64,000 nucleotides of DNA from Ruminococcus sp. Its GTDB lineage: Bacteria; Bacillota; Clostridia; Oscillospirales; Ruminococcaceae. The notes under the pieces were generated by a model. The model was not told the DNA's origin. It did no database searches and saw nothing but the letters and a program-made list of their open reading frames with translations. The stretch spans positions 1 to 64,000 of the forward strand of contig JAFZRF010000008.1 of the NCBI GenBank assembly GCA_017620025.1, in the 5' to 3' direction. The position numbers and the translations under genes were made by a program. Shown piece after piece: positions 1 to 64,000 of the stretch; the first letter of the stretch is position 1; every line of letters starts with the position of its first letter.

Positions 1-145
1 CCTCCACCCCCTCCTGTCAGCTTTTGCTTTTTCTAAGAATCGCAGGCTAAAGTCGGCTATCGCACGGGTGACATAATGTGCGCTGTTACTTTTAGCGGCG
101 GGTGGCGTTAATAATTATGAATTATGCATTCTGAATTATGCATTT
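1..145. other. left-edge noncoding stretch with AT-rich repeat arm
   Basis: No convincing gene is seen before the aldose epimerase terminator. Positions 111 to 145 carry an AT-rich palindromic arm built from repeats of AATTATGAATTATGCAT. The same arm recurs at 29240-29273, 29684-29716 and 31461-31494, so this is one end of a dispersed element. Whatever lies further left is outside the window. Confidence 0.6.
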
Positions 146-174
146 AAAAAGGCGCCGCTGCGGGCGCCTTTTTA
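146..174 (-). terminator. rho-independent terminator of the aldose epimerase operon
   Basis: GGCGCC and GGGCGCC arms with a five-base loop, flanked by A and T runs, lie directly after the stop codon at 175. The runs on both sides would let it work in either direction. It abuts the AT-rich repeat arm. Confidence 0.85.
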
Positions 175-1182
175 TCAGTCTGCAAAGAATCTCTGATGTG
201 CTGTATAGCTGTTTCCGGGCTTGACTTCAAGATAGCCGGTAACGTCTGCGGGCATATCAAGATTAGGAGCGTCGATCATTGCCGACATCGGCTCGGGACA
301 GAAATAGTGGTTGAAGCCTCTGTCGTTCCATATGATCCAGAACTTGTACTCATCGGATACCTCATAGCAGAGCTTCTTGCCGCTTGCCGTATCCTCTGCG
401 ATTACGCCGTGGAACTCCTGTCCGTCGAGCTCTGTGACTCCGCCGGTGTACATCTCGTTGTCAACTACCTGAAGTACAGGCTTCTTGTTGCCGTTGACAT
501 ACTCAAGGTCAGCCATGGTAAGTGTGCTGAGATGACCTGTCGGGAGACAGCGTGCGTTGAGCTCGCATCTCTTTCCTGCCGGAACTGTGAGGCGGATGTC
601 CTCCTCCTTTGCACCCTCGACGAAGGGTGAGCTGATAGTGGTATGTGAAGCGAGTGACATGGGAAGAACCTTCTCGGAAGTGTTGATGAACTTTATATCC
701 TGCTCAAGGCCGTGCTCGGAAAGTGTGAAGGTATACTCTGCAACGAAGCCTATCGGGAGATACCGGAAGAACTCATCGCTCTCGTCATACACGTAGCGGG
801 TCTTCACCCATGCACAGTTGCTGTCTGCTGAGTATTCTACCAGCTCGAACGGTCTCTTGTGGAGGAAGCCGTGGATATGGTTGTTGTAGTGTGCCTTCTC
901 GTTCACAGGGAGCTGATATGTTCCCTCGGAGGTGCGGAGCTTACCGTCTGCAAAACGGTTGGGCAGGTAGAGTGTCGGGAGTCCCCATACCTCTGCTGAT
1001 GCCCTGATATCATCGGCTGTATTCTCCGGGCTGAAGCGGAAAAACTCCATTCTCTTGTCAAGATTGCGGAGACGGATAACGTTTGAGCCTATCTCGTAGG
1101 CTACAAGTGCTTCATAGCCGCCTGCGTTCATCTTCACGCAGCTGATGCCGTTGAATTCCATGAGCTGTACTTTGTTTGCCAT
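175..1182 (-). CDS. aldose 1-epimerase family protein (galactose mutarotase-like)
   Basis: This 335-residue cytoplasmic protein has the galactose-mutarotase beta-sandwich pattern. A histidine-containing segment NNHIHGFLHKRPFEL lies near residue 100, a second conserved stretch SHTTISSPF near 180, and a late acidic motif YFCPEPMSAMIDAPN near 295. Members interconvert alpha and beta anomers of hexoses. In the family the acidic residue of the late motif is the likely base and the histidines orient the sugar; this is known of the family rather than proved here. No signal peptide is present. It is the last gene of a closely spaced minus-strand run (24 nt after the zinc-ribbon gene) and is followed at once by a strong terminator. 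The exact sugar cannot be read from the sequence. Confidence 0.88.
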   Translation of the reverse strand: MANKVQLMEFNGISCVKMNAGGYEALVAYEIGSNVIRLRNLDKRMEFFRFSPENTADDIRASAEVWGLPTLYLPNRFADGKLRTSEGTYQLPVNEKAHYNNHIHGFLHKRPFELVEYSADSNCAWVKTRYVYDESDEFFRYLPIGFVAEYTFTLSEHGLEQDIKFINTSEKVLPMSLASHTTISSPFVEGAKEEDIRLTVPAGKRCELNARCLPTGHLSTLTMADLEYVNGNKKPVLQVVDNEMYTGGVTELDGQEFHGVIAEDTASGKKLCYEVSDEYKFWIIWNDRGFNHYFCPEPMSAMIDAPNLDMPADVTGYLEVKPGNSYTAHQRFFAD

Positions 1183-1206
1183 TTTTACATCTTCCCTTTC
1201 GGTTTA

Positions 1207-1419
1207 TTATTTGTAATCTATTATGACCTTTCTGCAAGCCTTGCAGATCATTCCTTTTGTTATGAAGCCTTTCAGCGGCTTCCACACCTCTGACAGACCT
1301 ATGCCGCTGAAGAGGTCGCCCGCCTGATATGTGAGCTTTTCGCTCTCCTGCCATGCAAGCTGCGTCTTTGACTGTATAAAGCCCTCCTGCATCTCTGCAC
1401 CGCAATAAGGACAATTCAT
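1207..1419 (-). CDS. small zinc-ribbon protein (DUF6487/PF20097-like)
   Basis: A 70-residue protein opening with MNCPYCGAEMQEGFI and ending with a second CxxC pair (MICKACRK). Four cysteines are thus placed to bind one zinc ion. The middle part, with its Trp-rich WKPLKG segment, resembles short PF20097-type proteins found widely in Clostridia and of unknown role. The ATG is preceded by a consensus GGAGGT, which fixes the start. It lies 12 nt after the first DUF805 gene and 24 nt before the epimerase gene, so it is probably cotranscribed. No function can be assigned. Confidence 0.75.
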   Translation of the reverse strand: MNCPYCGAEMQEGFIQSKTQLAWQESEKLTYQAGDLFSGIGLSEVWKPLKGFITKGMICKACRKVIIDYK

Positions 1420-1431
1420 GCTGTACCTCCG

Positions 1432-1986
1432 TCAGTGCGGCGCTCTGCCGTACTCATTGTCATGAGGATCGCTCGGCGAGCAGCAGTATGCCAACATGGC
1501 TATTGACAGAATAAATCCGACAAACGCCAGGAATATAAATATCATATCGGCACCATCAGACATATAATCGCTGTCGCTTCCATTCAGGAATAACACAAGT
1601 ACCTCGAGAATGATAGCTAACGTTCCTTTTTTTCCGACATCATGCAGTCTTCTGAAATTCATCGCCAGGCTCGGGATAAATATCAGAAGCTTCCAGATCA
1701 GTGACAGCAGCCCGCTGCTTATGATCACGTCAGTTACTGCCAGCGCAAAAGCAACGATGATAATAAACAGGGTAGCATACCAGTATTCACTTCGTGTCGA
1801 GCGGCTGGTAAAATTAAAATAGTTTTTAAAGAACAGTCTTATTGCGCCGGTGAAATTGGTATAGACCGGAGATTCGCCGTCGTCATATTCCTCCTCCGGC
1901 ATCACCACTTCCCCGATACACTCCCTGCATTCGGAACAGAGATCCGAACCTTCCGGTATCTCTGTACCGCATAACTTGCATTTCAT
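1432..1986 (-). CDS. DUF805 membrane protein with N-terminal zinc ribbon (copy 1, divergent)
   Basis: A protein of 184 residues. Residues 1-25 hold two CxxC pairs (CKLCGTEIPEGSDLCSEC), a zinc-ribbon head facing the cytoplasm. The rest is a DUF805 domain: a short amphipathic lead (FTGAIRLFFKNYFNFTSRSTRSEYW), then hydrophobic segments around 70-90, 95-110, 120-135 and 145-170, with the family signature FRRLHDVGKKG between. DUF805 proteins are small inner-membrane proteins of unknown function. It is the most divergent of three tandem paralogues and shares the NFTGAIRLFFKNY block with the other two. Confidence 0.82.
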   Translation of the reverse strand: MKCKLCGTEIPEGSDLCSECRECIGEVVMPEEEYDDGESPVYTNFTGAIRLFFKNYFNFTSRSTRSEYWYATLFIIIVAFALAVTDVIISSGLLSLIWKLLIFIPSLAMNFRRLHDVGKKGTLAIILEVLVLFLNGSDSDYMSDGADMIFIFLAFVGFILSIAMLAYCCSPSDPHDNEYGRAPH

Positions 1987-2049
1987 TTTTCAATCCTCTC
2001 CTTTATATCATGTGTGTTGATTCATCCGGTGACAGCAGTCCCCCGTATA

Positions 2050-2655
2050 TCAGTAGGGATCTCTGCCGTAACGGTTATGGTTTATCAGGCTCGGCTTGCA
2101 AAGAAGAACGATCAGATATATACCCAGTATCAGCGTAGCAATGCCGAGGAGTCCCCATATAGGCATCAGTCCGCCGACCGGTCTGCCGGCTTTGGCTACA
2201 CCTAATATAATACCGCTCACAAATGCCCAGATCAATAAAACTGCCGTGCTCGCCACACACATCGTTCCTGATCTTCCTATGTCATGAAGCCTTCTGAAGC
2301 CAGCCGACATCAGCGGCACAAATACCGCCAGATCCCATACTGTCCTCAGTATCGATATACCTGTAAGCCTTTTTATGATCTCCAGTACTATATTTACCAG
2401 CACAAGAAACAGATAGGCATACCAGTACTCGCTGCGTGTTGAGCGGCCGCTGAAATCGATATAGTTCTTGAAGAAGAGTCTTATCGCTCCTCCGAAATTT
2501 GTGTATACCGGAGACTCTCCGTCTCCGACCGACGAATCCGTATAGATCATAGTATCACGGGGAGCGCTGAGATCGTCTACCTCTGCTCCGCACTTGATAC
2601 AATATCTTGCATAATCCGGTGTATCTGCACCGCAGTGTCTGCATCTGATGTTCAT
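2050..2655 (-). CDS. DUF805 membrane protein with N-terminal zinc ribbon (copy 2)
   Basis: A protein of 201 residues. It has a cytoplasmic zinc-ribbon head with CRHCGAD and CIKCGAE pairs, an acidic linker, then the DUF805 domain with four hydrophobic segments and the FRRLHDIGRSG signature. Its head and linker are almost identical to copy 3 (2694-3305) at both protein and DNA level; for example the DNA around 2521-2560 and 3171-3210 matches nearly base for base. A recent tandem duplication is likely. The ribosome site AAGGAG lies ten bases before the ATG. Function is unknown; no enzyme motif is visible. Confidence 0.82.
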   Translation of the reverse strand: MNIRCRHCGADTPDYARYCIKCGAEVDDLSAPRDTMIYTDSSVGDGESPVYTNFGGAIRLFFKNYIDFSGRSTRSEYWYAYLFLVLVNIVLEIIKRLTGISILRTVWDLAVFVPLMSAGFRRLHDIGRSGTMCVASTAVLLIWAFVSGIILGVAKAGRPVGGLMPIWGLLGIATLILGIYLIVLLCKPSLINHNRYGRDPY

Positions 2656-2693
2656 TTTTCATTTTCTCCTTATATCATTTATTAGTTCGTATT

Positions 2694-3305
2694 TTATCTG
2701 TGAGGTGCTCTGCCGTAGGAATTATCCCTTATCTGACTCGGCTGACAGAAAAGAACGATCATGTAAATCGCAAGTATAAGTGTTATAATACTTGCAAGCA
2801 GCCAGAACATGAACAATCCGCCGCTCATTCTGCCGGATGCCTCGGCAGCACCGGCCATAATGCCTGTCGCGAAAGCCCAGACAAACACAGAGATCGTAGC
2901 GGCTAAGCATATCGCACCGGATTTTCCGATGTCATGAAGCCTTCTGAAGCCGATGGACATAAGCGGGGTAATAATAGCCAGATCCCATATCAGTCTCGGT
3001 AATCCCAGACCTGTCGTTCTCTTGAATATCTCAAGCACTGCGTTGACAATAAAAAGGAACAGATAGGCATACCAGTACTCGCTGCGTGTCGAGCGGCCGT
3101 TGAAATCGATATAGTTCTTGAAGAAGAGCTTTATCGCTCCTCCGAAATCTGTGTATACCGGGGACTCTCCGTCTCCGACCGACGAATCCGTATAGATCAT
3201 AGTATCACGGGGAGCGCCGAGATCGTCTACCTCTGCTCCGCACTTGATACAGTATTTTGCATAATCCGGTGTATCTGCACCGCAGTGTCTGCATCTGATG
3301 TTCAT
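2694..3305 (-). CDS. DUF805 membrane protein with N-terminal zinc ribbon (copy 3)
   Basis: A protein of 203 residues with the same plan as copy 2: CxxC pairs at residues 5-8 and 18-21, a linker, and a four-helix DUF805 domain with FRRLHDIGKSG. The C-terminal membrane half differs from copy 2 much more than the head does, so the duplicates are diverging unevenly. It follows citrate synthase by 57 nt and precedes copy 2 by 38 nt on the same strand. The upstream gap contains a TATAAT-like box but no clear -35, so it may be cotranscribed with citrate synthase or have its own weak promoter. Confidence 0.82.
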   Translation of the reverse strand: MNIRCRHCGADTPDYAKYCIKCGAEVDDLGAPRDTMIYTDSSVGDGESPVYTDFGGAIKLFFKNYIDFNGRSTRSEYWYAYLFLFIVNAVLEIFKRTTGLGLPRLIWDLAIITPLMSIGFRRLHDIGKSGAICLAATISVFVWAFATGIMAGAAEASGRMSGGLFMFWLLASIITLILAIYMIVLFCQPSQIRDNSYGRAPHR

Positions 3306-3362
3306 TTTTCATTTTCTCCTTTATTATAGTATTAAATCCCCTGTCACCAGACTTCTGTCTGA

Positions 3363-4730
3363 TCAGTCCATACGGTTCTCCATATCGGTATATTCCCTCA
3401 TCGGGGATATAGCCTTATATGCGGGACGTATGATCTTGTTTGAGTTTATGAGTTCCTCGATACGGTGCGCCGACCAGCCTGCGATACGTGATACCGCAAA
3501 TATCGGCGTGAACAGCTCGTCCGGTATACCGAGCATACGGTATACAAAGCCGCTGTAGAAATCCACGTTCGCACATACGCCCTTGTATATCCTTCTCTCC
3601 TCGGCTATGACCTCGGGAGCAAGCTTCTCCACCAGAGAGTACAGTGCAAATTCCTCCTGTCTTCCCTTCTCCGCCGAAAGCTTCTCTACAAAGCCCTTGA
3701 ACACCTTGGCACGGGGATCGGACTGCGAGTATACAGCGTGTCCCATGCCGTAGATGAGGCCGGCTCTGTCAAAGGCCTTCTTGTGGAGGAGGCAGCGGAG
3801 ATAATCCCCTACCTCGTCCTCATTCGTCCAGTCACGGACATTTGCCTTCATATCGTCGAACATCATCGCCACCTTGATATTGGCTCCGCCGTGCTTGGGG
3901 CCCTTGAGCGAACCGAGAGCCGCCGCTATGGCAGAGTAGGTATCAGTGCCGGAGGACGATACTACATGGACTGTGAATGTGGAGTTGTTGCCGCCGCCGT
4001 GCTCGGCATGGAGTACAAGCGCAAGATCGAGGATACGTGCCTCAAGCTCGGTAAAGCGCTTGTCCGGGCGGAGCATATACAGCAGGTTCTCAGCTATGGA
4101 GAGATCCGGCTGCGGGTCGTGTATGAAGAGCGAGCCGCCGTCGCTGGAGTACTTGTAGGCGTTGTAGCCGTATACCGCAAGCACAGGAAACAGCGTAATA
4201 AGCTCTATGCACTGGCGCAGCACGTTAGGGATGCTGACATCGTTGGCATTGTTGTCGTAGGAGTAAAGCGCAAGCACGCTCTTTGCAAGAGTGTTCATCA
4301 TATTATCGCTCGGTGCTTTCATGATAACGTCTCTTGTGAATGTCGGCGGAAGCGACCGGAAATCTGCAAGGAGTCTCCGGAAATCCATGAGCTCATGTTC
4401 TGTCGGCATCACACCGAAGAGGAGCAGATACACGGTCTCTTCAAAGCCGAAGCGTTTTTCCTTTATGAAGCCCTCAACGATATCTTCAACGTCGATGCCT
4501 CTGTAATAGAGCTTGCCGTCGCCGTGATTAGGCATACCGTCGCCGATATCAAGCACTTTAATGGTACTGATATTGGTAAGTCCGGCCACAACGCCGTTGC
4601 CGTTGATGTCACGCAGGCCGCGCTTTACGTCGTACTGTGTGTAGAGCTCCGGGTCGATGCGGTAGCCTTCGATAGAGCGTTCGGCAAGCTTCACGATCTC
4701 CGGAGTCACAAGAGAAAATTTGTAGTCCAT
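3363..4730 (-). CDS. gltA: citrate synthase (citrate/2-methylcitrate synthase family)
   Basis: A 455-residue enzyme condensing acetyl-CoA with oxaloacetate at the entry of the citrate branch that feeds glutamate synthesis in anaerobes. Conserved family segments are visible in order: the substrate-binding LHAEHGGGNNSTFT, the CoA-binding LGSLKGPKHGGANIKV, the GMGHAVYSQSDPRAKVF loop, and the late VDFYSGFVYRMLGIP stretch with the catalytic aspartate region. An ATG three codons upstream (4739) directly touches the GAAAGGG ribosome site. The ATG at 4730 has a 9-nt gap and is the better start. A consensus sigma-A promoter lies upstream, divergent from tspO. The 2-methylcitrate reaction cannot be excluded. 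Confidence 0.93.
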   Translation of the reverse strand: MDYKFSLVTPEIVKLAERSIEGYRIDPELYTQYDVKRGLRDINGNGVVAGLTNISTIKVLDIGDGMPNHGDGKLYYRGIDVEDIVEGFIKEKRFGFEETVYLLLFGVMPTEHELMDFRRLLADFRSLPPTFTRDVIMKAPSDNMMNTLAKSVLALYSYDNNANDVSIPNVLRQCIELITLFPVLAVYGYNAYKYSSDGGSLFIHDPQPDLSIAENLLYMLRPDKRFTELEARILDLALVLHAEHGGGNNSTFTVHVVSSSGTDTYSAIAAALGSLKGPKHGGANIKVAMMFDDMKANVRDWTNEDEVGDYLRCLLHKKAFDRAGLIYGMGHAVYSQSDPRAKVFKGFVEKLSAEKGRQEEFALYSLVEKLAPEVIAEERRIYKGVCANVDFYSGFVYRMLGIPDELFTPIFAVSRIAGWSAHRIEELINSNKIIRPAYKAISPMREYTDMENRMD

Positions 4731-4797
4731 CAATGTCATCCCTTTCGTTTATGGATTTGTTAGGCGCTCCTGAAAGCAGAAACTCATAACTCTTTAT

Positions 4798-4826
4798 ATT
4801 ATAACTTATTTCACAAAAAATGTCAA
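4798..4826 (-). promoter_or_regulatory. sigma-A promoter for citrate synthase
   Basis: Reading the minus strand, TTGACA at 4826-4821 and TATAAT at 4803-4798 are separated by exactly 17 nt. Both hexamers are perfect consensus and point towards the citrate synthase start at 4730. Confidence 0.85.
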
Positions 4827-4947
4827 GCTGTAAAGTTTGTTTTCAGTCAAAGAGACAAGACATATTTGTATTGAAAAAACGGCCGGGTCAGGGATATTTT
4901 CCGGAAATGTGCATAGAATATACAGACCTCACCGAAAGGAGAAAGCT

Positions 4948-5424
4948 ATGAAAAAGATCAGATGGACAGAGCTTATAATATTCATCGTCTCGGCAGAGCT
5001 CACAGGAGCGATCTCCGCTCTGCTTGCGGGGAGCTACAAGGATTTCTACGCCTCGCTGATACAGCCGCCCTTTGCGCCGCCCTCAGCGGTTTTCCCGGTG
5101 GTATGGGGGATACTTTACGCACTTATGGGCATTTCCGCATATCTTATATGGAAAGAGCCGGAGGACAGAGGTGCTTACCGCAGCACAGCCCTGACGCTAT
5201 ACGCCGTGCAGCTTGCGGTAAACTTCGTATGGAGCATCATCTTCTTCCGCTTCGGGCTGCTGACTGCCGCTGCTGTAGTCGCTGTGATTCTTGCGGCGCT
5301 TGTGGGAGCGATGGTGTATTCGTTTGCAAGGGTTAAGAATACGGCAGCATGGCTGAATGTGCCGTATCTGCTGTGGAGCATTTTCGCTGCTTATCTTGCT
5401 ATAGGGAATGCGATTCTCAACTAA
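4948..5424 (+). CDS. tspO: TspO/MBR family tryptophan-rich sensory protein
   Basis: A 158-residue integral membrane protein with five predicted helices. The family landmarks are present: PPFAPPSAVFPVVWGILYA in the first loop and second helix, QLAVNFVWSIIFF in the third, and LNVPYLLWSIFAAYLAIGNA at the end. TspO proteins bind tetrapyrroles and other hydrophobic ligands; their bacterial role is usually stress or porphyrin related. The start is the ATG at 4948 behind AAAGGAGAAAGCT; an upstream in-frame extension lacks a ribosome site. It is divergent from citrate synthase. Its stop codon overlaps the first bases of a hairpin-mosaic repeat. Confidence 0.93.
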   Translation: MKKIRWTELIIFIVSAELTGAISALLAGSYKDFYASLIQPPFAPPSAVFPVVWGILYALMGISAYLIWKEPEDRGAYRSTALTLYAVQLAVNFVWSIIFFRFGLLTAAAVVAVILAALVGAMVYSFARVKNTAAWLNVPYLLWSIFAAYLAIGNAILN

Positions 5425-5595
5425 GGGGACGCCTTCACTTGCAAGGCGTCCCCTCTTCCAAAACAGTCCCCCGGACTGTTTTGGAATTCACCCCTTGCGA
5501 AGCGCCCTGCGGATAAATGCGGGACTCTGTCCCGCACCCTGCCAGAGGCTCTGCCTCTGGACTCCGCTAAAGGGGCGCAGCCCCTTTAGAATCCC
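5423..5595. repeat. hairpin-mosaic intergenic repeat, copy R1 (full length)
   Basis: About 173 bp made almost wholly of consecutive short palindromes: GGGGACGCC...GGCGTCCCC, AAAACAGTCC...GGACTGTTTT, GCGGGACTCTGTCCCGC, CCAGAGGCTCTGCCTCTGG and AAAGGGGCGCAGCCCCTTT. The same string, nearly base for base, occurs in reverse orientation at 62932-63104, in part at 21836-21912, and in diverged form at 13365-13520. It fills the gap between convergent tspO and the CNNM gene. Confidence 0.9.
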
Positions 5596-5656
5596 AGACT
5601 GATTGAAACCACGCTTTTCTGAAAACCCAAAAGGGCGCACCGCAGTGCGCCCTTTC

Positions 5657-6919
5657 TTATTCTTCCTCTTCGTCAGTTTCGGCCGGCGGAAGCAGTTCGA
5701 CCAGCACCTTTTCCACGGTATTCTCCGATACCGCCCGTGCCGTGAGCCGGAAGCCGTCCGTCTCCACTGTCTCTCCCGCCTCGGGGATATGCTCAAGTGA
5801 ATCGGTCAGCCAGCCGCCGACGGAGGTGCTCTCCGTCTCGACCTTATCGTCGTCAAGGCCGATAAGCTCCAGCATATCGCTGACGCTCAGGTCGCCCTCG
5901 ACCTCGTATACGTTCTCGGATATCTGCGTGATACCCGTCTCTATCTCGTCGTCCTCGTCGTATATCTCGCCGACGAGCTCCTCAATGATGTCCTCAAGCG
6001 TGATGATGCCCACCGTGCCGCCGTACTGATCGGTGACCACGGCAAGATGCACCTTCTTGCGCTGCATCGACTTCATTGCCTCGCTGATGAGTGCGCTGTC
6101 CGCAATATGCGGTACCTCCTGCACTATCTCACGGATATCTGTCCTGCCGTCCATTATCATCTTGAAGAAGGCCTTGCTCGTCACGATGCCGACTATATTG
6201 TCGAGCGACTTCTCATACACAGGCAGACGTGAATACATCTCGCTGCTGAAAAGCTTCTGTATCTCCTCGATGGATGAGGATATATCCGCACCCACGACCT
6301 TTACTCGGGGTATCAGTATCTCGTCAACGGTCGTCTCGTCGAACTCGAGCGCACTCTTTACAAGCTCGCTCTCCTGCTCCTCGATAACGCCCTGCTCCTC
6401 TATCTCGTCTATCATATACTTAAGCTCATCCTCGGTAACGCTCGGGGCATCGCTGTCCTTTGCAACGAGTGAGGAAAGCTTGTTGAGTATCTTGACGAAG
6501 GGCTTGAATACCGTCACCAGCACTGACAGCGGTGATGCGAATATAAGCGCCATCTTCTCGGCATTCTTCTTTGCGTAGGATTTCGGTATGACCTCGCAGA
6601 AGATAAGCACGAGTATCGTTATAACAGCAGTCGATATTCCTGCACCCTTGCTGCCGAAAAAGCTGATGAACACTATCGTGCTCACTGAGGAGGCTGCAAT
6701 ATTTACGATATTGTTTCCGATAAGTACTGCCGTAAGCACCTCGTCGAAGCGCTCTGCCAGCCGCAGTGCTCTGCCTGCTTTCTTGTTTCCCTGCGCTTCA
6801 TAATTCTTGAGCCTTATACGGTTGACGCTCGAATAGGCGGTCTCGGTCGCAGAGAACAATGCAGAGAACACCATCATAACGATAACTAATACTATTTTAC
6901 CTATGTCAGAACTGTCCAT
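5657..6919 (-). CDS. CNNM/CorC-type transporter-associated protein (DUF21-CBS-CorC/HlyC)
   Basis: A protein of 420 residues. Residues 1-180 form the DUF21/CNNM membrane domain with an N-terminal helix, the conserved FSATETAYSSVNRIRLK helix, and further helices around 60-90 and 90-115. A CBS pair follows (about 195-320, with SRLPVYEKSLDNIVGIV), then a CorC_HlyC domain (about 335-410). The family takes part in divalent cation, mainly Mg2+, export or homeostasis; the old name hemolysin C is misleading. The transcript start side shows only a 30-nt gap to the next gene upstream, so it is likely cotranscribed with it. No magnesium riboswitch was seen. Confidence 0.9.
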   Translation of the reverse strand: MDSSDIGKIVLVIVMMVFSALFSATETAYSSVNRIRLKNYEAQGNKKAGRALRLAERFDEVLTAVLIGNNIVNIAASSVSTIVFISFFGSKGAGISTAVITILVLIFCEVIPKSYAKKNAEKMALIFASPLSVLVTVFKPFVKILNKLSSLVAKDSDAPSVTEDELKYMIDEIEEQGVIEEQESELVKSALEFDETTVDEILIPRVKVVGADISSSIEEIQKLFSSEMYSRLPVYEKSLDNIVGIVTSKAFFKMIMDGRTDIREIVQEVPHIADSALISEAMKSMQRKKVHLAVVTDQYGGTVGIITLEDIIEELVGEIYDEDDEIETGITQISENVYEVEGDLSVSDMLELIGLDDDKVETESTSVGGWLTDSLEHIPEAGETVETDGFRLTARAVSENTVEKVLVELLPPAETDEEEE

Positions 6920-6949
6920 ATATTTCCTTTCCTTTATAAAACGATACCG

Positions 6950-7402
6950 CTACTGCTGCGCTATCTCTGCCAGAGCCTTGTCCTCTCCCGCTTCAAAAAA
7001 TGTTACTTCGCAGGGGAAGGTATCCTGCCATACCGTTACGGTGCAGGTGATATCACCGTTTGCAGTGTTTCTGTAATCGGTGTATTCAGCATCCTCTGTC
7101 TTCATGCTGTTTTCCTTGATGTATGACTTCTCTACCGCCTCCGGGCTGCTTATCTTTCCGGTGATGAAGAACTGGCGCACCTTTCCTTCACTGCTCCGGT
7201 AGTGCGTATACTCCAGGGTCTCGGGGGTGAAATCCTCCGGTGCTACGCCGAGCCTGCCGGCAATTATTCTTGTCTGTTCAGCAGTGAACGCATCGGCCTT
7301 GTCGGTCTTCGGTGTTCCTCCGAGATTACGCGGCAGAGCAGTCAGTGCGATAAGGAACAGTATCACGATTGGAGCGAGTATCCATTTCAGTCTTTTGTCC
7401 AT
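6950..7402 (-). CDS. unknown membrane-anchored protein
   Basis: A 150-residue protein with one N-terminal membrane segment (LKWILAPIVILFLIALTALP, residues 4-23) and an exported domain of about 120 residues. The domain has no recognised motif; it starts with an alpha-helical AEQTRIIAGRLGV and continues with beta-rich segments. The start is set by the very strong GGAAGGAGGAGCT before the ATG at 7402; a longer reading starting at 7480 would begin inside the promoter. It lies 30 nt before the CNNM gene, suggesting joint expression. Function is unknown. Confidence 0.7.
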   Translation of the reverse strand: MDKRLKWILAPIVILFLIALTALPRNLGGTPKTDKADAFTAEQTRIIAGRLGVAPEDFTPETLEYTHYRSSEGKVRQFFITGKISSPEAVEKSYIKENSMKTEDAEYTDYRNTANGDITCTVTVWQDTFPCEVTFFEAGEDKALAEIAQQ

Positions 7403-7451
7403 AGCTCCTCCTTCCGGCATATTGCCGTCTTCGGCGGGATAGTCAATAACC

Positions 7452-7480
7452 ATTGTATCACGAATAATACCTTTCGTCAA
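7452..7480 (-). promoter_or_regulatory. sigma-A promoter for the membrane protein/CNNM gene pair
   Basis: TTGACG (7480-7475) and TACAAT (7457-7452) on the minus strand, spacing 17 nt, about 50 nt before the start codon at 7402. Confidence 0.75.
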
Positions 7481-7679
7481 GTCATTTTCGCATATATCTG
7501 CAATTTCTTTAACGATTGGGCATAACCGCTCTGTCCGGCCCGTATTGCTGCGCCAAAGCGCCGGTTTATCCTTTGCATTCTCTGAAAAGAAAGAAAAAAG
7601 AATAAATAATAAATAATAATACAGCAGCGTCCTGAGATCATTATTCTCTATTATCTATTCTTGCTTATTTATTATTATA
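7481..7679. other. AT-rich intergenic stretch
   Basis: No gene is seen. Between 7590 and 7679 there are runs of AATAATAAATAA and their near-complement TTATTTATTATTATA, which form a loose imperfect inverted repeat downstream of the tRNA. It may be a decayed repeat arm. Confidence 0.4.
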
Positions 7680-7703
7680 GCCCCGCTTTGAATAAAGCGG
7701 GGC
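7680..7703 (-). terminator. hairpin downstream of tRNA-Ala
   Basis: GCCCCGCTTT and AAAGCGGGGC form a ten-base-pair stem with a four-base loop a few bases after the tRNA 3' end. On the minus strand it is followed by TATAATAATAAA rather than a clean T run, so termination may be imperfect. Confidence 0.65.
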
Positions 7704-7708
7704 GCTGT

Positions 7709-7784
7709 TGGTGGATCTGAAGGGGATCGAACCCTCGGCCTCTGCATTGCGAACGCAGCGCTCTCCCAGCTGAGCTACAGACCC
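7709..7784 (-). tRNA. tRNA-Ala, anticodon CGC
   Basis: A 76-nt cloverleaf read on the minus strand. The acceptor stem GGGTCTG pairs with CAGATCC (one G-T). The D arm is GCTC/GAGC, and the anticodon stem CTGCG/TGCAG carries loop TTCGCAA with anticodon CGC at 7751-7749. The T arm contains GGTTCGATC, and the CCA end is encoded. CGC reads the alanine codon GCG. It lies between the AT-rich gap and pssA. Confidence 0.95.
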
Positions 7785-7816
7785 TTGTCCGGCAGCATTA
7801 CCTCCGCCGGCAGTTA

Positions 7817-8461
7817 TCATTTTGTCTTAGTCTTATATATCAGCCATATCAGCTCGAGCGCTCCTACGCCGATAAAGGAGAGCATGGTCTTCATGCCCGG
7901 CTTCTTTATGCGGAAGCGTGTTATGAACGCAATTGCGATGATGAACAGCGAAGCGCCGTAAACTATCGGGAAGCACTCCGGGCCGATATCCCTGTGGAAG
8001 CTGTATATCAGCGGGAGTATAAGCGCAACGCTCGTTACCGGAAGCCCTTCATATGTATGCCTTACCTCTGAGGTCTTCTTCTGTCTCGTCTCCTCTGTCA
8101 CGTTGAAGTACGCAAGCCGTATCACGGCGCACAGCGGGAACAGTATCAGCACCGGAACGTCCACAAGGCTGTCCATGCCGACAGCATATCCGATGACAGA
8201 CGGCAGCACGCCGAAGCAGATGACATCGCAGAGCGAGTCGATCTGTATACCGAACTGCTTCTCCTCTTCCGTCCTGTCCTTTTTGGTGCGTGCGATCTTT
8301 CCGTCGAACATATCGCACAGACCTGATACCATCAGGCAGATTATCGCAAGAGTCGGTCTCGGGTGATCTGCGCCCATTCCGAACGCAAAGCACATACCGA
8401 GAACGGATGAAGCAAGGCTCAGATATGTAAGAATAACGGTATAGTTATAGAAACCTATCAT
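7817..8461 (-). CDS. pssA: CDP-alcohol phosphatidyltransferase, probable phosphatidylserine synthase
   Basis: A 214-residue membrane enzyme that would join CDP-diacylglycerol to serine, the first committed step to phosphatidylserine and phosphatidylethanolamine. The catalytic signature D-x2-DG-x2-AR-x(n)-G-x3-D-x3-D is seen as DMFDGKIAR, then GIQIDSLCD at about residues 50-80, complete in all acidic residues. Hydrophobic helices flank it and continue to the C-terminus. Phosphatidylglycerophosphate synthases share the signature; the assignment to serine rests on length and on the segment after the motif (SVIGYAVG). It has its own promoter, whose -35 box overlaps the end of ppk1. Confidence 0.85.
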   Translation of the reverse strand: MIGFYNYTVILTYLSLASSVLGMCFAFGMGADHPRPTLAIICLMVSGLCDMFDGKIARTKKDRTEEEKQFGIQIDSLCDVICFGVLPSVIGYAVGMDSLVDVPVLILFPLCAVIRLAYFNVTEETRQKKTSEVRHTYEGLPVTSVALILPLIYSFHRDIGPECFPIVYGASLFIIAIAFITRFRIKKPGMKTMLSFIGVGALELIWLIYKTKTK

Positions 8462-8515
8462 TTATCATATCCTCAAATCAGTTTACTGGACCGCCTCTGT
8501 GCGGTCAGTAATTGT

Positions 8516-8544
8516 ATTATATCATATCCCGGATCGGAATTCAA
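8516..8544 (-). promoter_or_regulatory. sigma-A promoter for pssA
   Basis: TTGAAT (8544-8539) and TATAAT (8521-8516) with a 17-nt spacer. The -35 box overlaps the stop codon of ppk1. A GACCGC/GCGGTC hairpin lies between promoter and gene, in the leader. Confidence 0.75.
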
Positions 8545-10727
8545 GACTTTTTTGTCTTTTCTCCCGTCTTTCTGCGGGCAGGCTTTTTTGCAGCCGGCTT
8601 CTTTGCGGGCGTCTTCTTCGCAGCAGACTTTTTAGCAGCCGCAGCCTTTTCACGGCTCGCACGGAGCTTCTCCTGACGCTCCGCCTTCTCGTCCTGACGC
8701 CTGTAGGCATCACGGTAGAGATATTCCTGCGAGTTCACTGCCTCCTCGCTCTCCGCACGGGAGATATGGACGTAGGAGCCGTCCGGACGCATTATCCTCG
8801 CCTTGACGTTATCACGCATCAGCACACTGAACAGTTCACGGATGCGCTTTTTCAGTCTCTCGTCCTCAACGGGAGCAGAGACCTCGACACGGCGTATGGT
8901 GTTCCTTGACATATAGTCTGCCGAGCCGATGTAGATACGCTGTCCGTTCTCAACGGTGCCGAATATGAAGATTCGGCTGTGCTCGAGGAAGCGTCCAACT
9001 ATGGAGCGTACCGTGATATTCTCAGTATAGCCCTCAACTCCGGCAATAAGGCAGCATATGCCTCTTACGACGAGCTCGATCTTTACGCCTGCCTGTGAGG
9101 CCTCAACGAGCTTGTCTATGATGACCCTGTCGCAGAGGGAATTGACCTTCGCTGCGATATATCCCTCTCCGCCGGTCTTTGCGATCTCTATCTGCTGATC
9201 CATGAGCTCGAGTATCTTCGGGCGCATGGCAAGCGGCGATACAAGAAGCTTGTACGGCTTTTCGAGATAGGTACCGTTCTGCAGTGCACGGAAGACCTCG
9301 TCTGCGTCCTCTGCTATCTGCCTGTCGGCAGTCATGACCATAAGGTCGGTATACAGGGTGGAGGTCTTCTCGTTGTAGTTGCCGGTGCCGATCTGTGTGA
9401 CGTAGTCAAAGCCGCCGCCCTGAGCCTTCCTCTTTATAATGAGGAGCTTGGAATGAGCCTTGAATTCACGGGGACCGTAGATCACCTTTACTCCGGCCTG
9501 CTGGAGGACCTTCGACCATTCGATGTTGTTCTCCTCGTCGAAGCGGGCTCTCAGCTCGATCATGACGAGCACCTCCTTGCCGTTTTCGGCGGCAGTGCAG
9601 AGGGCGGATATGACCTTGCTGTTCTTGGCAAGCCTGTAGAGGGTTATGCGTATGGATACGACCCTGGGATCCTCGGCTGACTCCTGGAGGAGTCTTATGA
9701 AGGAAGCGGTCATTGATTCAAAGGGATAGCTCAGGAGAACGTCATGCGCCTTCACCTGAGAGAATACGCTCCTGTTCTCGGCAAGCATCTCCGGCTTGCG
9801 GGGAGTGAGCGGGAGATAGTGGAGCTGATCATTGTCATCGAGCTCCTGAAGCTGGAAGAGGTAGGACAGATCAAGGGGTATGCGTGATACGAACACCCTG
9901 TCGTTCTTTATCTTCAGCTTGCGGCATATATAGTCGAGTGCCTCACGCCTGAACGGATTGGAAAGCTCAAGACGCATAGGTGCGAGCTTTGTGCGCTTTG
10001 CAACGAGCTCCTCCATGCGCTCACGGAAATCGGCACCCTTGCCGGATACCATGATATCAGCGCTGCGGGTCACTCTTATAACAGTGCGGTCGAGTACCTT
10101 GCTGCCCTTGAACATGAGGTGTGCGAAGCGGAGGACTACCTCCTCCTCGAGTATGAACCTCTTGCCGTCATTGCCGAGAGGTATCATCCTCTCGCTGTGG
10201 TCATGGTTTATCGGCACTATGCCTATGGCTACATCCTTCTTGGAGCTGAGCTGAACAGCCGCATAGAGCTCCTTGTTCTTGAGAAACGGGAAGGGGAGCT
10301 GATCGTTTATGACTATGCCCGATATGAAGGGCTTTATCTCACGCTTGAAGTAGAGCTCGAGGAAGTGCTGCTCCTCGGGGGTCGCCTTGTCGTAGCTGAC
10401 GTGCTCGAAGCCGTAAGCCGCAAGCTCCGTCATAGTCCTGCTGTAGGCCTCCTCAACGTCGGGCTGGAGTCTGCGTACCGCAGTGAACACGGCATCAAGC
10501 TGCTGCGCCGGGGTAAGTCCGGTCTTGCTGTCACGGCGGTCCGGATCGTTCTTTGCAGCGTCGCTGAGCGAGCCGACACGAACCATGAAGAACTCATCAA
10601 GGTTGCTCTGATATATAGAAGAAAAAGAGAGTCGCTCGAGAAGAGGTGTATCCTTGTCTGTCGCCTCTTCGAGAACACGCTTGTTGAATTTAAGCCAGGA
10701 AAGCTCTCTGTTTTCGAGATATTCCAT
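8541..10727 (-). CDS. ppk1: polyphosphate kinase 1 with a lysine/alanine-rich C-terminal tail
   Basis: A 728-residue enzyme that reversibly polymerises the gamma phosphate of ATP into polyphosphate. The N domain begins with YLENRELSWLKFNKRVLEEA. The catalytic histidine is His425 in FKAHSKLLII, and the second conserved histidine is His583 in LEHSRIFIFG, matching the two phospholipase-D-like domains of the family. Usual length is about 690 residues. Here residues 684-728 add a tail rich in Lys and Ala (repeats such as AAKK, PAKKPAAKK) resembling histone H1 or DNA-binding tails. It is monocistronic with its own consensus promoter. The role of the tail is unknown; DNA, RNA or polyphosphate binding is an inference. 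Confidence 0.96.
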   Translation of the reverse strand: MEYLENRELSWLKFNKRVLEEATDKDTPLLERLSFSSIYQSNLDEFFMVRVGSLSDAAKNDPDRRDSKTGLTPAQQLDAVFTAVRRLQPDVEEAYSRTMTELAAYGFEHVSYDKATPEEQHFLELYFKREIKPFISGIVINDQLPFPFLKNKELYAAVQLSSKKDVAIGIVPINHDHSERMIPLGNDGKRFILEEEVVLRFAHLMFKGSKVLDRTVIRVTRSADIMVSGKGADFRERMEELVAKRTKLAPMRLELSNPFRREALDYICRKLKIKNDRVFVSRIPLDLSYLFQLQELDDNDQLHYLPLTPRKPEMLAENRSVFSQVKAHDVLLSYPFESMTASFIRLLQESAEDPRVVSIRITLYRLAKNSKVISALCTAAENGKEVLVMIELRARFDEENNIEWSKVLQQAGVKVIYGPREFKAHSKLLIIKRKAQGGGFDYVTQIGTGNYNEKTSTLYTDLMVMTADRQIAEDADEVFRALQNGTYLEKPYKLLVSPLAMRPKILELMDQQIEIAKTGGEGYIAAKVNSLCDRVIIDKLVEASQAGVKIELVVRGICCLIAGVEGYTENITVRSIVGRFLEHSRIFIFGTVENGQRIYIGSADYMSRNTIRRVEVSAPVEDERLKKRIRELFSVLMRDNVKARIMRPDGSYVHISRAESEEAVNSQEYLYRDAYRRQDEKAERQEKLRASREKAAAAKKSAAKKTPAKKPAAKKPARRKTGEKTKKS

Positions 10728-10800
10728 AACGTTCTCCGATCTGCGGAGCCTGTTCCGTCATTAATACAGCCCCGCCAAAAGAATACAATTATACTATTTT

Positions 10801-10829
10801 ATTATACATCTTTCCGGATAATTTGTCAA
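10801..10829 (-). promoter_or_regulatory. sigma-A promoter for ppk1
   Basis: TTGACA (10829-10824) and TATAAT (10806-10801), both perfect consensus with 17 nt between them, about 75 nt upstream of the ppk1 start. No PHO-type operator was recognised. Confidence 0.85.
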
Positions 10830-10928
10830 GTATCATCTATTATACACTAAGGAAGCCGGTTTGGTTGATCAAAAATATTAATCTGTCGGCTCTTATCAAT
10901 ACTGCTGCGCCATATAAAAAAAGGGCAT

Positions 10929-10960
10929 AAAAAAACCGCAGCCCCGGCTATTGCCGGGGC
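10929..10960 (-). terminator. terminator of the vWA lipoprotein gene
   Basis: GCCCCGGC and GCCGGGGC arms with a four-base loop, followed on the minus strand by TGCGG and a run of seven T. It lies 20 nt after the stop codon. Confidence 0.88.
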
Positions 10961-10979
10961 CTCGGCCCTTAGGAGATAT

Positions 10980-12638
10980 TTATGAGAACAATGATGAAGC
11001 TGTCTTTGAAAGCTCGGCGAGCTCTGCCGCCTTTTCGCTGGTGTCAGCGAGTTGATTTGCAGTCTTTGTCACGTAGCTGTAGTCGGAGCTGCCCTTGTAT
11101 TCTGAATCCTTCAGTATCATCGCAAACTCCGCAGCTGCTCCTGCGAGTTTCAGTCTGTCGGAGGGAGTATTGCTGTATTTCTCCATTCCGAAGAGCTGTG
11201 AATCATATATATCCTCGTTTGTGTCTGTATCCTTGTATGTGAGGGAGAGCTTGCAGAGCTCCTTCCTCTCGTTTTCTTTATCTGTCTTGTATTCGAGCGG
11301 CTGTGCGTGCTGGTCTGCGAACTCCAGGTCAATGCCGTGATATGTGCCGCCGTCGGAAACGAGCTCAACCTCGTAGAGAGCCGTTACGCTGTGGCCTGCG
11401 CCGACCTCGCCGGCATCCTTGGTCTCGTCGTAGAAATCCTCTGCCGCCATAAGACGGTTGTCATAGCCTATAAGCCTGTAGCTTGCTATCTGTGAGGGAT
11501 TGAACTCGACCTGTATCTTGACATCCTTGGCGATGGTATAGAGTGTGCCGCTCATCTCCTCCACGAGCACCCTGTGAGCCTCGTCTACGGAATCGATATA
11601 GCTGTAGTTGCCGTTGCCGTTATCTGCAAGAGCCTCCATGCGGGCATCCTTGTAGTTGCCCGTGCCGAAGCCCAGAACTGAAAGGTAGATGCCTTTGTCA
11701 CGCTTGCTCTCGATAAGCTCTGTGAGCTCCTCCGTGCTGGAAGCGCCGACATTGAGATCACCGTCTGTGGCAAGTATGATACGGTTGTTGCCGCCCTCGA
11801 TGAAATACTTCTCAGCGAGTTCATAGGCGGTATTTATTCCGCCCTCGCCGTTGGTGCTGCCGGAGGCGGTTATAGAATAAAGCGCTTCAAGGATATCGTC
11901 CTTGTCCTTTCCGGATGCGCCCTTGATAAGGGTGGAGCTGCTGCCTGCGTAGGTCACTATGGAGATCCTGTCATCCTTGGTGAGATTCTCTGCAAGCATC
12001 GAGAATGCGTTCTGTACCAGAGGCAGCTTGTCATACGTGCCCATAGAGCCCGATGAGTCTATAAGGAACACAAGATTTGAGGGCGGTACTTCCTTCTGGT
12101 CAAGGCGCTTGCCCTGAAGGCCTACCATCATAAGCTTGTGCGATGCGTTCCACGGGCAGTCGCCTATTTCAACGTACTGGCTGAACTTGCCCTCTTCCGG
12201 ATCGGGATAATCGTAATCGAAGTAGTTGATGAATTCCTCTGCACGGACAGCGTCTTCCGGAACGAAGCTGCCGTCCTCTATAAGTCTCCTTACGTTTGAG
12301 TAGGAGGCTGTGTCCACATCTGCGGAGAAGGTCGAAAGCGGCTCGGCCTTAGGATCCTTGAAGCCGCCCTCGGCAGGGCTGTCATACTCCTCATCAGGTG
12401 AGGGCTGTACCGGATATTCCTCGTAGTAGCCGCCGTAGCATTCATCAGCGGCTGCGGGGGCCTCGTATACATCATAATTTTCTGCCTCGGGACTGTAATT
12501 GCTGTAGCTGTCGGTCTTCGGTCTGTAGTTGCCGTCAGTGGCCGGAGCTTCGTTGCTGCTGCCGCAGGATGTAAGTGCGGAACATAAAACGCCGAATGAA
12601 ATAGTAAGTGCCGCCGTTCTTATAGTATTCTTTTTCAT
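10980..12638 (-). CDS. von Willebrand factor A domain lipoprotein (YfbK type)
   Basis: A 552-residue exported lipoprotein. Signal peptide residues 1-24 end in the lipobox LTSC with Cys25. An acidic, Tyr- and Pro-rich linker runs to about residue 90. The YfbK N-terminal region (DVDTASYSNVRRLI) follows, then a vWA domain with a complete metal site (Asp194 in LIDSSGSMG). The C-terminal YfbK-specific domain contains the long YRLIGYDNR segment. These proteins bind partners through the metal site; no enzymatic activity is expected. The ATG at 12638 follows GAGGTG by six bases; a GTG three codons upstream overlaps that site. Single gene with promoter and terminator. Confidence 0.92.
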   Translation of the reverse strand: MKKNTIRTAALTISFGVLCSALTSCGSSNEAPATDGNYRPKTDSYSNYSPEAENYDVYEAPAAADECYGGYYEEYPVQPSPDEEYDSPAEGGFKDPKAEPLSTFSADVDTASYSNVRRLIEDGSFVPEDAVRAEEFINYFDYDYPDPEEGKFSQYVEIGDCPWNASHKLMMVGLQGKRLDQKEVPPSNLVFLIDSSGSMGTYDKLPLVQNAFSMLAENLTKDDRISIVTYAGSSSTLIKGASGKDKDDILEALYSITASGSTNGEGGINTAYELAEKYFIEGGNNRIILATDGDLNVGASSTEELTELIESKRDKGIYLSVLGFGTGNYKDARMEALADNGNGNYSYIDSVDEAHRVLVEEMSGTLYTIAKDVKIQVEFNPSQIASYRLIGYDNRLMAAEDFYDETKDAGEVGAGHSVTALYEVELVSDGGTYHGIDLEFADQHAQPLEYKTDKENERKELCKLSLTYKDTDTNEDIYDSQLFGMEKYSNTPSDRLKLAGAAAEFAMILKDSEYKGSSDYSYVTKTANQLADTSEKAAELAELSKTASSLFS

Positions 12639-12726
12639 AAAATTCACCTCGGAAAGTTGTTGTCATATTCTTCCCCGATAATCTCTGTATCATGCTGTGA
12701 CCGGTCGTGTCCTTTACTGTGATTAT

Positions 12727-12755
12727 ATTATAGCGCAAACGGCGGTATATTGCAA
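12727..12755 (-). promoter_or_regulatory. sigma-A promoter for the vWA lipoprotein
   Basis: TTGCAA (12755-12750) and TATAAT (12732-12727), spacer 17 nt, about 90 nt before the start codon. The rest of the 360-nt gap up to mazF holds only the opposing mazF promoter. Confidence 0.75.
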
Positions 12756-12869
12756 TAACAGGGCGTTTTCAGTTTTTATACGATTCAGAAGCGAATTGAT
12801 TATAGAATAATTTCAATTTATTACATTTCCCTTTTATCAGTTACATTTCTGCTGAAAGGTTACACAGAG

Positions 12870-12898
12870 GAGACATATTTCCGGAGCATACATATAAT
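12870..12898 (+). promoter_or_regulatory. probable promoter for mazF
   Basis: GAGACA at 12870-12875 and TATAAT at 12893-12898 with 17 nt between. The -35 box is two bases off consensus. It lies 100 nt before the mazF start and no antitoxin gene fits in between. Confidence 0.55.
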
Positions 12899-12999
12899 AA
12901 AGCAGTTACAGAACAAGACAGCTGCTCCTGATGTATAACCGGCGCAGCTGTGACCATACTATCATCAGCGACCCGATCAATCATACAGGAGAGATAATT

Positions 13000-13344
13000 A
13001 TGTCAGTCAAGCGAGGAGAAATATACTATGCCGACCTCAGCCCCGTCGTCGGCTCAGAGCAGGGCGGCGTTAGGCCTGTACTTATCGTCCAGAATGATGT
13101 GGGCAACAGGCACAGCCCTACAGTCATAGCCGCTGCCATAACAAGCCAGAAGGACAAGAACCCCCTCCCCACCCATATCGGCGTGCAGGCGGATTCCTGC
13201 GGCCTCTCACGGGACAGCATCATCCTTCTTGAGCAGATACGCACCATCGACAAGCGCCGCCTCAAGGAGAAAATGGGTGAACTCGACCTCAGCTCCATGC
13301 ACCGTGTCGATACCGCCCTGTCCATCAGCTTCGGGCTCGGGTAA
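13000..13344 (+). CDS. mazF: MazF/PemK-family endoribonuclease toxin (EndoA-like), no adjacent antitoxin
   Basis: A 114-residue protein with the full MazF fold pattern: [19 protein letters not shown] at the N-terminus, RPVLIVQND with Arg25, and AAITSQ with Thr48. These match the two residues known to be catalytic in the Bacillus EndoA enzyme. It ends with the usual LKEKMGELD and [13 protein letters not shown] segments. MazF toxins cut single-stranded mRNA at short motifs. Translation starts at the ATG at 13000 after AGGAGAGATAATT. No MazE-like gene lies on either side: upstream is a 360-nt noncoding gap and downstream a hairpin repeat. Whether an antitoxin is encoded elsewhere cannot be told. 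Confidence 0.92.
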
Positions 13345-13364
13345 TGCATCCCGACCGACAGATA

Positions 13365-13520
13365 CTGAGGGCTCTGCCCTCAGACTCCCGCCTAAGGGAC
13401 TCGTCCCTTAGGAATCCCACTGCAAAATGAACCCTCCCCATGAATGGGGAGGGTTCATTTTGGAATGAGAGTCCAGAGAGGCGAAGCCTCTTTGGCAGGG
13501 GTGTGGGGGCAGCGCCCCCG
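13365..13520. repeat. hairpin-mosaic intergenic repeat, copy R4 (diverged)
   Basis: A chain of palindromes: CTGAGGGC/GCCCTCAG, CCTAAGGGAC/GTCCCTTAGG, a long perfect stem AAAATGAACCCTCCCCAT with its complement, AGAGGCGAAGCCTCT and GGGGGCAGCGCCCCC. It shares architecture and the GACTCC/GGAATCCCA linkers with R1 and R3 but uses different arm sequences, as if stems evolve with compensating changes. It lies between mazF and the CPBP protease gene. Confidence 0.75.
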
Positions 13521-13574
13521 CTGTCTGTCAGTCAGAGGTATCATGCAGCAGCTGCGGGGTGTGCAAATAAACTA

Positions 13575-13603
13575 TTTACATTTCCGGAGAAATGTGTTAA
13601 AAT
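13575..13603 (+). promoter_or_regulatory. sigma-A promoter for the CPBP protease gene
   Basis: TTTACA at 13575-13580 and TAAAAT at 13598-13603 with a 17-nt spacer, about 30 nt before the start codon at 13635. Confidence 0.7.
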
Positions 13604-13634
13604 AGATATTATATGTCTGAAAGGAGCCTCTTAA

Positions 13635-14822
13635 ATGGCTGACAATCTCAGCTCTGAGTACTACAGAGCAGAAATAGCTATGCTCAACAGCGAGATCAAG
13701 GGGCTGACAGAACGCCTTGAAAGCACCAACCGTCTCGCTGTTCGTGATAAATATGATCCGTTCGGCAATCCGACCGATTACAAGGGATTCAGCGGAGATT
13801 ACTCCCGCATCGACCCGAGGATAACAGAGCCCGGCTACAAGAGCCCCCTCTCCCCGGATTACGAAGAACGCGACAACCTGAAAAAATGGTACGGTCTCGG
13901 CGGCGGCTGCCTGCTGCTTCGATTCGTTATGACAGAGGTATTCATCTTCATCCTGATGTGGGTGATATACACGCTGATACGTCACCGCAGCCCCGATATG
14001 TCGCCGAACGATGTACGGAGCTATATGGCCGGCACCTCCATAATGGCCGGCATCAATACCATAGTATTCATTATTGCAAATATCATTACCGCCGTATTCG
14101 GCCTGAAAAAAGCCGGGATACGTTTTACCTCCCTTATCAGGACCAATGATATCGGAGCCTCCTCCACCATGCAGTACTGCCTCATCGGCTCGGCGCTGTG
14201 GTACATATGCACCTATTTCATAAAAGCAATGGAGCTTTTCTTCAACTCCCTCGGACTCACGACAACTCCGTCGACCTCAGCAAGCGCTTACTTCTCCGGC
14301 GGCGTACCCCTTGCGATATTCGCAATATACACCTGCCTGCTTGCACCGATAACGGAGGAGCTCTTCTTCCGCGGTATGCTCCTGAGAGTCTTTTCCCGGG
14401 CAAACCAGCGCTTTGCGGTATTTGCTTCCGCATTCTTCTTCGGCATGGTACACGGCAATCTGCAGCAGTTCATACTCGCCTTCGTAATGGGCATATTCCT
14501 CGGACACATCACCCTCAAGCACGGCTCGATTATACCGGCATCGGGAGTACATATCTTCGTGAATTCGCTCTCGCTGATGACGGTCTTCATGAAGCACTAT
14601 CTCCGTGATGTTTCCTTTGCGGTGGATATGGTGCTGATAGTATTCACGGCGATAGGTGTGCTCCTGCTCATCATATTCCGCATAACCGACAGGATACCGC
14701 TCACCACCCCCGAACAGAACCGCCGCGGCATGAGCACGGCGACCGGCAGCTGGGGCTTCGACTTTGCTCTGGTGATACTCTTCGCCAATATGGCATATGT
14801 CCTTTGCAGCGGAAATCTATAA
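13635..14822 (+). CDS. CPBP family intramembrane glutamic protease (CAAX/Abi type)
   Basis: A 395-residue protein. Residues 1-90 are hydrophilic, with a predicted short coiled coil (MLNSEIKGLTERLEST), an unusual extension for this family. About eight membrane helices follow. The active-site motifs are all present: Glu241-Glu242 in TEELFFRG with the Arg, His273 in FFGMVHGN, and His306 in HIFVN. Members cleave near the membrane surface and are linked to prenyl-protein processing, bacteriocin self-immunity or signalling; the substrate here is unknown. A ribosome site AAAGGAGCC precedes the ATG and a strong terminator follows. Confidence 0.92.
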   Translation: MADNLSSEYYRAEIAMLNSEIKGLTERLESTNRLAVRDKYDPFGNPTDYKGFSGDYSRIDPRITEPGYKSPLSPDYEERDNLKKWYGLGGGCLLLRFVMTEVFIFILMWVIYTLIRHRSPDMSPNDVRSYMAGTSIMAGINTIVFIIANIITAVFGLKKAGIRFTSLIRTNDIGASSTMQYCLIGSALWYICTYFIKAMELFFNSLGLTTTPSTSASAYFSGGVPLAIFAIYTCLLAPITEELFFRGMLLRVFSRANQRFAVFASAFFFGMVHGNLQQFILAFVMGIFLGHITLKHGSIIPASGVHIFVNSLSLMTVFMKHYLRDVSFAVDMVLIVFTAIGVLLLIIFRITDRIPLTTPEQNRRGMSTATGSWGFDFALVILFANMAYVLCSGNL

Positions 14823-14830
14823 TCTGAAAC

Positions 14831-14865
14831 GCCCGCAGGCTCTGACCTGCGGGCATTATTTTTTT
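14831..14865 (+). terminator. terminator of the CPBP protease gene
   Basis: GCCCGCAGG and CCTGCGGGC arms with a six-base loop, followed by ATTATTTTTTT. Confidence 0.9.
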
Positions 14866-14888
14866 GCCGGAAAAAATCCGCAGGGGTA

Positions 14889-14937
14889 TTGACAAGCCCG
14901 GGATCAAATGATATAATGTGTATATAGTATATATACA
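14889..14937 (+). promoter_or_regulatory. promoter and probable operator of the GntR/ABC operon
   Basis: TTGACA at 14889-14894 and TATAAT at 14912-14917 are perfect consensus with a 17-nt spacer. Immediately downstream, TGTATATA (14919-14926) and TATATACA (14930-14937) form an eight-base inverted repeat with a three-base centre, covering the expected transcription start. This is the usual place and style of a YtrA-type GntR operator, so the operon is probably repressed by its own first product. Confidence 0.8.
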
Positions 14938-14958
14938 ATATATCATGTGAGGTACCAT

Positions 14959-15330
14959 ATGGATATTATCATAAGCAATTCTTCAAACACGCCTATCTAC
15001 GAGCAGATATGCGAGCAGATCAAGGCTCTTATCCTCACAGGCGAGCTGAAGGAAGGGGACGCTCTTCCGTCAATGCGCAATCTCGCACAGCAGCTGAGGA
15101 TAAGTATAATCACCACAAAGAGAGCCTACGAGGAGCTTGAAAGGGACGGCTTCATCGAATCCTATACCGGAAAGGGCAGCTTCGTAAAGGCTCAGAATCA
15201 GGAGTTTCTCCGTGAGGAGAACCTCAGGCAGGCCGAGGAATATCTCACTCTTGCCTGCGAAAAGGCCAAGCAGGGCGGCGTTGAGCTTCCCGAGCTTATC
15301 GAGATCATGAAACTGATCTACGGAGGATGA
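14959..15330 (+). CDS. GntR family transcriptional regulator, YtrA subfamily
   Basis: A 123-residue repressor. A winged helix-turn-helix occupies residues 5-75 (PIYEQICEQIKALILTGEL, LPSMRNLAQQLRISIITTKRAY, IESYTGKGSFVK). The short C-terminal helix region typical of YtrA replaces the large ligand domains of other GntR groups. YtrA-type regulators usually control a neighbouring ABC transporter and respond to cell-envelope antibiotics. Start: the ATG at 14959 lies six bases after GAGG; a GTG four codons upstream overlaps that site. It is followed after 4 nt by the ATPase gene and preceded by a palindromic operator. Confidence 0.92.
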   Translation: MDIIISNSSNTPIYEQICEQIKALILTGELKEGDALPSMRNLAQQLRISIITTKRAYEELERDGFIESYTGKGSFVKAQNQEFLREENLRQAEEYLTLACEKAKQGGVELPELIEIMKLIYGG

Positions 15331-15334
15331 TGAT

Positions 15335-16213
15335 ATGAACGAAAACACCAATGCAATAGAGATCAACGGCCTGACAAAGGAGTATGACGGCTTTACCCTT
15401 GACAATGTCAGCTTCAATGTGGCCAGGGGCAGTATAATGGGATTCATCGGGCAGAACGGTGCAGGAAAGACCACCACCATCCGTGCACTGCTCGGCATCA
15501 TAAAGCGCAGCGGCGGTACGATATCCCTGCTCGGCAAAGACCTTGATACCCATGAGACAGAGATAAAGCAGGATATCGCTGCCGTATTCGATGAGACGCC
15601 TTTCCATGAATCCTTTACCCCTGTCACGGTGGAGAAGGTGATGAAGCATCTCTACAAGGAATGGGACAGCGAGGTATATCACGGTATGCTGAAGAAATTC
15701 GGCCTGCCGGAGAAGAAAAAGATAGGCAAGTTCTCGAAGGGCATGAAGATGAAGCATCAGATAGCAGCAGCCATGTCGCATCATGCTAAACTCCTGATAA
15801 TGGACGAGGCTACCACAGGTCTTGATCCGGTAGTACGCAACGAGATACTCGATATCTTTCTCGGCTATCTGCAGGACGCGGACAACTCGATACTCCTCTC
15901 CTCGCATATCACCTCAGACCTCGAAAAGATAGCCGACAGCCTTACCTTCATAGACAACGGCAGGATACTCCTCACCGGATACAAGGACGATATACTTCTC
16001 AGTCACGGCATAATGAAGTGTACAAAGGAGCAGTATGCGGAAGTCGCTGCGGAGGATATCGTCAGCGCAAGAGTTACGGATTTCAGCGCTGAGATACTTG
16101 TTTCCGACCGTGAAGCCTGTGAGAGAAAGTACAGCGGCATATTGTTCGACAATGCGAGCCTTGATGACATCATGCAGTATTACGTTCACCGCAGCGAAAG
16201 GGTGTGGACGTGA
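15335..16213 (+). CDS. ABC transporter ATP-binding protein (YtrB-like)
   Basis: A 292-residue ATPase. Walker A is GQNGAGKTT (about residues 39-47) and Walker B is LLIMDEATTGLDP (about 155). The signature motif is FSKGMKMK in place of LSGGQ, which is common in GntR-linked YtrB-type exporters, and the switch histidine is in LLSSHITSDLE. The last 80 residues are a variable C-terminal domain. It powers the two permeases encoded next; its stop codon overlaps the start of the first permease by one base, so translation is coupled. The substrate is unknown; peptide antibiotic export or envelope stress is the usual family role. Confidence 0.92.
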   Translation: MNENTNAIEINGLTKEYDGFTLDNVSFNVARGSIMGFIGQNGAGKTTTIRALLGIIKRSGGTISLLGKDLDTHETEIKQDIAAVFDETPFHESFTPVTVEKVMKHLYKEWDSEVYHGMLKKFGLPEKKKIGKFSKGMKMKHQIAAAMSHHAKLLIMDEATTGLDPVVRNEILDIFLGYLQDADNSILLSSHITSDLEKIADSLTFIDNGRILLTGYKDDILLSHGIMKCTKEQYAEVAAEDIVSARVTDFSAEILVSDREACERKYSGILFDNASLDDIMQYYVHRSERVWT

Positions 16214-17007
16214 TGAAGGAGATCAGGGGCCTTATACTGCGTATGTTATATCTTGCAAAGAAGGATCTGCGTGCGTTCCTTGTTATGAATATCGTATTTG
16301 TAACGATCGCCGTGCTGTGCGGTATCAGCTTCCGGTGCGGCAATCTCGGGATTATATACGGGAAGGCGCTGGAGAAGTATCCGGAGAGTGCAGAAAACTC
16401 GTTCAGAGATATCTATACGTTCTTTGTGTTCATGATGGATTTTATGCTCTGTACGATGCTTGTCTGCATCGACATACCGGTGCTTATGAAGGATATCAGG
16501 TCGGGCTGGAACAAGTATGCCTACACTCTCCCGGTATCAATGAAGAAATACGCCGCCGCAAACTACATCCTCTCGGGGATACTGACAGCTGTGACAATGG
16601 TTCTGATAATACTGATCAACCTGCTGCTCTCCGTTATTTTCAGCCAGCCGTTCAGTATTCCGCTGCTGTTCGGCAGCTTCCTGATAATGCTGATTCTGAT
16701 GATACCGGAGAGGATATTCTACAATCTTTCACTGAAGGTCGGGGACTCGAAAAAGGCAGAGAATATCATCATGTACTCTGTTGCCGGTTTCTTGATCCTT
16801 TTCCCGCTGCTGTTCATTCTGACAGTTGCTGTGATACTTCCGGCTTTCGGTATCGATGATATAGATGATGAAAAGCTGCCTGCACTGTTTTTAAAAGCGG
16901 TGGATTTTCTGAGCGCATATATATGGGCTGTGCCTTTTATCGCAGCTGCGGTGCTGTATCTTGCGTACAGGCGCACAGTCAGTCTGCTTGAAAGGAGGAT
17001 AAGTTAA
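16213..17007 (+). CDS. ABC-2 type permease subunit 1
   Basis: A 264-residue membrane protein with about six hydrophobic helices (for example AFLVMNIVFVTIAVLCGISF, IPLLFGSFLIMLILMIP, and a C-terminal pair from 200 to 250). It resembles ABC-2 permeases of the YtrC/D and ABC2_membrane_5 kind. GTG codons at 16204 and 16210 are in frame, but the ATG at 16213 has the best distance from GAAAGGG. The start overlaps the ATPase stop (TGATG) and the stop overlaps the next start (TAATG). It is one half of the export channel for the YtrB-like ATPase. Confidence 0.85.
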   Translation: MKEIRGLILRMLYLAKKDLRAFLVMNIVFVTIAVLCGISFRCGNLGIIYGKALEKYPESAENSFRDIYTFFVFMMDFMLCTMLVCIDIPVLMKDIRSGWNKYAYTLPVSMKKYAAANYILSGILTAVTMVLIILINLLLSVIFSQPFSIPLLFGSFLIMLILMIPERIFYNLSLKVGDSKKAENIIMYSVAGFLILFPLLFILTVAVILPAFGIDDIDDEKLPALFLKAVDFLSAYIWAVPFIAAAVLYLAYRRTVSLLERRIS

Positions 17008-17768
17008 TGAGAGGCCTGATATACAAGGAACTGAAGATGTCGCCGATGTTAAGCAGCATATGCATCATGCTGGTGCTGATGCTTGTATTCGCTCTGATAG
17101 ATCCGGTGAGCATGAGCCATGCTTCTGAGGCAGAGGCTGTAGAAGCAAACAGGACCCTTGGCAGCGTATTGTTCCTCACAGGCATACTGGCGGGGCTGTC
17201 AATGGGTCTGATGACAGAGTCCGTAGGCTTTCCCATGACAGAAACGATACATCAGGCGAGATTCTACACAACGACTCCGGCAGGCATTTCCAAAGCGCTG
17301 GCAGCGAAATACGCTGCCAACTTCATCGCAACTGCCGGTTTGGGAGTGATCGTAGAGGCAGCAAATCTTACTGCGAGACACTTCGCTCCGTACAAGCCAG
17401 ACCTTACCGGACTGATCGTATTCTGCTTTTCAGTGCTGATCATCAACAACGCAAAGACTCTTGCGACGTTTTCATGGTTCGGTTTCAGTAAGACAAACAA
17501 TGCCGTCGGCGTATTCGTATTTATTCTTTTTGCTGCTTCCCTGCTCTATTTTCTTTTCGGGGATATCTCGTTCATCATCGACATGATGTTCGCTGATAAG
17601 AAGCAGGGAGACGGCCTTGAGCTGATACGGTCCATTACATCGTCCGGTCTGTTCCGCACGATGTCCGTTGTGATCACTTCGGCGGCAGCGCTGATCCTCT
17701 TTGTCCTATCCTACTGCATCGGTCTTCCGGGCTACAGAAGACGTATCGAGAACGGGGAAGAGGAATAA
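17007..17768 (+). CDS. ABC-2 type permease subunit 2
   Basis: A 253-residue membrane protein with six predicted helices, beginning MRGLIYKELKMSPML, a lead typical of ABC-2 permeases (short cytoplasmic 'YKEL' helix before the first membrane segment). It has GGAGG before the ATG, which overlaps the stop of subunit 1 by one base. It probably forms a heterodimeric channel with subunit 1. The operon ends at the strong hairpin at 17771. Confidence 0.85.
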   Translation: MRGLIYKELKMSPMLSSICIMLVLMLVFALIDPVSMSHASEAEAVEANRTLGSVLFLTGILAGLSMGLMTESVGFPMTETIHQARFYTTTPAGISKALAAKYAANFIATAGLGVIVEAANLTARHFAPYKPDLTGLIVFCFSVLIINNAKTLATFSWFGFSKTNNAVGVFVFILFAASLLYFLFGDISFIIDMMFADKKQGDGLELIRSITSSGLFRTMSVVITSAAALILFVLSYCIGLPGYRRRIENGEEE

Positions 17769-17770
17769 AA

Positions 17771-17804
17771 AAGAGCCATGCGGCGAATCTCCCGCATGGC
17801 TCTT
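17771..17804 (+). terminator. terminator of the GntR/ABC operon
   Basis: A 13-base-pair stem AAGAGCCATGCGG/CCGCATGGCTCTT with an eight-base loop, flanked by A and T runs. Confidence 0.9.
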
Positions 17805-17832
17805 CCTGTAATAAAGTACATACATAGAAAAC

Positions 17833-17862
17833 GGCAGCCGGGTAAATGGCTGCCCGGCTGCC
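17833..17862 (-). terminator. terminator of the CAP-dockerin gene
   Basis: GGCAGCCGGG and CCCGGCTGCC form a ten-base-pair stem; on the minus strand it is followed by GTTTTC. It lies 14 nt after the stop codon at 17877. Confidence 0.8.
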
Positions 17863-17876
17863 TATAGTGGAGGTCG

Positions 17877-18668
17877 TCAGAATTCGTAAGGAAGTGCGGT
17901 ATACTCTCCGAGGAGATACCGCTGAAGCGCCTTGGCGTCCGCAACTGTCACCTGACCGTCCTTAAGGCAGTCCGCTGCCTCAAGCTGGAGGTCGTTATAG
18001 CTGACAGGCTCGCCTGCGGCCTTCTTTTCAAGGTACGTCGTGAGATTGACATAATCAAAGGTATCAACAACGCCGTCGCCGTTGATATCACCGCACGACT
18101 TGGGCACTATATCGTACTTCTGCGGGAGGTACTGGCCTTCCATTACCCCTCCCTCGCCGGAATACTGTATCATATCCAGTATCCAGTACCACTTGTAGCG
18201 GCTTTCCGGGTCGTATACAACGCCTACGCCCATATGCGTCGGGGATGTGCTGAGTATCGCTGCCCAGTGCCTCGGTGAGGTCTGCCACTGTGTCATGACA
18301 GCAGCCGGAGTAGTTCCTACTGCTGCAAGATTCTCCGCAGCATAGATATAAGGTGCGATGTTCCTGTCGATAGCCGTTGACCACTTCGTACCGTCCGGAC
18401 GGTGATGCTTGTCATCAATAAGTATCACCGATTCGTTTGCACGCAGCTTTGCAACGCTCATAAGATAAGGAGATATATACATCGGCGGAAGACCGTTCGC
18501 TGCACGTGCTTCATTGACCATTACAGCTATCTCCCGGGCATACTGCTCAGTATCTGCATCAGCAGCAGATGCCGTGGAAGAGACCGGAAACATCAGAGCT
18601 ATATTCACTGCGAAAACAAATACCGCAAGCAGTACATAATGCCTGCAGGAACCTATAGTCCGTCTCAT
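17877..18668 (-). CDS. secreted CAP (SCP/PR-1) domain protein with C-terminal dockerin
   Basis: A 263-residue exported protein. Residues 1-36 are a signal peptide with a long hydrophobic core (YVLLAVFVFAVNIALMF) and an AxA-type end. A CAP domain covers about 38-175, with MVNEARAANGLPP, SVAKLRANE, HHRPDGTKW, AENLA and the late HWAAILS and HMGVGVV segments. A type I dockerin follows at 193-256: first loop DINGDGVVDTFD, and a second, weaker loop around DCLKDGQVTVAD. The dockerin would plug it into a cohesin scaffold or cell-surface complex. The CAP role here is unknown. The ATG at 18668 is chosen over an upstream extension because GGAAGGGAG precedes it. Confidence 0.9.
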   Translation of the reverse strand: MRRTIGSCRHYVLLAVFVFAVNIALMFPVSSTASAADADTEQYAREIAVMVNEARAANGLPPMYISPYLMSVAKLRANESVILIDDKHHRPDGTKWSTAIDRNIAPYIYAAENLAAVGTTPAAVMTQWQTSPRHWAAILSTSPTHMGVGVVYDPESRYKWYWILDMIQYSGEGGVMEGQYLPQKYDIVPKSCGDINGDGVVDTFDYVNLTTYLEKKAAGEPVSYNDLQLEAADCLKDGQVTVADAKALQRYLLGEYTALPYEF

Positions 18669-19046
18669 CCGATCATCTCCCTTCCATATGCATACTATCC
18701 TGTATCCATTGTAGCACAACCGCAGAGACATGAAAAGAGGATATCATCATTTTTGGCAGTTTGCACAGCGAAATTCTACTTTTTGTACAAACAAATCATA
18801 TACGAGCGGTATATATAACGCCCGTTTATCCGCTATATATTGCGGATTTGTTAACACGGCATTCTGTTATACCTGCCGTGCGCAGGCCGGAGAGCCAGCA
18901 TCAAATAATACATTACGTAGTATTTAATCAATAAGTTACAATCAGTCTTTGAATGTCACGGGACCGGACGGCAGCAGGCGTCCGCCCCATGGAGCGCATT
19001 ACCGGTGCTGCATCATAATTCCGGTTTCCTAATTGTCTCTTGCCTA
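18669..19046. other. intergenic region with paired near-palindromes
   Basis: No gene is seen. Around 18808-18850 two 16-bp near-palindromes, GCGGTATATATAACGC and CCGCTATATATTGCGG, lie about ten bases apart, as dyad operator sites might. A further small inverted repeat (GGACGG...CCGTCC type) lies near 18965-18990. Confidence 0.4.
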
Positions 19047-19075
19047 TTGACAAATCCGGATTATTGTGTTATGAT
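19047..19075 (+). promoter_or_regulatory. sigma-A promoter of the T-box/thrS operon
   Basis: TTGACA at 19047-19052 and TATGAT at 19070-19075 with a 17-nt spacer; transcription should start near 19082. Confidence 0.85.
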
Positions 19076-19081
19076 ACAGAT

Positions 19082-19321
19082 ATGATATTCCAAATCAATG
19101 ACGAGGAAGGCTTCATCCGCAGCACCGTCACAGAGAGCAGCCGTTTGGTGCGAGGCTGCACGGCAGGAGAAAAGCATACCGCCTCTGAGTGCGTCCAATA
19201 AACGCCGGCCGCTCCCGTTACCGAGCCAATGAGATACGGACACAGAGTCCGTGTGAATCAGGGTGGAACCACGGTGATACATCGTCCCTTGTGCCTTATT
19301 ACAGGCGTAAGGGGCTTTTTG
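19082..19321 (+). ncRNA. T-box leader, threonine specific
   Basis: A tRNA-sensing attenuator of about 240 nt. The stem I landmarks are present: AGAGAGCAGCC then TTGGTGCGAGGCTG. The specifier bulge has ACC at 19178-19180, a threonine codon, followed by the usual GAGTGCG stretch. The T-box sequence AGGGTGGAACCACGG is at 19260-19274. A competing terminator (GTCCCTTGTGCC with GGCGTAAGGGGC, then TTTTT) is at 19284-19320. Uncharged tRNA-Thr would stabilise the antiterminator and turn on the two genes downstream, in line with thrS as target. Confidence 0.93.
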
Positions 19322-19354
19322 TTTATCCGGCAAGACGGACGGAGGTGATACCAG

Positions 19355-19741
19355 TTGAGCAATATCATATACAACGAGAAGGAAGAAGCCTTCGAGCTGC
19401 CCTATAAGATCTGGGACAGCATGAAGACCGTCCGCTTCTACGTCGAGAACGAGAACATCATAATGTCCAACCTCTCCGCTATAGCCGGAAAGCTGGCAGC
19501 TCTCGACAGCGGAAAGAAGAAGATCGCACAGCTCCTCGTTGACGACGGAGTGTACGAAGGCCACGCAAATACCCTCGAAAGCCTGCTCGTCATCAGCGGG
19601 GTATACGTCGATATCGACGGCGAGGGCGAGGATACCGAGATAGTGGTGTGCTTCACCGCTGACAGCGGCGACGGATATATGAAATCCGCTTCCGTCGAAC
19701 TCTACGGAGATCAGTTCGAGATAACCGATATCGGGGAATGA
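19355..19741 (+). CDS. unknown small protein between the T-box and thrS
   Basis: A 128-residue soluble, acidic protein (many Asp and Glu, no membrane segment or signal). No domain is recognised with confidence. It seems to have an alpha-helical first half (LSAIAGKLAALDSGKKKIAQLLVDDG) and a beta-rich second half (VYVDIDGEGEDTEIVVCFTAD). The start is a TTG placed about six bases after a perfect GGAGGTGA. It lies inside the threonine T-box transcript, 33 nt after the terminator, and 68 nt before thrS, so it is expressed under threonine starvation with thrS. A role linked to threonine or translation is suggested by position only. Confidence 0.72.
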   Translation: MSNIIYNEKEEAFELPYKIWDSMKTVRFYVENENIIMSNLSAIAGKLAALDSGKKKIAQLLVDDGVYEGHANTLESLLVISGVYVDIDGEGEDTEIVVCFTADSGDGYMKSASVELYGDQFEITDIGE

Positions 19742-19809
19742 TATGGATAAACCCGAAAGAAAGATCATTCGTCTTTGAAAAGAATAAATAATATAAAGGA
19801 GAGATAACC

Positions 19810-21756
19810 ATGATCAAATTAACACTTCCTGACAACAGCGTCCGTGAGATCGAAGCAGCGCAGTCAGCCGCAGAGATCATCAAGGGCATAGGAATGGGAC
19901 TTTACAAGGCTGCCTGCTGCGTAAAGATCAACGGAGAGGTAAAGGACCTCCGCACAGTCATCGACAGCGACTGCCAGTTCGAGGTATGCACCTTTGATTC
20001 AATCGACGGAAAGAAGACATTCTGGCACACAGGCTCACACATCCTTGCACAGGCTGTAAAGAGACTGTATCCCGCTGCAAAGCTGGCTATAGGCCCTGCT
20101 ATCGACAACGGATTCTACTATGACTTCGACCTTGAGAAGCCCTTCACTCCCGAGGAGCTTGAGGCTATCGAGGCTGAGATGAAGAAGATAGTAAAGGACA
20201 ACATCGCTATCGAGCAGTTCGAGCTTGCTCCCGAAGAGGCACTGAAGCTGCTGAAGGATATGGATGAGCCCTACAAGGTAGAGCTCTGCGAGGAGCACGC
20301 CGGCAAGGGCGAGCCGATCTCCTTCTACAAGCAGGACGACTTCACAGACCTCTGTGCAGGCCCGCACCTCATGTCCACAGGCGCCGTAAAGGCATTCAAG
20401 CTCATCTCCTGCACAGGTGCTTACTGGAGAGGCAGCGAGAAGAACAAGATGCTCTCAAGAGTATACGCTGTTGCTTACCCCAAGGCTGCTGAGCTCGAGG
20501 AGGATCTCAAGCGCCGCGAGGAGGCTAAGCTCCGTGACCACAACAAGCTGGGCCGTGAGCTCGAATACTTCACAACAGTTGACGTTATCGGACAGGGACT
20601 TCCCGTACTCCTCCCCAAGGGTGCAAGAGTTATACAGCTCCTCCAGCGCTGGGTCGAGGACGTAGAGCAGAAGAGAGGATATCTCCTTACAAAGACACCT
20701 CTCTTTGCAAAGAGAGAGTTCTTCAAGATCTCCGGTCACTGGGATCACTACCTTGACGGTATGTTCGTCATGGGCGATCCCTACGACGAGGAAAAGGAGT
20801 GCTTCGCTCTCAGACCGATGACCTGCCCGTTCCAGTATCAGGTATTTCTCAACAGACAGCGTTCATACCGTGACCTGCCCATGCGTCTCGGCGAGACTTC
20901 AACACTCTTCCGTAAGGAGGATTCCGGTGAGATGCACGGCCTTATCCGTGTTCGTCAGTTCACTATCTCCGAGGGCCACCTTGTTCTTCGTCCCGATCAG
21001 CTCGAGGAGGAATTCAAGGGCTGTCTCGAGCTTGCAAAGTATATGCTCGAAACAGTAGGAATGCTCGAGGACTGCACATTCCGCTTCTCACAGTGGGATC
21101 CGGCTAACCCGAAGAACAAGTACGAGGGCACAAAGGAGCAGTGGGATGAGGCTCAGGAAGTAATGGGCAAGATCCTTGATCACCTCGGAGTAAAGTACAC
21201 TATCGGCATCGACGAGGCTGCATTCTACGGTCCGAAGCTCGATATCCAGTACAAGAACGTATACGGCAAGGAAGACACTATCGTAACTATCCAGATAGAT
21301 ATGCTCCTCGCTGAGAGATTCGGCATGGAGTACGTTGATGTAGACGGCACAAAGAAGCGTCCCTACATCATCCACAGAACATCACTCGGCTGCTATGAGC
21401 GTACACTTGCATACCTCATCGAGAAGTACGCAGGCGCTATGCCGCTCTGGCTCGCTCCCGAGCAGGTACGTATAGTACCCGTAGCAGACCGTCATCTTGA
21501 TTACTGCAACGAACTCATGGCAAAGCTTGATGCTGCCGGAATCCGTGCAACTATCGACGACAGAGCCGAGAAGGTGGGCAAGAAGGTGCGTGATGCACGT
21601 CTTGAGAAGCTGCCTGTATGGGTAACTGTCGGCGACAAGGAGGTAGAGAACGTAACAGTATCCGTATCCTCACGCCGCGATGGCGACCTTGGCTCCATGT
21701 CACAGGGCGACCTGCTCAGCAAGCTGCTTGATGATATCGCAAAGAAGGTAAGATAA
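19810..21756 (+). CDS. thrS: threonyl-tRNA synthetase
   Basis: A 648-residue enzyme charging tRNA-Thr. TGS domain 1-62; editing domain 65-230 with HTGSHILAQ and DLCAGPHL; class II catalytic core 240-530; anticodon-binding domain 540-640 (VRIVPVADRHLDYC). The three zinc ligands that select threonine are present: Cys339 in RPMTCPFQYQ, a His in ISEGHL and a His in YIIHRTSLG. The catalytic motifs differ from the common form (CPFQYQVF instead of CPGH; GCYER instead of GSxER), placing it in a divergent ThrS branch. Codon use is strongly biased, as in highly expressed genes. Controlled by the T-box leader. Confidence 0.96.
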   Translation: MIKLTLPDNSVREIEAAQSAAEIIKGIGMGLYKAACCVKINGEVKDLRTVIDSDCQFEVCTFDSIDGKKTFWHTGSHILAQAVKRLYPAAKLAIGPAIDNGFYYDFDLEKPFTPEELEAIEAEMKKIVKDNIAIEQFELAPEEALKLLKDMDEPYKVELCEEHAGKGEPISFYKQDDFTDLCAGPHLMSTGAVKAFKLISCTGAYWRGSEKNKMLSRVYAVAYPKAAELEEDLKRREEAKLRDHNKLGRELEYFTTVDVIGQGLPVLLPKGARVIQLLQRWVEDVEQKRGYLLTKTPLFAKREFFKISGHWDHYLDGMFVMGDPYDEEKECFALRPMTCPFQYQVFLNRQRSYRDLPMRLGETSTLFRKEDSGEMHGLIRVRQFTISEGHLVLRPDQLEEEFKGCLELAKYMLETVGMLEDCTFRFSQWDPANPKNKYEGTKEQWDEAQEVMGKILDHLGVKYTIGIDEAAFYGPKLDIQYKNVYGKEDTIVTIQIDMLLAERFGMEYVDVDGTKKRPYIIHRTSLGCYERTLAYLIEKYAGAMPLWLAPEQVRIVPVADRHLDYCNELMAKLDAAGIRATIDDRAEKVGKKVRDARLEKLPVWVTVGDKEVENVTVSVSSRRDGDLGSMSQGDLLSKLLDDIAKKVR

Positions 21757-21770
21757 GACCGAAGAAAATA

Positions 21771-21797
21771 AGAGCCGCTCCTCGGAGCGGCTCTTTT
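21771..21797 (+). terminator. thrS terminator
   Basis: AGAGCCGCTC/GAGCGGCTCT stem with a four-base loop, then TTTT. Confidence 0.9.
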
Positions 21798-21835
21798 TCG
21801 TCAATATGCACTTTTGATAAATCAGTGGCTTTTCT

Positions 21836-21912
21836 TGCGGGACTCTGTCCCGCACCCTGCCAGAGGCTCTGCCTCTGGACTCCGCTAAAGGGGCCAGCCC
21901 CTTTAGAATCCC
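21836..21912. repeat. hairpin-mosaic intergenic repeat, copy R2 (partial)
   Basis: This matches the second half of R1 almost exactly: GCGGGACTCTGTCCCGC, CCAGAGGCTCTGCCTCTGG and AAAGGGG..CCCCTTT ending AGAATCCCA. The first two palindromes of R1 are missing. It lies between convergent thrS and the dipeptidase gene. Confidence 0.88.
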
Positions 21913-21966
21913 AAACCGTTTGATGCTTGCCTGTTTCCAACACCTCAGTCATAAAGAGTTGAAAAC

Positions 21967-23304
21967 TCACCCGCACACTTCCAGTATCGCCTCTGCCATT
22001 ATCTCCGCATTCAGCAGAAGCTCCTCGACCGGCATATACTCTCCGACGCTGTGCATATGGTAATCCTTTCCGGGGAACTCCGTACCGAAGGCGACTCCGC
22101 CCTCTATCTCGTGTACGTATGTACCGCCGCCGATGGAGATACATTTGCCCTCCTCTCCGGTGACACGGGTATACGCTCTCAGAAGCGACTGCACGAAATC
22201 GCTGCCCCCGTCCGTATAGTGCGGCTCTACGCCCTCGCAGGAATCGATATCGAATCCGGCTTCACGGAGCTTTCCGCAGATGATATCGCTTATCTCCGCC
22301 TTTGTGCGGTCGAGCGGGAAGCGGATATCTATGCCGCCTCTGAGCCTGCCCTTCTCTGCATTAAGCATAGAGAGCACGCAGGTCATCTTTCCGGAGATAT
22401 CGTCCGAGAAACCGAGCCCGCAGGACCTGCCGTCCGTCTCGCCGTGCGGGAAGAGCTTCTTCAGCTCTTCTATTGGTTTGCAGGCTATGATACCGGATTC
22501 AAGCATCTTCGTTATGGCGTTGTCGCCCTTCTCCGGCGTTGAAGCATGGGCGGAGACTCCGGTTATGGTTTCCGTATTAGTATATCCGTCAGGCATAGGC
22601 GCCCAGCTGCCGTCATCATTCAGTATGACTCCACAGCCTGCCTTCGCATTGAACACCGATTTCAGCTCACATACAGACGGAACGGCATTGATAACCGAGC
22701 CTGCTCTGATATCAACACTCAACCCCCAGTATGTTGAAAAGTACACTCTCAGCATACCCTTCTCGCCGTTGATAACGGGATACTCTCCGTCCGGCGTGAA
22801 CACCAGCGGCGGCAGCTCCCGCTTTGTACGATAGTAGGCAAGGTCTGCCGAGCCGTTCTCCTCGTTCGTACCGAATATAAGGCGCACGCCGTTTTTCAGC
22901 TTCCTGCCTGTTGCCTGTATCGCCTTTACGGCGTAGAGTGCGGCTACAGCAGGGCCCTTGTCGTCGATAGCGCCTCTGCCGATGAGGTTGCCGTTCTCCT
23001 CGCGCAGAGCATAGGGGCTGCCTTCCCAGCCTGTACCCTCCGGCACTACGTCGAGGTGGGTAAGTATACCAAGCAGGGGAGACTCCCCGAGGTCTGCCGA
23101 GCCCGCATAATTATCCACGTTCTCGACCTCAAGCCCCGCTTCACGGCATTTCACAAGCATCATACCGAGCGCCCTTGCCGGCTCTCTGCCGAAGGGGAAT
23201 CCGTCCTCGGCCTCGCCCTGTACGCTTCTGACAGCCACAAGCTCCGAAAGCAGGGATATCATCTCATCCCTGTGCTCCTCAAGGTATTTTCTTATATCAG
23301 TCAT
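21967..23304 (-). CDS. pepV: Sapep-type M20 dipeptidase (PepV-like)
   Basis: A 445-residue cytoplasmic metallopeptidase. The M20 metal site is complete: His83 and Asp85 in LTHLDVVP, the bridging Asp in GAIDDKGP, Glu148-Glu149 in GTNEENGS, Asp in TPDGEYP, and a His in DYHMHSVGEY. The lid domain lies between about 190 and 330. Enzymes of this group remove dipeptides left by oligopeptidases and may act on D-amino-acid-containing substrates. The ATG at 23304 follows AAAGGAGGTCTTACC; a much longer in-frame extension upstream has no ribosome site and crosses the terminator of the next gene, so it is rejected. Confidence 0.92.
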   Translation of the reverse strand: MTDIRKYLEEHRDEMISLLSELVAVRSVQGEAEDGFPFGREPARALGMMLVKCREAGLEVENVDNYAGSADLGESPLLGILTHLDVVPEGTGWEGSPYALREENGNLIGRGAIDDKGPAVAALYAVKAIQATGRKLKNGVRLIFGTNEENGSADLAYYRTKRELPPLVFTPDGEYPVINGEKGMLRVYFSTYWGLSVDIRAGSVINAVPSVCELKSVFNAKAGCGVILNDDGSWAPMPDGYTNTETITGVSAHASTPEKGDNAITKMLESGIIACKPIEELKKLFPHGETDGRSCGLGFSDDISGKMTCVLSMLNAEKGRLRGGIDIRFPLDRTKAEISDIICGKLREAGFDIDSCEGVEPHYTDGGSDFVQSLLRAYTRVTGEEGKCISIGGGTYVHEIEGGVAFGTEFPGKDYHMHSVGEYMPVEELLLNAEIMAEAILEVCG

Positions 23305-23336
23305 GGTAAGACCTCCTTTAATATAAGATACGACAA

Positions 23337-23360
23337 AAGGCCGCAGATAACTGCGGCCTT
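23337..23360 (-). terminator. terminator of the UgpC/MsmK ATPase gene
   Basis: AAGGCCGCAG/CTGCGGCCTT stem with loop TTAT on the minus strand, followed by TTGTC. A second small hairpin (CCTCTG/CAGAGG) lies just upstream. Confidence 0.82.
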
Positions 23361-23428
23361 CTGCCCCTCTGCGGTTTGCCCTTCCACAGAGGTAAGAAAG
23401 AAAGGATAAATATGAAAAGTGAGATATC

Positions 23429-24574
23429 TTAGTTAATGATAGCCTTCTCAGTTTCCTTATCGAACAGATGAATTCTGTTAGGATCAATAGCAACCTTGAT
23501 GTCATCGCCGGGTCTTGCTGTAGATCTCGGGCTAACTCTTGCTGTGAGGGAATTGCCCTCGCAGAGGAGGTAGAGGTAAGTCTCAGCACCCATCATTTCT
23601 GTGATTTCAACGTAAGCATCAACAACGCCTGTTGTAGCATTTGAGAGGTACATTTCCTCATCGTGGATGCTCTCAGGACGGATACCAAGGATGATCTCCT
23701 TGCCTACATAGTTGCCGAGTCTCTCGTTCTGAGCTGCCTTAGCCTCAGGGATAGCGATCTGATATGTCTGACCTCTGCCTGTTCTGGGATTCTCTGAACC
23801 GAACTCTACGATGAACTGACCGTACTCTTCCTTGAGAACAGCATCGATGAAGTTCATCTGAGGTGAACCGAGGAATCCGGCAACGAACTTGTTGCAGGGT
23901 CTCTCATAGAGGTTCTGAGGTGTATCTACCTGCTGAACGAAACCGTCCTTCATACATACGATACGGTCGCCCATTGTCATAGCCTCTGTCTGGTCATGAG
24001 TTACGTAGATGAAAGTTGTACCGAGCTTCTTGTGGATCTTAGCGATCTCGGTTCTCATCTGAGCACGAAGCTTGGCATCGAGGTTTGAGAGAGGCTCGTC
24101 GAGGAGGAATACCTTAGGTGAACGAACGATAGCACGACCGAGAGCAACTCTCTGTCTCTGACCACCGGACATTGCCTTAGGCTTTCTGTCGAGGAGGTGT
24201 GTAAGGTCGAGGATCTTTGCAGCCTCGTTTACCTTTCTCTCGATCTCGTCCTTAGGAACCTTACGGAGCTTAAGGCCGAATGCCATGTTGTCGAATACTG
24301 TCATATGAGGATAGAGAGCGTAGTTCTGGAAAACCATTGCGATGTCTCTGTCCTTAGGTGCGATATCATTAACGAGCTTGTCGCCGATGTAAAGCTCACC
24401 CTCAGAGATCTCCTCGAGTCCGGCGATCATACGAAGAGTCGTAGACTTACCGCATCCGGAAGGTCCAACGAGAACGATGAACTCCTTATCTCTTATGTCA
24501 AGATTTACATCTGATACGGCTACAACTCCGCCCGGATATTTCTTATAAATGCCTTTAAGTGTTAAGCCTGCCAT
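23429..24574 (-). CDS. msmK: sugar ABC transporter ATP-binding protein (UgpC/MsmK type)
   Basis: A 381-residue ATPase. Walker [10 protein letters not shown] at 37-45, Q-loop in [13 protein letters not shown], signature [16 protein letters not shown], Walker [17 protein letters not shown], and switch His in [11 protein letters not shown]-terminal TOBE/regulatory region covers 240-381. Proteins of this type are shared by several carbohydrate importers in Clostridia, and no permease or binding-protein gene sits beside it, which fits such a shared role. The coding sequence uses a narrow codon set like thrS, a mark of high expression. It could energise the lone solute-binding protein encoded at 29816. 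Confidence 0.94.
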
Positions 24575-24647
24575 TTAATCCAGTCCTCCAATACTTTTCT
24601 TTTCGCTGACCTTTTGCCTGCACATTATCAGCTATATTAGTATTCTA

Positions 24648-25469
24648 TCATACTTTCGCCTGATTTGCAAGATACTTTATTGCCAAAGTTGAAGTTATCG
24701 GTTTAGTTAGAATTGCCGAAAAAACACTATCGAATTCTTCGCAAAAAGCATCAAAATCAGGGGGCGAAAACAGGTTTTCAACATCTTTGTGCAATAGTTC
24801 TACGCATTCTCCAAAGCCCAGTGTTTCGGGAAGAATCAGGCCTCCGTAAGAAACTCTCATTAACTTTTCCACAGAGTTATCAACAGCTTTAAACATTCTT
24901 TTGACCTGATGGAATTTCCCTTCATGCAACTCAACAAAAGCCAATGTATCGCAGTTTTCCGCTCGCCTTACCTTTGCGGGCAGGCAGGTCTCGTTAACAT
25001 CTAATTTTATACCATTTTTGAATTGGTCAACATAATTATTTTGAAACACTCTGTCAAGTTTCACAATGTATATTTTGGGGATATGACGGGAAGGAGAGAG
25101 TATCCTGTGTGCGAGTCCGCCGTCGTTGGTAAGGAGAAGAGCGCCGAGAGAATCCTTGTCCAGACGCCCAGCCGGGAACATATCCTTTGCCCTCATCTCC
25201 GGCGGTATCAGCTCCATTACGTTCCTGCCGTCGTGCTCACTGGTGGAGCATACATAGCCCTCCGGCTTGTTGAGAAGGACATATCTGTACTCCGAGGCTC
25301 TCACCTCATTGCCGCATACGCATACGGAGGCAGTCTCCGGGTCTATCTTCATATCCGGAGCCTTTGCCGTGATGCCGTCAACCGTTATCTGCTTCTTCCG
25401 GACGAGGTCACGGATACTGCTGCGGGTATATTCTGTTCTTTCGGAGATATACTTGTCGAGCCGTATCAT
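24648..25469 (-). CDS. RsuA-family pseudouridine synthase, with a mid-gene composition break
   Basis: A 273-residue enzyme. The S4 RNA-binding domain is at 1-50 (MIRLDKYISERTEYTRSSI). The catalytic domain follows, with the signature AGRLDKDSLGALLLTNDG containing catalytic Asp104, and EGKFHQVKRM near 205. RsuA makes pseudouridine 516 in 16S rRNA; other RsuA-family members modify 23S rRNA, so the target is unproved. The ATG at 25469 follows AAGGAGG. Oddly, from about 25078 to the stop the DNA is AT-rich (33-38% GC in two 60-nt lines counted by hand) while the 5' part is above 50%, changing near residue 130. This suggests a recombinant gene. A C-terminal extension of about 35 residues follows the domain. 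Confidence 0.88.
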   Translation of the reverse strand: MIRLDKYISERTEYTRSSIRDLVRKKQITVDGITAKAPDMKIDPETASVCVCGNEVRASEYRYVLLNKPEGYVCSTSEHDGRNVMELIPPEMRAKDMFPAGRLDKDSLGALLLTNDGGLAHRILSPSRHIPKIYIVKLDRVFQNNYVDQFKNGIKLDVNETCLPAKVRRAENCDTLAFVELHEGKFHQVKRMFKAVDNSVEKLMRVSYGGLILPETLGFGECVELLHKDVENLFSPPDFDAFCEEFDSVFSAILTKPITSTLAIKYLANQAKV

Positions 25470-25540
25470 GGCTTCCTCCTTCAGTAATATTAACGTCTCT
25501 GCCGGAATACCCTTTACCATAACACATAAGGAGGTAAGCC

Positions 25541-25963
25541 ATGCAGAAACGTATCCTTGTCATATTTGCCCTCACTGCCGCCGCAGTTCTCGGGGCTTCA
25601 CTTCTCTTCGGCAGGAAGGAAGCTCCTCCCGAAGAGGCATCAGTGCCGGCGGGCACAGTCAGCGAGCGCATATCCTACTTCGCTCTCCACGGCTGGGAGG
25701 CGGAGGAGATAGCGCAGAAGGACATAACTATCCCCCTCACATTCACCGGTGCATACGGAGAGTATGCAGGCATACAGGACAGGCAGGGTCTGCCTCTCAG
25801 AAAGTATGCCGGCAGGGAGGCGGTGCTGTATATGTACCGTATAACAAACTACAGCCCCGACAGCAGAAAACTGTTGGCGGAGCTGCTTGTATGTGATGAT
25901 ATCGCCGCCGCTTCACTGATATACAGCGAGGACTGCGGTTCGCTCAGGTTCCCCGTGAGCTGA
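25541..25963 (+). CDS. membrane-anchored DUF4830 protein
   Basis: A 140-residue protein with an N-terminal membrane segment or uncleaved signal (RILVIFALTAAAVLGASLLF) and an exported DUF4830 domain from about residue 42 (ISYFALHGWEAEEIAQKDITIP, then the Tyr-rich GAYGEYAGIQ, LYMYRITNYSP and LLVCDDIAAASL). DUF4830 proteins are short, widespread in Clostridia and of unknown role. AAGGAGGTAAGCC precedes the ATG. It is divergent from the pseudouridine synthase (72-nt gap) and convergent with the next gene, with only two bases between their stop codons. Confidence 0.78.
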   Translation: MQKRILVIFALTAAAVLGASLLFGRKEAPPEEASVPAGTVSERISYFALHGWEAEEIAQKDITIPLTFTGAYGEYAGIQDRQGLPLRKYAGREAVLYMYRITNYSPDSRKLLAELLVCDDIAAASLIYSEDCGSLRFPVS

Positions 25964-25965
25964 TA

Positions 25966-26358
25966 TTACTTGAATACGTTAAGAACGTCACCGAATACCG
26001 GAATCTTTATAGCCTTGCCCTTGTATGCGCCGTAAGCAAGACCAGCCATGATAGCGATAAGAGCGATCGTGATGAGAGTCTTGATAAGCCAGCCTATAAA
26101 CGGGATCTTGCCGATGATCATTGAGATGATCCATGCTGCAAGGAATACGATCAGCCAGCAGAGCTGCTGATTAGCATGGAACTTGCAGTACTTTGAGTTG
26201 TTGTCCAGAACGATCGGTACAAAGAAGAAGAATGGGAGAATATAGGGAAGTGCTCCGAGCCACTTATACTTCTCTGCATCCTCTGCGATCTCGCTCTGTG
26301 CTTCGCTGTCATTGAAGTTGTCCAGGATGCCGTCAACGGTGTTTAAAAATTCATTCAT
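25966..26358 (-). CDS. DUF4870-like small membrane protein
   Basis: A 130-residue protein. A soluble acidic N-terminus of 33 residues is followed by three or four hydrophobic helices (LGALPYILPFFFFVPIVL, CWLIVFLAAWIISMIIG, FIGWLIKTLITIALIAIMAGLAYGAY). The HANQQLCWLIVF segment after the first helix is the hallmark of DUF4870/Tic20-like proteins, whose function is unknown. Its first eight bases overlap the end of nrdR, so translation is coupled to nrdR. Confidence 0.8.
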   Translation of the reverse strand: MNEFLNTVDGILDNFNDSEAQSEIAEDAEKYKWLGALPYILPFFFFVPIVLDNNSKYCKFHANQQLCWLIVFLAAWIISMIIGKIPFIGWLIKTLITIALIAIMAGLAYGAYKGKAIKIPVFGDVLNVFK

Positions 26359-26854
26359 TTTCTTCGTCTCCTTTAGTTTTAATGATATTCTCCGGATCTT
26401 CTCCGGCAGGTTTATGCCCGAGCTCGCTGATTATAGCAACGAAGCTGTCGACATCTGTAAAGTCCTCGTATACCGAGGCAAATCGGATATATGCAATGGG
26501 GTCTATCTCTCTCAGGCGGCTCATGACGAGTGCGCCTATTTCCTTTGAGCGGGCTACATTCCTCTGCTCGTTGGCAAAGTAGCTCTCTACATAATCTGCG
26601 ATAGAATTGATCCTGTCGATAGGAACGGGGCGCTTCTTCATAGCGGTATACACGCCCTTCATCAGCTTGTCCCTGTCGAAGCTCTCAAGGGTACCGCCCT
26701 TCTTTTCTACCATCAGCTGCGGCTTTTCGACTATCTCGAAGGTAGTGAAGCGGGAACCGCATTTTATGCACTCCCTGCGCCGTTTGATGGTATCCTCCTT
26801 CGGTCTGGAATCTACTACCTTCGATTCCTCCCATCCGCAGTAAGGACAATTCAT
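26351..26854 (-). CDS. nrdR: transcriptional repressor NrdR
   Basis: A 167-residue regulator of ribonucleotide reductase genes. The zinc ribbon has Cys3, Cys6, Cys29 and Cys32 (MNCPYCGWEESKVVDSR, ECIKCGSRFTTFE). An ATP-cone domain at 49-139 senses ATP/dATP (KKGGTLESFDRDKLMKGVYTAMKKRPV). About 15 acidic residues extend the C-terminus. Its start codon overlaps the stop of the upstream TIM-barrel gene by four bases and its end overlaps the DUF4870 gene, making a three-gene coupled unit. No NrdR box was recognised in this window; its targets must lie elsewhere. Confidence 0.96.
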   Translation of the reverse strand: MNCPYCGWEESKVVDSRPKEDTIKRRRECIKCGSRFTTFEIVEKPQLMVEKKGGTLESFDRDKLMKGVYTAMKKRPVPIDRINSIADYVESYFANEQRNVARSKEIGALVMSRLREIDPIAYIRFASVYEDFTDVDSFVAIISELGHKPAGEDPENIIKTKGDEENE

Positions 26855-27651
26855 ACCTCTTCCTCCTTCCGGCCGTACTGTCCGAGCATTGCGGCGAGGG
26901 TGCCGTATCCCGAGATCAACTCGCTGATACCGCCGAAGCCCGATCGGTATAACTCCAGCACGACTGTGCAGTCCGGATTCAGCCTGTAAAGCTGATCGAA
27001 GAACTTCCCGAAGCGGAAGCTCCCTCTCCCGATGAGAAGACAGTCGCCGAGCTCACCGGAATCGCTGATATGTACGTGCCTCACTCTGTTACCCGCAGCC
27101 CTGAGGAAAGAGAAGGGGTTCTCTCCGGCACGGACAGCCTGCTTGGTGTCGAGCACGAAGGAGAATTCACTGCCGAGCATCTCCGCAGCCTCCCTTACAA
27201 AGGAAGACGAAGCGCTGGCGCAGCGTGAGACATTTTCAAGAGCGACTTCTATGCCAAACTCCTTACCGAGCCTCCAGAGCTTTGAGTACCTCTCGCAGAA
27301 CTGCTCCGTATCACGGACGTGCTTGGGACCGTGGAACACAAAGAGCTCCGCACCGACGGTATTCATAAAGCGGAAATAGAGCTTATGGTACTCGAGAGCA
27401 TCGGTCATCCTCCGCTCATAATCCGAGAAAAACATAAGCTGCTCCATCTCGCAGGTAAAGGGATGGACGGAAGCGCAGCTGACTTCAAAGCGCTTCATCA
27501 TATTAGCCATACCGTGAGCAAAGCTCGTTCTGAGCTCCGAGTGGGTGTTGAGGAACAACTCAACGCACGGCACTCCGTTCACGGCGAGGTCATAAAGCGC
27601 CTCCTCGACCGGTTTAGGGTAGAGACAGGCAGTTGAAACGCCTGCTTGCAA
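26851..27651 (-). CDS. sugar-phosphate isomerase/endonuclease-IV-like TIM barrel protein
   Basis: A 266-residue protein of the xylose isomerase-like TIM-barrel superfamily. It starts with GVSTACLYPKP and runs through CVELFLNTHSEL, ASVHPFTCEMEQLMF, ELFVFHGPKH, GIEVALENVSRC, FSFVLDTKQAVRAG, VRHVHISDSGE and CTVVLELYRSGF. The conserved Glu, Asp, His and Glu at strand ends could hold a metal. The substrate is unknown. I place the start at the TTG at 27651, eight bases after GAGGAGG. An upstream TTG at 27687 overlaps the -10 box of a good promoter and so cannot be in the transcript. It leads the nrdR operon. Confidence 0.8.
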   Translation of the reverse strand: MQAGVSTACLYPKPVEEALYDLAVNGVPCVELFLNTHSELRTSFAHGMANMMKRFEVSCASVHPFTCEMEQLMFFSDYERRMTDALEYHKLYFRFMNTVGAELFVFHGPKHVRDTEQFCERYSKLWRLGKEFGIEVALENVSRCASASSSFVREAAEMLGSEFSFVLDTKQAVRAGENPFSFLRAAGNRVRHVHISDSGELGDCLLIGRGSFRFGKFFDQLYRLNPDCTVVLELYRSGFGGISELISGYGTLAAMLGQYGRKEEEV

Positions 27652-27686
27652 GCCGACAGCCTCCTCTGCATAGTTATCTACTTTCA

Positions 27687-27714
27687 ATTATATCATTTTT
27701 TCTGCGAAAGTCAA
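27687..27714 (-). promoter_or_regulatory. sigma-A promoter of the nrdR operon
   Basis: TTGACT (27714-27709) and TATAAT (27692-27687), spacer 16 nt. Its position rules out translation from the TTG at 27687 and supports the start at 27651. Confidence 0.78.
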
Positions 27715-27835
27715 TAGAAAAGAGTTAATTTCAGATGAAAGATTTACAGGTTACGATAAACAGGCAATTCTGTATAAAACGATGCCGGAAAAAGCGGCAT
27801 AGATTACGGTTTCCGAATTAAAGCTGACGGCTCAG

Positions 27836-27867
27836 AAAAAAAGACGGCCGCCGTTTCAGCAGCCGTC
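27836..27867 (-). terminator. rlmH operon terminator
   Basis: On the minus strand, GACGGC and GCCGTC arms with a 13-base interior (itself partly paired) are followed by seven T. It lies 10 nt after the rlmH stop. Confidence 0.82.
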
Positions 27868-27876
27868 CTGTATTCA

Positions 27877-28350
27877 CTATTTATGGTACTTCCCGCCCGT
27901 ATTTATCTGAAAGCTGCGGTATATCTGCTCAAGCAGCATCACCCTTGCGAGCTGGTGCGGGAAGGTCATCTTCGACATGGAGAGTTTCAGGCTGCCCATA
28001 GCCTTTATCTCGGGATCAAGGCCGAAGGAGCTGCCGATTATGAATGTTACTGTGCTCTGTCCGGCGACTCCGGCATCTGCTATCTGCTCCGCAAGCTCGG
28101 TGCTCGAGAGCTGCTTTCCCTCTATGCACATGGGGATTATCATACCCTTCGCAAAGCGCTTTATCTGCTCTGCCTCCTTTTTCAGTGCGGCAGATATCTC
28201 CTTGTCCGAGGGCTGATCGCTGAGACGGCATTCATCGAGCTCATGCAGCTCAAAGGTGCAGTACCGTCCGAGGCGTTTTCTATACTCGCTGCAGGCGCTG
28301 CGGAGGTAATCCTCCTTCAGCTTGCCGATCACTATAAGATTCACATTCAT
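27877..28350 (-). CDS. rlmH: 23S rRNA (pseudouridine1915-N3)-methyltransferase RlmH
   Basis: A 157-residue SPOUT methyltransferase, full length for the family. It begins NVNLIVIGKLKEDYLRSAC and ends with the SAM-binding trefoil knot: TVTFIIGSSFGLDPEIK, then LKLSMSKMTFPHQLARVMLLEQIYRSFQINTGGKYHK, which is nearly invariant in RlmH. It methylates N3 of pseudouridine 1915 in helix 69 of 23S rRNA. The start codon shares one base with the stop of the upstream hydrolase gene (TGATG), so the two are translated together. This pairing with a WalJ-like gene is common in Bacillota. Confidence 0.96.
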   Translation of the reverse strand: MNVNLIVIGKLKEDYLRSACSEYRKRLGRYCTFELHELDECRLSDQPSDKEISAALKKEAEQIKRFAKGMIIPMCIEGKQLSSTELAEQIADAGVAGQSTVTFIIGSSFGLDPEIKAMGSLKLSMSKMTFPHQLARVMLLEQIYRSFQINTGGKYHK

Positions 28351-29135
28351 CAGAAGATCACCGTTCCTCCCTGAGATTCCACCGGAGATACTCCGAGCAG
28401 ATAATCCTTTCCCTGTACGAAGCCGGAGAGCGCATCCCTTACCGCATTGTAGGCGATATCCGGCCGGTTGTTGTCCTGGCTGAGGTGGCCGAGGAGTATA
28501 TGGGTAGTGCCCTGCGCCACAAGCTTTGCAGCCTGCGCTCCGCTTGCAATGTTCGACAGATGGCCGTTCTGGGAGAGTATCCTCTCCTTGAGATAGAGCG
28601 GATAGGGACCGTGTCTGAGCATCCCCTCGTCATAGTTCGCCTCAAGCAGAACGAGCCTGCATCCCCTGAGAGCGTCATCGACCTCCGGTGTGACATAGCC
28701 GAGATCTGTGCACACCGCACACCAGCGGTCATCCGAGGTATGTATCCGGTAGCCGCAGGGCTGTATGGCGTCATGGGGTATCGGGAAGGCCGAGACCTCC
28801 GAGCCGCCGCAGCTTATGGTATTTCCGTTCATATCTATAACGGGAGTGCCCGGTGCTATCTTGTCGGTATCGCAGAGCCTCTGTAAGGTACGCTTCATGC
28901 CGTATACCGGTACGCCCGTCTTCTTTGTGAGCATCTTCAGACCTGCCACATGGTCGCTGTGCTCGTGGGTTATGAATACCCCCTGCACCGCAGAGAGGGG
29001 GATATTGTTCGTATCAAGCACGCCGGAGAGCCGTTTGAAGCTGACTCCGCAGTCTATAAGTATACCGCCTTTTTCAGTGCCTATAAAGGAACAGTTGCCC
29101 TTGCTGGAGCTGAAAAGCGGGTAGATCCTTGCCAT
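28350..29135 (-). CDS. walJ: metallo-beta-lactamase fold hydrolase, WalJ/YycJ-like
   Basis: A 261-residue MBL-fold protein. The metal motif is HEHSDH with His57, His59, Asp61 and His62, later metal residues are in IPHDAIQP, CTDLGY and LLEANYD, and LLGHLSQDNN completes the WalJ-type pattern. The lead ARIYPLFSSSKGNCSFIG is typical of YycJ. Family members are thought to be 5'-3' DNA exonucleases affecting mismatch repair and cell-wall regulation. The gene is next to rlmH, as in Bacillus, but no walRK genes are visible here. Confidence 0.9.
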   Translation of the reverse strand: MARIYPLFSSSKGNCSFIGTEKGGILIDCGVSFKRLSGVLDTNNIPLSAVQGVFITHEHSDHVAGLKMLTKKTGVPVYGMKRTLQRLCDTDKIAPGTPVIDMNGNTISCGGSEVSAFPIPHDAIQPCGYRIHTSDDRWCAVCTDLGYVTPEVDDALRGCRLVLLEANYDEGMLRHGPYPLYLKERILSQNGHLSNIASGAQAAKLVAQGTTHILLGHLSQDNNRPDIAYNAVRDALSGFVQGKDYLLGVSPVESQGGTVIF

Positions 29136-29239
29136 TGTGTGTTACTCCGTTCCGCAGCGCCGTTTTACCGGCACTGATAATATTATCCGCTGATTATTAT
29201 ATGTCATATACGCCGGTTTGTCAAGGGCGGGGGAGGAGC

Positions 29240-29716
29240 AATTCATAATTCATAATTCTTAATTCATAATTAGCCTAAACGGACTCACTGATGCGGAATG
29301 CGGAATTAATGGTATCGCCTTCGGCGATGGATTTATATGCAGGGGGCGCACACTGTGCGCCCGTTGCCGCAAGCAAACGGTTGTAGGGCGGCCATTGGCC
29401 GTCCGCCGTCTCATACCCGTTTCGCCCCAACTGCGATGGATAACGGAATATATGCACTTTGTAGGGGCTGCCTTTGGCAGCCCGCACCATATACGACAGA
29501 TGTACCTGTCATTCGGACAGCCACTGGCCGTCCCTACAGTCGGTATATTTGCAATGCCGAACAAGCAGACTACATACCTGAACGCAGATGCGGTGCGATT
29601 TAGGCATCGCACCCTACATTCAGATCATCGCCGCAAGGCGATACCGCAAATTCCGAATTCCGAATTTAAGATGTCGATTCAGTCAATTATGAATTATGCA
29701 TTATGAATTATGAATC
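29240..29716. mobile_element. MITE-like palindromic composite element
   Basis: A noncoding block of about 477 bp with imperfect terminal inverted repeats: AATTCATAATTCATAATTC... at 29240-29273 and AATTATGAATTATGCATTA... at 29684-29716. An inner perfect 11-bp inverted pair is GGTATCGCCTT (29311-29321) and AAGGCGATACC (29635-29645). Between these lie several hairpins of the pattern TGTAGGG-stem-CCC, such as GGGGCTGCCTTTGGCAGCCC and GGTGCGATTTAGGCATCGCACC. No transposase is encoded; short open frames inside are not supported. It separates the WalJ gene from the solute-binding protein gene. Confidence 0.65.
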
Positions 29717-29733
29717 AGCCCGTTCCCTCGGTC

Positions 29734-29762
29734 TTGACGAAAGGGATAAATTATAGTATAAT
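29734..29762 (+). promoter_or_regulatory. sigma-A promoter of the solute-binding lipoprotein
   Basis: TTGACG at 29734-29739 and TATAAT at 29757-29762, spacer 17 nt. It begins only about 18 nt beyond the end of the MITE-like element. Confidence 0.82.
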
Positions 29763-29815
29763 GATCTGTACGGGATGCTGTGCCTTCGCAGCGTCTCAGA
29801 AAGGAGCACTTCATT

Positions 29816-31297
29816 ATGAAGGATATAAAAAGGACACTGGCAGGCCTTGTTGCCGTTATGTCAGTAATGTCCGCCGCTGCTTCATGTGCACAGAAGCAGA
29901 CCAACGGATCAGAAGAAACACCAACAGAAATACCCGCTACAGCAGCTGAAGAAATACCGACAGAAGCACCTGCAGAGGATCCGGTCACATTCAGGGGAAC
30001 AACACTCACCTGGCTCGGTGATTTCGATCTCAACCTGACCTCAGAAGGGCCGCGCTCCGTGGCAATGGCTCTCTTTGAAGACCGCTACGGCTGCAAAGTG
30101 AACTGTATACAGACAGATGCCTCAAAGAGATATGAAAAGCTGTCTTCCATGATAAACTCCGGCGAAACGGTAGATATGTTCCCGTTCGACGAGAACGCTG
30201 TCCCCGGCAGAGCTGCCGCAGGGCAGTTTGAAGCCCTCGATCCCTATTTCGGAACTCTTGGCTACGACGAGGGGCTCTGGGACGATATGAAGGGCACAGC
30301 CGATATGTTCGCATACGGCGGAAATCACTACGTTATACCCACAAGCCTCACCGATCCTCAGCTTCTCACCTACAGCAGGAAGATGATGCAGGAAAACGGA
30401 TTCGAGGATCCCTATCAGATGTACCAGCAGGGCACCTGGGACTGGAATGCATTCACAGATATGATGAAGAGCTTCAAGGCTGCCGGAAACGACGGAAAGA
30501 CCCGCTACGGCATAAACGGCTGGTTCGGCAGGGCTGCTCTCGGCTCGACCGGACATACCGTGGTCAATATGACCGCTGCCGGCTGTGAGAACAATATCTC
30601 CGATCCGGCGATAGAGAGCGCAGAGCTTATGATGCTCGACGTCGTTCAGAACGGACTTTTCAGCAGCTACTTCCGCAGATGGTTCCCGACAGACCAGTGT
30701 ACGCTGTTCTTCGCATCAGGCGACTGGACTCTCGGCACCTCCAACGTAAGGAATCCCGATGCCGATATCTTTATAGTACCCTTCCCGAAAGCACCGGATG
30801 CCGACAGATACTACCTCACCTGCGGCTTCAATGCAAAGCTGCTTGTAAAGAATTCACCGAACCCTGATGCAGTTGCAGCCTACCTGAAGTGTGAGAGGAT
30901 AGTCGCCACTCAGGAGGAGTACGTGCAGGCAGCCCGTGATAAGGCTCTGGCACCCGTACCCGGCGGCAACGGAGAGGCAAGGAGCGCTCTTACAGAGGAG
31001 CAGTACGATGCGATACAGGCTATCATGCACGACTGCACTCCCATATATGATCCCGGCTTCGGCATGGGTGCAAAGATGTATACCGAGACAGACGAGAAGC
31101 TCGCCTCAAGAGGCACTATGAACAGGATAACCGAGGATATACTCCGTCAGAACGCCGGTTCATGGGATACTCTCAGGGATATGATGTCACCCGCAGTCGA
31201 TGCGGCAGTCGCACTGGTCAACATCGGTCAGCCCGCTGACCGCCCCGCTCCGGCAACCGAACCGGAAGAGTCTCCGGAAGAAGTTCCGGCTGAATAA
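29816..31297 (+). CDS. extracellular solute-binding lipoprotein (family 1, sugar type), no adjacent permease
   Basis: A 493-residue exported lipoprotein. The signal peptide ends in AASC with Cys24, then an acidic Thr/Glu/Pro linker to about residue 60. The binding domain follows, with Trp- and Tyr-rich segments typical of family 1 carbohydrate receptors (TTLTWLGDFDLNL, YQQGTWDWNAFTDMMKSFK, RYYLTCGFNAKLLVK). It ends in another Glu/Pro-rich tail. The ATG at 29816 follows AAAGGAGCACTTCATT. No permease or ATPase gene is beside it, unlike a normal importer. It might feed a distant permease pair using the MsmK-type ATPase, or act as a binding or sensing protein. Confidence 0.88.
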   Translation: MKDIKRTLAGLVAVMSVMSAAASCAQKQTNGSEETPTEIPATAAEEIPTEAPAEDPVTFRGTTLTWLGDFDLNLTSEGPRSVAMALFEDRYGCKVNCIQTDASKRYEKLSSMINSGETVDMFPFDENAVPGRAAAGQFEALDPYFGTLGYDEGLWDDMKGTADMFAYGGNHYVIPTSLTDPQLLTYSRKMMQENGFEDPYQMYQQGTWDWNAFTDMMKSFKAAGNDGKTRYGINGWFGRAALGSTGHTVVNMTAAGCENNISDPAIESAELMMLDVVQNGLFSSYFRRWFPTDQCTLFFASGDWTLGTSNVRNPDADIFIVPFPKAPDADRYYLTCGFNAKLLVKNSPNPDAVAAYLKCERIVATQEEYVQAARDKALAPVPGGNGEARSALTEEQYDAIQAIMHDCTPIYDPGFGMGAKMYTETDEKLASRGTMNRITEDILRQNAGSWDTLRDMMSPAVDAAVALVNIGQPADRPAPATEPEESPEEVPAE

Positions 31298-31306
31298 TAA
31301 TGATAC

Positions 31307-31338
31307 GCCCCGGAAGCAGCAAAGCTCCGGGGCTTTTT
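31307..31338 (+). terminator. terminator of the solute-binding lipoprotein
   Basis: GCCCCGGA/TCCGGGGC stem extended by AGC/GCT in the loop, then TTTTT. Confidence 0.9.
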
Positions 31339-31391
31339 GTAATACCGCACAAGAGCCAATATGTGGCTTTTGGCTGCGTGTGGTGTTATAT

Positions 31392-31494
31392 GTAGGGGGC
31401 GATGCCTACATCGCCCCGCCCCCTCGTTTATGACTCCCTCATTTAATATGCCCTTCCAGGCAATTATGAATTATGCATTATGAATTATGAATTG
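31392..31494. repeat. short relative of the MITE-like element
   Basis: TGTAGGGGGCGATGCCTACATCGCCCC forms one TGTAGGG-type hairpin at 31392-31416. About 45 nt later an AT-rich arm, AATTATGAATTATGCATTATG..., lies at 31461-31494, the same as the right arm of the larger element. It sits directly beside the terminator of the next gene. Confidence 0.65.
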
Positions 31495-31529
31495 AAAAAG
31501 GACCGCACGCTGTGTGCAGTCCTTTTTGT
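31495..31529 (-). terminator. terminator of the LRR-protease-dockerin gene
   Basis: AAAAAGGAC and GTCCTTTTT arms with an imperfect inner stem (GCAC/GTGC), T runs on both sides, four bases after the stop codon. Confidence 0.85.
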
Positions 31530-31533
31530 TTTG

Positions 31534-34500
31534 TTATGCAATTCTATCCTTGAAGAACTTCTCCGCTGTTATATCGCTGCTTGTTGAAGCTGCTGCGTAG
31601 AATTCAAGTATCAGTGAAGCATCTGCTGAATCAAGGAGACCGTCCTTGTTCACGTCGCCGGCTTTCTTTGCCTTTTCCGATACATCACCGTTTCCGGTGG
31701 AGAGCTTTGCGTAAAGGCTCAGTATCTCCGATGCGTCGTTTGCATCTGTGATATTATCGCCGTTGGTATCGCCGACTATACCTGTAAGTCCCGGTATATC
31801 TACGAGCTGAAGCTCGTAGGTGCCGTTTCCGTCGGTATCGGCGGATACGCCTAACTGCTCCCCGCTCACCTCGTGGATGAGTACCTTGTCGCAGTCCGTT
31901 GTGAACTGGCAGGATGTCTGTGAGTCAGCACCCTCTGCGGATACGTTAACGTCCCTGAGGTCATCGCCGATAAGCACGTAGCCGTTGCCCATTCTTCTGA
32001 ACTCGACCTGTGCGGACTCGCCGGATACCTCAACATTGTCCCAGGCAGTGGGGGAATGTCCCTCGTTGGATACCATAGTCACATTGAAACCGGACTTGTC
32101 GCCGCTCGCTCTTATCATGCCTGTGGGATCTATAAGCACCTCATCCGCATTGTCAAAGCAGAGACGTATCATGTCGTTTCCTGTTCTCAGCGTGAGGTCG
32201 ATATCCTCCTTCTCGCTGAGCCTGAGAAGATATGCCTTGTCTGTATCGTCAAGGATGAAGTTGAGCGCCTGTCCGTCCTCTTCCTCGTCCAGACCGCTTA
32301 TATCTGCGTATACCTTGACATCGTCCTCCATGCCGTCGCATACCGAATAGGTGCCGTCATCGTTGAGCTCGACCTTTTCAAAAGTATAATCGCAGTTTAT
32401 AGAAGCTATATTTGCAAACGGTATGAACTCAACAGAGCTCTGACCGCCTGTCTTGTCGAACAGGCTGTGATAGTTGACTATACCGAGTTCGGATGTGCAG
32501 CAGCCGAGCTGTGCATCGAGTTTTGAATCTGCGCCCTTGTAGAGATATCTCGGAACGATCCATGAACCGTCTGAGGTATTGATGTACATACAGGCGTTCT
32601 CTTTGAACTCTATGCAGTTCGGATCATAGGTTATGATCTTCTTGTCATAGATATTGCCGTTATTGTTGTACTCGCAGTCCTCTATGCCGTAGCCGACAAC
32701 GACGTGAGCCGCTCTCTTTACATTGCCGTTTCCGTCCGTATATGTGGAGTGGAACGGGATGAGCACGGGATATCCGCCGCTCACCTCTTCTATGATGAAC
32801 TGCGTCTTCACCTCCTCAGGAGTATCGTATATAGCCTGGTTCCGGCAGGCGGAGATGTAATCCGTGAGCTGTGCAAGATGATAGTAGTTGATCGCTGAGA
32901 TAACCTCATCCGTCGGAGGCACGGCTGCTGTATACGGTGAGGATGCATTTGGATCGATCGCAGACATATCAAGCATTCCGTAGCAGGAGAGCAGAGACAG
33001 AGCTGCCATGCCGTAGCATGAACCGGTCCACTTGCTGAGCTTCTTTGTATTGATACGCTCTATCTCGGAGTTGCTGAGTCCGCTTATGAGCTTTTCATAG
33101 TCCGCATCGGTCATAAAGTAATCACTGCGTTCCGGAGTCTTGAAGGCACTCGAAGAATTGCCGAAGCTCCAGTTATCAACGCCGTCATAGAAGGTTGCGG
33201 GCTGCTTTACTGCGGGAGCATTTTCGCTTCCCTCCGGTACGATAGTAACAGGCTTTACCTCTGCCGGAACAGCAACCGGTGCCTCCTGTTCGGAAACTGC
33301 CGGTGCCGTGGGTTCTGTATTCGTTGCAGGTTCAGTTACCACAGCTGGTGCTGCCGCCTTTTCAAGAGCAAACCTGAAGCTTGTATCGTCATCGGGAACG
33401 GAGAGCCAGCCGCTCTCAGAGGTGACATATCCGTCGGCTGTGCAGGTTATCTTCCAGTCGCCCTCGGGGATATCCCAGATATATTCGCCCTTGCTGTTTG
33501 TATAGGTATTTTCCTTCTGACCGTATCTGCTGAGATCGCAGCTGTATTCCATGCCGTCTTCGTCTCTTCCGACGAGTGAGAGCTCTGCGCCCTCAACAGG
33601 CTTGGAGGTCTTTGCGTCGTATACTGTACCCGAGGGAGAAGAAAGGAATACTATATGGCCGGGAGTTGTAAAGAAGCCGTCCGTGAGGTCTGCTTCCTTT
33701 CCGGCGTTTGCCTTGGTAACGATCACGATGTTCACGTCACAGGGAACACCGCCGAAGCTGCCTGAAGCAGTCCATACGCCGGCAGTGCTGTTGTACTGAG
33801 CCTTGATGCTCTTGAGAGAACCGTTTACGTTTGCTGTGACGTATACGCTGTCAACGAGATTTGAATTAGCTATACTGAGCGTGTAACGTGGCTTTGTATA
33901 TGACGGAGCATATACAACAGGGATCTTGCCCTCTGTGAAGGCTTTTGTGATATCGGTATCGCCCTCTGTCTCATCAGTGCAGATCTTTACGCTGCTGACG
34001 GAAGGCTGCTTTGCAGAGTATACCATGACAACTTCATCAGATACCGCATCTCCTGCCTTCGCATAGAATGTGAAGCTCTTGCCGTCGGCCGTATTTGCCG
34101 GAAGCTTGGGAGTAAGCGTATAGATTCCGGTATTCACGTTTGCAACGGTGGATGCGATATAGCTGCCGTTCATGTAGATGTCGATGCTCTCGCCCTCGGG
34201 AGCAGTTCCTCTTATAACAGGGCTGAGCGTTCCGGAGGTATCGGGAACACTGATGCCGATAGCCTTTACGGAGAGATCTGTCTTGCCGACAGGCGCCTCA
34301 AAGCTCGTGTCAAGACTGTTCCTGAGATCTACCGAGAGCGTGTATTCACCGGCCTCTCTGGCAACGGCTTCAAATCTTACAGTACCACTGTCCGATACAA
34401 AGGAAATAAGATCCTCCACACCGAGCTCGGGCTTACCGACTACCACGCCGGAGAGAACCTCCAGTGATGTGGGATCAACAGTTAATCCATCCGGTATATT

Positions 34501-36156
34501 AAGGGATAGTATATTTTCACCCTTGCTGCCGGCTATCGCCCCAAATGATACAATGAAGCCTACACGGTTGCCCACAGCGACTCTTGTCTTTTCGGCTGTG
34601 ACCTCTGTACCGGATGCGTTGAGGCTGACAAAGCGTGGATCCTTCAGTGAGTAGCAGCCTTTGAAAGCATCGCTCGCTGCCTTGAAGGAACCGGCCTTGC
34701 CGGGATAGCTGATGACTGAAAGATTCTCACAGCCGCTGAATGCGCCGGCTGAGAAGGTCTTTACAGCACCGGGGACAGTTACGCTCTCGAGCGCTGTATC
34801 GCCGGAGAACACTCCGTTCTCGAGTGTTTTTATACCGCTGCCGATGACTGCTGTTTTCAGCTTCTTACAGTCGCTGAAAGCTGATGCCCCGAGCTTTGTT
34901 ACACTGTTGGGAAGCTCTATGCTCTTCAGTCCGCTTCCCTCAAATGCTTCGCCGCCGACAGTCTCGACGCTTTCGGGGATAACAATGCTTTTCAGCATGG
35001 TCGTGCCTGCAAAGGCGCTGCCTCCGATCGTTCTTACCGTATCAGGGATAATGACTTTTTCAAGATTTGCCGAGCCGCTGAAGCAGTTATAGGGGATGGC
35101 ATCCATGCCGTCCTTGAATACTGCGGTCTTAAGTGAAGCGCAGCCCTTGAATGCTGAATCGCAGATAGTGAGAGTCGTAGGTACAACGACCTCCATGATG
35201 TTCGTTCCGTAAAATGCGTTGCTTCTGATTATCTCCAGACCGTCCGGGAGGTTGATGGCTGCAAGGTCGGTGCAGCCTTTGAAAGCTTCTGCGCTTATCG
35301 TTTTTACTGATGCCGGGATATTTACCTGTTTAAGCGCCTTTACGCCTGACATACATCTGTAGGGTACTGTCACCGTGCCCTTTGCAAAGGTGACCTTTCT
35401 GAGTACCTTGCTGTCTGCAAAGCTTCCCTCACATTTCTCGAGCGATGCGGGGAGAGTGATCTCAGTAAGACCGGAGCCATAGAACGCTCCGCTTCCGATC
35501 TCCCTGAGCTTGCTCGGCATATTTGCCTTTCTCAGGCTGTCGCAGTTCTTAAAGGCATCCTTGCCTATCGTCTTTACAGAATCGGGCATGACAACTTCCT
35601 TAAGGGCATGGATGTTCTGAAGACATCCTTCGGGAATAGCTGTGATGCCTGATGCGAATACGGCCATTTCAAGTGAACTGCAGCCGTTGAATCCTGAAGA
35701 GCAGGATACAAGTGTCGAGGGGATATTGACAGCTGTGAAACCGCACAGGTAGAACGCATAATTACCTATGGTCTCAAGACCCTCGTTGAGTTCGATTTTT
35801 TCAAGACAGGTACAGCCTCTGAAAGCTTCGTCTCCGATCTCCTTCATCGTGTGGGGGAGTTTTACGGATACCAGCTCTGTCTTTGAAAAGAATGCCTTCT
35901 TGCCGATGGAGATAACAGGCTTTCCTCCGATGGCTTCCGGTATGGTGAGATTTGATGCTGTACCGGTATATCCGGTAATCGTGACTCCTTTTTCTGTTTC
36001 TGCGTATGTGATGTCGCCGGATACATGATCATCGGCGCTTGCGGTGAGTAACTGGGGTCCGGAAACCAGACCGGTCCCGGGCAGCATTGAAGTACCGCCG
36101 GTGGTCATGGAAGCTGCCAGGACCGCAGCCACAAACCTTGAGACCCTATTCTTCAT
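31534..36156 (-). CDS. giant secreted BspA-type LRR protein with papain-like cysteine protease core and C-terminal dockerin
   Basis: A protein of 1540 residues. Signal peptide 1-41. BspA-type LRR_5 repeats fill about 50-510, as in SIGKKAFFSKTELVSVKLP and the repeated AFxGC units. A beta-sandwich region (about 515-840) is followed by a carboxypeptidase-regulatory-like domain (843-925) with TNSKGEYIWDIPEGDWKIT. After a Pro/Val linker comes a protease-like core: Cys1047 in WTGSCYGMAAL, His1151 in AAHVVVGYG and Asp1178 in TYDPN, spaced as in papain/C39-type enzymes. A beta-rich domain (about 1230-1450) and a type I dockerin (1462-1528, DTNGDNITDAND and DVNKDGLLDSAD) complete it. Catalysis is inferred from motifs. 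No cohesin protein is seen nearby. Confidence 0.88.
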   Translation of the reverse strand: MKNRVSRFVAAVLAASMTTGGTSMLPGTGLVSGPQLLTASADDHVSGDITYAETEKGVTITGYTGTASNLTIPEAIGGKPVISIGKKAFFSKTELVSVKLPHTMKEIGDEAFRGCTCLEKIELNEGLETIGNYAFYLCGFTAVNIPSTLVSCSSGFNGCSSLEMAVFASGITAIPEGCLQNIHALKEVVMPDSVKTIGKDAFKNCDSLRKANMPSKLREIGSGAFYGSGLTEITLPASLEKCEGSFADSKVLRKVTFAKGTVTVPYRCMSGVKALKQVNIPASVKTISAEAFKGCTDLAAINLPDGLEIIRSNAFYGTNIMEVVVPTTLTICDSAFKGCASLKTAVFKDGMDAIPYNCFSGSANLEKVIIPDTVRTIGGSAFAGTTMLKSIVIPESVETVGGEAFEGSGLKSIELPNSVTKLGASAFSDCKKLKTAVIGSGIKTLENGVFSGDTALESVTVPGAVKTFSAGAFSGCENLSVISYPGKAGSFKAASDAFKGCYSLKDPRFVSLNASGTEVTAEKTRVAVGNRVGFIVSFGAIAGSKGENILSLNIPDGLTVDPTSLEVLSGVVVGKPELGVEDLISFVSDSGTVRFEAVAREAGEYTLSVDLRNSLDTSFEAPVGKTDLSVKAIGISVPDTSGTLSPVIRGTAPEGESIDIYMNGSYIASTVANVNTGIYTLTPKLPANTADGKSFTFYAKAGDAVSDEVVMVYSAKQPSVSSVKICTDETEGDTDITKAFTEGKIPVVYAPSYTKPRYTLSIANSNLVDSVYVTANVNGSLKSIKAQYNSTAGVWTASGSFGGVPCDVNIVIVTKANAGKEADLTDGFFTTPGHIVFLSSPSGTVYDAKTSKPVEGAELSLVGRDEDGMEYSCDLSRYGQKENTYTNSKGEYIWDIPEGDWKITCTADGYVTSESGWLSVPDDDTSFRFALEKAAAPAVVTEPATNTEPTAPAVSEQEAPVAVPAEVKPVTIVPEGSENAPAVKQPATFYDGVDNWSFGNSSSAFKTPERSDYFMTDADYEKLISGLSNSEIERINTKKLSKWTGSCYGMAALSLLSCYGMLDMSAIDPNASSPYTAAVPPTDEVISAINYYHLAQLTDYISACRNQAIYDTPEEVKTQFIIEEVSGGYPVLIPFHSTYTDGNGNVKRAAHVVVGYGIEDCEYNNNGNIYDKKIITYDPNCIEFKENACMYINTSDGSWIVPRYLYKGADSKLDAQLGCCTSELGIVNYHSLFDKTGGQSSVEFIPFANIASINCDYTFEKVELNDDGTYSVCDGMEDDVKVYADISGLDEEEDGQALNFILDDTDKAYLLRLSEKEDIDLTLRTGNDMIRLCFDNADEVLIDPTGMIRASGDKSGFNVTMVSNEGHSPTAWDNVEVSGESAQVEFRRMGNGYVLIGDDLRDVNVSAEGADSQTSCQFTTDCDKVLIHEVSGEQLGVSADTDGNGTYELQLVDIPGLTGIVGDTNGDNITDANDASEILSLYAKLSTGNGDVSEKAKKAGDVNKDGLLDSADASLILEFYAAASTSSDITAEKFFKDRIA

Positions 36157-36448
36157 TTATTTTTCCTCCGATGAGTTTTTTACGGCAGAGTAACCGCTGT
36201 ATATTATTATACATCTTTTTGTCACAATAGGGAATACTATATGTAAACTTTGTCAAAAATTCAAAAAGTAGTAAAATCATGCATATACAGGTTGTGAAAA
36301 ACATACAAAATTATACAGACAACTACCCTTTCTTTTTGTTCTCTATCGTGCTGTTTTATGACAAATGATATAATATTGTGCATAATGGTGCTATTTTAGC
36401 ACGATTATCCACTTTGTCAATGTGATGAGATTGCGAATCCAAAAATAG
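36157..36448. other. AT-rich upstream region of the LRR-protease gene
   Basis: No gene is seen. The minus strand has TATAAT ten bases after TTGTGA, and a perfect TTGACA farther upstream, but no properly spaced pair, so the promoter is unclear and may need an activator or alternative sigma factor. GTGCTATTTTAGCAC, a perfect hairpin, lies near 36389-36403. Confidence 0.45.
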
Positions 36449-36478
36449 AAAAAAAGGAGCCGCCCGAAGGACGACTCC
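36449..36478 (-). terminator. terminator of the first sigma/anti-sigma operon
   Basis: GGAGTCGTCC-TTCG-GGGCGGCTCC stem (two mismatches) on the minus strand, then seven T. It is about 85 nt after the stop of the anti-sigma gene. Confidence 0.8.
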
Positions 36479-36564
36479 AGTTATGTAATTATCATTTTTT
36501 CTCATTCCGGCCTCCGCTCAAGGGGCACCGTCTCTTGAGAATCAAATACTGATGTGAAATGAAC

Positions 36565-38097
36565 TTAACCCGCACGTACTATCCTTGCCATGCCGCCGTT
36601 GCCGAGATATATCTCGTCCGGATGTGCGTCATCGTAGTAGCCGCCCAGATAGAAGCTTCCGTTCTTGTAGAAATTCACTGTCGGCATCTTTGTGCCGCCG
36701 ATCTCCTCATAGCCTGTCTTTACTGTGCCTGTTGAGGTGTTGCCTTCTGTATCCGTATAGGAGTAAGTTCCGTCTGCGTTCACGGTGATCGTACCGACAT
36801 CTATGGGATCTACAACAACTGAATTATTTCCGTTTGATTCCTGATAAGTCCACTTTCCCGCAAGAGTCCTGATGTCAAGAGGTGAATCCCCGCTGCTGTC
36901 AAGTGCATAGCTGCCACGGATAAGTCTTGCCATGCCGCCGTTGCCGATATACATCTCGTCGGGTCTCTCTGCTACGTACAGCACGCTGAAAATGCAGTCT
37001 GCGCCGTTCTGATAGAAGCTGAAGTACGGCATATCCACACCGTTCAGCTCCTCAGCATCCTTGACTACCGTGCCGTAGGAAGTATTTCCTTCGGCATCGG
37101 TATAGGTGTATGACCAGTTGGAGTTTACAGTTATCGCTGCGATGTTCTTTGCGCCTCTGTCAACGGTGTAATTACCGTCGGATTCCTGATATGTCCATGT
37201 TCCTGTGATGTCTGTGATATCTGCCTTAGAAGCGGGAGTATCCTTGCTCAGGGGCAGCTTGCCGCGTACAAGGCGGGCCAGTCCGCCGTTGCCTATATAC
37301 ATTTCATCCTGACTTTCCTTACGGTATGTTGCGCTGAACTGACGCTCCGAACCGCTGTAGAAATTGACATTTATAAACTCTGTTTCCATTATCTTTTCGG
37401 TGCTGAACTCTATCCTGCCGTTTGTTACTTTTCCGGCGGAATCGATATAGGTGTAGGTGCCGTCTGAATTGATGTCTACCTGTGCGATATTCCTTGCGCC
37501 CTTGTCAACGGTATAGTTTCCGCTTGACTCCTGATAGGTCCACTCGCCGGCGATATCCCTGATATCAAGTAATTTGGCAGCTTCCTCAGTTGTCTCTTCT
37601 GTTGCGTCCTCTGTGGTATCCTCAGTCGCTGCCTCTGTAGTCGTATCCGTGGAGACTTCTGTTGCGGCTGTACCGTCAGTGCCTGTGCCTGTCAGTACAG
37701 ATGATACGATGAGTGTATCCGTGGAATCCGATGTTGCATCCGTAGCCGAAGGAGGAAGGCTGTCCTCACCGTTAAAGGGATTGCCGTTCCTGTTGAGAAG
37801 AACTGTGCTTCCGATAACGATGCCTGCGATAAGAACTACTGATGCAGCCATGCTCAGAGTTGAGAGCCATGCAGGTCTTCTGCTGTGCTCAACACCCTCA
37901 ACAGTGTCGTTCTCCGTCATTGTGATGTTCCTGTTGTTCCTGTCATATTCCTTTTCCATCTTCTTAAACTTCTTTTCGCTCTTGGCAAGTATCCTGTCGA
38001 GCTGCTTGTCCGATATCTCCGGACATTTGTCTATAAGTCTGTTCATTGAATCATTCTCCGCATTTTCAAGGAGATCAAATAATTTCTTCTCATTCAT
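36565..38097 (-). CDS. putative membrane anti-sigma factor with three extracellular tandem repeats
   Basis: A 510-residue single-pass protein. The cytoplasmic part (1-77) is helical and charged (LFDLLENAENDSMNRLIDKCP, LDRILAKSEKKFKKMEKEYD), as in anti-sigma heads. One membrane helix covers about 78-103 (LSTLSMAASVVLIAGIVIGS). A long Thr/Glu/Asp linker (about 115-172) leads to three copies of a 105-residue beta-rich module at about 175-278, 292-395 and 406-510. Each starts GxWTYQESxGN and ends IYIGNGGMARLIRG or similar. No known Pfam name is given to the module; it resembles small calycin-like folds. The gene starts 15 nt after an ECF sigma gene, which is the basis for the anti-sigma call. Confidence 0.72.
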   Translation of the reverse strand: MNEKKLFDLLENAENDSMNRLIDKCPEISDKQLDRILAKSEKKFKKMEKEYDRNNRNITMTENDTVEGVEHSRRPAWLSTLSMAASVVLIAGIVIGSTVLLNRNGNPFNGEDSLPPSATDATSDSTDTLIVSSVLTGTGTDGTAATEVSTDTTTEAATEDTTEDATEETTEEAAKLLDIRDIAGEWTYQESSGNYTVDKGARNIAQVDINSDGTYTYIDSAGKVTNGRIEFSTEKIMETEFINVNFYSGSERQFSATYRKESQDEMYIGNGGLARLVRGKLPLSKDTPASKADITDITGTWTYQESDGNYTVDRGAKNIAAITVNSNWSYTYTDAEGNTSYGTVVKDAEELNGVDMPYFSFYQNGADCIFSVLYVAERPDEMYIGNGGMARLIRGSYALDSSGDSPLDIRTLAGKWTYQESNGNNSVVVDPIDVGTITVNADGTYSYTDTEGNTSTGTVKTGYEEIGGTKMPTVNFYKNGSFYLGGYYDDAHPDEIYLGNGGMARIVRAG

Positions 38098-38112
38098 AGC
38101 TCTGCCGCCTCC

Positions 38113-38679
38113 TTATATAGTCATTCCGACTTCGACAAGCTTCGACCGCAGCTTGTCCATAGCTCTTGAGCATCTCACCCTGACAGCATTCGATGTCATC
38201 GATACCGCCTTGGCGATCTCTTTGGAATCACGGTTATAATAGAATTTCTGGATAATGATAGTCGCATCGGGTTCGCCGAGCTCGTATATCTTATCGAGGA
38301 GCACACGGCGGAGTTCAGAACGGTCAGCGTGATCTTCAACGCTGAAATCCGAGGCAAGCATTCCCATGTCCTCATCGTCTGCATCGGCAATATGATTCGC
38401 TCTGGCTGTCAGGCTCCGGAAAGCGTCTATCGCCTTTCTCTGTGCGATAGTTGATATGAGGTACTTGACGTCATTCGCCGATTCTGCATCTATCTTGCAT
38501 TTCATGAACAGATCAGCAAACACATCGCTGACGCATTCCTCAACATCCTCCTCGGTGCCGCAGCCCCTCAGTTTATTGTAAACGATAGCATAAACATATC
38601 TGCCGTATTCCCTGACGAGAGCTTTATGACATTCGGCAGGCGATCTCTTTATCATCTCTGCCAGTTCCATGCTTGTCAT
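38113..38679 (-). CDS. ECF-type sigma-70 family RNA polymerase sigma factor
   Basis: A 188-residue sigma factor. Region 2 lies at about 15-85 (VREYGRYVYAIVYNKLRGCG, VEECVSDVFADLFMKC, KYLISTIAQRKAIDAFR). Region 4 is at about 125-180 (LGEPDATIIIQKFYYNRDSKEIAKAVSMTSNAVRVRCSRA), with the helix-turn-helix at the end. No region 3 or other extensions. The start at 38679 has AAGGAGG seven bases away; an ATG two codons earlier touches that site. It is followed by the membrane anti-sigma gene after 15 nt. The upstream region shows TGTAAC, a possible ECF-type -35 element, so autoregulation is conceivable. Confidence 0.88.
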   Translation of the reverse strand: MTSMELAEMIKRSPAECHKALVREYGRYVYAIVYNKLRGCGTEEDVEECVSDVFADLFMKCKIDAESANDVKYLISTIAQRKAIDAFRSLTARANHIADADDEDMGMLASDFSVEDHADRSELRRVLLDKIYELGEPDATIIIQKFYYNRDSKEIAKAVSMTSNAVRVRCSRAMDKLRSKLVEVGMTI

Positions 38680-38864
38680 TTTCATTCCTCCTTGATATGT
38701 ATTTCGAGACAGTGCCTGACCGGTGCGGCTGTGCATTCCTGTCTCAGGTCGACCTTTCATAACCAATAATCGCAGCACCTGCATCAGGTGTTACATCTCC
38801 GGAGATATTTTTTTGTTATTTTTCATTTTAGCACATTTTACGGCGGTATTCAATAGGCGTGCAT

Positions 38865-38898
38865 ATAAAAAGAGCCGCCCATCACTGATGAGCGGCCG
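38865..38898 (-). terminator. terminator of the DUF285 surface protein gene
   Basis: A stem of CCGCTCATCA and TGATGGGCGG type around a one-to-three base centre (one mismatch), followed on the minus strand by CTCTTTTTATA. Confidence 0.75.
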
Positions 38899-38905
38899 TG
38901 GTATA

Positions 38906-41900
38906 TTACTTGTTTTTGTATTCAACTGCAGCCTTGTAATACTCATACAAAGCACACATTGCGTCATATTCAGGATCATTCTTGGGACCGGCTATGCACT
39001 CATAAGCATAGGAGAGCGCACCGGCCTTGTATACAGTCGTGCCGGAGGAGGTAGTGACCCTGACAGTATGCATCTCGTTGAGCCTATGCGCCGGGATGCC
39101 GGTGACTGATACCTGTAATCTGCCGTCGCTGAGCTGCTTCAGAGTTGCGGCCTTTCCGTCAACAGTCGCTGTGACATTGCCGGTATATCCTGATTCCTTC
39201 TTTATCTTGAAGTTGATGGCGGTATCGGAATCAAGTACAAGAGTATAGTTGACCTTCTCGATGCTGCCGTTGCTGCCGAATGACTTCTGCAGACCTCCAA
39301 GTGCTGAAAGATAGGTGTTCTTTCGGCTGTTATATGTCGAATGGGTTGTATAGGCCTTCTTCATACTTAAATGGTCGGTGCCGAGAGTCCAGGGCGAAGA
39401 GGAATACTTGGACAGATACCTCTGCATATAATAACCGTAATCGTTGATTCCCTTGATAAGGTTCCATGTCTTTTCTTCATCGTTCTCGTTGAACTTTTCA
39501 AGGTATTCCTCAGCAGTTGATACTGTCCGGAGCGTATGCTGCTTTCCGTCCGGTGTATAGTAGGTCAGGACAGCATTTACCTTGTCAGCCATAGAGACCG
39601 AGTTGAGCTTGCAGTTGAAGCCGTAGTAGGTTTTGCTGGCGTTCATCCTGCTGCGGTCGAACATGGCCTTCTGCGTTTTGCCGTTGACAGTGAATTCAAC
39701 GAAGCATGAATCGAGCTTGTCATCCGGCACTCCGTTGAGGGCAACGTAGAAGTTGAGAGATATGCTTCCGCCGAGAGTCATGGAATTTGTCCTGAAACCG
39801 ATATTTCTTTCCGTAAAGTAACCCGGCTTGCTGCTTCCGCCGTCGATGCGGGCATAGGTCTTGTCTCCCTTTTTGTAATATGCATAAGTCGATCCGCTTC
39901 CGCCTGTAAGCTTGTTGCAGTTATCGAACATTGTATCTGACTGCGTTACGCCGGCCGTGCTCCATTTGCTGCCTGCATAGATGGTTTTCAGTGCGTTGCA
40001 GCTGTAGAACATATGTGACATATTGCTTACCTTGCTTGTGTCAAAGCTGCTGATATCCAGCTCTGTAAGCTTGCTGCAGCAGCGGAACATATGATCGGCA
40101 TATTTGAGACTCTCTGTATTCCATCCGGTCATATCGAGTGAAACAAGCGAAGAACACGCTGCGAACATATTGCTCATACCTGTGACCTTCGCTGTATTGA
40201 ATCCGCTGAGATCAAGCTCACGGAGCTGACTGCAGCCGCTGAACATACCGTTCATCGCTGTTACATTGCTCGTATCGAATCCGCTCAGGTCAAGAGAGCC
40301 AAGCTTCTCACAGCCCGCAAACATATAGTCCATATCAGTAACATTGTTTGTATTCAGGGCTTCTATATTAACAGTTTCAAGTTTGTTGCAGGCTGCGAAC
40401 ATATGGGCGGTGTTCGTAACTCTTGAAGAAAAGTTTCCCAGTTTAACAGATGTCAGTAACGGGCAGTTATAGAACATAGCCTCCGCGGTTGTGACATTGT
40501 ATGCGCCTGCATTACTGAGGTCTATAGTCCTTACATTGTTGAAGTGTGCAAACAGTCCGGTCGAGGTTTCCGGAAGGAGCGCACCGGGATCTGCAACTAT
40601 ATGCAATACATTCTTATCGGAATTCTGTCCGTTGTACTTTGCAACTTCCGTAGCAGATACTCTGCCGAGAAGATGCAGTGTGCCTGTTTTCTCATCGAAC
40701 CGGCAGCATTTCAGGGTAAAATAGCCCGGCTGCCTGTAACTGTCTATCCTTGCATATTCGCCTTCTATGTAATTTGCATTATAGACTGTTCCGTTTCCGC
40801 CGACCAGCGAAGTGCAGCCATCAAACATATAGTATGCACGGCGTATATTGTTCCAGTCTGTGGAAGCATAGATCGTTTTCAGAGAATAGCATCCATCAAA
40901 CATCCATGACGCATCTTTTTCGCTTTCCATAGAGAATCCGCTCAGATCAAGCTCAGTAAGCTTCTCGCAGCCGCTGAACATAGCTGTAAAATACTCCACT
41001 TTCTTTGAAGTGAAGCTGCTCATATCCACCGATTCCAGTTCCTTGCAGCCCTCAAACAAATATGCCATTTCGATAACATTGCTTGTGTCAAATCCGCTAA
41101 TATCGACTGTTTTCAGTTTTTCACATCCATGGAACATCAAAGCAATCCTGGTGGCTCTGCTTGAATCCGCATTTGAGAGATCAACTGATTCAAGATTCTG
41201 CCACAAACGATCAGCTGGTGAAGGCTTGCAGAACATCGAATTGCAATCCTCCGGCAATACTGTTCCCGGTGCTGCCGTTACTGACTTTACACGGTCATTC
41301 TCCCTGTATGTCCATACGTCCTCTCTGGTGAACTTGTCTCCGTTGAGAGTGAGCACACCGGTGTTCACATTGAAGGTAACGCCACGCTGCGTGAAATATC
41401 CGGAATAGTAGGGCGGATAATCCGGAAAGGCCCGTTCAACATCCGTCAGACCGGCATTATATTTCGTTCCGGCGCCGCCGACAAGAGAGGTACAGCCGGC
41501 GAACATGGACGAACTTCTGAATACATTCGTTGTGTTGAATTCGTGGATAGTGATGGTCTTTAGTGCTCCGCAGCCCGCAAACATCTTCGTCATATCGTCA
41601 ACATTATCGGTATGGAAGGATGACAGATCGAGAGCCTTCAGGCTTCTGCACATCTCAAACATACTTTCCATGCACTGAACATTTGCGGTGTCAAAACTGC
41701 TGAGATCAAGGCCCTCAAGAGAGGTGCAGTTGCAGAACATAAACTTCATGTTCGTTACCTGCGCGGTACTGAAGCTGCTCAGGTCAAGAGCGTACAGCAC
41801 AGGACAGTCCATGAACATAGCGGTCATATTGGTGACGCTGCTTGTATCCAGGGCACTCAGATCGAGCTCCTCCAGCCAGCTGCATCCTCTGAACATCTCG

Positions 41901-42322
41901 CTCATATCGGTGACATTTCCGGAGCGGAAGCTTGTGCCGAAGTCAACGCTCTCAAGGCGATCGCATGATGCGAACATCCTCTCCATCCTTGTCGCTCTGC
42001 TTGCATCTGCCTGGCTGAGGTCTATCTTAACGACCGTTTTAAAGCCTTCAAACAGGATGCCGCAGTCGGCGGGAAGTATCGCTCCCGATCTGCACACGAT
42101 CTTCCTGATCTTTGTATTCGACTTGAAACGCTGGACATCGTCTCTGGTGAAGCTGTTGGCGAGATAGAGAGTATCTGTTCCGTCAAATTCAGCATTGTCG
42201 TAAGCGGCGGCAGTAATGATGCTTCCGCCGAGTCCGGGAGAGATATCTCCAGCGGGGAGATATGCTCCGGCGAGAGTCAGCGCCATGACTGCTGCGACCA
42301 TTTTTCTTGTCATGTCTTTCAT
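38906..42322 (-). CDS. secreted DUF285/BspA-like leucine-rich repeat surface protein
   Basis: A protein of 1138 residues. Signal peptide of about 40 residues (MVAAVMALTLAGAYLPAGD). Three large blocks follow, each opening with a TLxLxGxxFTREDV-type beta segment and a xGxxLPxDC turn, then rows of DUF285 repeats such as LDLSSFDTANVQCMESMFEMC and LDLSGFDTSNVTAMNGMFSGC. The C-terminal 300 residues lack repeats (TLGGSISLNFYVALNGVPDD and a final beta-rich domain). No dockerin or sortase motif is seen, so its surface attachment is unclear. DUF285 repeats form right-handed LRR-like solenoids used in adhesion. The ATG at 42322 follows AAGGAGGAATCAAT; own sigma-A promoter. Confidence 0.88.
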   Translation of the reverse strand: MKDMTRKMVAAVMALTLAGAYLPAGDISPGLGGSIITAAAYDNAEFDGTDTLYLANSFTRDDVQRFKSNTKIRKIVCRSGAILPADCGILFEGFKTVVKIDLSQADASRATRMERMFASCDRLESVDFGTSFRSGNVTDMSEMFRGCSWLEELDLSALDTSSVTNMTAMFMDCPVLYALDLSSFSTAQVTNMKFMFCNCTSLEGLDLSSFDTANVQCMESMFEMCRSLKALDLSSFHTDNVDDMTKMFAGCGALKTITIHEFNTTNVFRSSSMFAGCTSLVGGAGTKYNAGLTDVERAFPDYPPYYSGYFTQRGVTFNVNTGVLTLNGDKFTREDVWTYRENDRVKSVTAAPGTVLPEDCNSMFCKPSPADRLWQNLESVDLSNADSSRATRIALMFHGCEKLKTVDISGFDTSNVIEMAYLFEGCKELESVDMSSFTSKKVEYFTAMFSGCEKLTELDLSGFSMESEKDASWMFDGCYSLKTIYASTDWNNIRRAYYMFDGCTSLVGGNGTVYNANYIEGEYARIDSYRQPGYFTLKCCRFDEKTGTLHLLGRVSATEVAKYNGQNSDKNVLHIVADPGALLPETSTGLFAHFNNVRTIDLSNAGAYNVTTAEAMFYNCPLLTSVKLGNFSSRVTNTAHMFAACNKLETVNIEALNTNNVTDMDYMFAGCEKLGSLDLSGFDTSNVTAMNGMFSGCSQLRELDLSGFNTAKVTGMSNMFAACSSLVSLDMTGWNTESLKYADHMFRCCSKLTELDISSFDTSKVSNMSHMFYSCNALKTIYAGSKWSTAGVTQSDTMFDNCNKLTGGSGSTYAYYKKGDKTYARIDGGSSKPGYFTERNIGFRTNSMTLGGSISLNFYVALNGVPDDKLDSCFVEFTVNGKTQKAMFDRSRMNASKTYYGFNCKLNSVSMADKVNAVLTYYTPDGKQHTLRTVSTAEEYLEKFNENDEEKTWNLIKGINDYGYYMQRYLSKYSSSPWTLGTDHLSMKKAYTTHSTYNSRKNTYLSALGGLQKSFGSNGSIEKVNYTLVLDSDTAINFKIKKESGYTGNVTATVDGKAATLKQLSDGRLQVSVTGIPAHRLNEMHTVRVTTSSGTTVYKAGALSYAYECIAGPKNDPEYDAMCALYEYYKAAVEYKNK

Positions 42323-42392
42323 ATTGATTCCTCCTTGTAAATAAAATAATGAACGCTTTGTGCTGTGCTCCGTACACAGCGATGATACCTTA

Positions 42393-42421
42393 ATTATAGC
42401 CGTATTTCCGCTATATGTCAA
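42393..42421 (-). promoter_or_regulatory. sigma-A promoter of the DUF285 surface protein
   Basis: TTGACA (42421-42416) and TATAAT (42398-42393), perfect hexamers with a 17-nt spacer. This gene therefore does not need the neighbouring ECF sigma factor. Confidence 0.85.
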
Positions 42422-42439
42422 GGAGAAAAGGCATAAAGC

Positions 42440-42461
42440 AGAGCCTCCCGGAGGAGGCTCT
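42440..42461 (-). terminator. terminator of the 737-residue dockerin protein gene
   Basis: AGAGCCTCC/GGAGGCTCT stem with a four-base loop; the following minus-strand T run (GCTTTATGCC) is weak. Confidence 0.65.
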
Positions 42462-42505
42462 CTCTGAAGGACAATATTATGAACTGAACCTGAATCTCAA
42501 TCGTC

Positions 42506-44719
42506 TCAGATGATGCCCGCATCTATCTTCTGGATAGTGATAGCATCGCCGCCTGATATTCCCTCGATGCCGTCAATATCCGAAAGGATGCGCTGCTTCT
42601 CTGTCATCGGGTACTTCTCCTGATTGGATATGAACTGCAGCACCTTTACTGAATCGGCAACATTTACCTTGCCGTCGGTGTTGGCGTCGCCCTTCTTGTC
42701 CTCTGCCGCAGCAGTCTCCGCAGGCTCATTGCTGCCGGCAATGGGAGCGCCCTCATATATCGTGAAGTCTGCTGCACTTCCCTTACCGGACTGGCTGAAA
42801 TACACTGATGCCCTGCACTTCTTCTTCGGTGTGACCCTGTAGGTGACCAGCTCGCCGTTACGGCTTATCTCCTCGACCTCTATGAAATCACCGGAAATAT
42901 CAAATGTGTAGTCATCAGCACGTCCGTAAACCTTGACCGTCGGTGCAATACCGGAACCGTATACTGTCATTGTTGTGCTCTGTCCGACTGCAAGCTCTGT
43001 CTGGGGAGCTTCAACGATATCGCCTACCGTATAAGCAAGGGGCTCTCCTGTGATATCGAGAACTATGCCTGTATCGTCGTAGTTATCTGACATATCTATG
43101 TAGAATACCACCTCAGCCCGGCAGGTCTGTACGGCCTCGAGCTCATACGTCGTATACAGGTCGTCAGAGCTTACAGCTTCGATATGTGCGTAATCGCCGT
43201 TTTCGTCAATCTCCCATTCGCCGGTTTCTTTATTGTATACCTTGACATAGGGCTTATAGCGGCCGCTTCTTACTGTCATAACCGTTTTTTCTCCGATGAC
43301 AAGTTCCGTATTCGGCTCTTCAAAAACAATCGCACCCGGTATGTCGACTATGTCCTCATCATTGGGCTCTTCTTCCTCTTCCTTGACCGTTATCTCGAAA
43401 TCAGGATTAATGGAAGCACCGAGATTACTGAGATAGAATGACACTGTAGCAGCACACGGCTGCTTTGCAATGAGTCTGTATGTTGTGTATTCACCGTTTA
43501 CTGTCCACTTCTCAAGTGCCACATATTCGCCGGTGCTGTCCTTTGTCCAGTCATCGCTCTGCGGATCGTTCTTTACATATACGATCGGCACATAGCCGTA
43601 TCCCCATACCTCCATGGAAGTAGTCTGTCCGACCGTAAGCTCTGTATCAGGAGCTTCCACAAGCCTTGCTCCGCCGCAGCGGGTAGCCGTCGGCTCCTCA
43701 CTCCTCGGTAATACTTCAAAGATAATGTTCTCAGCCTCTTCTCTGTCATCAGAGTTTACGATGAGCTCGAATCTGCCGGGCTTATTTGCCTTGAGCCTGT
43801 AGAAAGCCTGACTGTCATCCTTTCTCAGAAGCTCATAGGACATTACTCCGTTGTCCGTGCCGCCGAGAGTGATATTTTCCCCGGCAATACACAGTACCAT
43901 GTTTTCACCCTCTGTGATGCAATTGCCGTCCTCGAAGAGTTCATCCATTGTAACAACATTGTTGTGATCAACGACAATGGTTTTTGAATAACGGGTCTGT
44001 CCCTCGCAGAACGATATGCCGACACTCGAATCGGTGTATACACAGTAGTTTTCAGCTGCATCGTGACTGATGGTGTACTGTCCCTCGCCCGGATCGGCAG
44101 GAACGGCAACAGAAGCTGTATATTCACCGCTTACCCACTCGGCTGCAATGAAAGCATCAGGGCTGTTGAACCTGATGGTTGCATTTATTCCTTTGACACA
44201 GTCTCCGGCGATGTTCTCAAAGCGGACATTCATCACAACAGGAGTGATATACTCTCCGCTCTCTGCATCCTTACAGTGAAGAGCAGCATTCTCCGGAATG
44301 TACGGATGCCCGGGTATACTGTTCCATTCCTCTATGGTCCCCTCAAACCATATATCCTCCAGTTCATCGCAGTCAATGAACGCTGCCGGGTCTATGCTCT
44401 TTACAGTTGCGGGTATAGTGACATTGGCCATCCCGTCTGCGAATGAAAATGCTGTGCAATCTATAGCGGTCACAGGCAGACCGTCAGCAGTGCTGATAAC
44501 GATATCCCCTTCAACACCGTATGTACTGTAAACAGTTGCATGATCGCTGTAGCACATATAGCTTACTCCGTCATCTCCTGTCCAGATCCTGCCATCCTCT
44601 TCGGCATCAGCCGCATAGGCCGGCAAAGCAAACGGTGCTCTGCTCAGACTGTACGAAGGCATTGCTGTGACTGTGAGTGCTGCTGCCATTGCGGCAGCGA
44701 TGATCTTTCTTGTTTTCAT
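42506..44719 (-). CDS. secreted multidomain protein with LRR-like start, three repeated beta modules and C-terminal dockerin
   Basis: A protein of 737 residues. Signal peptide 1-35 (AAAMAAALTVTAMPSYSLS). A short BspA-like LRR stretch is at about 45-145 (VTIPATVKSIDPAAFIDCDELEDIWFEG). A beta-rich segment follows, then three or more modules each starting like VEAPDTELTVGQTTSMEVWG or EEPNTELVIGEKTVMTVRSG, roughly 110 residues apart (near 355, 480 and 580). A type I dockerin ends it at 677-737 (DANTDGKVNVAD and DIDGIEGISGGD loops). No catalytic motif is seen; it may be a structural or binding subunit. It reads from a GGGAGGG site at 44719. Confidence 0.86.
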   Translation of the reverse strand: MKTRKIIAAAMAAALTVTAMPSYSLSRAPFALPAYAADAEEDGRIWTGDDGVSYMCYSDHATVYSTYGVEGDIVISTADGLPVTAIDCTAFSFADGMANVTIPATVKSIDPAAFIDCDELEDIWFEGTIEEWNSIPGHPYIPENAALHCKDAESGEYITPVVMNVRFENIAGDCVKGINATIRFNSPDAFIAAEWVSGEYTASVAVPADPGEGQYTISHDAAENYCVYTDSSVGISFCEGQTRYSKTIVVDHNNVVTMDELFEDGNCITEGENMVLCIAGENITLGGTDNGVMSYELLRKDDSQAFYRLKANKPGRFELIVNSDDREEAENIIFEVLPRSEEPTATRCGGARLVEAPDTELTVGQTTSMEVWGYGYVPIVYVKNDPQSDDWTKDSTGEYVALEKWTVNGEYTTYRLIAKQPCAATVSFYLSNLGASINPDFEITVKEEEEEPNDEDIVDIPGAIVFEEPNTELVIGEKTVMTVRSGRYKPYVKVYNKETGEWEIDENGDYAHIEAVSSDDLYTTYELEAVQTCRAEVVFYIDMSDNYDDTGIVLDITGEPLAYTVGDIVEAPQTELAVGQSTTMTVYGSGIAPTVKVYGRADDYTFDISGDFIEVEEISRNGELVTYRVTPKKKCRASVYFSQSGKGSAADFTIYEGAPIAGSNEPAETAAAEDKKGDANTDGKVNVADSVKVLQFISNQEKYPMTEKQRILSDIDGIEGISGGDAITIQKIDAGII

Positions 44720-45159
44720 AAATTTTCCCTCCCAAAATAAACATTGTGATCCTTGTTTTCCGGATAACGAATTATCCTTTCACCCGCTTTAACGATCGGA
44801 GCACCTCTTATGTGCGGCTTTAATGAAAAATATTTTTATCTTTGTAGACATGAACAAAAACAACGCCGCTGTTTTGTGCAATTGCTCAGAAATCGTAAGC
44901 CGATCCTGCGGAGGTATGCCGTCTTTATGTGAGTACCGGGATACGCAGAAAATGCTATGTTTACGGCAGGCTCTGCACCTTATCATGCTGTTCATTTGTA
45001 TACACAGGCACAAACGGACAATACAATGACAGTACAAATAGCCGATACTGAACAGTACAACTACAATCGTTCACAGGCATTGTGCACACATTTGGCACGC
45101 ATATCTTATACAACTCTAACAATTTTGCCTGTTCCTGTCAAAAATAGCGCAAAAATGTA
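44720..45159. other. intergenic region before the sugar ABC operon
   Basis: About 440 nt between divergent genes with no supported gene. Short open frames on both strands here lack ribosome sites and repeat or codon support. No riboswitch fold was recognised. Confidence 0.5.
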
Positions 45160-45188
45160 TTGACAATTCACAGGCGAACAAGTAAAAT
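45160..45188 (+). promoter_or_regulatory. sigma-A promoter of the chvE-gguA-gguB operon
   Basis: TTGACA at 45160-45165 and TAAAAT at 45183-45188, spacer 17 nt, leaving a leader of about 80 nt. No clear operator palindrome was seen over it. Confidence 0.82.
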
Positions 45189-45277
45189 TAGAGCATACAG
45201 CTTCGCATAAACAACACATCAATCTACGGCAATGTTTTTTCATATACTATATTTTATAATCTAAGGAGGACCATACA

Positions 45278-46438
45278 ATGAAAAAAGTACTTGCAGCAAT
45301 CACCACACTTGTTATGTTAGGCTCTTTCGCATCATGCGGAGCTGTAACATCACCTGAAAACACCGGCACCAACACCAACACACCCAAGGGCGACGGCACA
45401 AAGACAGTCGGCATCGCAATGCCCACAAAGTCCCTCGAGCGCTGGAACCGTGACGGTGAGTACCTCAAGGCTCAGTTCGAGGACGCAGGCTACAAGGTAG
45501 AGCTGAAATACTCCGACGACAAAACCGACCAGCAGAACAACGATATCCAGAGCATGATCGCTGACAAGGTAGATCTCCTTCTTATCGCAGCTGTTGACGG
45601 AAGCTCACTTTCCCAGACACTCGCTGACGCCAAGGATGCCGGCATCGCAGTAATAGCTTACGACCGTCTTATCATGAATACAGACGCCGTTTCCTATTAC
45701 GTATCATTCGATAACTACACCGTAGGAAAGCTTCAGGGCGAGTATGTACGTGACGCTCTCGATCTCGACAACACAAGCGAGACCTACAATATCGAGTTCA
45801 CAGCAGGCGATCCCGCAGATAACAATGCGCCCTACTTCTTCAACGGTGCTTATGATACACTCAAGAAGTACATCGACAAGGGCACTCTCAAGATCCCGTC
45901 CGGAAAGACCAAGTTCGAGCAGGTTGCTACCCTCGGCTGGGCTACAGACACAGCTCTTGAAAATATGCAGAACACACTTGCTTCCTACTACTCAGACGAT
46001 GTACAGCTCGATGTTGCTCTCTGCTCCAACGACTCTACAGCCCGCGGCGTAACACAGGCTATCTCTTCTGACTACAAGGGCAAGAATTCTCCTATCGTAA
46101 CAGGTCAGGACGGCGATATCACAAACCTCAAGAATATCGTTGACGGCAAGCAGTCAATGACAGTATACAAGAACGTAAACGAAGAAGCATCCGTTACTCT
46201 CGAAGTTTCCAAGGCTGTTCTCGCAGGACAGACTCCCGATGCAAGCCTTCTGAACTCTGTTACTGTTGAGGCTGCATATGATACCGAGTCATACAACAAC
46301 GGCGTGAAGGTCGTTCCTTCATACCTCCTCGTTCCTTATGTTATCACAAAGGATAACCTCGATCTCCTCGTTGATACCGGTCTCTACAAGTGGGATGCCA
46401 ACAAGAAGTATCTCGAGTCCACAGCTGAGACCACCTGA
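45278..46438 (+). CDS. chvE: multiple-monosaccharide ABC transporter substrate-binding lipoprotein
   Basis: A 386-residue exported lipoprotein: signal peptide with lipobox FASC and Cys20, a Thr/Asn linker, then a periplasmic-binding-protein type I fold. ChvE-type features include VGIAMPTKSLERWNRDG at the start, IQSMIADKVDLLLIAAVDGSSLS, AYDRLIMNTDAVSYYVSFDN, and ALCSNDSTARGVTQA with VTGQDGD near 270. ChvE relatives bind galactose, glucose, arabinose, xylose and other aldoses. Codon use is strongly biased towards highly expressed gene codons. First gene of a three-gene importer operon; a hairpin after it probably raises its level over the rest. Confidence 0.94.
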   Translation: MKKVLAAITTLVMLGSFASCGAVTSPENTGTNTNTPKGDGTKTVGIAMPTKSLERWNRDGEYLKAQFEDAGYKVELKYSDDKTDQQNNDIQSMIADKVDLLLIAAVDGSSLSQTLADAKDAGIAVIAYDRLIMNTDAVSYYVSFDNYTVGKLQGEYVRDALDLDNTSETYNIEFTAGDPADNNAPYFFNGAYDTLKKYIDKGTLKIPSGKTKFEQVATLGWATDTALENMQNTLASYYSDDVQLDVALCSNDSTARGVTQAISSDYKGKNSPIVTGQDGDITNLKNIVDGKQSMTVYKNVNEEASVTLEVSKAVLAGQTPDASLLNSVTVEAAYDTESYNNGVKVVPSYLLVPYVITKDNLDLLVDTGLYKWDANKKYLESTAETT

Positions 46439-46477
46439 TCGGAGAACACCTGATCACAGTATAGTCATATTGTCTGT

Positions 46478-46505
46478 AAAAGGGCGGGCTCTGCCTGCCC
46501 TTTTT
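46478..46505 (+). terminator. intra-operon hairpin after chvE (partial terminator)
   Basis: AGGGCGGGC and GCCTGCCCT arms followed by TTTTT. It stands between chvE and gguA and would let only part of the transcripts continue, so more binding protein than transporter is made. Confidence 0.75.
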
Positions 46506-46550
46506 CTGAGCGCAAATTACTCTGACAGACACTGAAAAGGAGAGATATAC

Positions 46551-48086
46551 TTGGCAGAATATATTCTCGAAATGAAAAACATAACAAAGGAATTCCCCGG
46601 TGTTAAGGCTCTCGATAACGTAAATCTCAAGGTACAGCCCGGCGAGATACACGCCCTTGTAGGCGAGAACGGTGCAGGCAAATCCACTCTAATGAACGTA
46701 CTCAGCGGCACCTATCCCTTCGGCTCCTACACAGGCGATATCGTCTACAACGGCGAGGAGTGCAGGTTCAGGAACCTGCATGACAGTGAGGAAAAAGGAA
46801 TAGTTATCATACATCAGGAGCTTGCCCTCATCCCCGAGCTCTCCATAGGCGAGAATATGTTTCTCGGCAACGAGCGCAAGGGACTGTTCGGCATAAACTG
46901 GGACAGGACATTCCACGAAGCAGGAGAGCATATGCGTCAGGTCGGCCTGAAGGAAGAGGCCACCACGCTTATCAAGGATATCGGCACCGGCAAGCAGCAG
47001 CTCGTTGAGATAGCAAAGGCTCTCAGCAAGAACGTAAAGCTGCTGATACTCGATGAGCCGACCTCCTCACTCAACGAAGAGGATTCAAGGATGCTCCTCG
47101 ACCTGCTCATCAGCTTCAAGAAGAAGGGCATGACCTCTATCATCATCTCGCATAAGCTCAACGAGATATCCTACGTTGCCGACAAGATAACCGTTATCCG
47201 TGACGGAGCGACTATCGAGACCATCGACAACGCAGAGCATAACATAGACGAGGCCCGCATCATCCGCGGCATGGTAGGACGTGAGCTCAGCGACCGCTAT
47301 CCCGCCCGTGAACACAACGTGAGCGACAAGGTGGGCATGGAGGTCAGCGGCTGGACAGTCCATCATCCGCTGTACACCGAGAAGAAGGTCGTGGACAACG
47401 TCTCCTTCAACGTCCGCCGCGGCGAGATAGTCGGCTTCTCCGGCCTGCAGGGCGCAGGACGCACAGAGCTTGCCATGTCGATCTTCGGTCGCTCCTACGG
47501 CTCCGATATCAGCGGAAAGCTGAAGATAGACGGCGAGGAAAAGGAGCTGAAGACCGTCTCTGACGCAATCAAGGCCGGACTTGCATACGTGACTGAGGAC
47601 AGAAAAGGCAACGGACTCATCCTTGCGGAGAGCATTGCCAAGAATATCACTATGTCACGCCTTGAAAAGGTATGCAGCAAGGGCATAATAAATATTGACA
47701 AAGAAAACTCCGTCGCAGAGGATTACAGGGAAAAGCTCCGTACAAAGACTCCTTCTGTACAGCAGTCAGTCGGTAATCTCTCAGGCGGAAATCAGCAGAA
47801 GGTGCTGCTTTCAAAGTGGATGTTCGCAGATCCCGAGGTGCTTATCCTCGATGAACCCACAAGAGGTATCGATGTAGGTGCCAAGTATGAGATATACTGC
47901 ATCATGAACGACCTTGTGGCGCAGGGCAAGTCCGTGGTAATGATCTCTTCCGAGATGCCCGAGCTGCTCGGTATGTGCGACCGCATCTACGTTATGAACG
48001 AGGGCAGAATGGTTGCGGAGATGCCTGCTGCGGAAGCAACGCAGGAAAAGATCATGGCAGCTATCCTTCAGTCCGACAAACAATAA
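46551..48086 (+). CDS. gguA: multiple-monosaccharide ABC transporter ATP-binding protein
   Basis: A 511-residue double ATPase of the ribose/galactose importer class. The first domain has Walker [10 protein letters not shown] and Walker [16 protein letters not shown]. The second has [11 protein letters not shown] in place of a normal Walker A (usual for this class), signature [17 protein letters not shown] and Walker [17 protein letters not shown]. Switch motifs [10 protein letters not shown] and [12 protein letters not shown] are present. The start is a TTG at 46551 placed after AAAGGAGAGATATAC. It works with ChvE and GguB to import aldoses. Confidence 0.94.
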
Positions 48087-48105
48087 ATGATCGAAGGAGT
48101 ATAAT

Positions 48106-49266
48106 ATGAACGTAAAGACTTTCATCAAGAAATACACCATGGTCATTGCACTGGTCGTGGTATTCATATTCTTTTCCATCTGGACAGAGGGCAAGCTTCT
48201 GCTCTCACAGAACCTTTCAAACCTTCTGCTCCAGAACGCATACGTGCTCGTTATGGCCTGCGGTATGCTTCTGTGCATACTCACCGGCGGTAACATCGAC
48301 CTCTCTGTAGGCTCGACCGTCTGCCTCATAGGCGCGATAGCGGCGCAGCTGATGTCGAAATACGGCATGAACGCATATCTCGTAATATGCCTGTGTCTCG
48401 CGCTTTCACTGCTCATAGGAATGTGGCAGGGCTTCTGGATAGGATATATACATATCCCGCCGTTCATCTGTACCCTTGCGGGTATGTTCCTCTTCCGAGG
48501 CATCGGACGTGCGATACTCGGATCAAAGAGCGTTGCCATCAACGACGAGACCTTCCTCAACACATTCGCTTCCTACATCAATATCCCCGGTCTTGACGAA
48601 GAGACAAAGTGGTCGGCATTCATTGCAGGTCTGATAATCGCCTGCATACTTCCCGTCGTTACCTTCCTCAGCCGTGCAAAGAAGAAAAAGAAGGGCTACA
48701 AGATGCCCTCCGCTTTATCACAGTATGCAAAGATAGGCGTCATCGACCTGCTTGTCATTGCCTACGCATGGAAGCTCGCAAACTACAAGGGAATCCCCGT
48801 AATGGCTCTGTGGGTGCTCGCTATCGTATTCATATACGCATTCATAACCTCCAAGACCGCCTTCGGCCGCTACTTCTATGCAGTCGGCGGAAACGAGAAG
48901 GCCACAAAGCTCTCGGGTATCAATACCAACAAGGTATACTTCCTTGCCTATACCTCCATGTCGCTCCTCGCAGGCCTTTCCGGACTTCTTATCGCAGCCC
49001 GTATCGGTTCCATCAACGGCGATACAGGTAACTCCTTCGAGATGGACGCTATCGGCTCATGCTTCATCGGCGGCGCCTCTGCTTACGGCGGAAGCGGTAC
49101 CGTAGGCGGCGTTGTAGTCGGCGCTATCCTCCTCGGCGTTATCAACCAGGGTATGTCGATCAGAGGACTCGACAACAACTGGCAGTATGTAGTAAAGGGC
49201 GCAGTTCTCCTTATAGCCGTTATCTTCGACGTTGTTTCAAACAAGAAGACAGGCAAGGCAGGATAA
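48106..49266 (+). CDS. gguB: multiple-monosaccharide ABC transporter permease
   Basis: A 386-residue membrane protein with about ten helices. Class landmarks are LCILTGGNIDLSVGSTVCLIGAI in the second and third helices, GIGRAIL, the central AFGRYFYAVGGNEKATKLSGINTNKVYFLAY coupling loop, and GSCFIGGASAYGGSGTVGGVVVGAILLGVINQGMS near the end. A Lys-rich cytoplasmic loop (RAKKKKKGYK) is near residue 190. It forms the channel of the ChvE-GguA-GguB importer and lies 19 nt after gguA. Confidence 0.94.
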   Translation: MNVKTFIKKYTMVIALVVVFIFFSIWTEGKLLLSQNLSNLLLQNAYVLVMACGMLLCILTGGNIDLSVGSTVCLIGAIAAQLMSKYGMNAYLVICLCLALSLLIGMWQGFWIGYIHIPPFICTLAGMFLFRGIGRAILGSKSVAINDETFLNTFASYINIPGLDEETKWSAFIAGLIIACILPVVTFLSRAKKKKKGYKMPSALSQYAKIGVIDLLVIAYAWKLANYKGIPVMALWVLAIVFIYAFITSKTAFGRYFYAVGGNEKATKLSGINTNKVYFLAYTSMSLLAGLSGLLIAARIGSINGDTGNSFEMDAIGSCFIGGASAYGGSGTVGGVVVGAILLGVINQGMSIRGLDNNWQYVVKGAVLLIAVIFDVVSNKKTGKAG

Positions 49267-49281
49267 CCTCCATATTACCAT

Positions 49282-49313
49282 CGGCCCGGAGCATAGTCTC
49301 CGGGCCGTATTTC
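49282..49313 (+). terminator. hairpin after gguB
   Basis: CGGCCCGGAG/CTCCGGGCCG stem with a six-base loop, followed by TATTTC. The T run is weak, so some read-through to the two small genes is possible. Confidence 0.7.
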
Positions 49314-49328
49314 AAGGGGATGATTCAG

Positions 49329-49589
49329 ATGAAATACGATATTCAGAAGCGTGACAAGGCGCTGAAGGTTCTCTTCTTCCGTGCAGTAGTCGCAGGCTAC
49401 CTCGGCTATCTCGGATTCAGCATAGCAACGGAAAAAAATACCGCCATGAACACGGCGGCAGCCTGGGCGCTGGGTATCCTTTTCATGGCCGTCTGCGCTG
49501 GCTTTGCAGTATATTCCATACGCCGCTTTCTGACGGATATGTCAGCTGCAAAACTCACAGATGCCGATGTCAGCGGGGAGGAAGAATGA
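49329..49589 (+). CDS. small unknown two-helix membrane protein
   Basis: An 86-residue protein with two hydrophobic segments, VLFFRAVVAGYLGYLGFSIA and AWALGILFMAVCAGFAVYSI, and charged ends (an acidic C-terminus ending DVSGEEE). AAGGGG is eight bases before the ATG at 49329; an ATG at 49320 touches that site and is less likely. Its stop overlaps the start of the next gene by four bases. No family is recognised. It may be an accessory of the sugar importer or an independent unit. Confidence 0.65.
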   Translation: MKYDIQKRDKALKVLFFRAVVAGYLGYLGFSIATEKNTAMNTAAAWALGILFMAVCAGFAVYSIRRFLTDMSAAKLTDADVSGEEE

Positions 49590-50014
49590 TGCTTGAAGAA
49601 GTAAAGGAGCTCTACAGCAGCTACACCGACAAGGTGATGCAGCTTAAGCTGAACAAAAAGCTGACTGACGGCATCTTCGGCATGGGCACAAGGATATCCG
49701 ACGACCCCTGCCACGAGGACTTCGCAAAGGCGCTTGAAGACCTCCTTAAACGCTTTGAGGAGAGCTCTCCCGACAGCGATGAAGTCAGGGAGCTGCTTGA
49801 ATACATCTACCTTTACCCCTACGGGCACAAGGATATCGTAAGCGTTTACTGGATGACCACAGCTGTACACAGCCTGACACTGGATATCATCAAGCTCCTT
49901 GATGCAAAGTCTGCATCGGAGCTGAGAAAGCAGTACATTACCCTATGCCCGAAGCTGAAACAGCTGCCCGTACAGAAAAAGATCTGCCGGGCACTGGCAG
50001 AAATAAGCAAATAA
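49586..50014 (+). CDS. small unknown soluble helical protein
   Basis: A 142-residue protein, almost wholly helical by pattern (LEEVKELYSSYTDKVMQLKLNKKL, FAKALEDLLKRFEE, SEVRELLEYIYLYPYGHKD, LTLDIIKLLDAKSASELRKQY). No membrane segment, cysteine cluster or enzyme motif. It is translationally coupled to the preceding membrane gene (ATGA overlap), so the two likely act together. GAGGAAGA precedes the two adjacent ATG codons. Function unknown. Confidence 0.65.
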   Translation: MMLEEVKELYSSYTDKVMQLKLNKKLTDGIFGMGTRISDDPCHEDFAKALEDLLKRFEESSPDSDEVRELLEYIYLYPYGHKDIVSVYWMTTAVHSLTLDIIKLLDAKSASELRKQYITLCPKLKQLPVQKKICRALAEISK

Positions 50015-50018
50015 ACAG

Positions 50019-50053
50019 AGAGCCGTACGGAGAAACTCCCCGTACGGCTCTTA
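50019..50053. terminator. bidirectional terminator between convergent genes
   Basis: AGAGCCGTACGG and CCGTACGGCTCT arms with a nine-base loop. It can serve the small-gene pair on the plus strand and the dockerin anti-sigma gene on the minus strand, though T runs are short on both sides. Confidence 0.7.
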
Positions 50054-50088
50054 TACTATATCATGTTTTCTATCCCTTTCAGGAGTGT

Positions 50089-52617
50089 TTACTCAGCACT
50101 GATTATGCCTGCATCTATCTTCTGAATGGTGAGTGCGTCTGTTCCTGTGATACCTGCTGTGCCGTCTATATCGGCATTCTTCCTTCCCTGAGCGGTGAGA
50201 GGATATTTTTCATTATTCGTAACGTACTGTAGTACGGCTACTGCATCGGCGATATTTACCCTGGTATCAAGATTTGCGTCTCCGGCAGCAGCGGGAGCTG
50301 CTGTGCCTTCCTCAGCTGTCATATCCATGTTGAATTCTGCAAGAGCAGCCACGATGCTGTCAAGCTCTTCCTTGGCTGACAGACCGCCATACGATCCTCG
50401 TCCATGATGTCTGCTGAACTCATAGAAATTGGAATTGAATACCTTGTAATACTGAATATCAGGATTCTCCTCGAAATATGCCTGCTGTGCATCCAGGAAT
50501 GCCTGTGTATCGCTGTAGTTCTTATCAAGCTCGCCGTATATATACATAAGCATACACTCAGTTTCAAGGAAATCGGCGCTTATTCCGTTGTTGTTGAAAT
50601 CGAAGTTTGTCTCGAAATTATCGCGTATCTCCTGAGAAACGCCTATAACAGGCAGGAGCTCGGGATAGCGTCTTACCATTGTGCCGAAGTAACCCTTCTT
50701 GTAAGGACAGCTGAACTCGCATTCAAGATTGAACAGGATATTGAAATCAGCGTCATCTATCTTTCCGTCAAGGTTGATATCCGGCTTCGGAAGCTCTCCT
50801 GACTTTACCTTCCTGTAGTATTCCGGAAATGCTTCATTTATCTCTTCTCTTGTAAAATTCATGCGCTCCGGGAGCTCGATCTCTTCTGTCATGGGGCCGT
50901 ATCTGATAGAAAGCTCCTCATAGAGTGCGAGATTCTCAAGTACAGGATAGCGTCTGCAGAACTCAAGATTGTTATCAGAATAGTAATCAAAATCGAAGAA
51001 CTTCGGATCTGTCTCCTGACTGGTCACACAATACTCAGCAAGAGCCTCAACCATATCTTTATCGAAATCGTATGTGTACGCCGGTGCTATCTCAAAGAAC
51101 CTGATAGCCTTCTCCATTCCGTTTCTGGTTATAGGTGAATCAGAGAAATCCATCCAGTCCGGCACATTGTGATACGTTGTACTCTCCGGAAAAGCGATAT
51201 CACGCAGGAACTGATCATCACTCAGCTCGCTTGCAGTCCAGAGATTATAAGATGCATAAGCCAGCAGAGCTACATCCTGGAAATTGAACACTCCGTCCGA
51301 ATTGATATCAACATCAACGATCCCTTTCTCAACGAGCTCTTTCATGATGTACGATCCGGTTCCTGTCACGTGGTTAGAATAATTATAATAATCTATGAAG
51401 CGATATATATGTGAAGTAAGGAGCTCCTTCTCCTTTTCGAGTTCCGCCAGCGTCAATACGTTTTCGTCCGCCACGATATCCTCCTTGGTGATACGTCTGA
51501 TCTGTCCCTCTTCTTCACGTATATATATACTGCTCTCCCTGTATTTATAGTAATCCCACTCGCCGTCATCACGCCTGATAAGATCATTGGGGATCACAGC
51601 ATTGTATTCGTCCGGACAGTTGTCAATATAGTAATTCGGATCAGAATACTCAATATGAGGGGTATTGCTGGATAAGAAATACTCCATTATATCATTGTAG
51701 CTGAGTTTGTGGTTCGTTTCGTCAACGTCATAAGTACGCCACATATACTCAATACCCGATTTCCACGCATCAGTTGCACACGTAAAATTGATATCAATCG
51801 TGGGAATTGAATCGTATTTCTCCTGTATGTAGTCGGGAACAGTGCAATCTCCGCGGCAATTTTCAATGTTATAGAACGCATATACATCAAAGATGTCAAA
51901 TTTTCCGTCGCTGTTAATATCCAGCCATGATTCTCCGTTCTGCTCTATAAATGCTTTTACCGTCTGTACACCTAACAGGTAATCAGTATTCGCTCTGTAT
52001 TCCTGCGCATTCGTGTTGATAGCCGTTGCATTTGAGAACATAAGGACCGACGTTAAAAATGCAGTATATTTTTTCACAATAAGACTCCCTTCGTATTCAT
52101 AGTCTGAAACCGGAACAGTGTTCCATGTTCCGTTTCCGTTATTAACGTCCACGGCAATGGGTGATGTTGCCGTGATACATCCGGTGCCGCTGACTACAGC
52201 ACCGCTCTGTGTCTGTGAAGCTGCTGCGGAGGTCTGGCTGACGGCAGCAGCAGTATTTGTATTCCCGGAAGTGCCCGTTTCAGCCGGAGCAACTGTGGTA
52301 TGCCTGTCTGTCTTTTTCTCTGACCCTTCAGTAACAGCAGGAGATGTCGGAGTTACAGCCGGTCCCGTCTCCGATACGATCATATCGTCCGGAGGAGTGA
52401 TATCCGGCGGCGCAGGCATATTCTTCAGGTATACACCTACACACAGCGCGGCAGCAAGACCGGCTGTGCCTGCGGCAAACCTGTAGAACAACGGTAACCT
52501 CTTATCTCTGTGTCCGGATGACGAGAGGTTTTCTATTTCGGCAAAAAAAGCATCTTTTTTATTTGATTCCAGGGATACGTATGAATCCTGTATTGCTTTC
52601 CTGAACTTTTTATTCAA
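50089..52617 (-). CDS. membrane anti-sigma-like protein fused in frame to a dockerin-bearing secreted protein
   Basis: An 842-residue frame. Residues 1-43 are a cytoplasmic charged helix region; one membrane helix (YRFAAGTAGLAAALCVGVYLK) lies at 44-65. A Thr/Ser/Pro/Ala linker follows to about 175. At residue 181 a second signal-peptide-like segment begins (VKKYTAFLTSVLMFSNATA), coded by a GTG with its own ribosome site. The remaining 640 residues are acidic and Tyr-rich, with single dockerin-like calcium loops at 233-244 (DINSDGKFDIFD), 437-448 (DINSDGVFNFQD), 613-624 (DINLDGKIDDAD) and 673-684 (DFNNNGISADFL), and a full dockerin at 779-838. It starts 15 nt after an ECF sigma gene. It may make a tethered receptor, a free 662-residue secreted protein from 52077, or both. 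Confidence 0.75.
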   Translation of the reverse strand: MNKKFRKAIQDSYVSLESNKKDAFFAEIENLSSSGHRDKRLPLFYRFAAGTAGLAAALCVGVYLKNMPAPPDITPPDDMIVSETGPAVTPTSPAVTEGSEKKTDRHTTVAPAETGTSGNTNTAAAVSQTSAAASQTQSGAVVSGTGCITATSPIAVDVNNGNGTWNTVPVSDYEYEGSLIVKKYTAFLTSVLMFSNATAINTNAQEYRANTDYLLGVQTVKAFIEQNGESWLDINSDGKFDIFDVYAFYNIENCRGDCTVPDYIQEKYDSIPTIDINFTCATDAWKSGIEYMWRTYDVDETNHKLSYNDIMEYFLSSNTPHIEYSDPNYYIDNCPDEYNAVIPNDLIRRDDGEWDYYKYRESSIYIREEEGQIRRITKEDIVADENVLTLAELEKEKELLTSHIYRFIDYYNYSNHVTGTGSYIMKELVEKGIVDVDINSDGVFNFQDVALLAYASYNLWTASELSDDQFLRDIAFPESTTYHNVPDWMDFSDSPITRNGMEKAIRFFEIAPAYTYDFDKDMVEALAEYCVTSQETDPKFFDFDYYSDNNLEFCRRYPVLENLALYEELSIRYGPMTEEIELPERMNFTREEINEAFPEYYRKVKSGELPKPDINLDGKIDDADFNILFNLECEFSCPYKKGYFGTMVRRYPELLPVIGVSQEIRDNFETNFDFNNNGISADFLETECMLMYIYGELDKNYSDTQAFLDAQQAYFEENPDIQYYKVFNSNFYEFSRHHGRGSYGGLSAKEELDSIVAALAEFNMDMTAEEGTAAPAAAGDANLDTRVNIADAVAVLQYVTNNEKYPLTAQGRKNADIDGTAGITGTDALTIQKIDAGIISAE
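52075..52091 (-). promoter_or_regulatory. internal ribosome site and GTG start inside the anti-sigma/dockerin frame
   Basis: On the minus strand, AAGGGAG (52091-52085) is followed after seven bases by GTG (52077-52075), then a Lys-Lys, hydrophobic core and Asn/Ala-type cleavage region: a signal peptide. All in the same frame as the larger protein. This decides whether a shorter secreted product is made. Confidence 0.7.
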
Positions 52618-52632
52618 ATCAAAAACCTCCCA

Positions 52633-53079
52633 TCATTCAAAATCTTTTTTCAGGACAGACAGTATCTTTTTTATCCTGCGGTCCATTGCGAACCTTGAGA
52701 CTCCGTAGAGCTTGCTCAGAACACTGACAGGTACTTCATTCTTGTATCGCAGAAGTATGAGCTCGCTGTCCTCCTCCGGCAGCTTTCTTATCGCATCGGA
52801 AAGAGCCACTCCCGTGAGGACATCCTCCTCATGATCTGCGTCATCAGGAAAGGTATCAGTAAGTTCCTCGGAAGGCGTTTTACGGTAGTGGTCCGCACAC
52901 AGATTGCCGGCGATCGTGTACAGATACTGCAGGTCTTTGCCAATGCCGTGATACTGCGGATGTTCAAGGAATCGAAGGAAGGTCTCCTGACATATGTCTT
53001 CCGCTACATCACGGTTATGTACTTTATAGAAGCAGTATCGTAAGATCCTATCGTACTGATCTTTCAAATCTAATGACAT
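52633..53079 (-). CDS. ECF-type sigma-70 family sigma factor (second pair)
   Basis: A 148-residue sigma factor, short for the class. Region 2 lies at about 5-70 (YDRILRYCFYKVHNRDVAEDICQETFLRFLEHP, LQYLYTIAGNLCADHYRK). Region 4 is at about 95-145 (LPEEDSELILLRYKNEVPVSVLSKLYGVSRFAMDRRIKKIL). The linker between is acidic. It differs clearly from the sigma factor at 38113, so the two pairs are not recent duplicates. GGGAGG precedes the ATG. The promoter upstream is a normal sigma-A type. The anti-sigma/dockerin frame follows after 15 nt. Confidence 0.88.
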   Translation of the reverse strand: MSLDLKDQYDRILRYCFYKVHNRDVAEDICQETFLRFLEHPQYHGIGKDLQYLYTIAGNLCADHYRKTPSEELTDTFPDDADHEEDVLTGVALSDAIRKLPEEDSELILLRYKNEVPVSVLSKLYGVSRFAMDRRIKKILSVLKKDFE

Positions 53080-53198
53080 ATTGACCTCCCTTCACAATGT
53101 ATGACGTTCTCAAAGCCCCTTTGTGCGCTTTTAATTGTAAACGTTTGATTAATTTTCTGTTAATATATCATTAACACGCGCAGCTGTTATCATTTTAT

Positions 53199-53227
53199 AT
53201 TATACACCATTTAGGATGATTGTTCAA
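53199..53227 (-). promoter_or_regulatory. sigma-A promoter of the second sigma/anti-sigma operon
   Basis: TTGAAC (53227-53222) and TATAAT (53204-53199), spacer 17 nt, about 120 nt before the sigma start. Confidence 0.8.
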
Positions 53228-53247
53228 ATCAGAACGGATACTGCACA

Positions 53248-53284
53248 GAAAAGCCCCCGGCAGAAATAAAGCTCTGCCGGGGGC
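53248..53284 (-). terminator. terminator after the dockerin remnant and LRR-dockerin gene
   Basis: GCCCCCGGCAGA/TCTGCCGGGGGC, a 12-base-pair stem with an eight-base loop, then TTTTC on the minus strand. It stands 23 nt after the stop of the out-of-frame dockerin remnant, not after the stop of the intact gene, which is 180 nt upstream. Confidence 0.88.
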
Positions 53285-53306
53285 CGTTTATTTATACTCA
53301 GCTTAT

Positions 53307-53463
53307 TCAGCCTTCCTGTCTTTCACGGAAGAAATCCTCCGCAGCTACATCATCGCTTGCGGATGCTAAAGCATAGTATTCAAGGACGAGCGAAGCATCC
53401 GAGGAATCGATAAGTCCGTCCCTGTTCACATCGCCTGCGCTCTTTGTCTCCTCTGATCCCTGA
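53307..53463 (-). pseudogene. out-of-frame half-dockerin remnant after the LRR-dockerin gene
   Basis: Reading the minus strand in another frame, the stretch encodes a second dockerin half with the calcium loop DVNRDGLIDSSD, the helix ASLVLEYYALAS and the end AAEDFFRERQEG before TGA at 53309-53307. It closely parallels the C-terminus of the 1540-residue protein (GDVNKDGLLDSADASLILEF...). It has no start codon of its own and is cut off from the upstream frame by the stop at 53464. It is either the old C-terminus left after a rearrangement or a frameshifted extension. Confidence 0.8.
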
Positions 53464-56400
53464 TCAGATATTTGATCTTAAAAATTCTTCAAGCCCGATA
53501 TCGTAGCCTGCGCTGTTATACGCATAGAATGCAAGCAGCAATGAAGCATCGCTTGATGTGACTCTTCCGTCTCCGTTTACATCGGATACCTCAAGCGGAA
53601 CAGAAGGCTCTCCGCCGGTTGAGAGGTTTGCGTATTCATCAAGCAGGCAGGAAGCATCCACAGCATCTACCATGCCGTCTCCGTTGATATCGCCCTTCCT
53701 GAGATCCTTCGGAGGCTCGGACGGTACAGTCGTTGTTGTCTCAGGCGCTATATCAGCCGCAGTTTCCGTTGTGGCCGCATCAGCTGTAGTCTCTGCAGGC
53801 TCTGCCGTTGTTGTGGCAGGAGCTTCTTCCGTGGTCGTTGCAGGCTTTGTTTCCGTGGTAACCGGTACAGCGGTCGTTACGGTTGAAACTGTCTCTGCCG
53901 GTGCGGTCGCAGCCGTTGTTTCCTCCGGCAGCTCTGTCTCAGCAGGATCGTTGATATGGATCGTCTTCTCCATGCTCTCTGTATTCTCAGTGCCTGCATA
54001 TGACAGACAGCCCGTGCCGACCTTTACGGTAACGTCCGCAAGCTCGGAGTAATCTCCCACGAGAACAAAGGTGTCGGTCACCTCTTCATCTGTTCCGTGG
54101 AATACAGGCTCTATGGTGTATCCGGGGAAGCCCTCAACCGTAACTGTATTGTCATTTACAGAATCGGACTGCATATACTTGCCGAAACAGAACCTTATGC
54201 ATCCGCTCTCCTCCTGATCATACCATATATCCGATACCTCGCCGGGTGCATCACTGCTGAGGGCGAACTCGATAACAGGATTCTCATCACGGACTGTTAT
54301 CTTGCCGCTGTCGATCTGTTCAAAACCCTCTGCATTGCATACTATCCTCCAGTCACCCACAGGAGCTATCCATGCGAAGTGTCCGGTCTCGTCAGAGATC
54401 ATGGGATTCTTCTGATATGTGTCTTCCGGATCCCAGGGCATCTCCCTGCCGTCCTCGTCTATACTGTAAATGGTTATCTCTGCCCCGCCTATGGGATTAG
54501 AAGGCGCTGCCTCGTATACAGTGCCGTTTCCTTTTTTAAGGAACACTATCTTTGCGGGATAGGAGAAGAAACCTCCGGTATAATCGATCTCCTCGCCGGC
54601 AGCCGCATCGGCCTTCGTTACTATAATGATATTGATACCGCCCGGCTCTCCGGCAGGAACATCAAGCTGTCTGGTAGCTGTCCATACGTCATTCTCCTCG
54701 TCGTACCTCGTCTCTATCAGCTGAGTTGAGACAGCTTTTGAGGTTATGCTGTTATTTGTGATGAACACCTTGCTTATAAGCTCGCTGTTGCTGATATCAA
54801 GAGTGAACTTTACCGTTCTGTCGGGGAGCAGCAGCTTGACGGGTGAAGCACATTCCGCAAAGGCATCTGTAACATCTGCATCGCCCTCCCACTCATTGAC
54901 ACGGAGCTTTACACTCCTTACAGCAGGCTCTGCCTCGGAGTAGACAACAGTGTATTCCTCTGTCTTCACGCCGTTGTATCCGGCATAGAATGTGAAGGTG
55001 TCACCCTCCTTTGTTTCCTCAGGAAGCACTACGGTAACGAAGAATCTGCCTGTAGCCGGATCAGTTACGGGAGAGTCTATGAGCTTGCCGTCCATAAGGA
55101 TATCAACGGGAGTGTTCACAGGGCCCATTCCGCTGATCGTGAACAGTTTAGTGTTCACGGCAGCCGGAACATTGAGAACCAGTTCCTTTACGGAAACCCT
55201 TACCGAGCCTATGGGTTCTGTCCATGTTTTACCGTCTGCTGATTTAAGCACAAGATCTGAATCTATATCGAATTCGCCGGCTTCCTTTGCTGTAAGGGAG
55301 AAGTTCACCTCGCCGCTGCCGGTCGTGAATACGATCTCCTTCTCACCGTTACTGAACGTTTTGTTTTCCTCAACAGTACCGGACACCGCCTCGACTGAAG
55401 CCTCGTCCATTCCAAAGGATGACGGAACAGTGAGCAGCAGGGTGAAGTTTCCGGAAGCATCTGCAAAATCATCAAGAGCATCAAAGGAAACAGTGAAATT
55501 CACCTTTCCTCCGACAGCCGCACTTTTCACATCTGCCCTGATCTCCGACTCCGGGCGTGAGAGATGAACGAATCTCTCGTCCTTGAGCGAATAGCAGTGA
55601 TAGAAGGCATCGCACTTTATATCAGCATCTTCGCCGGTATAGTTCACCTTTGAAAGGCTGCGGCAGTTGCTGAATGAATACTCGCATACCGTCTTGACAG
55701 TATCAGGAAGAGTTACCTCCTCAAGAGCTGTATCATTGCGGAATACGATGGAATTGAGCAGCGTAACGCCCTTTCCTAAAACGGCTGACCGGAGCGACTC
55801 GCAGCTCTCAAAGGCACTCAATCCGATATCAGTCACGCTGTCGGGGATAACTATGCTCCTGAGACCGCTCCTTATGAATGCTGATGAGTTTATGGTCTCA
55901 AGCCCCTCGGGGAGTTCTATGCTCTTCAGTGAATAGGTGTTCCTGAAAGCGTAAGTATCAATAGTCTTCAGAGACTCCGGAAGAACGACCTCTTCAAGAG
56001 AATAGACATTGCTCAGACAGCCATAGGGTATCTTTGCCATACCGTCAGCGAATATGACCTTTCTGAGCGTTTTGCATCCTTCAAAGCCCGACTGGCAGCT
56101 CTTCAGCGTAGAAGGAAGGGTTATCTCAGTAATTGCCGTGTTGGAAAAAGCATTTGTGTTTATGGTCTCAAGCCCCTCGGGGAAAGTAAATTCAGCAAGA
56201 CTGATGCAGTTCTTGAAGGCGCCATAACCTATTGCCTTTATGGAATCCGGAAGTATAACAGTCTCTACCCCTTTGGCATCATCAAGACAGAATTCCGGTA
56301 TCGTTACTGTGCCCTCTGCAAACGTCACCTGCTTAAGAGTCTTTGTTCTGAATGCGTTACTGCTATCCGTAAGAGTAGAAGGAAGAGTTATCTTGGCAAG

Positions 56401-57621
56401 GGCAGTATTATCGAATGCGCCGTACTGTATCTTTTCAATTCCCTCATGGAATGTAAAGTCAGAAAGGCTGCGACAGTTCTTAAAGGCAAAGCTGCCTATC
56501 GTCTTTACAGTGTCCGGCAGGATGACGGTCTCAAGTCCTGTTGCATCATAAAGGCAGGAGTCCGGTATGAGCTCTGTGCCTTCGGCAAAAGTCACCTTTT
56601 TAAGAGACTTTGTTCTGAATGCGTTACCGCAATCCGTAAGAGTAGAAGGAAGAGTTATCCCGGTCAGGGCTGTATTGTCAAATGCGCCGAAATGTATCTC
56701 TTCAAGTCCCTCATGGAATGTGAATGTGCTCAGACTTCTGCAGTTACGGAAGGCATAGTTGCCTATGTTCTTTACAGTATCGGGCAGGATAACAGTCTCA
56801 AGCCCTGTTGCATCATAAAAGCAGGATTCCGGTACAAGCTCTGCGCCCTTTGTAAGTGTTGCCTTTTTCAGTGTGGAAGTTCTGAATCCGTTGTTACAAA
56901 CTGTAAGAGTAGAAGGAAGTGTTATCTCTGTCAGCGGTACATCGTCAAATGCGCCGAAATGTATCTCTTCAAGCCCCTCATGGAATGTAAAGGAGCTCAG
57001 ACTTCTGCAGTTACGGAAGGCATAGGTACCTATCGTCTTTACGGTATCGGGCATGATAACAGTCTCAAGCCCTGTTGCATCATAGAAGCAGTCTTCGGGA
57101 ACGGTCTCTGTACCCTTTGCAAATGTTGCCTTTTTCAGTGTGGACGTTCTGAATCCGTTGTTACAAACCGTAAGAGTTGACGGGAGAGTTACCTCTGTCA
57201 GAGGTACATTGTCGAATGCGCCGAACTGTATCTTTTCAATTCCCTCATGGAATGTGAAGGAGGTCAGACTTTTGCAGTCGCCGAAAGCTTCCGACTCGAT
57301 GACCGTAACTGTCTTCGGTATGGTAACTGAGGTTATCTTTGATTTTGAACTGAATGCATTCGATCCGATAGCTGTTACAGGCTTTCCGTTGATCTCATCC
57401 GGAACCGTGATAACGGTATCCGAGCCGTTGTACTTACTGACAGTTATACCGGTATCGTTTCCCCTGTAGGAATAATCACCGTACCGCGGATCGGCAGCAC
57501 AGGCAGTCATGACCGGCAGCTGGGCCGTATTCCACGGTGCCGAGACCGGTGTCAGACTGAACGACATCATTGATGCAGCTGCAGCAGCACAGGCAATGAT
57601 CCTTCTTACCCTTCTGTTCAT
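53464..57621 (-). CDS. giant secreted BspA-type LRR protein with C-terminal dockerin
   Basis: A protein of 1385 residues. Signal peptide about 1-42. LRR_5/BspA repeats fill about 55-690, including five tandem 89-residue units (121-565). A cohesin- or Ig-like beta region follows (about 700-1030), then a carboxypeptidase-regulatory-like domain (1033-1115) with DETGHFAWIAPVGDWRIVC. A short beta domain (about 1120-1220) leads to a Thr/Glu/Pro/Ala linker (about 1225-1305) and a dockerin at 1310-1378 (DINGDGMVDAVD and DVNGDGRVTSSD). It matches the plan of the 1540-residue protein except that the protease core is absent. GGAGG precedes the ATG. A half-dockerin remnant follows its stop. Confidence 0.88.
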   Translation of the reverse strand: MNRRVRRIIACAAAAASMMSFSLTPVSAPWNTAQLPVMTACAADPRYGDYSYRGNDTGITVSKYNGSDTVITVPDEINGKPVTAIGSNAFSSKSKITSVTIPKTVTVIESEAFGDCKSLTSFTFHEGIEKIQFGAFDNVPLTEVTLPSTLTVCNNGFRTSTLKKATFAKGTETVPEDCFYDATGLETVIMPDTVKTIGTYAFRNCRSLSSFTFHEGLEEIHFGAFDDVPLTEITLPSTLTVCNNGFRTSTLKKATLTKGAELVPESCFYDATGLETVILPDTVKNIGNYAFRNCRSLSTFTFHEGLEEIHFGAFDNTALTGITLPSTLTDCGNAFRTKSLKKVTFAEGTELIPDSCLYDATGLETVILPDTVKTIGSFAFKNCRSLSDFTFHEGIEKIQYGAFDNTALAKITLPSTLTDSSNAFRTKTLKQVTFAEGTVTIPEFCLDDAKGVETVILPDSIKAIGYGAFKNCISLAEFTFPEGLETINTNAFSNTAITEITLPSTLKSCQSGFEGCKTLRKVIFADGMAKIPYGCLSNVYSLEEVVLPESLKTIDTYAFRNTYSLKSIELPEGLETINSSAFIRSGLRSIVIPDSVTDIGLSAFESCESLRSAVLGKGVTLLNSIVFRNDTALEEVTLPDTVKTVCEYSFSNCRSLSKVNYTGEDADIKCDAFYHCYSLKDERFVHLSRPESEIRADVKSAAVGGKVNFTVSFDALDDFADASGNFTLLLTVPSSFGMDEASVEAVSGTVEENKTFSNGEKEIVFTTGSGEVNFSLTAKEAGEFDIDSDLVLKSADGKTWTEPIGSVRVSVKELVLNVPAAVNTKLFTISGMGPVNTPVDILMDGKLIDSPVTDPATGRFFVTVVLPEETKEGDTFTFYAGYNGVKTEEYTVVYSEAEPAVRSVKLRVNEWEGDADVTDAFAECASPVKLLLPDRTVKFTLDISNSELISKVFITNNSITSKAVSTQLIETRYDEENDVWTATRQLDVPAGEPGGINIIIVTKADAAAGEEIDYTGGFFSYPAKIVFLKKGNGTVYEAAPSNPIGGAEITIYSIDEDGREMPWDPEDTYQKNPMISDETGHFAWIAPVGDWRIVCNAEGFEQIDSGKITVRDENPVIEFALSSDAPGEVSDIWYDQEESGCIRFCFGKYMQSDSVNDNTVTVEGFPGYTIEPVFHGTDEEVTDTFVLVGDYSELADVTVKVGTGCLSYAGTENTESMEKTIHINDPAETELPEETTAATAPAETVSTVTTAVPVTTETKPATTTEEAPATTTAEPAETTADAATTETAADIAPETTTTVPSEPPKDLRKGDINGDGMVDAVDASCLLDEYANLSTGGEPSVPLEVSDVNGDGRVTSSDASLLLAFYAYNSAGYDIGLEEFLRSNI
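55927..57261 (-). repeat. five tandem 267-bp repeats inside the LRR-dockerin gene
   Basis: Five in-frame copies of an 89-codon unit (residues 121-565). Each begins FTFHEGxE and runs through ITLPSTL, a FRTxxLKK turn, FYDATGLETVILPDTVK and AFRNCRSLS. The first four copies are very alike in DNA as well as protein (for example CTCAAGCCCTGTTGCATCATA recurs), the fifth less so. Such repeats can expand or contract by recombination. Confidence 0.88.
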
Positions 57622-57670
57622 TTATACTATCCTCCGATAATTGAATTACGGCTCTTTGTCCGCACTTATA

Positions 57671-57699
57671 ATTATACTCCATACCGGCAATAATTGAAA
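57671..57699 (-). promoter_or_regulatory. sigma-A promoter of the LRR-dockerin gene
   Basis: TTTCAA (57699-57694) and TATAAT (57676-57671), spacer 17 nt, 50 nt before the start. The rest of the gap to 57897 is AT-rich with no gene. Confidence 0.75.
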
Positions 57700-57896
57700 G
57701 AGTATTTACATAAATTGTAAAAATGTCGATTTGATGTTATTACCAGTACAGGCCGTTTGTGACAATGATACAATAAAATCGCACATGATAAGACAATATC
57801 CGCACCCGATTCCTGATCCGCAGCGGATTTTCAATTATGATTTTTTACTGGTAAATATGTACAATCAGCTATTATTCGTTTTATTTAACATAAATA

Positions 57897-57925
57897 TTGA
57901 CTTTTACAAATAATTATGGTATAAT
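57897..57925 (+). promoter_or_regulatory. sigma-A promoter of the c-di-GMP/HPt genes
   Basis: TTGACT at 57897-57902 and TATAAT at 57920-57925, spacer 17 nt, 33 nt before the start at 57958. Confidence 0.85.
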
Positions 57926-57957
57926 AAGTATAACTATACGGTCGGGAGGGTTGATAT

Positions 57958-59664
57958 ATGCAGGAACTGCTCAAACGCAAAAAAGGGCTCCACAGAACGG
58001 TGCTCATAGTTGATGACGATCCCATTGCAAGAGAGATTCTCGGAGCTATGCTCGGTGATATGTATACTATCCTGTATGCTCCCGACGGTGCGGCTGCCCT
58101 TGAGATAATCACAAATGAAAAGCTGACTCTTTCTCTCGTTCTGCTCGATCTGCATATGCCTGTGCTCGACGGCTACGGCGTACTGAAGATGATGCGCTCC
58201 GACAATGAATTATGGCGTATTCCCGTCATTGTCCTCACCTCCGAGAAGGGCGCCGAGGTAAAGAGCCTCCAGCTCGGTGCAGCCGATTTTATAACCAAGC
58301 CGTATGAAGTCCCGGATGTCATAAGGGCAAGGGTAAAGCACGCCATCGAGCTTGCTGAGGACAGAATAATAATTCACGAAACAGAGAGAGACGAGCTCAC
58401 CGGACTTTTCAACAAGGAATTCTTCTTTGAGTACGGCAGGAGACTTGATATCCAGAACGGCAATATGCCTATGGATGCCATAGTGCTCGAGATCAGCCGT
58501 TTCCATATCTTCAACGAACTCTACGGACGCAATTACGGCAATCTGCTCCTTAAAAAGATAGGAAAGAATATACACGAGCTGGTATGTCAGACGGGCGGAC
58601 TTGCCTGCCGGAGCAGCAGCAGCGGCTTCTGCATCTACATACCGCACATCAGCGATCTGCAGGACAAGATGCCGAAGCTTCTGTCTATGATAGACGAGGA
58701 TCTCGGCAGCCGCAAGGTATGTATAAGAGTCGGTGTCTATTCCGATGACGGCAGCGGACTTGATATGGATCAGCGTTTCTCCCGTGCAGGCATCGCCTGT
58801 CAGAACATAAAGGACTACTATACCACATCCTTCGATATCTACAACGCAGAGCTCCACAGCAAGGAGCTCCATTCGGAACGCCTTATAAACGATATGGACA
58901 AGGCGCTCGAGGAGAAGCAGTTCAGGGTCTACTATCAGCCGAAATACAACATCAGGGATACAATACCGGTTTTCTCCAGTGCGGAGGCTCTCGTCCGCTG
59001 GTTCCATCCCGTTTACGGCATGATAAGCCCCGATGAATTCATAGCTCTCTTCGAGGATAACGGCCTTATCCGCAAGCTCGACAGATATGTATGGAACGAA
59101 GCAGCGGCGCAGATAAAACGCTGGAAGGAGGAGCTCGGATTCGTTATACCTGTATCGGTCAATGTATCGAGGGTAGATATCTTCAATCCGAGGCTCGTTG
59201 AGGTGCTTAAAGAGATCACGGAGAAGAACGATCTTGAAAACGGTATGCTGCTCCTTGAGATAACAGAATCCGCATACGCCGACAACGCACAGCAGATAAT
59301 CAACACCGTAAAGACGCTTCGTGAGCACGGCTTCAAGATCGAAATGGATGATTTCGGAAGCGGCTATTCCTCGCTGAATATGCTCGCCTCGCTGCCCATC
59401 GATGCGCTCAAGCTCGATATGAAGTTCATAAAGAATATATGCGATAACAAGAAGGATTATCGTCTGGTAGGCATCATGATAGAGATCGCAAGACTGCTCG
59501 AGGTGCCCGTCATTGCAGAAGGCGTTGAGACAAAGGAACAGCTCGAGCTGCTGAAAAAGCTCGGCTGCGATATAATACAGGGATACTACTTCTCGAAGCC
59601 GGTGCCTGCGGATGATATCGCCGGTCTTATAACACCGGAGAAAAAGGGGGAAGCGCCATGCTGA
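57958..59664 (+). CDS. response regulator with degenerate GGDEF and intact EAL domain (c-di-GMP phosphodiesterase)
   Basis: A 568-residue cytoplasmic protein. The REC domain is at 12-130 with acidic VDDDP, phosphoacceptor Asp64 in LLDLHMPVLDG, Thr in VLTSEKG and Lys in FITKPYE. A GGDEF-like domain follows (about 145-290); its active loop reads SSSSGF instead of GGDEF, so it is not a cyclase. The EAL domain (about 310-560) has Glu343 of the EAL motif in SAEALVRWF, NVSRVDI, LEITESAY, DDFGSGYSSL, LDMKFI and IAEGVET, all catalytic and metal residues for c-di-GMP hydrolysis. The stop overlaps the HPt gene by seven bases. Confidence 0.94.
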   Translation: MQELLKRKKGLHRTVLIVDDDPIAREILGAMLGDMYTILYAPDGAAALEIITNEKLTLSLVLLDLHMPVLDGYGVLKMMRSDNELWRIPVIVLTSEKGAEVKSLQLGAADFITKPYEVPDVIRARVKHAIELAEDRIIIHETERDELTGLFNKEFFFEYGRRLDIQNGNMPMDAIVLEISRFHIFNELYGRNYGNLLLKKIGKNIHELVCQTGGLACRSSSSGFCIYIPHISDLQDKMPKLLSMIDEDLGSRKVCIRVGVYSDDGSGLDMDQRFSRAGIACQNIKDYYTTSFDIYNAELHSKELHSERLINDMDKALEEKQFRVYYQPKYNIRDTIPVFSSAEALVRWFHPVYGMISPDEFIALFEDNGLIRKLDRYVWNEAAAQIKRWKEELGFVIPVSVNVSRVDIFNPRLVEVLKEITEKNDLENGMLLLEITESAYADNAQQIINTVKTLREHGFKIEMDDFGSGYSSLNMLASLPIDALKLDMKFIKNICDNKKDYRLVGIMIEIARLLEVPVIAEGVETKEQLELLKKLGCDIIQGYYFSKPVPADDIAGLITPEKKGEAPC

Positions 59665-59993
59665 CACTCGATAAACTCAGGGAATTCGGCGCAGATGTCG
59701 ATGAAGGGCTTATGCGCTGCATGAATAAAGAGGATTTCTACCTCGGGCTCGTGAACAGGATACTCGGCGACAAGAGGCTCGATCAGCTCGGACAGCAGAT
59801 AGAGGCCAAGGATTTTTCTGCCGCCTTCGAGACCGCTCATGCGCTGAAGGGGGTATTCTCAAATCTCTCACTCACACCCCTCACGCTGCCGGTAATCGAG
59901 ATCACGGAGCTTCTCCGCAGCGGTACTGACACGGATTATACTGCCCTCATAAACGAGGCAAAGGCACAGTACAGCAGACTGTGCAGCTTGTGA
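59658..59993 (+). CDS. stand-alone histidine phosphotransfer (HPt) protein
   Basis: A 111-residue four-helix HPt domain. The phospho-accepting His61 lies in ETAHALKGVFSNLSLTPL, the consensus HPt helix, and the partner helix is in the last 30 residues (LINEAKAQYSRLCS). HPt proteins shuttle phosphoryl groups between receiver domains. Its start overlaps the EAL regulator gene by seven bases and the hybrid kinase gene follows after a hairpin. It is therefore the expected link between the kinase receiver (Asp855) and the EAL protein receiver (Asp64). Confidence 0.92.
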   Translation: MLTLDKLREFGADVDEGLMRCMNKEDFYLGLVNRILGDKRLDQLGQQIEAKDFSAAFETAHALKGVFSNLSLTPLTLPVIEITELLRSGTDTDYTALINEAKAQYSRLCSL

Positions 59994-60006
59994 TGCATAA
60001 ATACAG

Positions 60007-60041
60007 ACGGGAACAGTTCTTTTGAGTTGCTCCCGTTTTTT
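60007..60041 (+). terminator. hairpin between the HPt and permease-kinase genes
   Basis: ACGGGA...TCCCGT with inner CA/TG pairing and a TTTTTT run. It may end most transcripts before the kinase gene, or set the ratio between relay parts. No clear promoter lies in the 33 nt that follow. Confidence 0.75.
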
Positions 60042-60073
60042 GCTGCAATATATAAAGAAAGGCGGTAAAGGGT

Positions 60074-62860
60074 ATGGATAAGCAGACAGTAAAAAGAGCG
60101 CCGAAGCCGTATCTCTCGGGCTTCGACGTCTGGGCAATGGCCTTCGGCTGTATGGTAGGATGGGGCGCCTTCGTTATGCCCGGCACGACCTTCCTTCCCA
60201 TAGCAGGCCCCATAGGCACGATAGCAGCAATGGCAGTCAGCACGCTTATAATGCTGATCATCGGCTACAACTTCGCATTTCTCATGAATCACAGTCCCGG
60301 GCCCGGCGGAGTATACTCCTACACCAAGGAGGCCTTCGGAAGGGACCATGCCTTTCTGAGCTCGTGGTTCCTGTGCCTGTCGTACCTCACGATAGTATTC
60401 CTCAACGGTACGGCTCTGTTCGTCGTACTTCGCACCATGCTCGGCGACAGCATACATACAGGCTACTACTACACGGTCTCGGACAATAAGATATACTTCG
60501 GTGAGATACTCGTCTCCGTAAGCGCTCTGGCAGGCGTCGGCGTGCTCTTCCTTACGGCAAAGAAGGTGCTGCATAAGATACATTCCTTCCTTGCAGTCAT
60601 AATGATCGCCGGCATCTTCCTGCTCGCCGCCATATGTATCCCTCATGCCGTTTCCTCACGCGGACTCGGGCTGACAGTTCCCGGAACAAACACCGCTTAC
60701 GGCATATACAGTATAATCTTCCTTGCACCCTGGGCATTCGTCGGATTCGACGTCATATCCTTCGATACCTACAACTTCAATTTCAGGATCACCAGATCGA
60801 AGGGCATCATCTTCTCCGGCATCATCGTTGCCGGTCTTGCGTATACGGCCATGGCGATAGTCAGCATAGCATCCGTACCCGACGGGTATTCGGACTGGAC
60901 ACAGTATTTCGCCGATCTCGGCAGTCTTTCCGATGTAAGGGCAGTTCCTACGTTCTATGCCGCAAAGTCGATTATGGGCGAGCCGGGACTTATCATCATC
61001 GGCATCACGGCTCTCTCCGCCGTACTTACGGGCATCATCGGCGGCTACCGTGCGACCATCCGTGTCCTTTCAACGATGGCGGAGGACAAGATACTTTCGG
61101 AATTCTTCTCGAAGACCGTACACAGCACCCTCTTCATCATGATATTCTCGATCAGCCTTGCGCTGTTCGGAAGAAATACCCTGAGCTGGTTCGTTGACCT
61201 TACGTCATTCGGAGCGATAGTGGCATTCGGCTATACCTCCGCTGCCGCATACAAGCTCGCAAAGGCGGAGGGGCTCAGGCCGGTGAAGGTATCGGGTCTT
61301 GCCGGTACGGTGATATCTGCGATATTCGTTGTCGTACAGCTCGTACCGAGACTCACGGCTATGGAGGCTATGGGCAGCGAGGCCTTCCTCCTGCTGTCGT
61401 TCTGGTGCCTTATCGGTTTCGTGTTCTACTGGAGGACGACCACACGCAGCACGCTCACAGAGTACAGCGGCTTTGCCACATCGGGAGTAACGCTGTTCGC
61501 CCTCCTTATCTATTCCGCACTGCTGTGGTTCGGAAAGCTCCTTGATTCAAAGAAGAGCATACCGGAGGTGCATTCATCCATCATCACCGGCGGAATCATT
61601 CTTCTTGTCATCATATTCACCGGCCTTGTGATAATGCTGTACATACAGAACCTGGTAAGAAGAAAGCACGAGGCTGCCGAGATAGAGAGGATACGTGCGA
61701 CGGAGCGCAACAATGCAAAGAGCCGCTTCATGTTCAATATGTCGCATGATATCCGCACCCCCATGAACGCTATCGTCGGCTATACCGGACTTGCGCTCAA
61801 GGAGGAAGCCTCACCCCGGCTGCATGACTATCTCGTCAAGATAGACCGCTCCAACAAGCATCTTATGACACTGATAAACGACATCCTCGAGATGAGCCGC
61901 ATCGAAAGCGGAAAGACGGAGATCGAGTGTATGCCCGCAGACCTATGCCGTATCTTCGGGGATATCCGTGAGATGTTCGAGGAACAGATGAAGCAGAAAA
62001 AGCTTGACTTCACCGTTGATACCTCGGGGCTGGTTAACAGGTACATATGGTGCGATGAAAAGAACCTCACCCGTGTGATACTCAATCTGCTGAGCAATTC
62101 CTACAAGTTCACGCCGGAGGGCGGCAGAATAAGCGTTTCGGTAACAGAGGAGGAGTGCGATGAAAACAGCTACAGCACATATGTGATAAGCGTCATCGAT
62201 ACCGGTATCGGAATGTCGGAGGAGTTCGTCGGGAAGATGTTCTCTCCGTTCGAGCGTGAGCGCACCTCAACCGTCAGCGGCATAGAGGGCACGGGACTCG
62301 GCCTTTCCATAACGAAAAGCCTGACCGATCTTATGGGCGGCACGATAGATGTTGAGACCGCCGCCGGAAAGGGTACGAAGATGGTCCTGAGCTTCAAATT
62401 CCGGCTTGCCGAAGAGAGTGAGATAAGCAAAGAGGAGCAAAGCAGCACCGCACTTGAAGAGATCGGATTCAGCGGCAGGAAGATACTCCTTGCCGAGGAC
62501 AACGATATAAACATGGAGATAGTGAACATGATACTCACGCAGGCGGGCTTCACCGTAGATACAGCCGAAAACGGCAGCATCGCAGTTGATATGTTAGCTG
62601 CCTCGGAGCCGGGAGAGTATGACGCTGTGCTGATGGATGTACAGATGCCGGTAATGGACGGCTATACCGCAACACGAAAGATACGTGAGCTTGAAAACAA
62701 GGAGCTTGCAGGTATACCGATAATCGCCATGACGGCAAACGCATTCAGGGAGGATGCAGAGGAGGCGTTAGCCGCCGGTATGCAGGCTCACATCGCAAAG
62801 CCGATAGACGTTGACGTGCTGTTCGATACGCTGAGAAAAGTACTTGCAGAGAGCAGGTAA
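60074..62860 (+). CDS. amino-acid-permease-like domain fused to a hybrid histidine kinase (APC-HisKA-HATPase-REC)
   Basis: A protein of 928 residues. Residues 15-450 form an APC-superfamily permease domain of about 12 helices, with GFDVWAMAFGCMVGWGAFVMPG as the unwound first helix, PGPGGVYSYTKEAFG, FLAPWAFVGFDVIS and GYRATIRVLSTMAED. More helices reach about 540. A helical linker leads to HisKA with His558 in FMFNMSHDIRTPMNAIVGY, then HATPase_c (NLLSNSYKFTPEGG, DTGIGM, GTGLGLSI). A receiver domain at about 810-925 has Asp855 in MDVQMPVMDG. The permease may act as the sensor, as in the known SLC5-kinase fusions. The ligand is unknown; an amino acid or amine is likely from the fold. Confidence 0.94.
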   Translation: MDKQTVKRAPKPYLSGFDVWAMAFGCMVGWGAFVMPGTTFLPIAGPIGTIAAMAVSTLIMLIIGYNFAFLMNHSPGPGGVYSYTKEAFGRDHAFLSSWFLCLSYLTIVFLNGTALFVVLRTMLGDSIHTGYYYTVSDNKIYFGEILVSVSALAGVGVLFLTAKKVLHKIHSFLAVIMIAGIFLLAAICIPHAVSSRGLGLTVPGTNTAYGIYSIIFLAPWAFVGFDVISFDTYNFNFRITRSKGIIFSGIIVAGLAYTAMAIVSIASVPDGYSDWTQYFADLGSLSDVRAVPTFYAAKSIMGEPGLIIIGITALSAVLTGIIGGYRATIRVLSTMAEDKILSEFFSKTVHSTLFIMIFSISLALFGRNTLSWFVDLTSFGAIVAFGYTSAAAYKLAKAEGLRPVKVSGLAGTVISAIFVVVQLVPRLTAMEAMGSEAFLLLSFWCLIGFVFYWRTTTRSTLTEYSGFATSGVTLFALLIYSALLWFGKLLDSKKSIPEVHSSIITGGIILLVIIFTGLVIMLYIQNLVRRKHEAAEIERIRATERNNAKSRFMFNMSHDIRTPMNAIVGYTGLALKEEASPRLHDYLVKIDRSNKHLMTLINDILEMSRIESGKTEIECMPADLCRIFGDIREMFEEQMKQKKLDFTVDTSGLVNRYIWCDEKNLTRVILNLLSNSYKFTPEGGRISVSVTEEECDENSYSTYVISVIDTGIGMSEEFVGKMFSPFERERTSTVSGIEGTGLGLSITKSLTDLMGGTIDVETAAGKGTKMVLSFKFRLAEESEISKEEQSSTALEEIGFSGRKILLAEDNDINMEIVNMILTQAGFTVDTAENGSIAVDMLAASEPGEYDAVLMDVQMPVMDGYTATRKIRELENKELAGIPIIAMTANAFREDAEEALAAGMQAHIAKPIDVDVLFDTLRKVLAESR

Positions 62861-62873
62861 GGACAATAAAAAA

Positions 62874-62907
62874 CGCCGTGCGGAGTTTCCTCTGCACGGC
62901 TATTTTT
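62874..62907 (+). terminator. terminator of the permease-kinase gene
   Basis: GCCGTGCGGAG and CTCTGCACGGC arms (one mismatch) with a four-base loop, followed by TATTTTT. Confidence 0.85.
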
Positions 62908-62931
62908 GTCTGAAAAGCTGTTTCTAAATAT

Positions 62932-63104
62932 GGGATTCTCAAGGGGCTGCGCTCCTTGAGCGGAGTCCAGAGGCAGAGCCTCTGGCAGGGGGCGGGACAG
63001 AGTCCCGCAATCATCCGCAGGGCGCTTCGCAAGGGGTGAATTCCAAAACAGTCCGGGGGACTGTTTTGGAAGAGGGGACGCCTTGCAAGTGAAGGCGTCC
63101 CCTT
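62932..63104. repeat. hairpin-mosaic intergenic repeat, copy R3 (full length, inverted)
   Basis: The reverse complement of R1 (5423-5595) with only a handful of differences over about 173 bp. These include a compensated change in the last stem (AAAGGGG..CCCCTTT in R1 versus CAAGGAG..CCCCTTG here). It fills the gap between the convergent permease-kinase and hybrid-kinase genes. Confidence 0.92.
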
Positions 63105-63117
63105 ATATAACTATGGT

Positions 63118-64000
63118 TTATTTCAGCACTCTTTCTATTGCCTCTGCCTTGCTCCTGAAAAGTTCTCCGAGCTCCGCATGGTGCGCGCTAACGTATTCCG
63201 CATCGCCTTTTTTGCAGGCCTCCTCAAGTGACCTTGCAAGTACTGAGACATCGTCTGCGCCGACTGTGGCGGATACGCTTTTCAGTGCATGGACGAGTAT
63301 GCCGTACTGCTTCATATCCTCTGTCCGGAGCGCCTCTTCAAGCTCCGACATACGCTTCTCACAGGATCCGGCATAATCGGCAAGCATCTCCAGATAGAAG
63401 TCCTTGTCGCCTGCACAGTAATTAAGCCCCGACCCTGCCGCAATTCCGGCTTCTTCAAGCGCCGCCGCATCGAAAGACTTCCCGGATACCGGAGCATCAC
63501 CGCTGTCCGGAAGGAATTCCATGACCTCGTCATCCTCCGGCAGGAACTCAATGACCTCATTCTCTCCGCCGGCAATGTCCGCCTTTGCAGACACCGGTAG
63601 ATATTTCTCCAGCTTACCGCTGAGCTCCCCGAGACCTATCGGCTTGGAGAGATAATCGTCGAAGCCGGCTTTCAGATAGCTCTCCTTAGCGCCGAGCACG
63701 GCATTTGCCGTCAGTGCGATCATTGCAGTGCCTTCAGGGATAAGCCCCGACTCATTCAGCTTGCCGAGAGTCTCGATACCGTCCATCTTCGGCATCATGT
63801 GATCAAGGAATACTATATCGTAGGTATTGCTGCACATCAGCTCAACGGTCTTCTCGCCCGATGCTGCAAGCTCCGGACGTATGCCGAACAGCTTCAGCAG
63901 ATTTGCCGCCACCTTGAGATTCATGTCATTGTCATCGGTGACGAGCACTCTTGCGCCGGGATACTGCGGATAGCTTACAGATTTCAGATCCTCCGGATCG
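63118..64000 (-). CDS. C-terminal part of a hybrid sensor kinase: receiver and HPt domains (runs off the window)
   Basis: The open frame continues to the right edge with no stop, so the N-terminal part is missing. Visible are a receiver domain (ARVLVTDDNDMNLKVA, phosphoacceptor in FLDHMMPKMDGIE, LTANAV, DDYLSKPI), an acidic linker with a doubled phrase (EVIEFLPEDDEVMEFLP), and a C-terminal HPt domain with LVHALKSVSATVGADD. This domain order (REC-HPt at the C-terminus) is that of multi-step hybrid kinases of the BarA type. It is convergent with the permease-kinase gene. A GTG at 63948 could be mistaken for the start, but the frame and an acidic-linker sequence extend beyond it. Confidence 0.88.
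   Translation of the reverse strand, partial: DPEDLKSVSYPQYPGARVLVTDDNDMNLKVAANLLKLFGIRPELAASGEKTVELMCSNTYDIVFLDHMMPKMDGIETLGKLNESGLIPEGTAMIALTANAVLGAKESYLKAGFDDYLSKPIGLGELSGKLEKYLPVSAKADIAGGENEVIEFLPEDDEVMEFLPDSGDAPVSGKSFDAAALEEAGIAAGSGLNYCAGDKDFYLEMLADYAGSCEKRMSELEEALRTEDMKQYGILVHALKSVSATVGADDVSVLARSLEEACKKGDAEYVSAHHAELGELFRSKAEAIERVLK

What the first reader, a model, noticed from the sequence alone, without database searches (positions are those of the whole stretch)
50089..53079. ECF sigma factor paired with a membrane anti-sigma frame fused to a dockerin protein, with an internal secreted start
Seen: a sigma gene, a 15-nt gap, then one 842-codon frame. It has an N-terminal cytoplasmic head, a membrane helix and a linker. 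At codon 181 there is a GTG preceded by AAGGGAG at seven bases that opens a clean signal peptide. The remainder holds four single dockerin-type calcium loops and a full dockerin. Known: sigma-I/RsgI systems of cellulosome bacteria sense polysaccharide through outer domains of an anti-sigma factor. Inference: here the outer part is a dockerin protein, so docking to a cohesin could be the signal. One gene may give both a tethered receptor and a released copy, making free and tethered forms compete for the same cohesin. I know of no described system with this layout.
Basis: partly seen in the sequence, partly recalled or inferred. Interest (0 to 1): 0.85.

Follow-up and report, generated by a model that had tools for sequence, protein, structure and literature searches.

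The report
Anti-sigma sensor with built-in secreted dockerin
In fibre-degrading Ruminococcus bacteria one gene appears to encode both a membrane sensor that controls a transcription factor and a freely secreted copy of the sensor's outer part, which carries the same kind of plug that docks enzymes onto the cellulosome; this could help explain how these bacteria regulate their fibre-degrading machine.

Summary
In detail: an ECF sigma gene, a 15-nt gap, then one 842-codon frame (TTG start) with an anti-sigma-like head, membrane helix and linker, a GTG at codon 181 behind AAGGGAG with a signal peptide, four single calcium loops and a C-terminal dockerin. It is not an isolated case or an assembly accident. 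I collected 58 distinct frames of this layout from the genus, cultured Ruminococcus flavefaciens included: 57 keep a start codon at the internal site and 51 a strong Shine-Dalgarno (SD). Keeping the peptide but redrawing synonymous codons leaves 5 on average (at most 10), so the SD is selected as RNA. The linker is also coding (dN/dS below 1 in 9 of 10 pairs), so both products are probably made. A split counterpart exists: 22 of 48 dockerin-less anti-sigmas (all 22 type A) are followed by a separate SD/signal-peptide/dockerin gene; fused sigmas form one group on the type-A tree. The window's head belongs to one family, its secreted module, SD included, to another: the unit swaps as a cassette. 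The dockerin resembles R. flavefaciens group 1 (enzyme-type) dockerins. That docking is the signal, and that free and tethered copies compete, remains inference.

The parts
53101..53126 (-). candidate autoregulatory ECF promoter: GCACA, 15 nt, CGTCA(T), ending 21 nt before the sigma start (motif read by eye from upstream regions, not mapped)
   Evidence: upstream regions side by side; of 5 strict matches in its own genome the only one not inside a same-strand ORF
52633..53079 (-). ECF-type sigma factor gene, 148 aa
   Evidence: Sigma70_r2 above cut-off; TIGR02937 57.7 bits, cut-off 42.9
52626..52631 (-). SD (GGGAGG) of the long form, 8 nt before its TTG start
50089..52617 (-). fused frame, 842 codons, long (tethered) form
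   Evidence: open in ortholog L179
52480..52617 (-). residues 1-46: cytoplasmic head, proposed sigma-binding part
   Evidence: homologous heads stand beside the same sigma class in relatives; no Pfam match
52420..52479 (-). residues about 47-66: membrane helix
   Evidence: hydropathy
52078..52419 (-). residues 67-180: Thr/Ser/Ala-rich linker, coding
   Evidence: dN 0.295, dS 0.837 against L179
52085..52091 (-). internal SD AAGGGAG (within the codons for E-G-S)
52075..52077 (-). internal start codon GTG (codon 181); ATG in 56 of 58 frames
52000..52077 (-). signal peptide of the short form; less hydrophobic than the first helix in 47 of 47 frames measured
51886..51921 (-). single calcium loop 1 (residues 233-244)
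51274..51309 (-). single calcium loop 2 (residues 437-448)
50746..50781 (-). single calcium loop 3 (residues 613-624)
50566..50601 (-). single calcium loop 4 (residues 673-684)
50119..50286 (-). C-terminal dockerin (residues 778-833), group 1-like

Best explanation
A two-gene, three-product module. The ECF sigma is held by the head of the long form (head - membrane helix - linker - dockerin protein outside). Ribosomes also start inside the frame at an SD-preceded codon and make a short form: the same dockerin protein with its own signal peptide, secreted free. Most simply it derives from a three-gene arrangement (sigma, anti-sigma, secreted dockerin protein), still seen in relatives, in which the anti-sigma stop was lost or a secreted-dockerin cassette was captured in frame, the cassette keeping its own start; the dockerin protein thereby also became the anti-sigma's outer domain. 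Proposed working: the tethered dockerin binds enzyme-type cohesins of the scaffoldins at the cell surface; docking triggers proteolysis of the anti-sigma and frees sigma, which transcribes mainly its own operon; the secreted copy then fills the cohesins and competes the sensor off. It would thus measure free cohesin sites and stop when they are filled. Supported by sequence comparison: layout, selection on the internal SD, coding linker, cassette exchange. Inferred: history of the fusion, that both products accumulate, that the head binds sigma, outward topology of the long form, cohesin docking as signal, competition, self-limited regulon.
Against: No expression data at all. Seven of 58 frames have a weak SD and one (L181) has GTC instead of a start codon; a further frame matching the dockerin profile, L071, has no internal signal peptide and was left out of the 58. 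The separate third genes of split relatives share layout but hardly any detectable core homology with the fused module: 3 of 22 match the core profile at E 1 or better, with 15-16 bits, so loss of a stop is not shown. A signal peptide inside the long form could be cut by signal peptidase, which would untether it. The dockerin differs from the structure-defined contact residues at two of six positions (S40 to A, L87 to A), though alanine there is also usual in the genome's own dockerins. The head matches no known anti-sigma family. The promoter motif was read by eye; at two mismatches G000 has 25 matches against 14 in the control and G133 27 against 30.
Confidence: 0.58

Rival explanations
1. 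Processing model: only the long form matters. The internal signal-peptide-like stretch is a built-in site-1 cleavage site for signal peptidase, as in RsiP-type (and, from recall, RsiV-type) anti-sigmas; cleavage releases the dockerin protein and starts intramembrane proteolysis of the anti-sigma. The internal start is a relic.
For: A small-x-A motif follows the stretch in 43 of 47 frames. The stretch is kept even where the SD is weak (7 of 58) or the start codon is lost (L181). Signal peptidase cutting of an anti-sigma at site 1 is published (title of PMC8844934 in the listing).
Against: It does not explain nucleotide-level conservation of the SD with synonymous choice GGG and AGG and in different peptide contexts, nor the exchange of the module together with its SD.
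Confidence: 0.2
2. Co-expression model: two genes that merely share a frame. The long form is a tolerated read-through; the useful products are the anti-sigma and the secreted dockerin protein, and fusion only couples their dose.
For: Split operons with the same order exist (22 of 48), 12 of the 22 with gaps of -4 to 29 nt.
Against: No split row falls inside the group of 23 fused type-A sigmas, and the linkers are coding. The dockerin-less type-A anti-sigmas that I read (L067-L069) carry further sequence beyond the linker, whereas fused heads go from linker straight into the dockerin protein, so the fused part seems to take the place of an outer domain.
Confidence: 0.15
3. The sensor reads polysaccharide or another ligand through the loop-rich helical core, and the dockerin merely anchors the short form to the cellulosome. 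(Compatible with dual products.)
For: Core and head diverge unequally in some pairs (L182/L187, L055/L188), and RsgI receptors of other cellulosome bacteria sense polysaccharide (PMC11557425 passages).
Against: No carbohydrate-binding or other Pfam domain in 21 cores besides dockerin (19 of 21) and one weak GEVED match; no fold match outside the dockerin among the chains compared, which is inconclusive.
Confidence: 0.3

Closest known systems
SigI/RsgI systems of Clostridium thermocellum and relatives
   Same: sigma gene next to a single-pass membrane protein with a cytoplasmic head and an outer sensing part, in a cellulosome bacterium (layout partly from recall)
   Different: ECF sigma instead of SigI; no RsgI domain found in the head; outer part is a dockerin protein; internal SD/start/signal peptide for a secreted copy. 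PMC11557425 (passages) states that only Acetivibrio-type cellulosome bacteria use a dedicated RsgI suite
SigV/RsiV and SigP/RsiP (Bacillus)
   Same: ECF sigma with a membrane anti-sigma; an outside protein ligand (lysozyme for RsiV) triggers regulated proteolysis (titles and starts of abstracts)
   Different: no dockerin and no second start known to me (recall); the ligand here would be the cell's own scaffoldin
Bacterial genes with two in-frame protein forms (SpaO, AerR; titles and starts of abstracts)
   Same: one frame, two proteins
   Different: here the inner start carries a signal peptide and would change the fate from membrane-tethered to secreted
R. flavefaciens group 1 dockerins (5m2o, 5m2s)
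   Same: sequence and predicted fold of the C-terminal domain; four of six named contact residues
   Different: attached to an anti-sigma-like protein instead of an enzyme

Membership tests
ECF sigma factor | sigma-70 region 2 above curated cut-off, ECF superfamily model | tested here: met
   PF04542 38.6 bits (cut-off 24); TIGR02937 57.7 bits (cut-off 42.9)
ECF sigma factor | region 4 above curated cut-off | tested here: inconclusive
   PF04545 21.3 bits (cut-off 24.1), PF08281 17.6 (25.7)
ECF anti-sigma factor | gene next to the sigma, N-terminal head, single membrane helix before the linker | tested here: met
   (hydropathy only)
ECF anti-sigma factor | head binds and inhibits the sigma | not testable with these tools
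   only the recurrent pairing of head class with sigma class
SigI/RsgI | RsgI-type N-terminal domain and SigI-type sigma | tested here: not met
   no Pfam match in residues 1-180 at E 0.1; no SigI model among the 25 best of 63 NCBIfam matches of the sigma
Dockerin type I | two calcium loops with helices, PF00404 above cut-off | tested here: met
R. flavefaciens group 1 dockerin | contact residues I39, S40, V43, Q47, Q83, L87 (numbers from PMC5429695 passages) | tested here: inconclusive
   alignment read by eye: I39, V43, Q47, Q83 kept; S40 to A, L87 to A. In the 24 own-genome dockerins (by eye) position 40 is A in 17 and position 87 is A in 23
R. flavefaciens group 1 dockerin | binds ScaA/ScaB cohesins | not testable with these tools
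   none
Dual-start gene | internal start with conserved ribosome-binding site under nucleotide-level selection | tested here: met
Dual-start gene | both products detected | not testable with these tools
   no expression data
Signal-peptidase-activated anti-sigma (RsiV/RsiP type) | signal peptidase cuts the outer part at site 1 | not tested
   only a small-x-A motif in 43 of 47

The most novel reading that the evidence does not exclude
A cell-surface thermostat for cellulosome assembly: the tethered dockerin of the anti-sigma probes for unoccupied enzyme-type cohesins, sigma answers by transcribing its own operon, and the internally started secreted copy of the very same dockerin protein fills those cohesins and silences the sensor. 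Sensor, effector and competitor come from one gene, and several such units with different sigma classes run in parallel in one genome (e.g. ATCC 19208: L057, L059, L064).
Probability: 0.3. Interest if true: 0.92.

Novelty: new variant of a known kind. Interest (0 to 1): 0.82.

Why it matters
[quoted passage not shown] PMC11557425 passage: a dedicated RsgI suite only in Acetivibrio-type bacteria). These units give concrete, testable candidate regulators in culturable strains (FD-1, ATCC 19208, Y1, YAD2003, ND2009, XPD3002, MA2007); none of the papers listed by my ten searches describes them, as far as titles, abstract starts and the passages read show. They also give a many-member natural case of an internal start that would switch a protein from tethered to secreted, with dockerin-less and split relatives as controls.

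Tried and rejected
Assembly error or chance fusion: rejected, 58 distinct frames in several head classes and cultured strains.

Peptide-level conservation of E-G-S or E-R-S (for instance as a protease site): rejected as the sole cause by the synonymous redraw and by the other peptides that carry the SD.

Phage origin: viral-contig scan with the core alignment, 136 pattern matches, none a relative.

Same design outside the genus: sigma-A profile on 394 genomes of the order (a draw from a larger group), 11 genomes with a match, 10 of them outside the genus; of these 10 loci 7 are followed by a 233-244 aa protein with several hydrophobic stretches (by eye), and in 3 (L245, L246, L250) my script found no plausible next gene. 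Not a proof of absence; type-B sigmas and the core were not searched at order level beyond the 25 genomes outside the genus.

Regulon search: strict pattern, 5 matches in G000, 2 in G133, 2 in G017. In G000 four lie inside same-strand ORFs of 80 codons or more; one of these (L258) is also 57 nt before a 301-codon ORF. In G017 one is before the sigma, the other has no ORF of 80 codons within 150 nt. Of the relaxed matches none beyond those was looked at for gene context.

Fold of the core outside the dockerin: model pLDDT 78.6, pTM 0.69; no convincing match among the chains compared; the core was not folded alone, so no claim of a new fold.

Cohesin presence as a correlate: uninformative, 124 of 125 genus genomes have a match.

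Papers: ten searches listed no title or abstract start describing a dockerin-bearing anti-sigma with a second start. Read as passages only: PMC11557425, PMC2930009 (sigma 0, transmembrane 0 occurrences in the main text), PMC3672088, PMC5301203, PMC5429695, PMC4081043, PMC2721979. Everything else was seen as search listing with abstract start. Supplementary tables could not be read and most subscription papers are missing, so a mention there is possible.

Faults of mine: the script picked two internal sites wrongly (L174, L181); they were set by hand. L221 and L236-L238 were located with typed peptide anchors. In one search a missing profile file left stale rows marked 'C.' that repeat A2 results and are ignored; third-class sigmas were therefore not profiled there. 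In one search loci on the minus strand were read on the wrong strand; one search mended this except for L090, L097 and L123, whose places were read again in L187, L068 and L203. In one search, 12 of the 26 loci were added; the other 14 sit on contigs of the same length as ones already held and were taken as the same loci; one of the 12 (L221) proved a duplicate. The internal site was chosen by start codon, charge and hydrophobicity, not by SD, so start-codon counts are partly by construction while SD counts are not. The script takes the longest frame after the sigma, so an open linker is by construction in that set; the 26 loci, found by the core alone, are free of this. Downstream sequence was short or absent for some of the 48 frames.
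Full report
What is there. The window holds, on the minus strand, an ECF-type sigma gene (52633-53079), 15 nt, and one frame of 842 codons (50089-52617) starting with TTG behind GGGAGG. The frame has a short head, a membrane helix at about residues 47-66, a Thr/Ser/Ala-rich linker, at codon 181 a GTG seven bases behind AAGGGAG, a signal peptide, four single calcium loops (residues 233, 437, 613, 673) and a Dockerin_1 domain at 778-833.

Where it comes from. The own genome is a 2.7-Mb assembly of 70 contigs, 76% complete, with 79 matches to the frame, one of them the frame itself and the rest to its dockerin end, and four cohesin matches. A scan of named genomes with the core finds 26 loci, titled Ruminococcus, R. 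flavefaciens or unclassified Clostridia, Clostridiales or Bacillota MAGs, among them cultured R. flavefaciens FD-1, ND2009, ATCC 19208, Y1, XPD3002, MA2007 and YAD2003.

The layout recurs. Starting from sigma profiles (125 genus genomes; type A matched in 74 at E 1e-20, type B in 77 at E 1e-30) I fetched part of the downstream regions; of 100 frames next to a sigma, 49 rows matched a dockerin profile and 51 did not. Independently I took the core loci: in 26 of 26 the core lies in a frame that runs on upstream into a head-like stretch; none is a free-standing secreted gene. From the 49 rows one duplicate and L071 (dockerin-profile match, no internal signal peptide) were dropped, and 11 new loci added by core homology: 58 distinct frames. 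Two of these 11 (L226, L234) break before the dockerin and one (L236) is cut by its contig end. At the internal site 57 have a start codon (56 ATG; the window's is the one GTG), and L181 has GTC. Fifty-one have an SD with duplex energy of -9 kcal/mol or better; seven are weak (L063, L064, L159, L177, L178, L186, L201).

The SD is selected as RNA. Other in-frame ATG/GTG codons of the same frames reach -9 in 17 of 1160 cases. If the eight residues before each site are kept and codons redrawn by usage, 4.94 of 58 sites on average reach -9, at most 10 in 200 trials, against 51 observed. At codon -4 glycine is GGG in 24 of 25 frames though GGG is 4.9% of glycine codons, and arginine is AGG in 24 of 25 though AGG is 18.5%. 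Different peptides carry the SD: E-G-S, E-R-S, K-E-D-Q-D, K-E-D-E, Q-G-G. Related frames are not independent: heads fall in 40 clusters at 60% identity and 10 at 40%.

The long form is coding sequence. Over ten pairs the linker has dN below dS in nine (window against L179: 0.295, 0.837); the tenth, L055/L188, has no synonymous and two nonsynonymous changes there. Heads show dN well below dS where dS could be computed and was not zero (window/L179: 0.091, 0.709).

A natural control. Of the 51 dockerin-less frames, two are broken MAG frames of this very kind (L193, L197) and one is truncated (L066). Of the other 48 none has an internal SD plus signal peptide, but 22, all beside type-A sigmas (43 of the 48 are type A), are followed within -4 to 184 nt by a separate gene with start, signal peptide and dockerin repeats (E 1e-3 or better), including one in the window's own genome (L169). 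For the other 26 none was seen, several with little downstream sequence. The cores of these separate genes show hardly any homology to the fused module (3 of 22 at 15-16 bits), so the arrangement is parallel, and that one turned into the other is inference. On the tree of 66 type-A sigmas the 23 fused rows form one group (100/99) and no split row lies inside; the tree is rooted at the midpoint only. The design also occurs with other sigma and head classes.

Cassette exchange. The window's head is closest to L179 (67%), L060 (38%) and L061 (34%), all type A; its core is closest, after L179 (67%), to type-B frames (36-38% for the nearest six), while L060's and L061's cores are not among the 30 best. 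The residues E-Y-E-G-S, that is the SD, go with the core. In other pairs head and core show unequal divergence (L182/L187, L055/L188), as expected if they recombine apart.

Topology. The second hydrophobic stretch is less hydrophobic than the first helix in 47 of 47 frames, as expected of a signal peptide, so in the long form it is more likely to pass through than to stop. Signal peptidase may still cut it.

Regulation. Upstream of type-A sigmas of fused operons a GCACA-like element, 15-17 nt and CGTCA (GTTAA in some) stand shortly before the gene in many cases (by eye). The strict pattern has 5 matches in the own genome; four lie inside same-strand ORFs, one of them also 57 nt before another ORF, and one stands before the sigma. 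At two mismatches G000 has 25 matches against 14 in the control and G133 27 against 30, so nothing more can be read.

Assessment. Shown by comparison: layout, selection on the internal SD, coding linker, cassette behaviour. Inferred: history of the fusion, accumulation of both products, sigma binding, docking as signal, competition. No RsgI membership.

Noticed in passing
window 53464-57621 (-): Neighbouring gene for a 1385-aa protein with LRR_5 (BspA-type) repeats and a C-terminal dockerin, just upstream of the sigma promoter.
   Followed up: no
L169 (G000:C23), L166 (G133:C5): Split arrangement in the window's own genome and a near relative: sigma, anti-sigma frame of 628/598 aa, then a separate secreted protein with dockerin repeats.
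   Followed up: partly
L066 2837-3370 (G007:C11): Anti-sigma gene that ends shortly after the residues Y-E-Y-E-G-S-L, as if the secreted cassette had been lost at the internal start.
   Followed up: partly
L193 and L197 (same contig G126:C104; L226, L234 in the named record): Two fused genes on one MAG contig whose frames both break before the dockerin; assembly error or phase change, not resolved.
   Followed up: no
upstream of type-A sigmas, window about 53127-53150 (-): GTTTACAATT-like element just before the candidate -35, seen by eye in many relatives; possible site of a further regulator.
   Followed up: no
L182/L187 and L055/L188: Pairs in which core and head have very unequal divergence, pointing to recombination of the secreted module.
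   Followed up: partly
window 45278-49266 (+): Apparent sugar ABC transporter genes (binding protein, ATPase, permease) on the opposite strand beyond the fused gene's end; read from the ORF list only.
   Followed up: no
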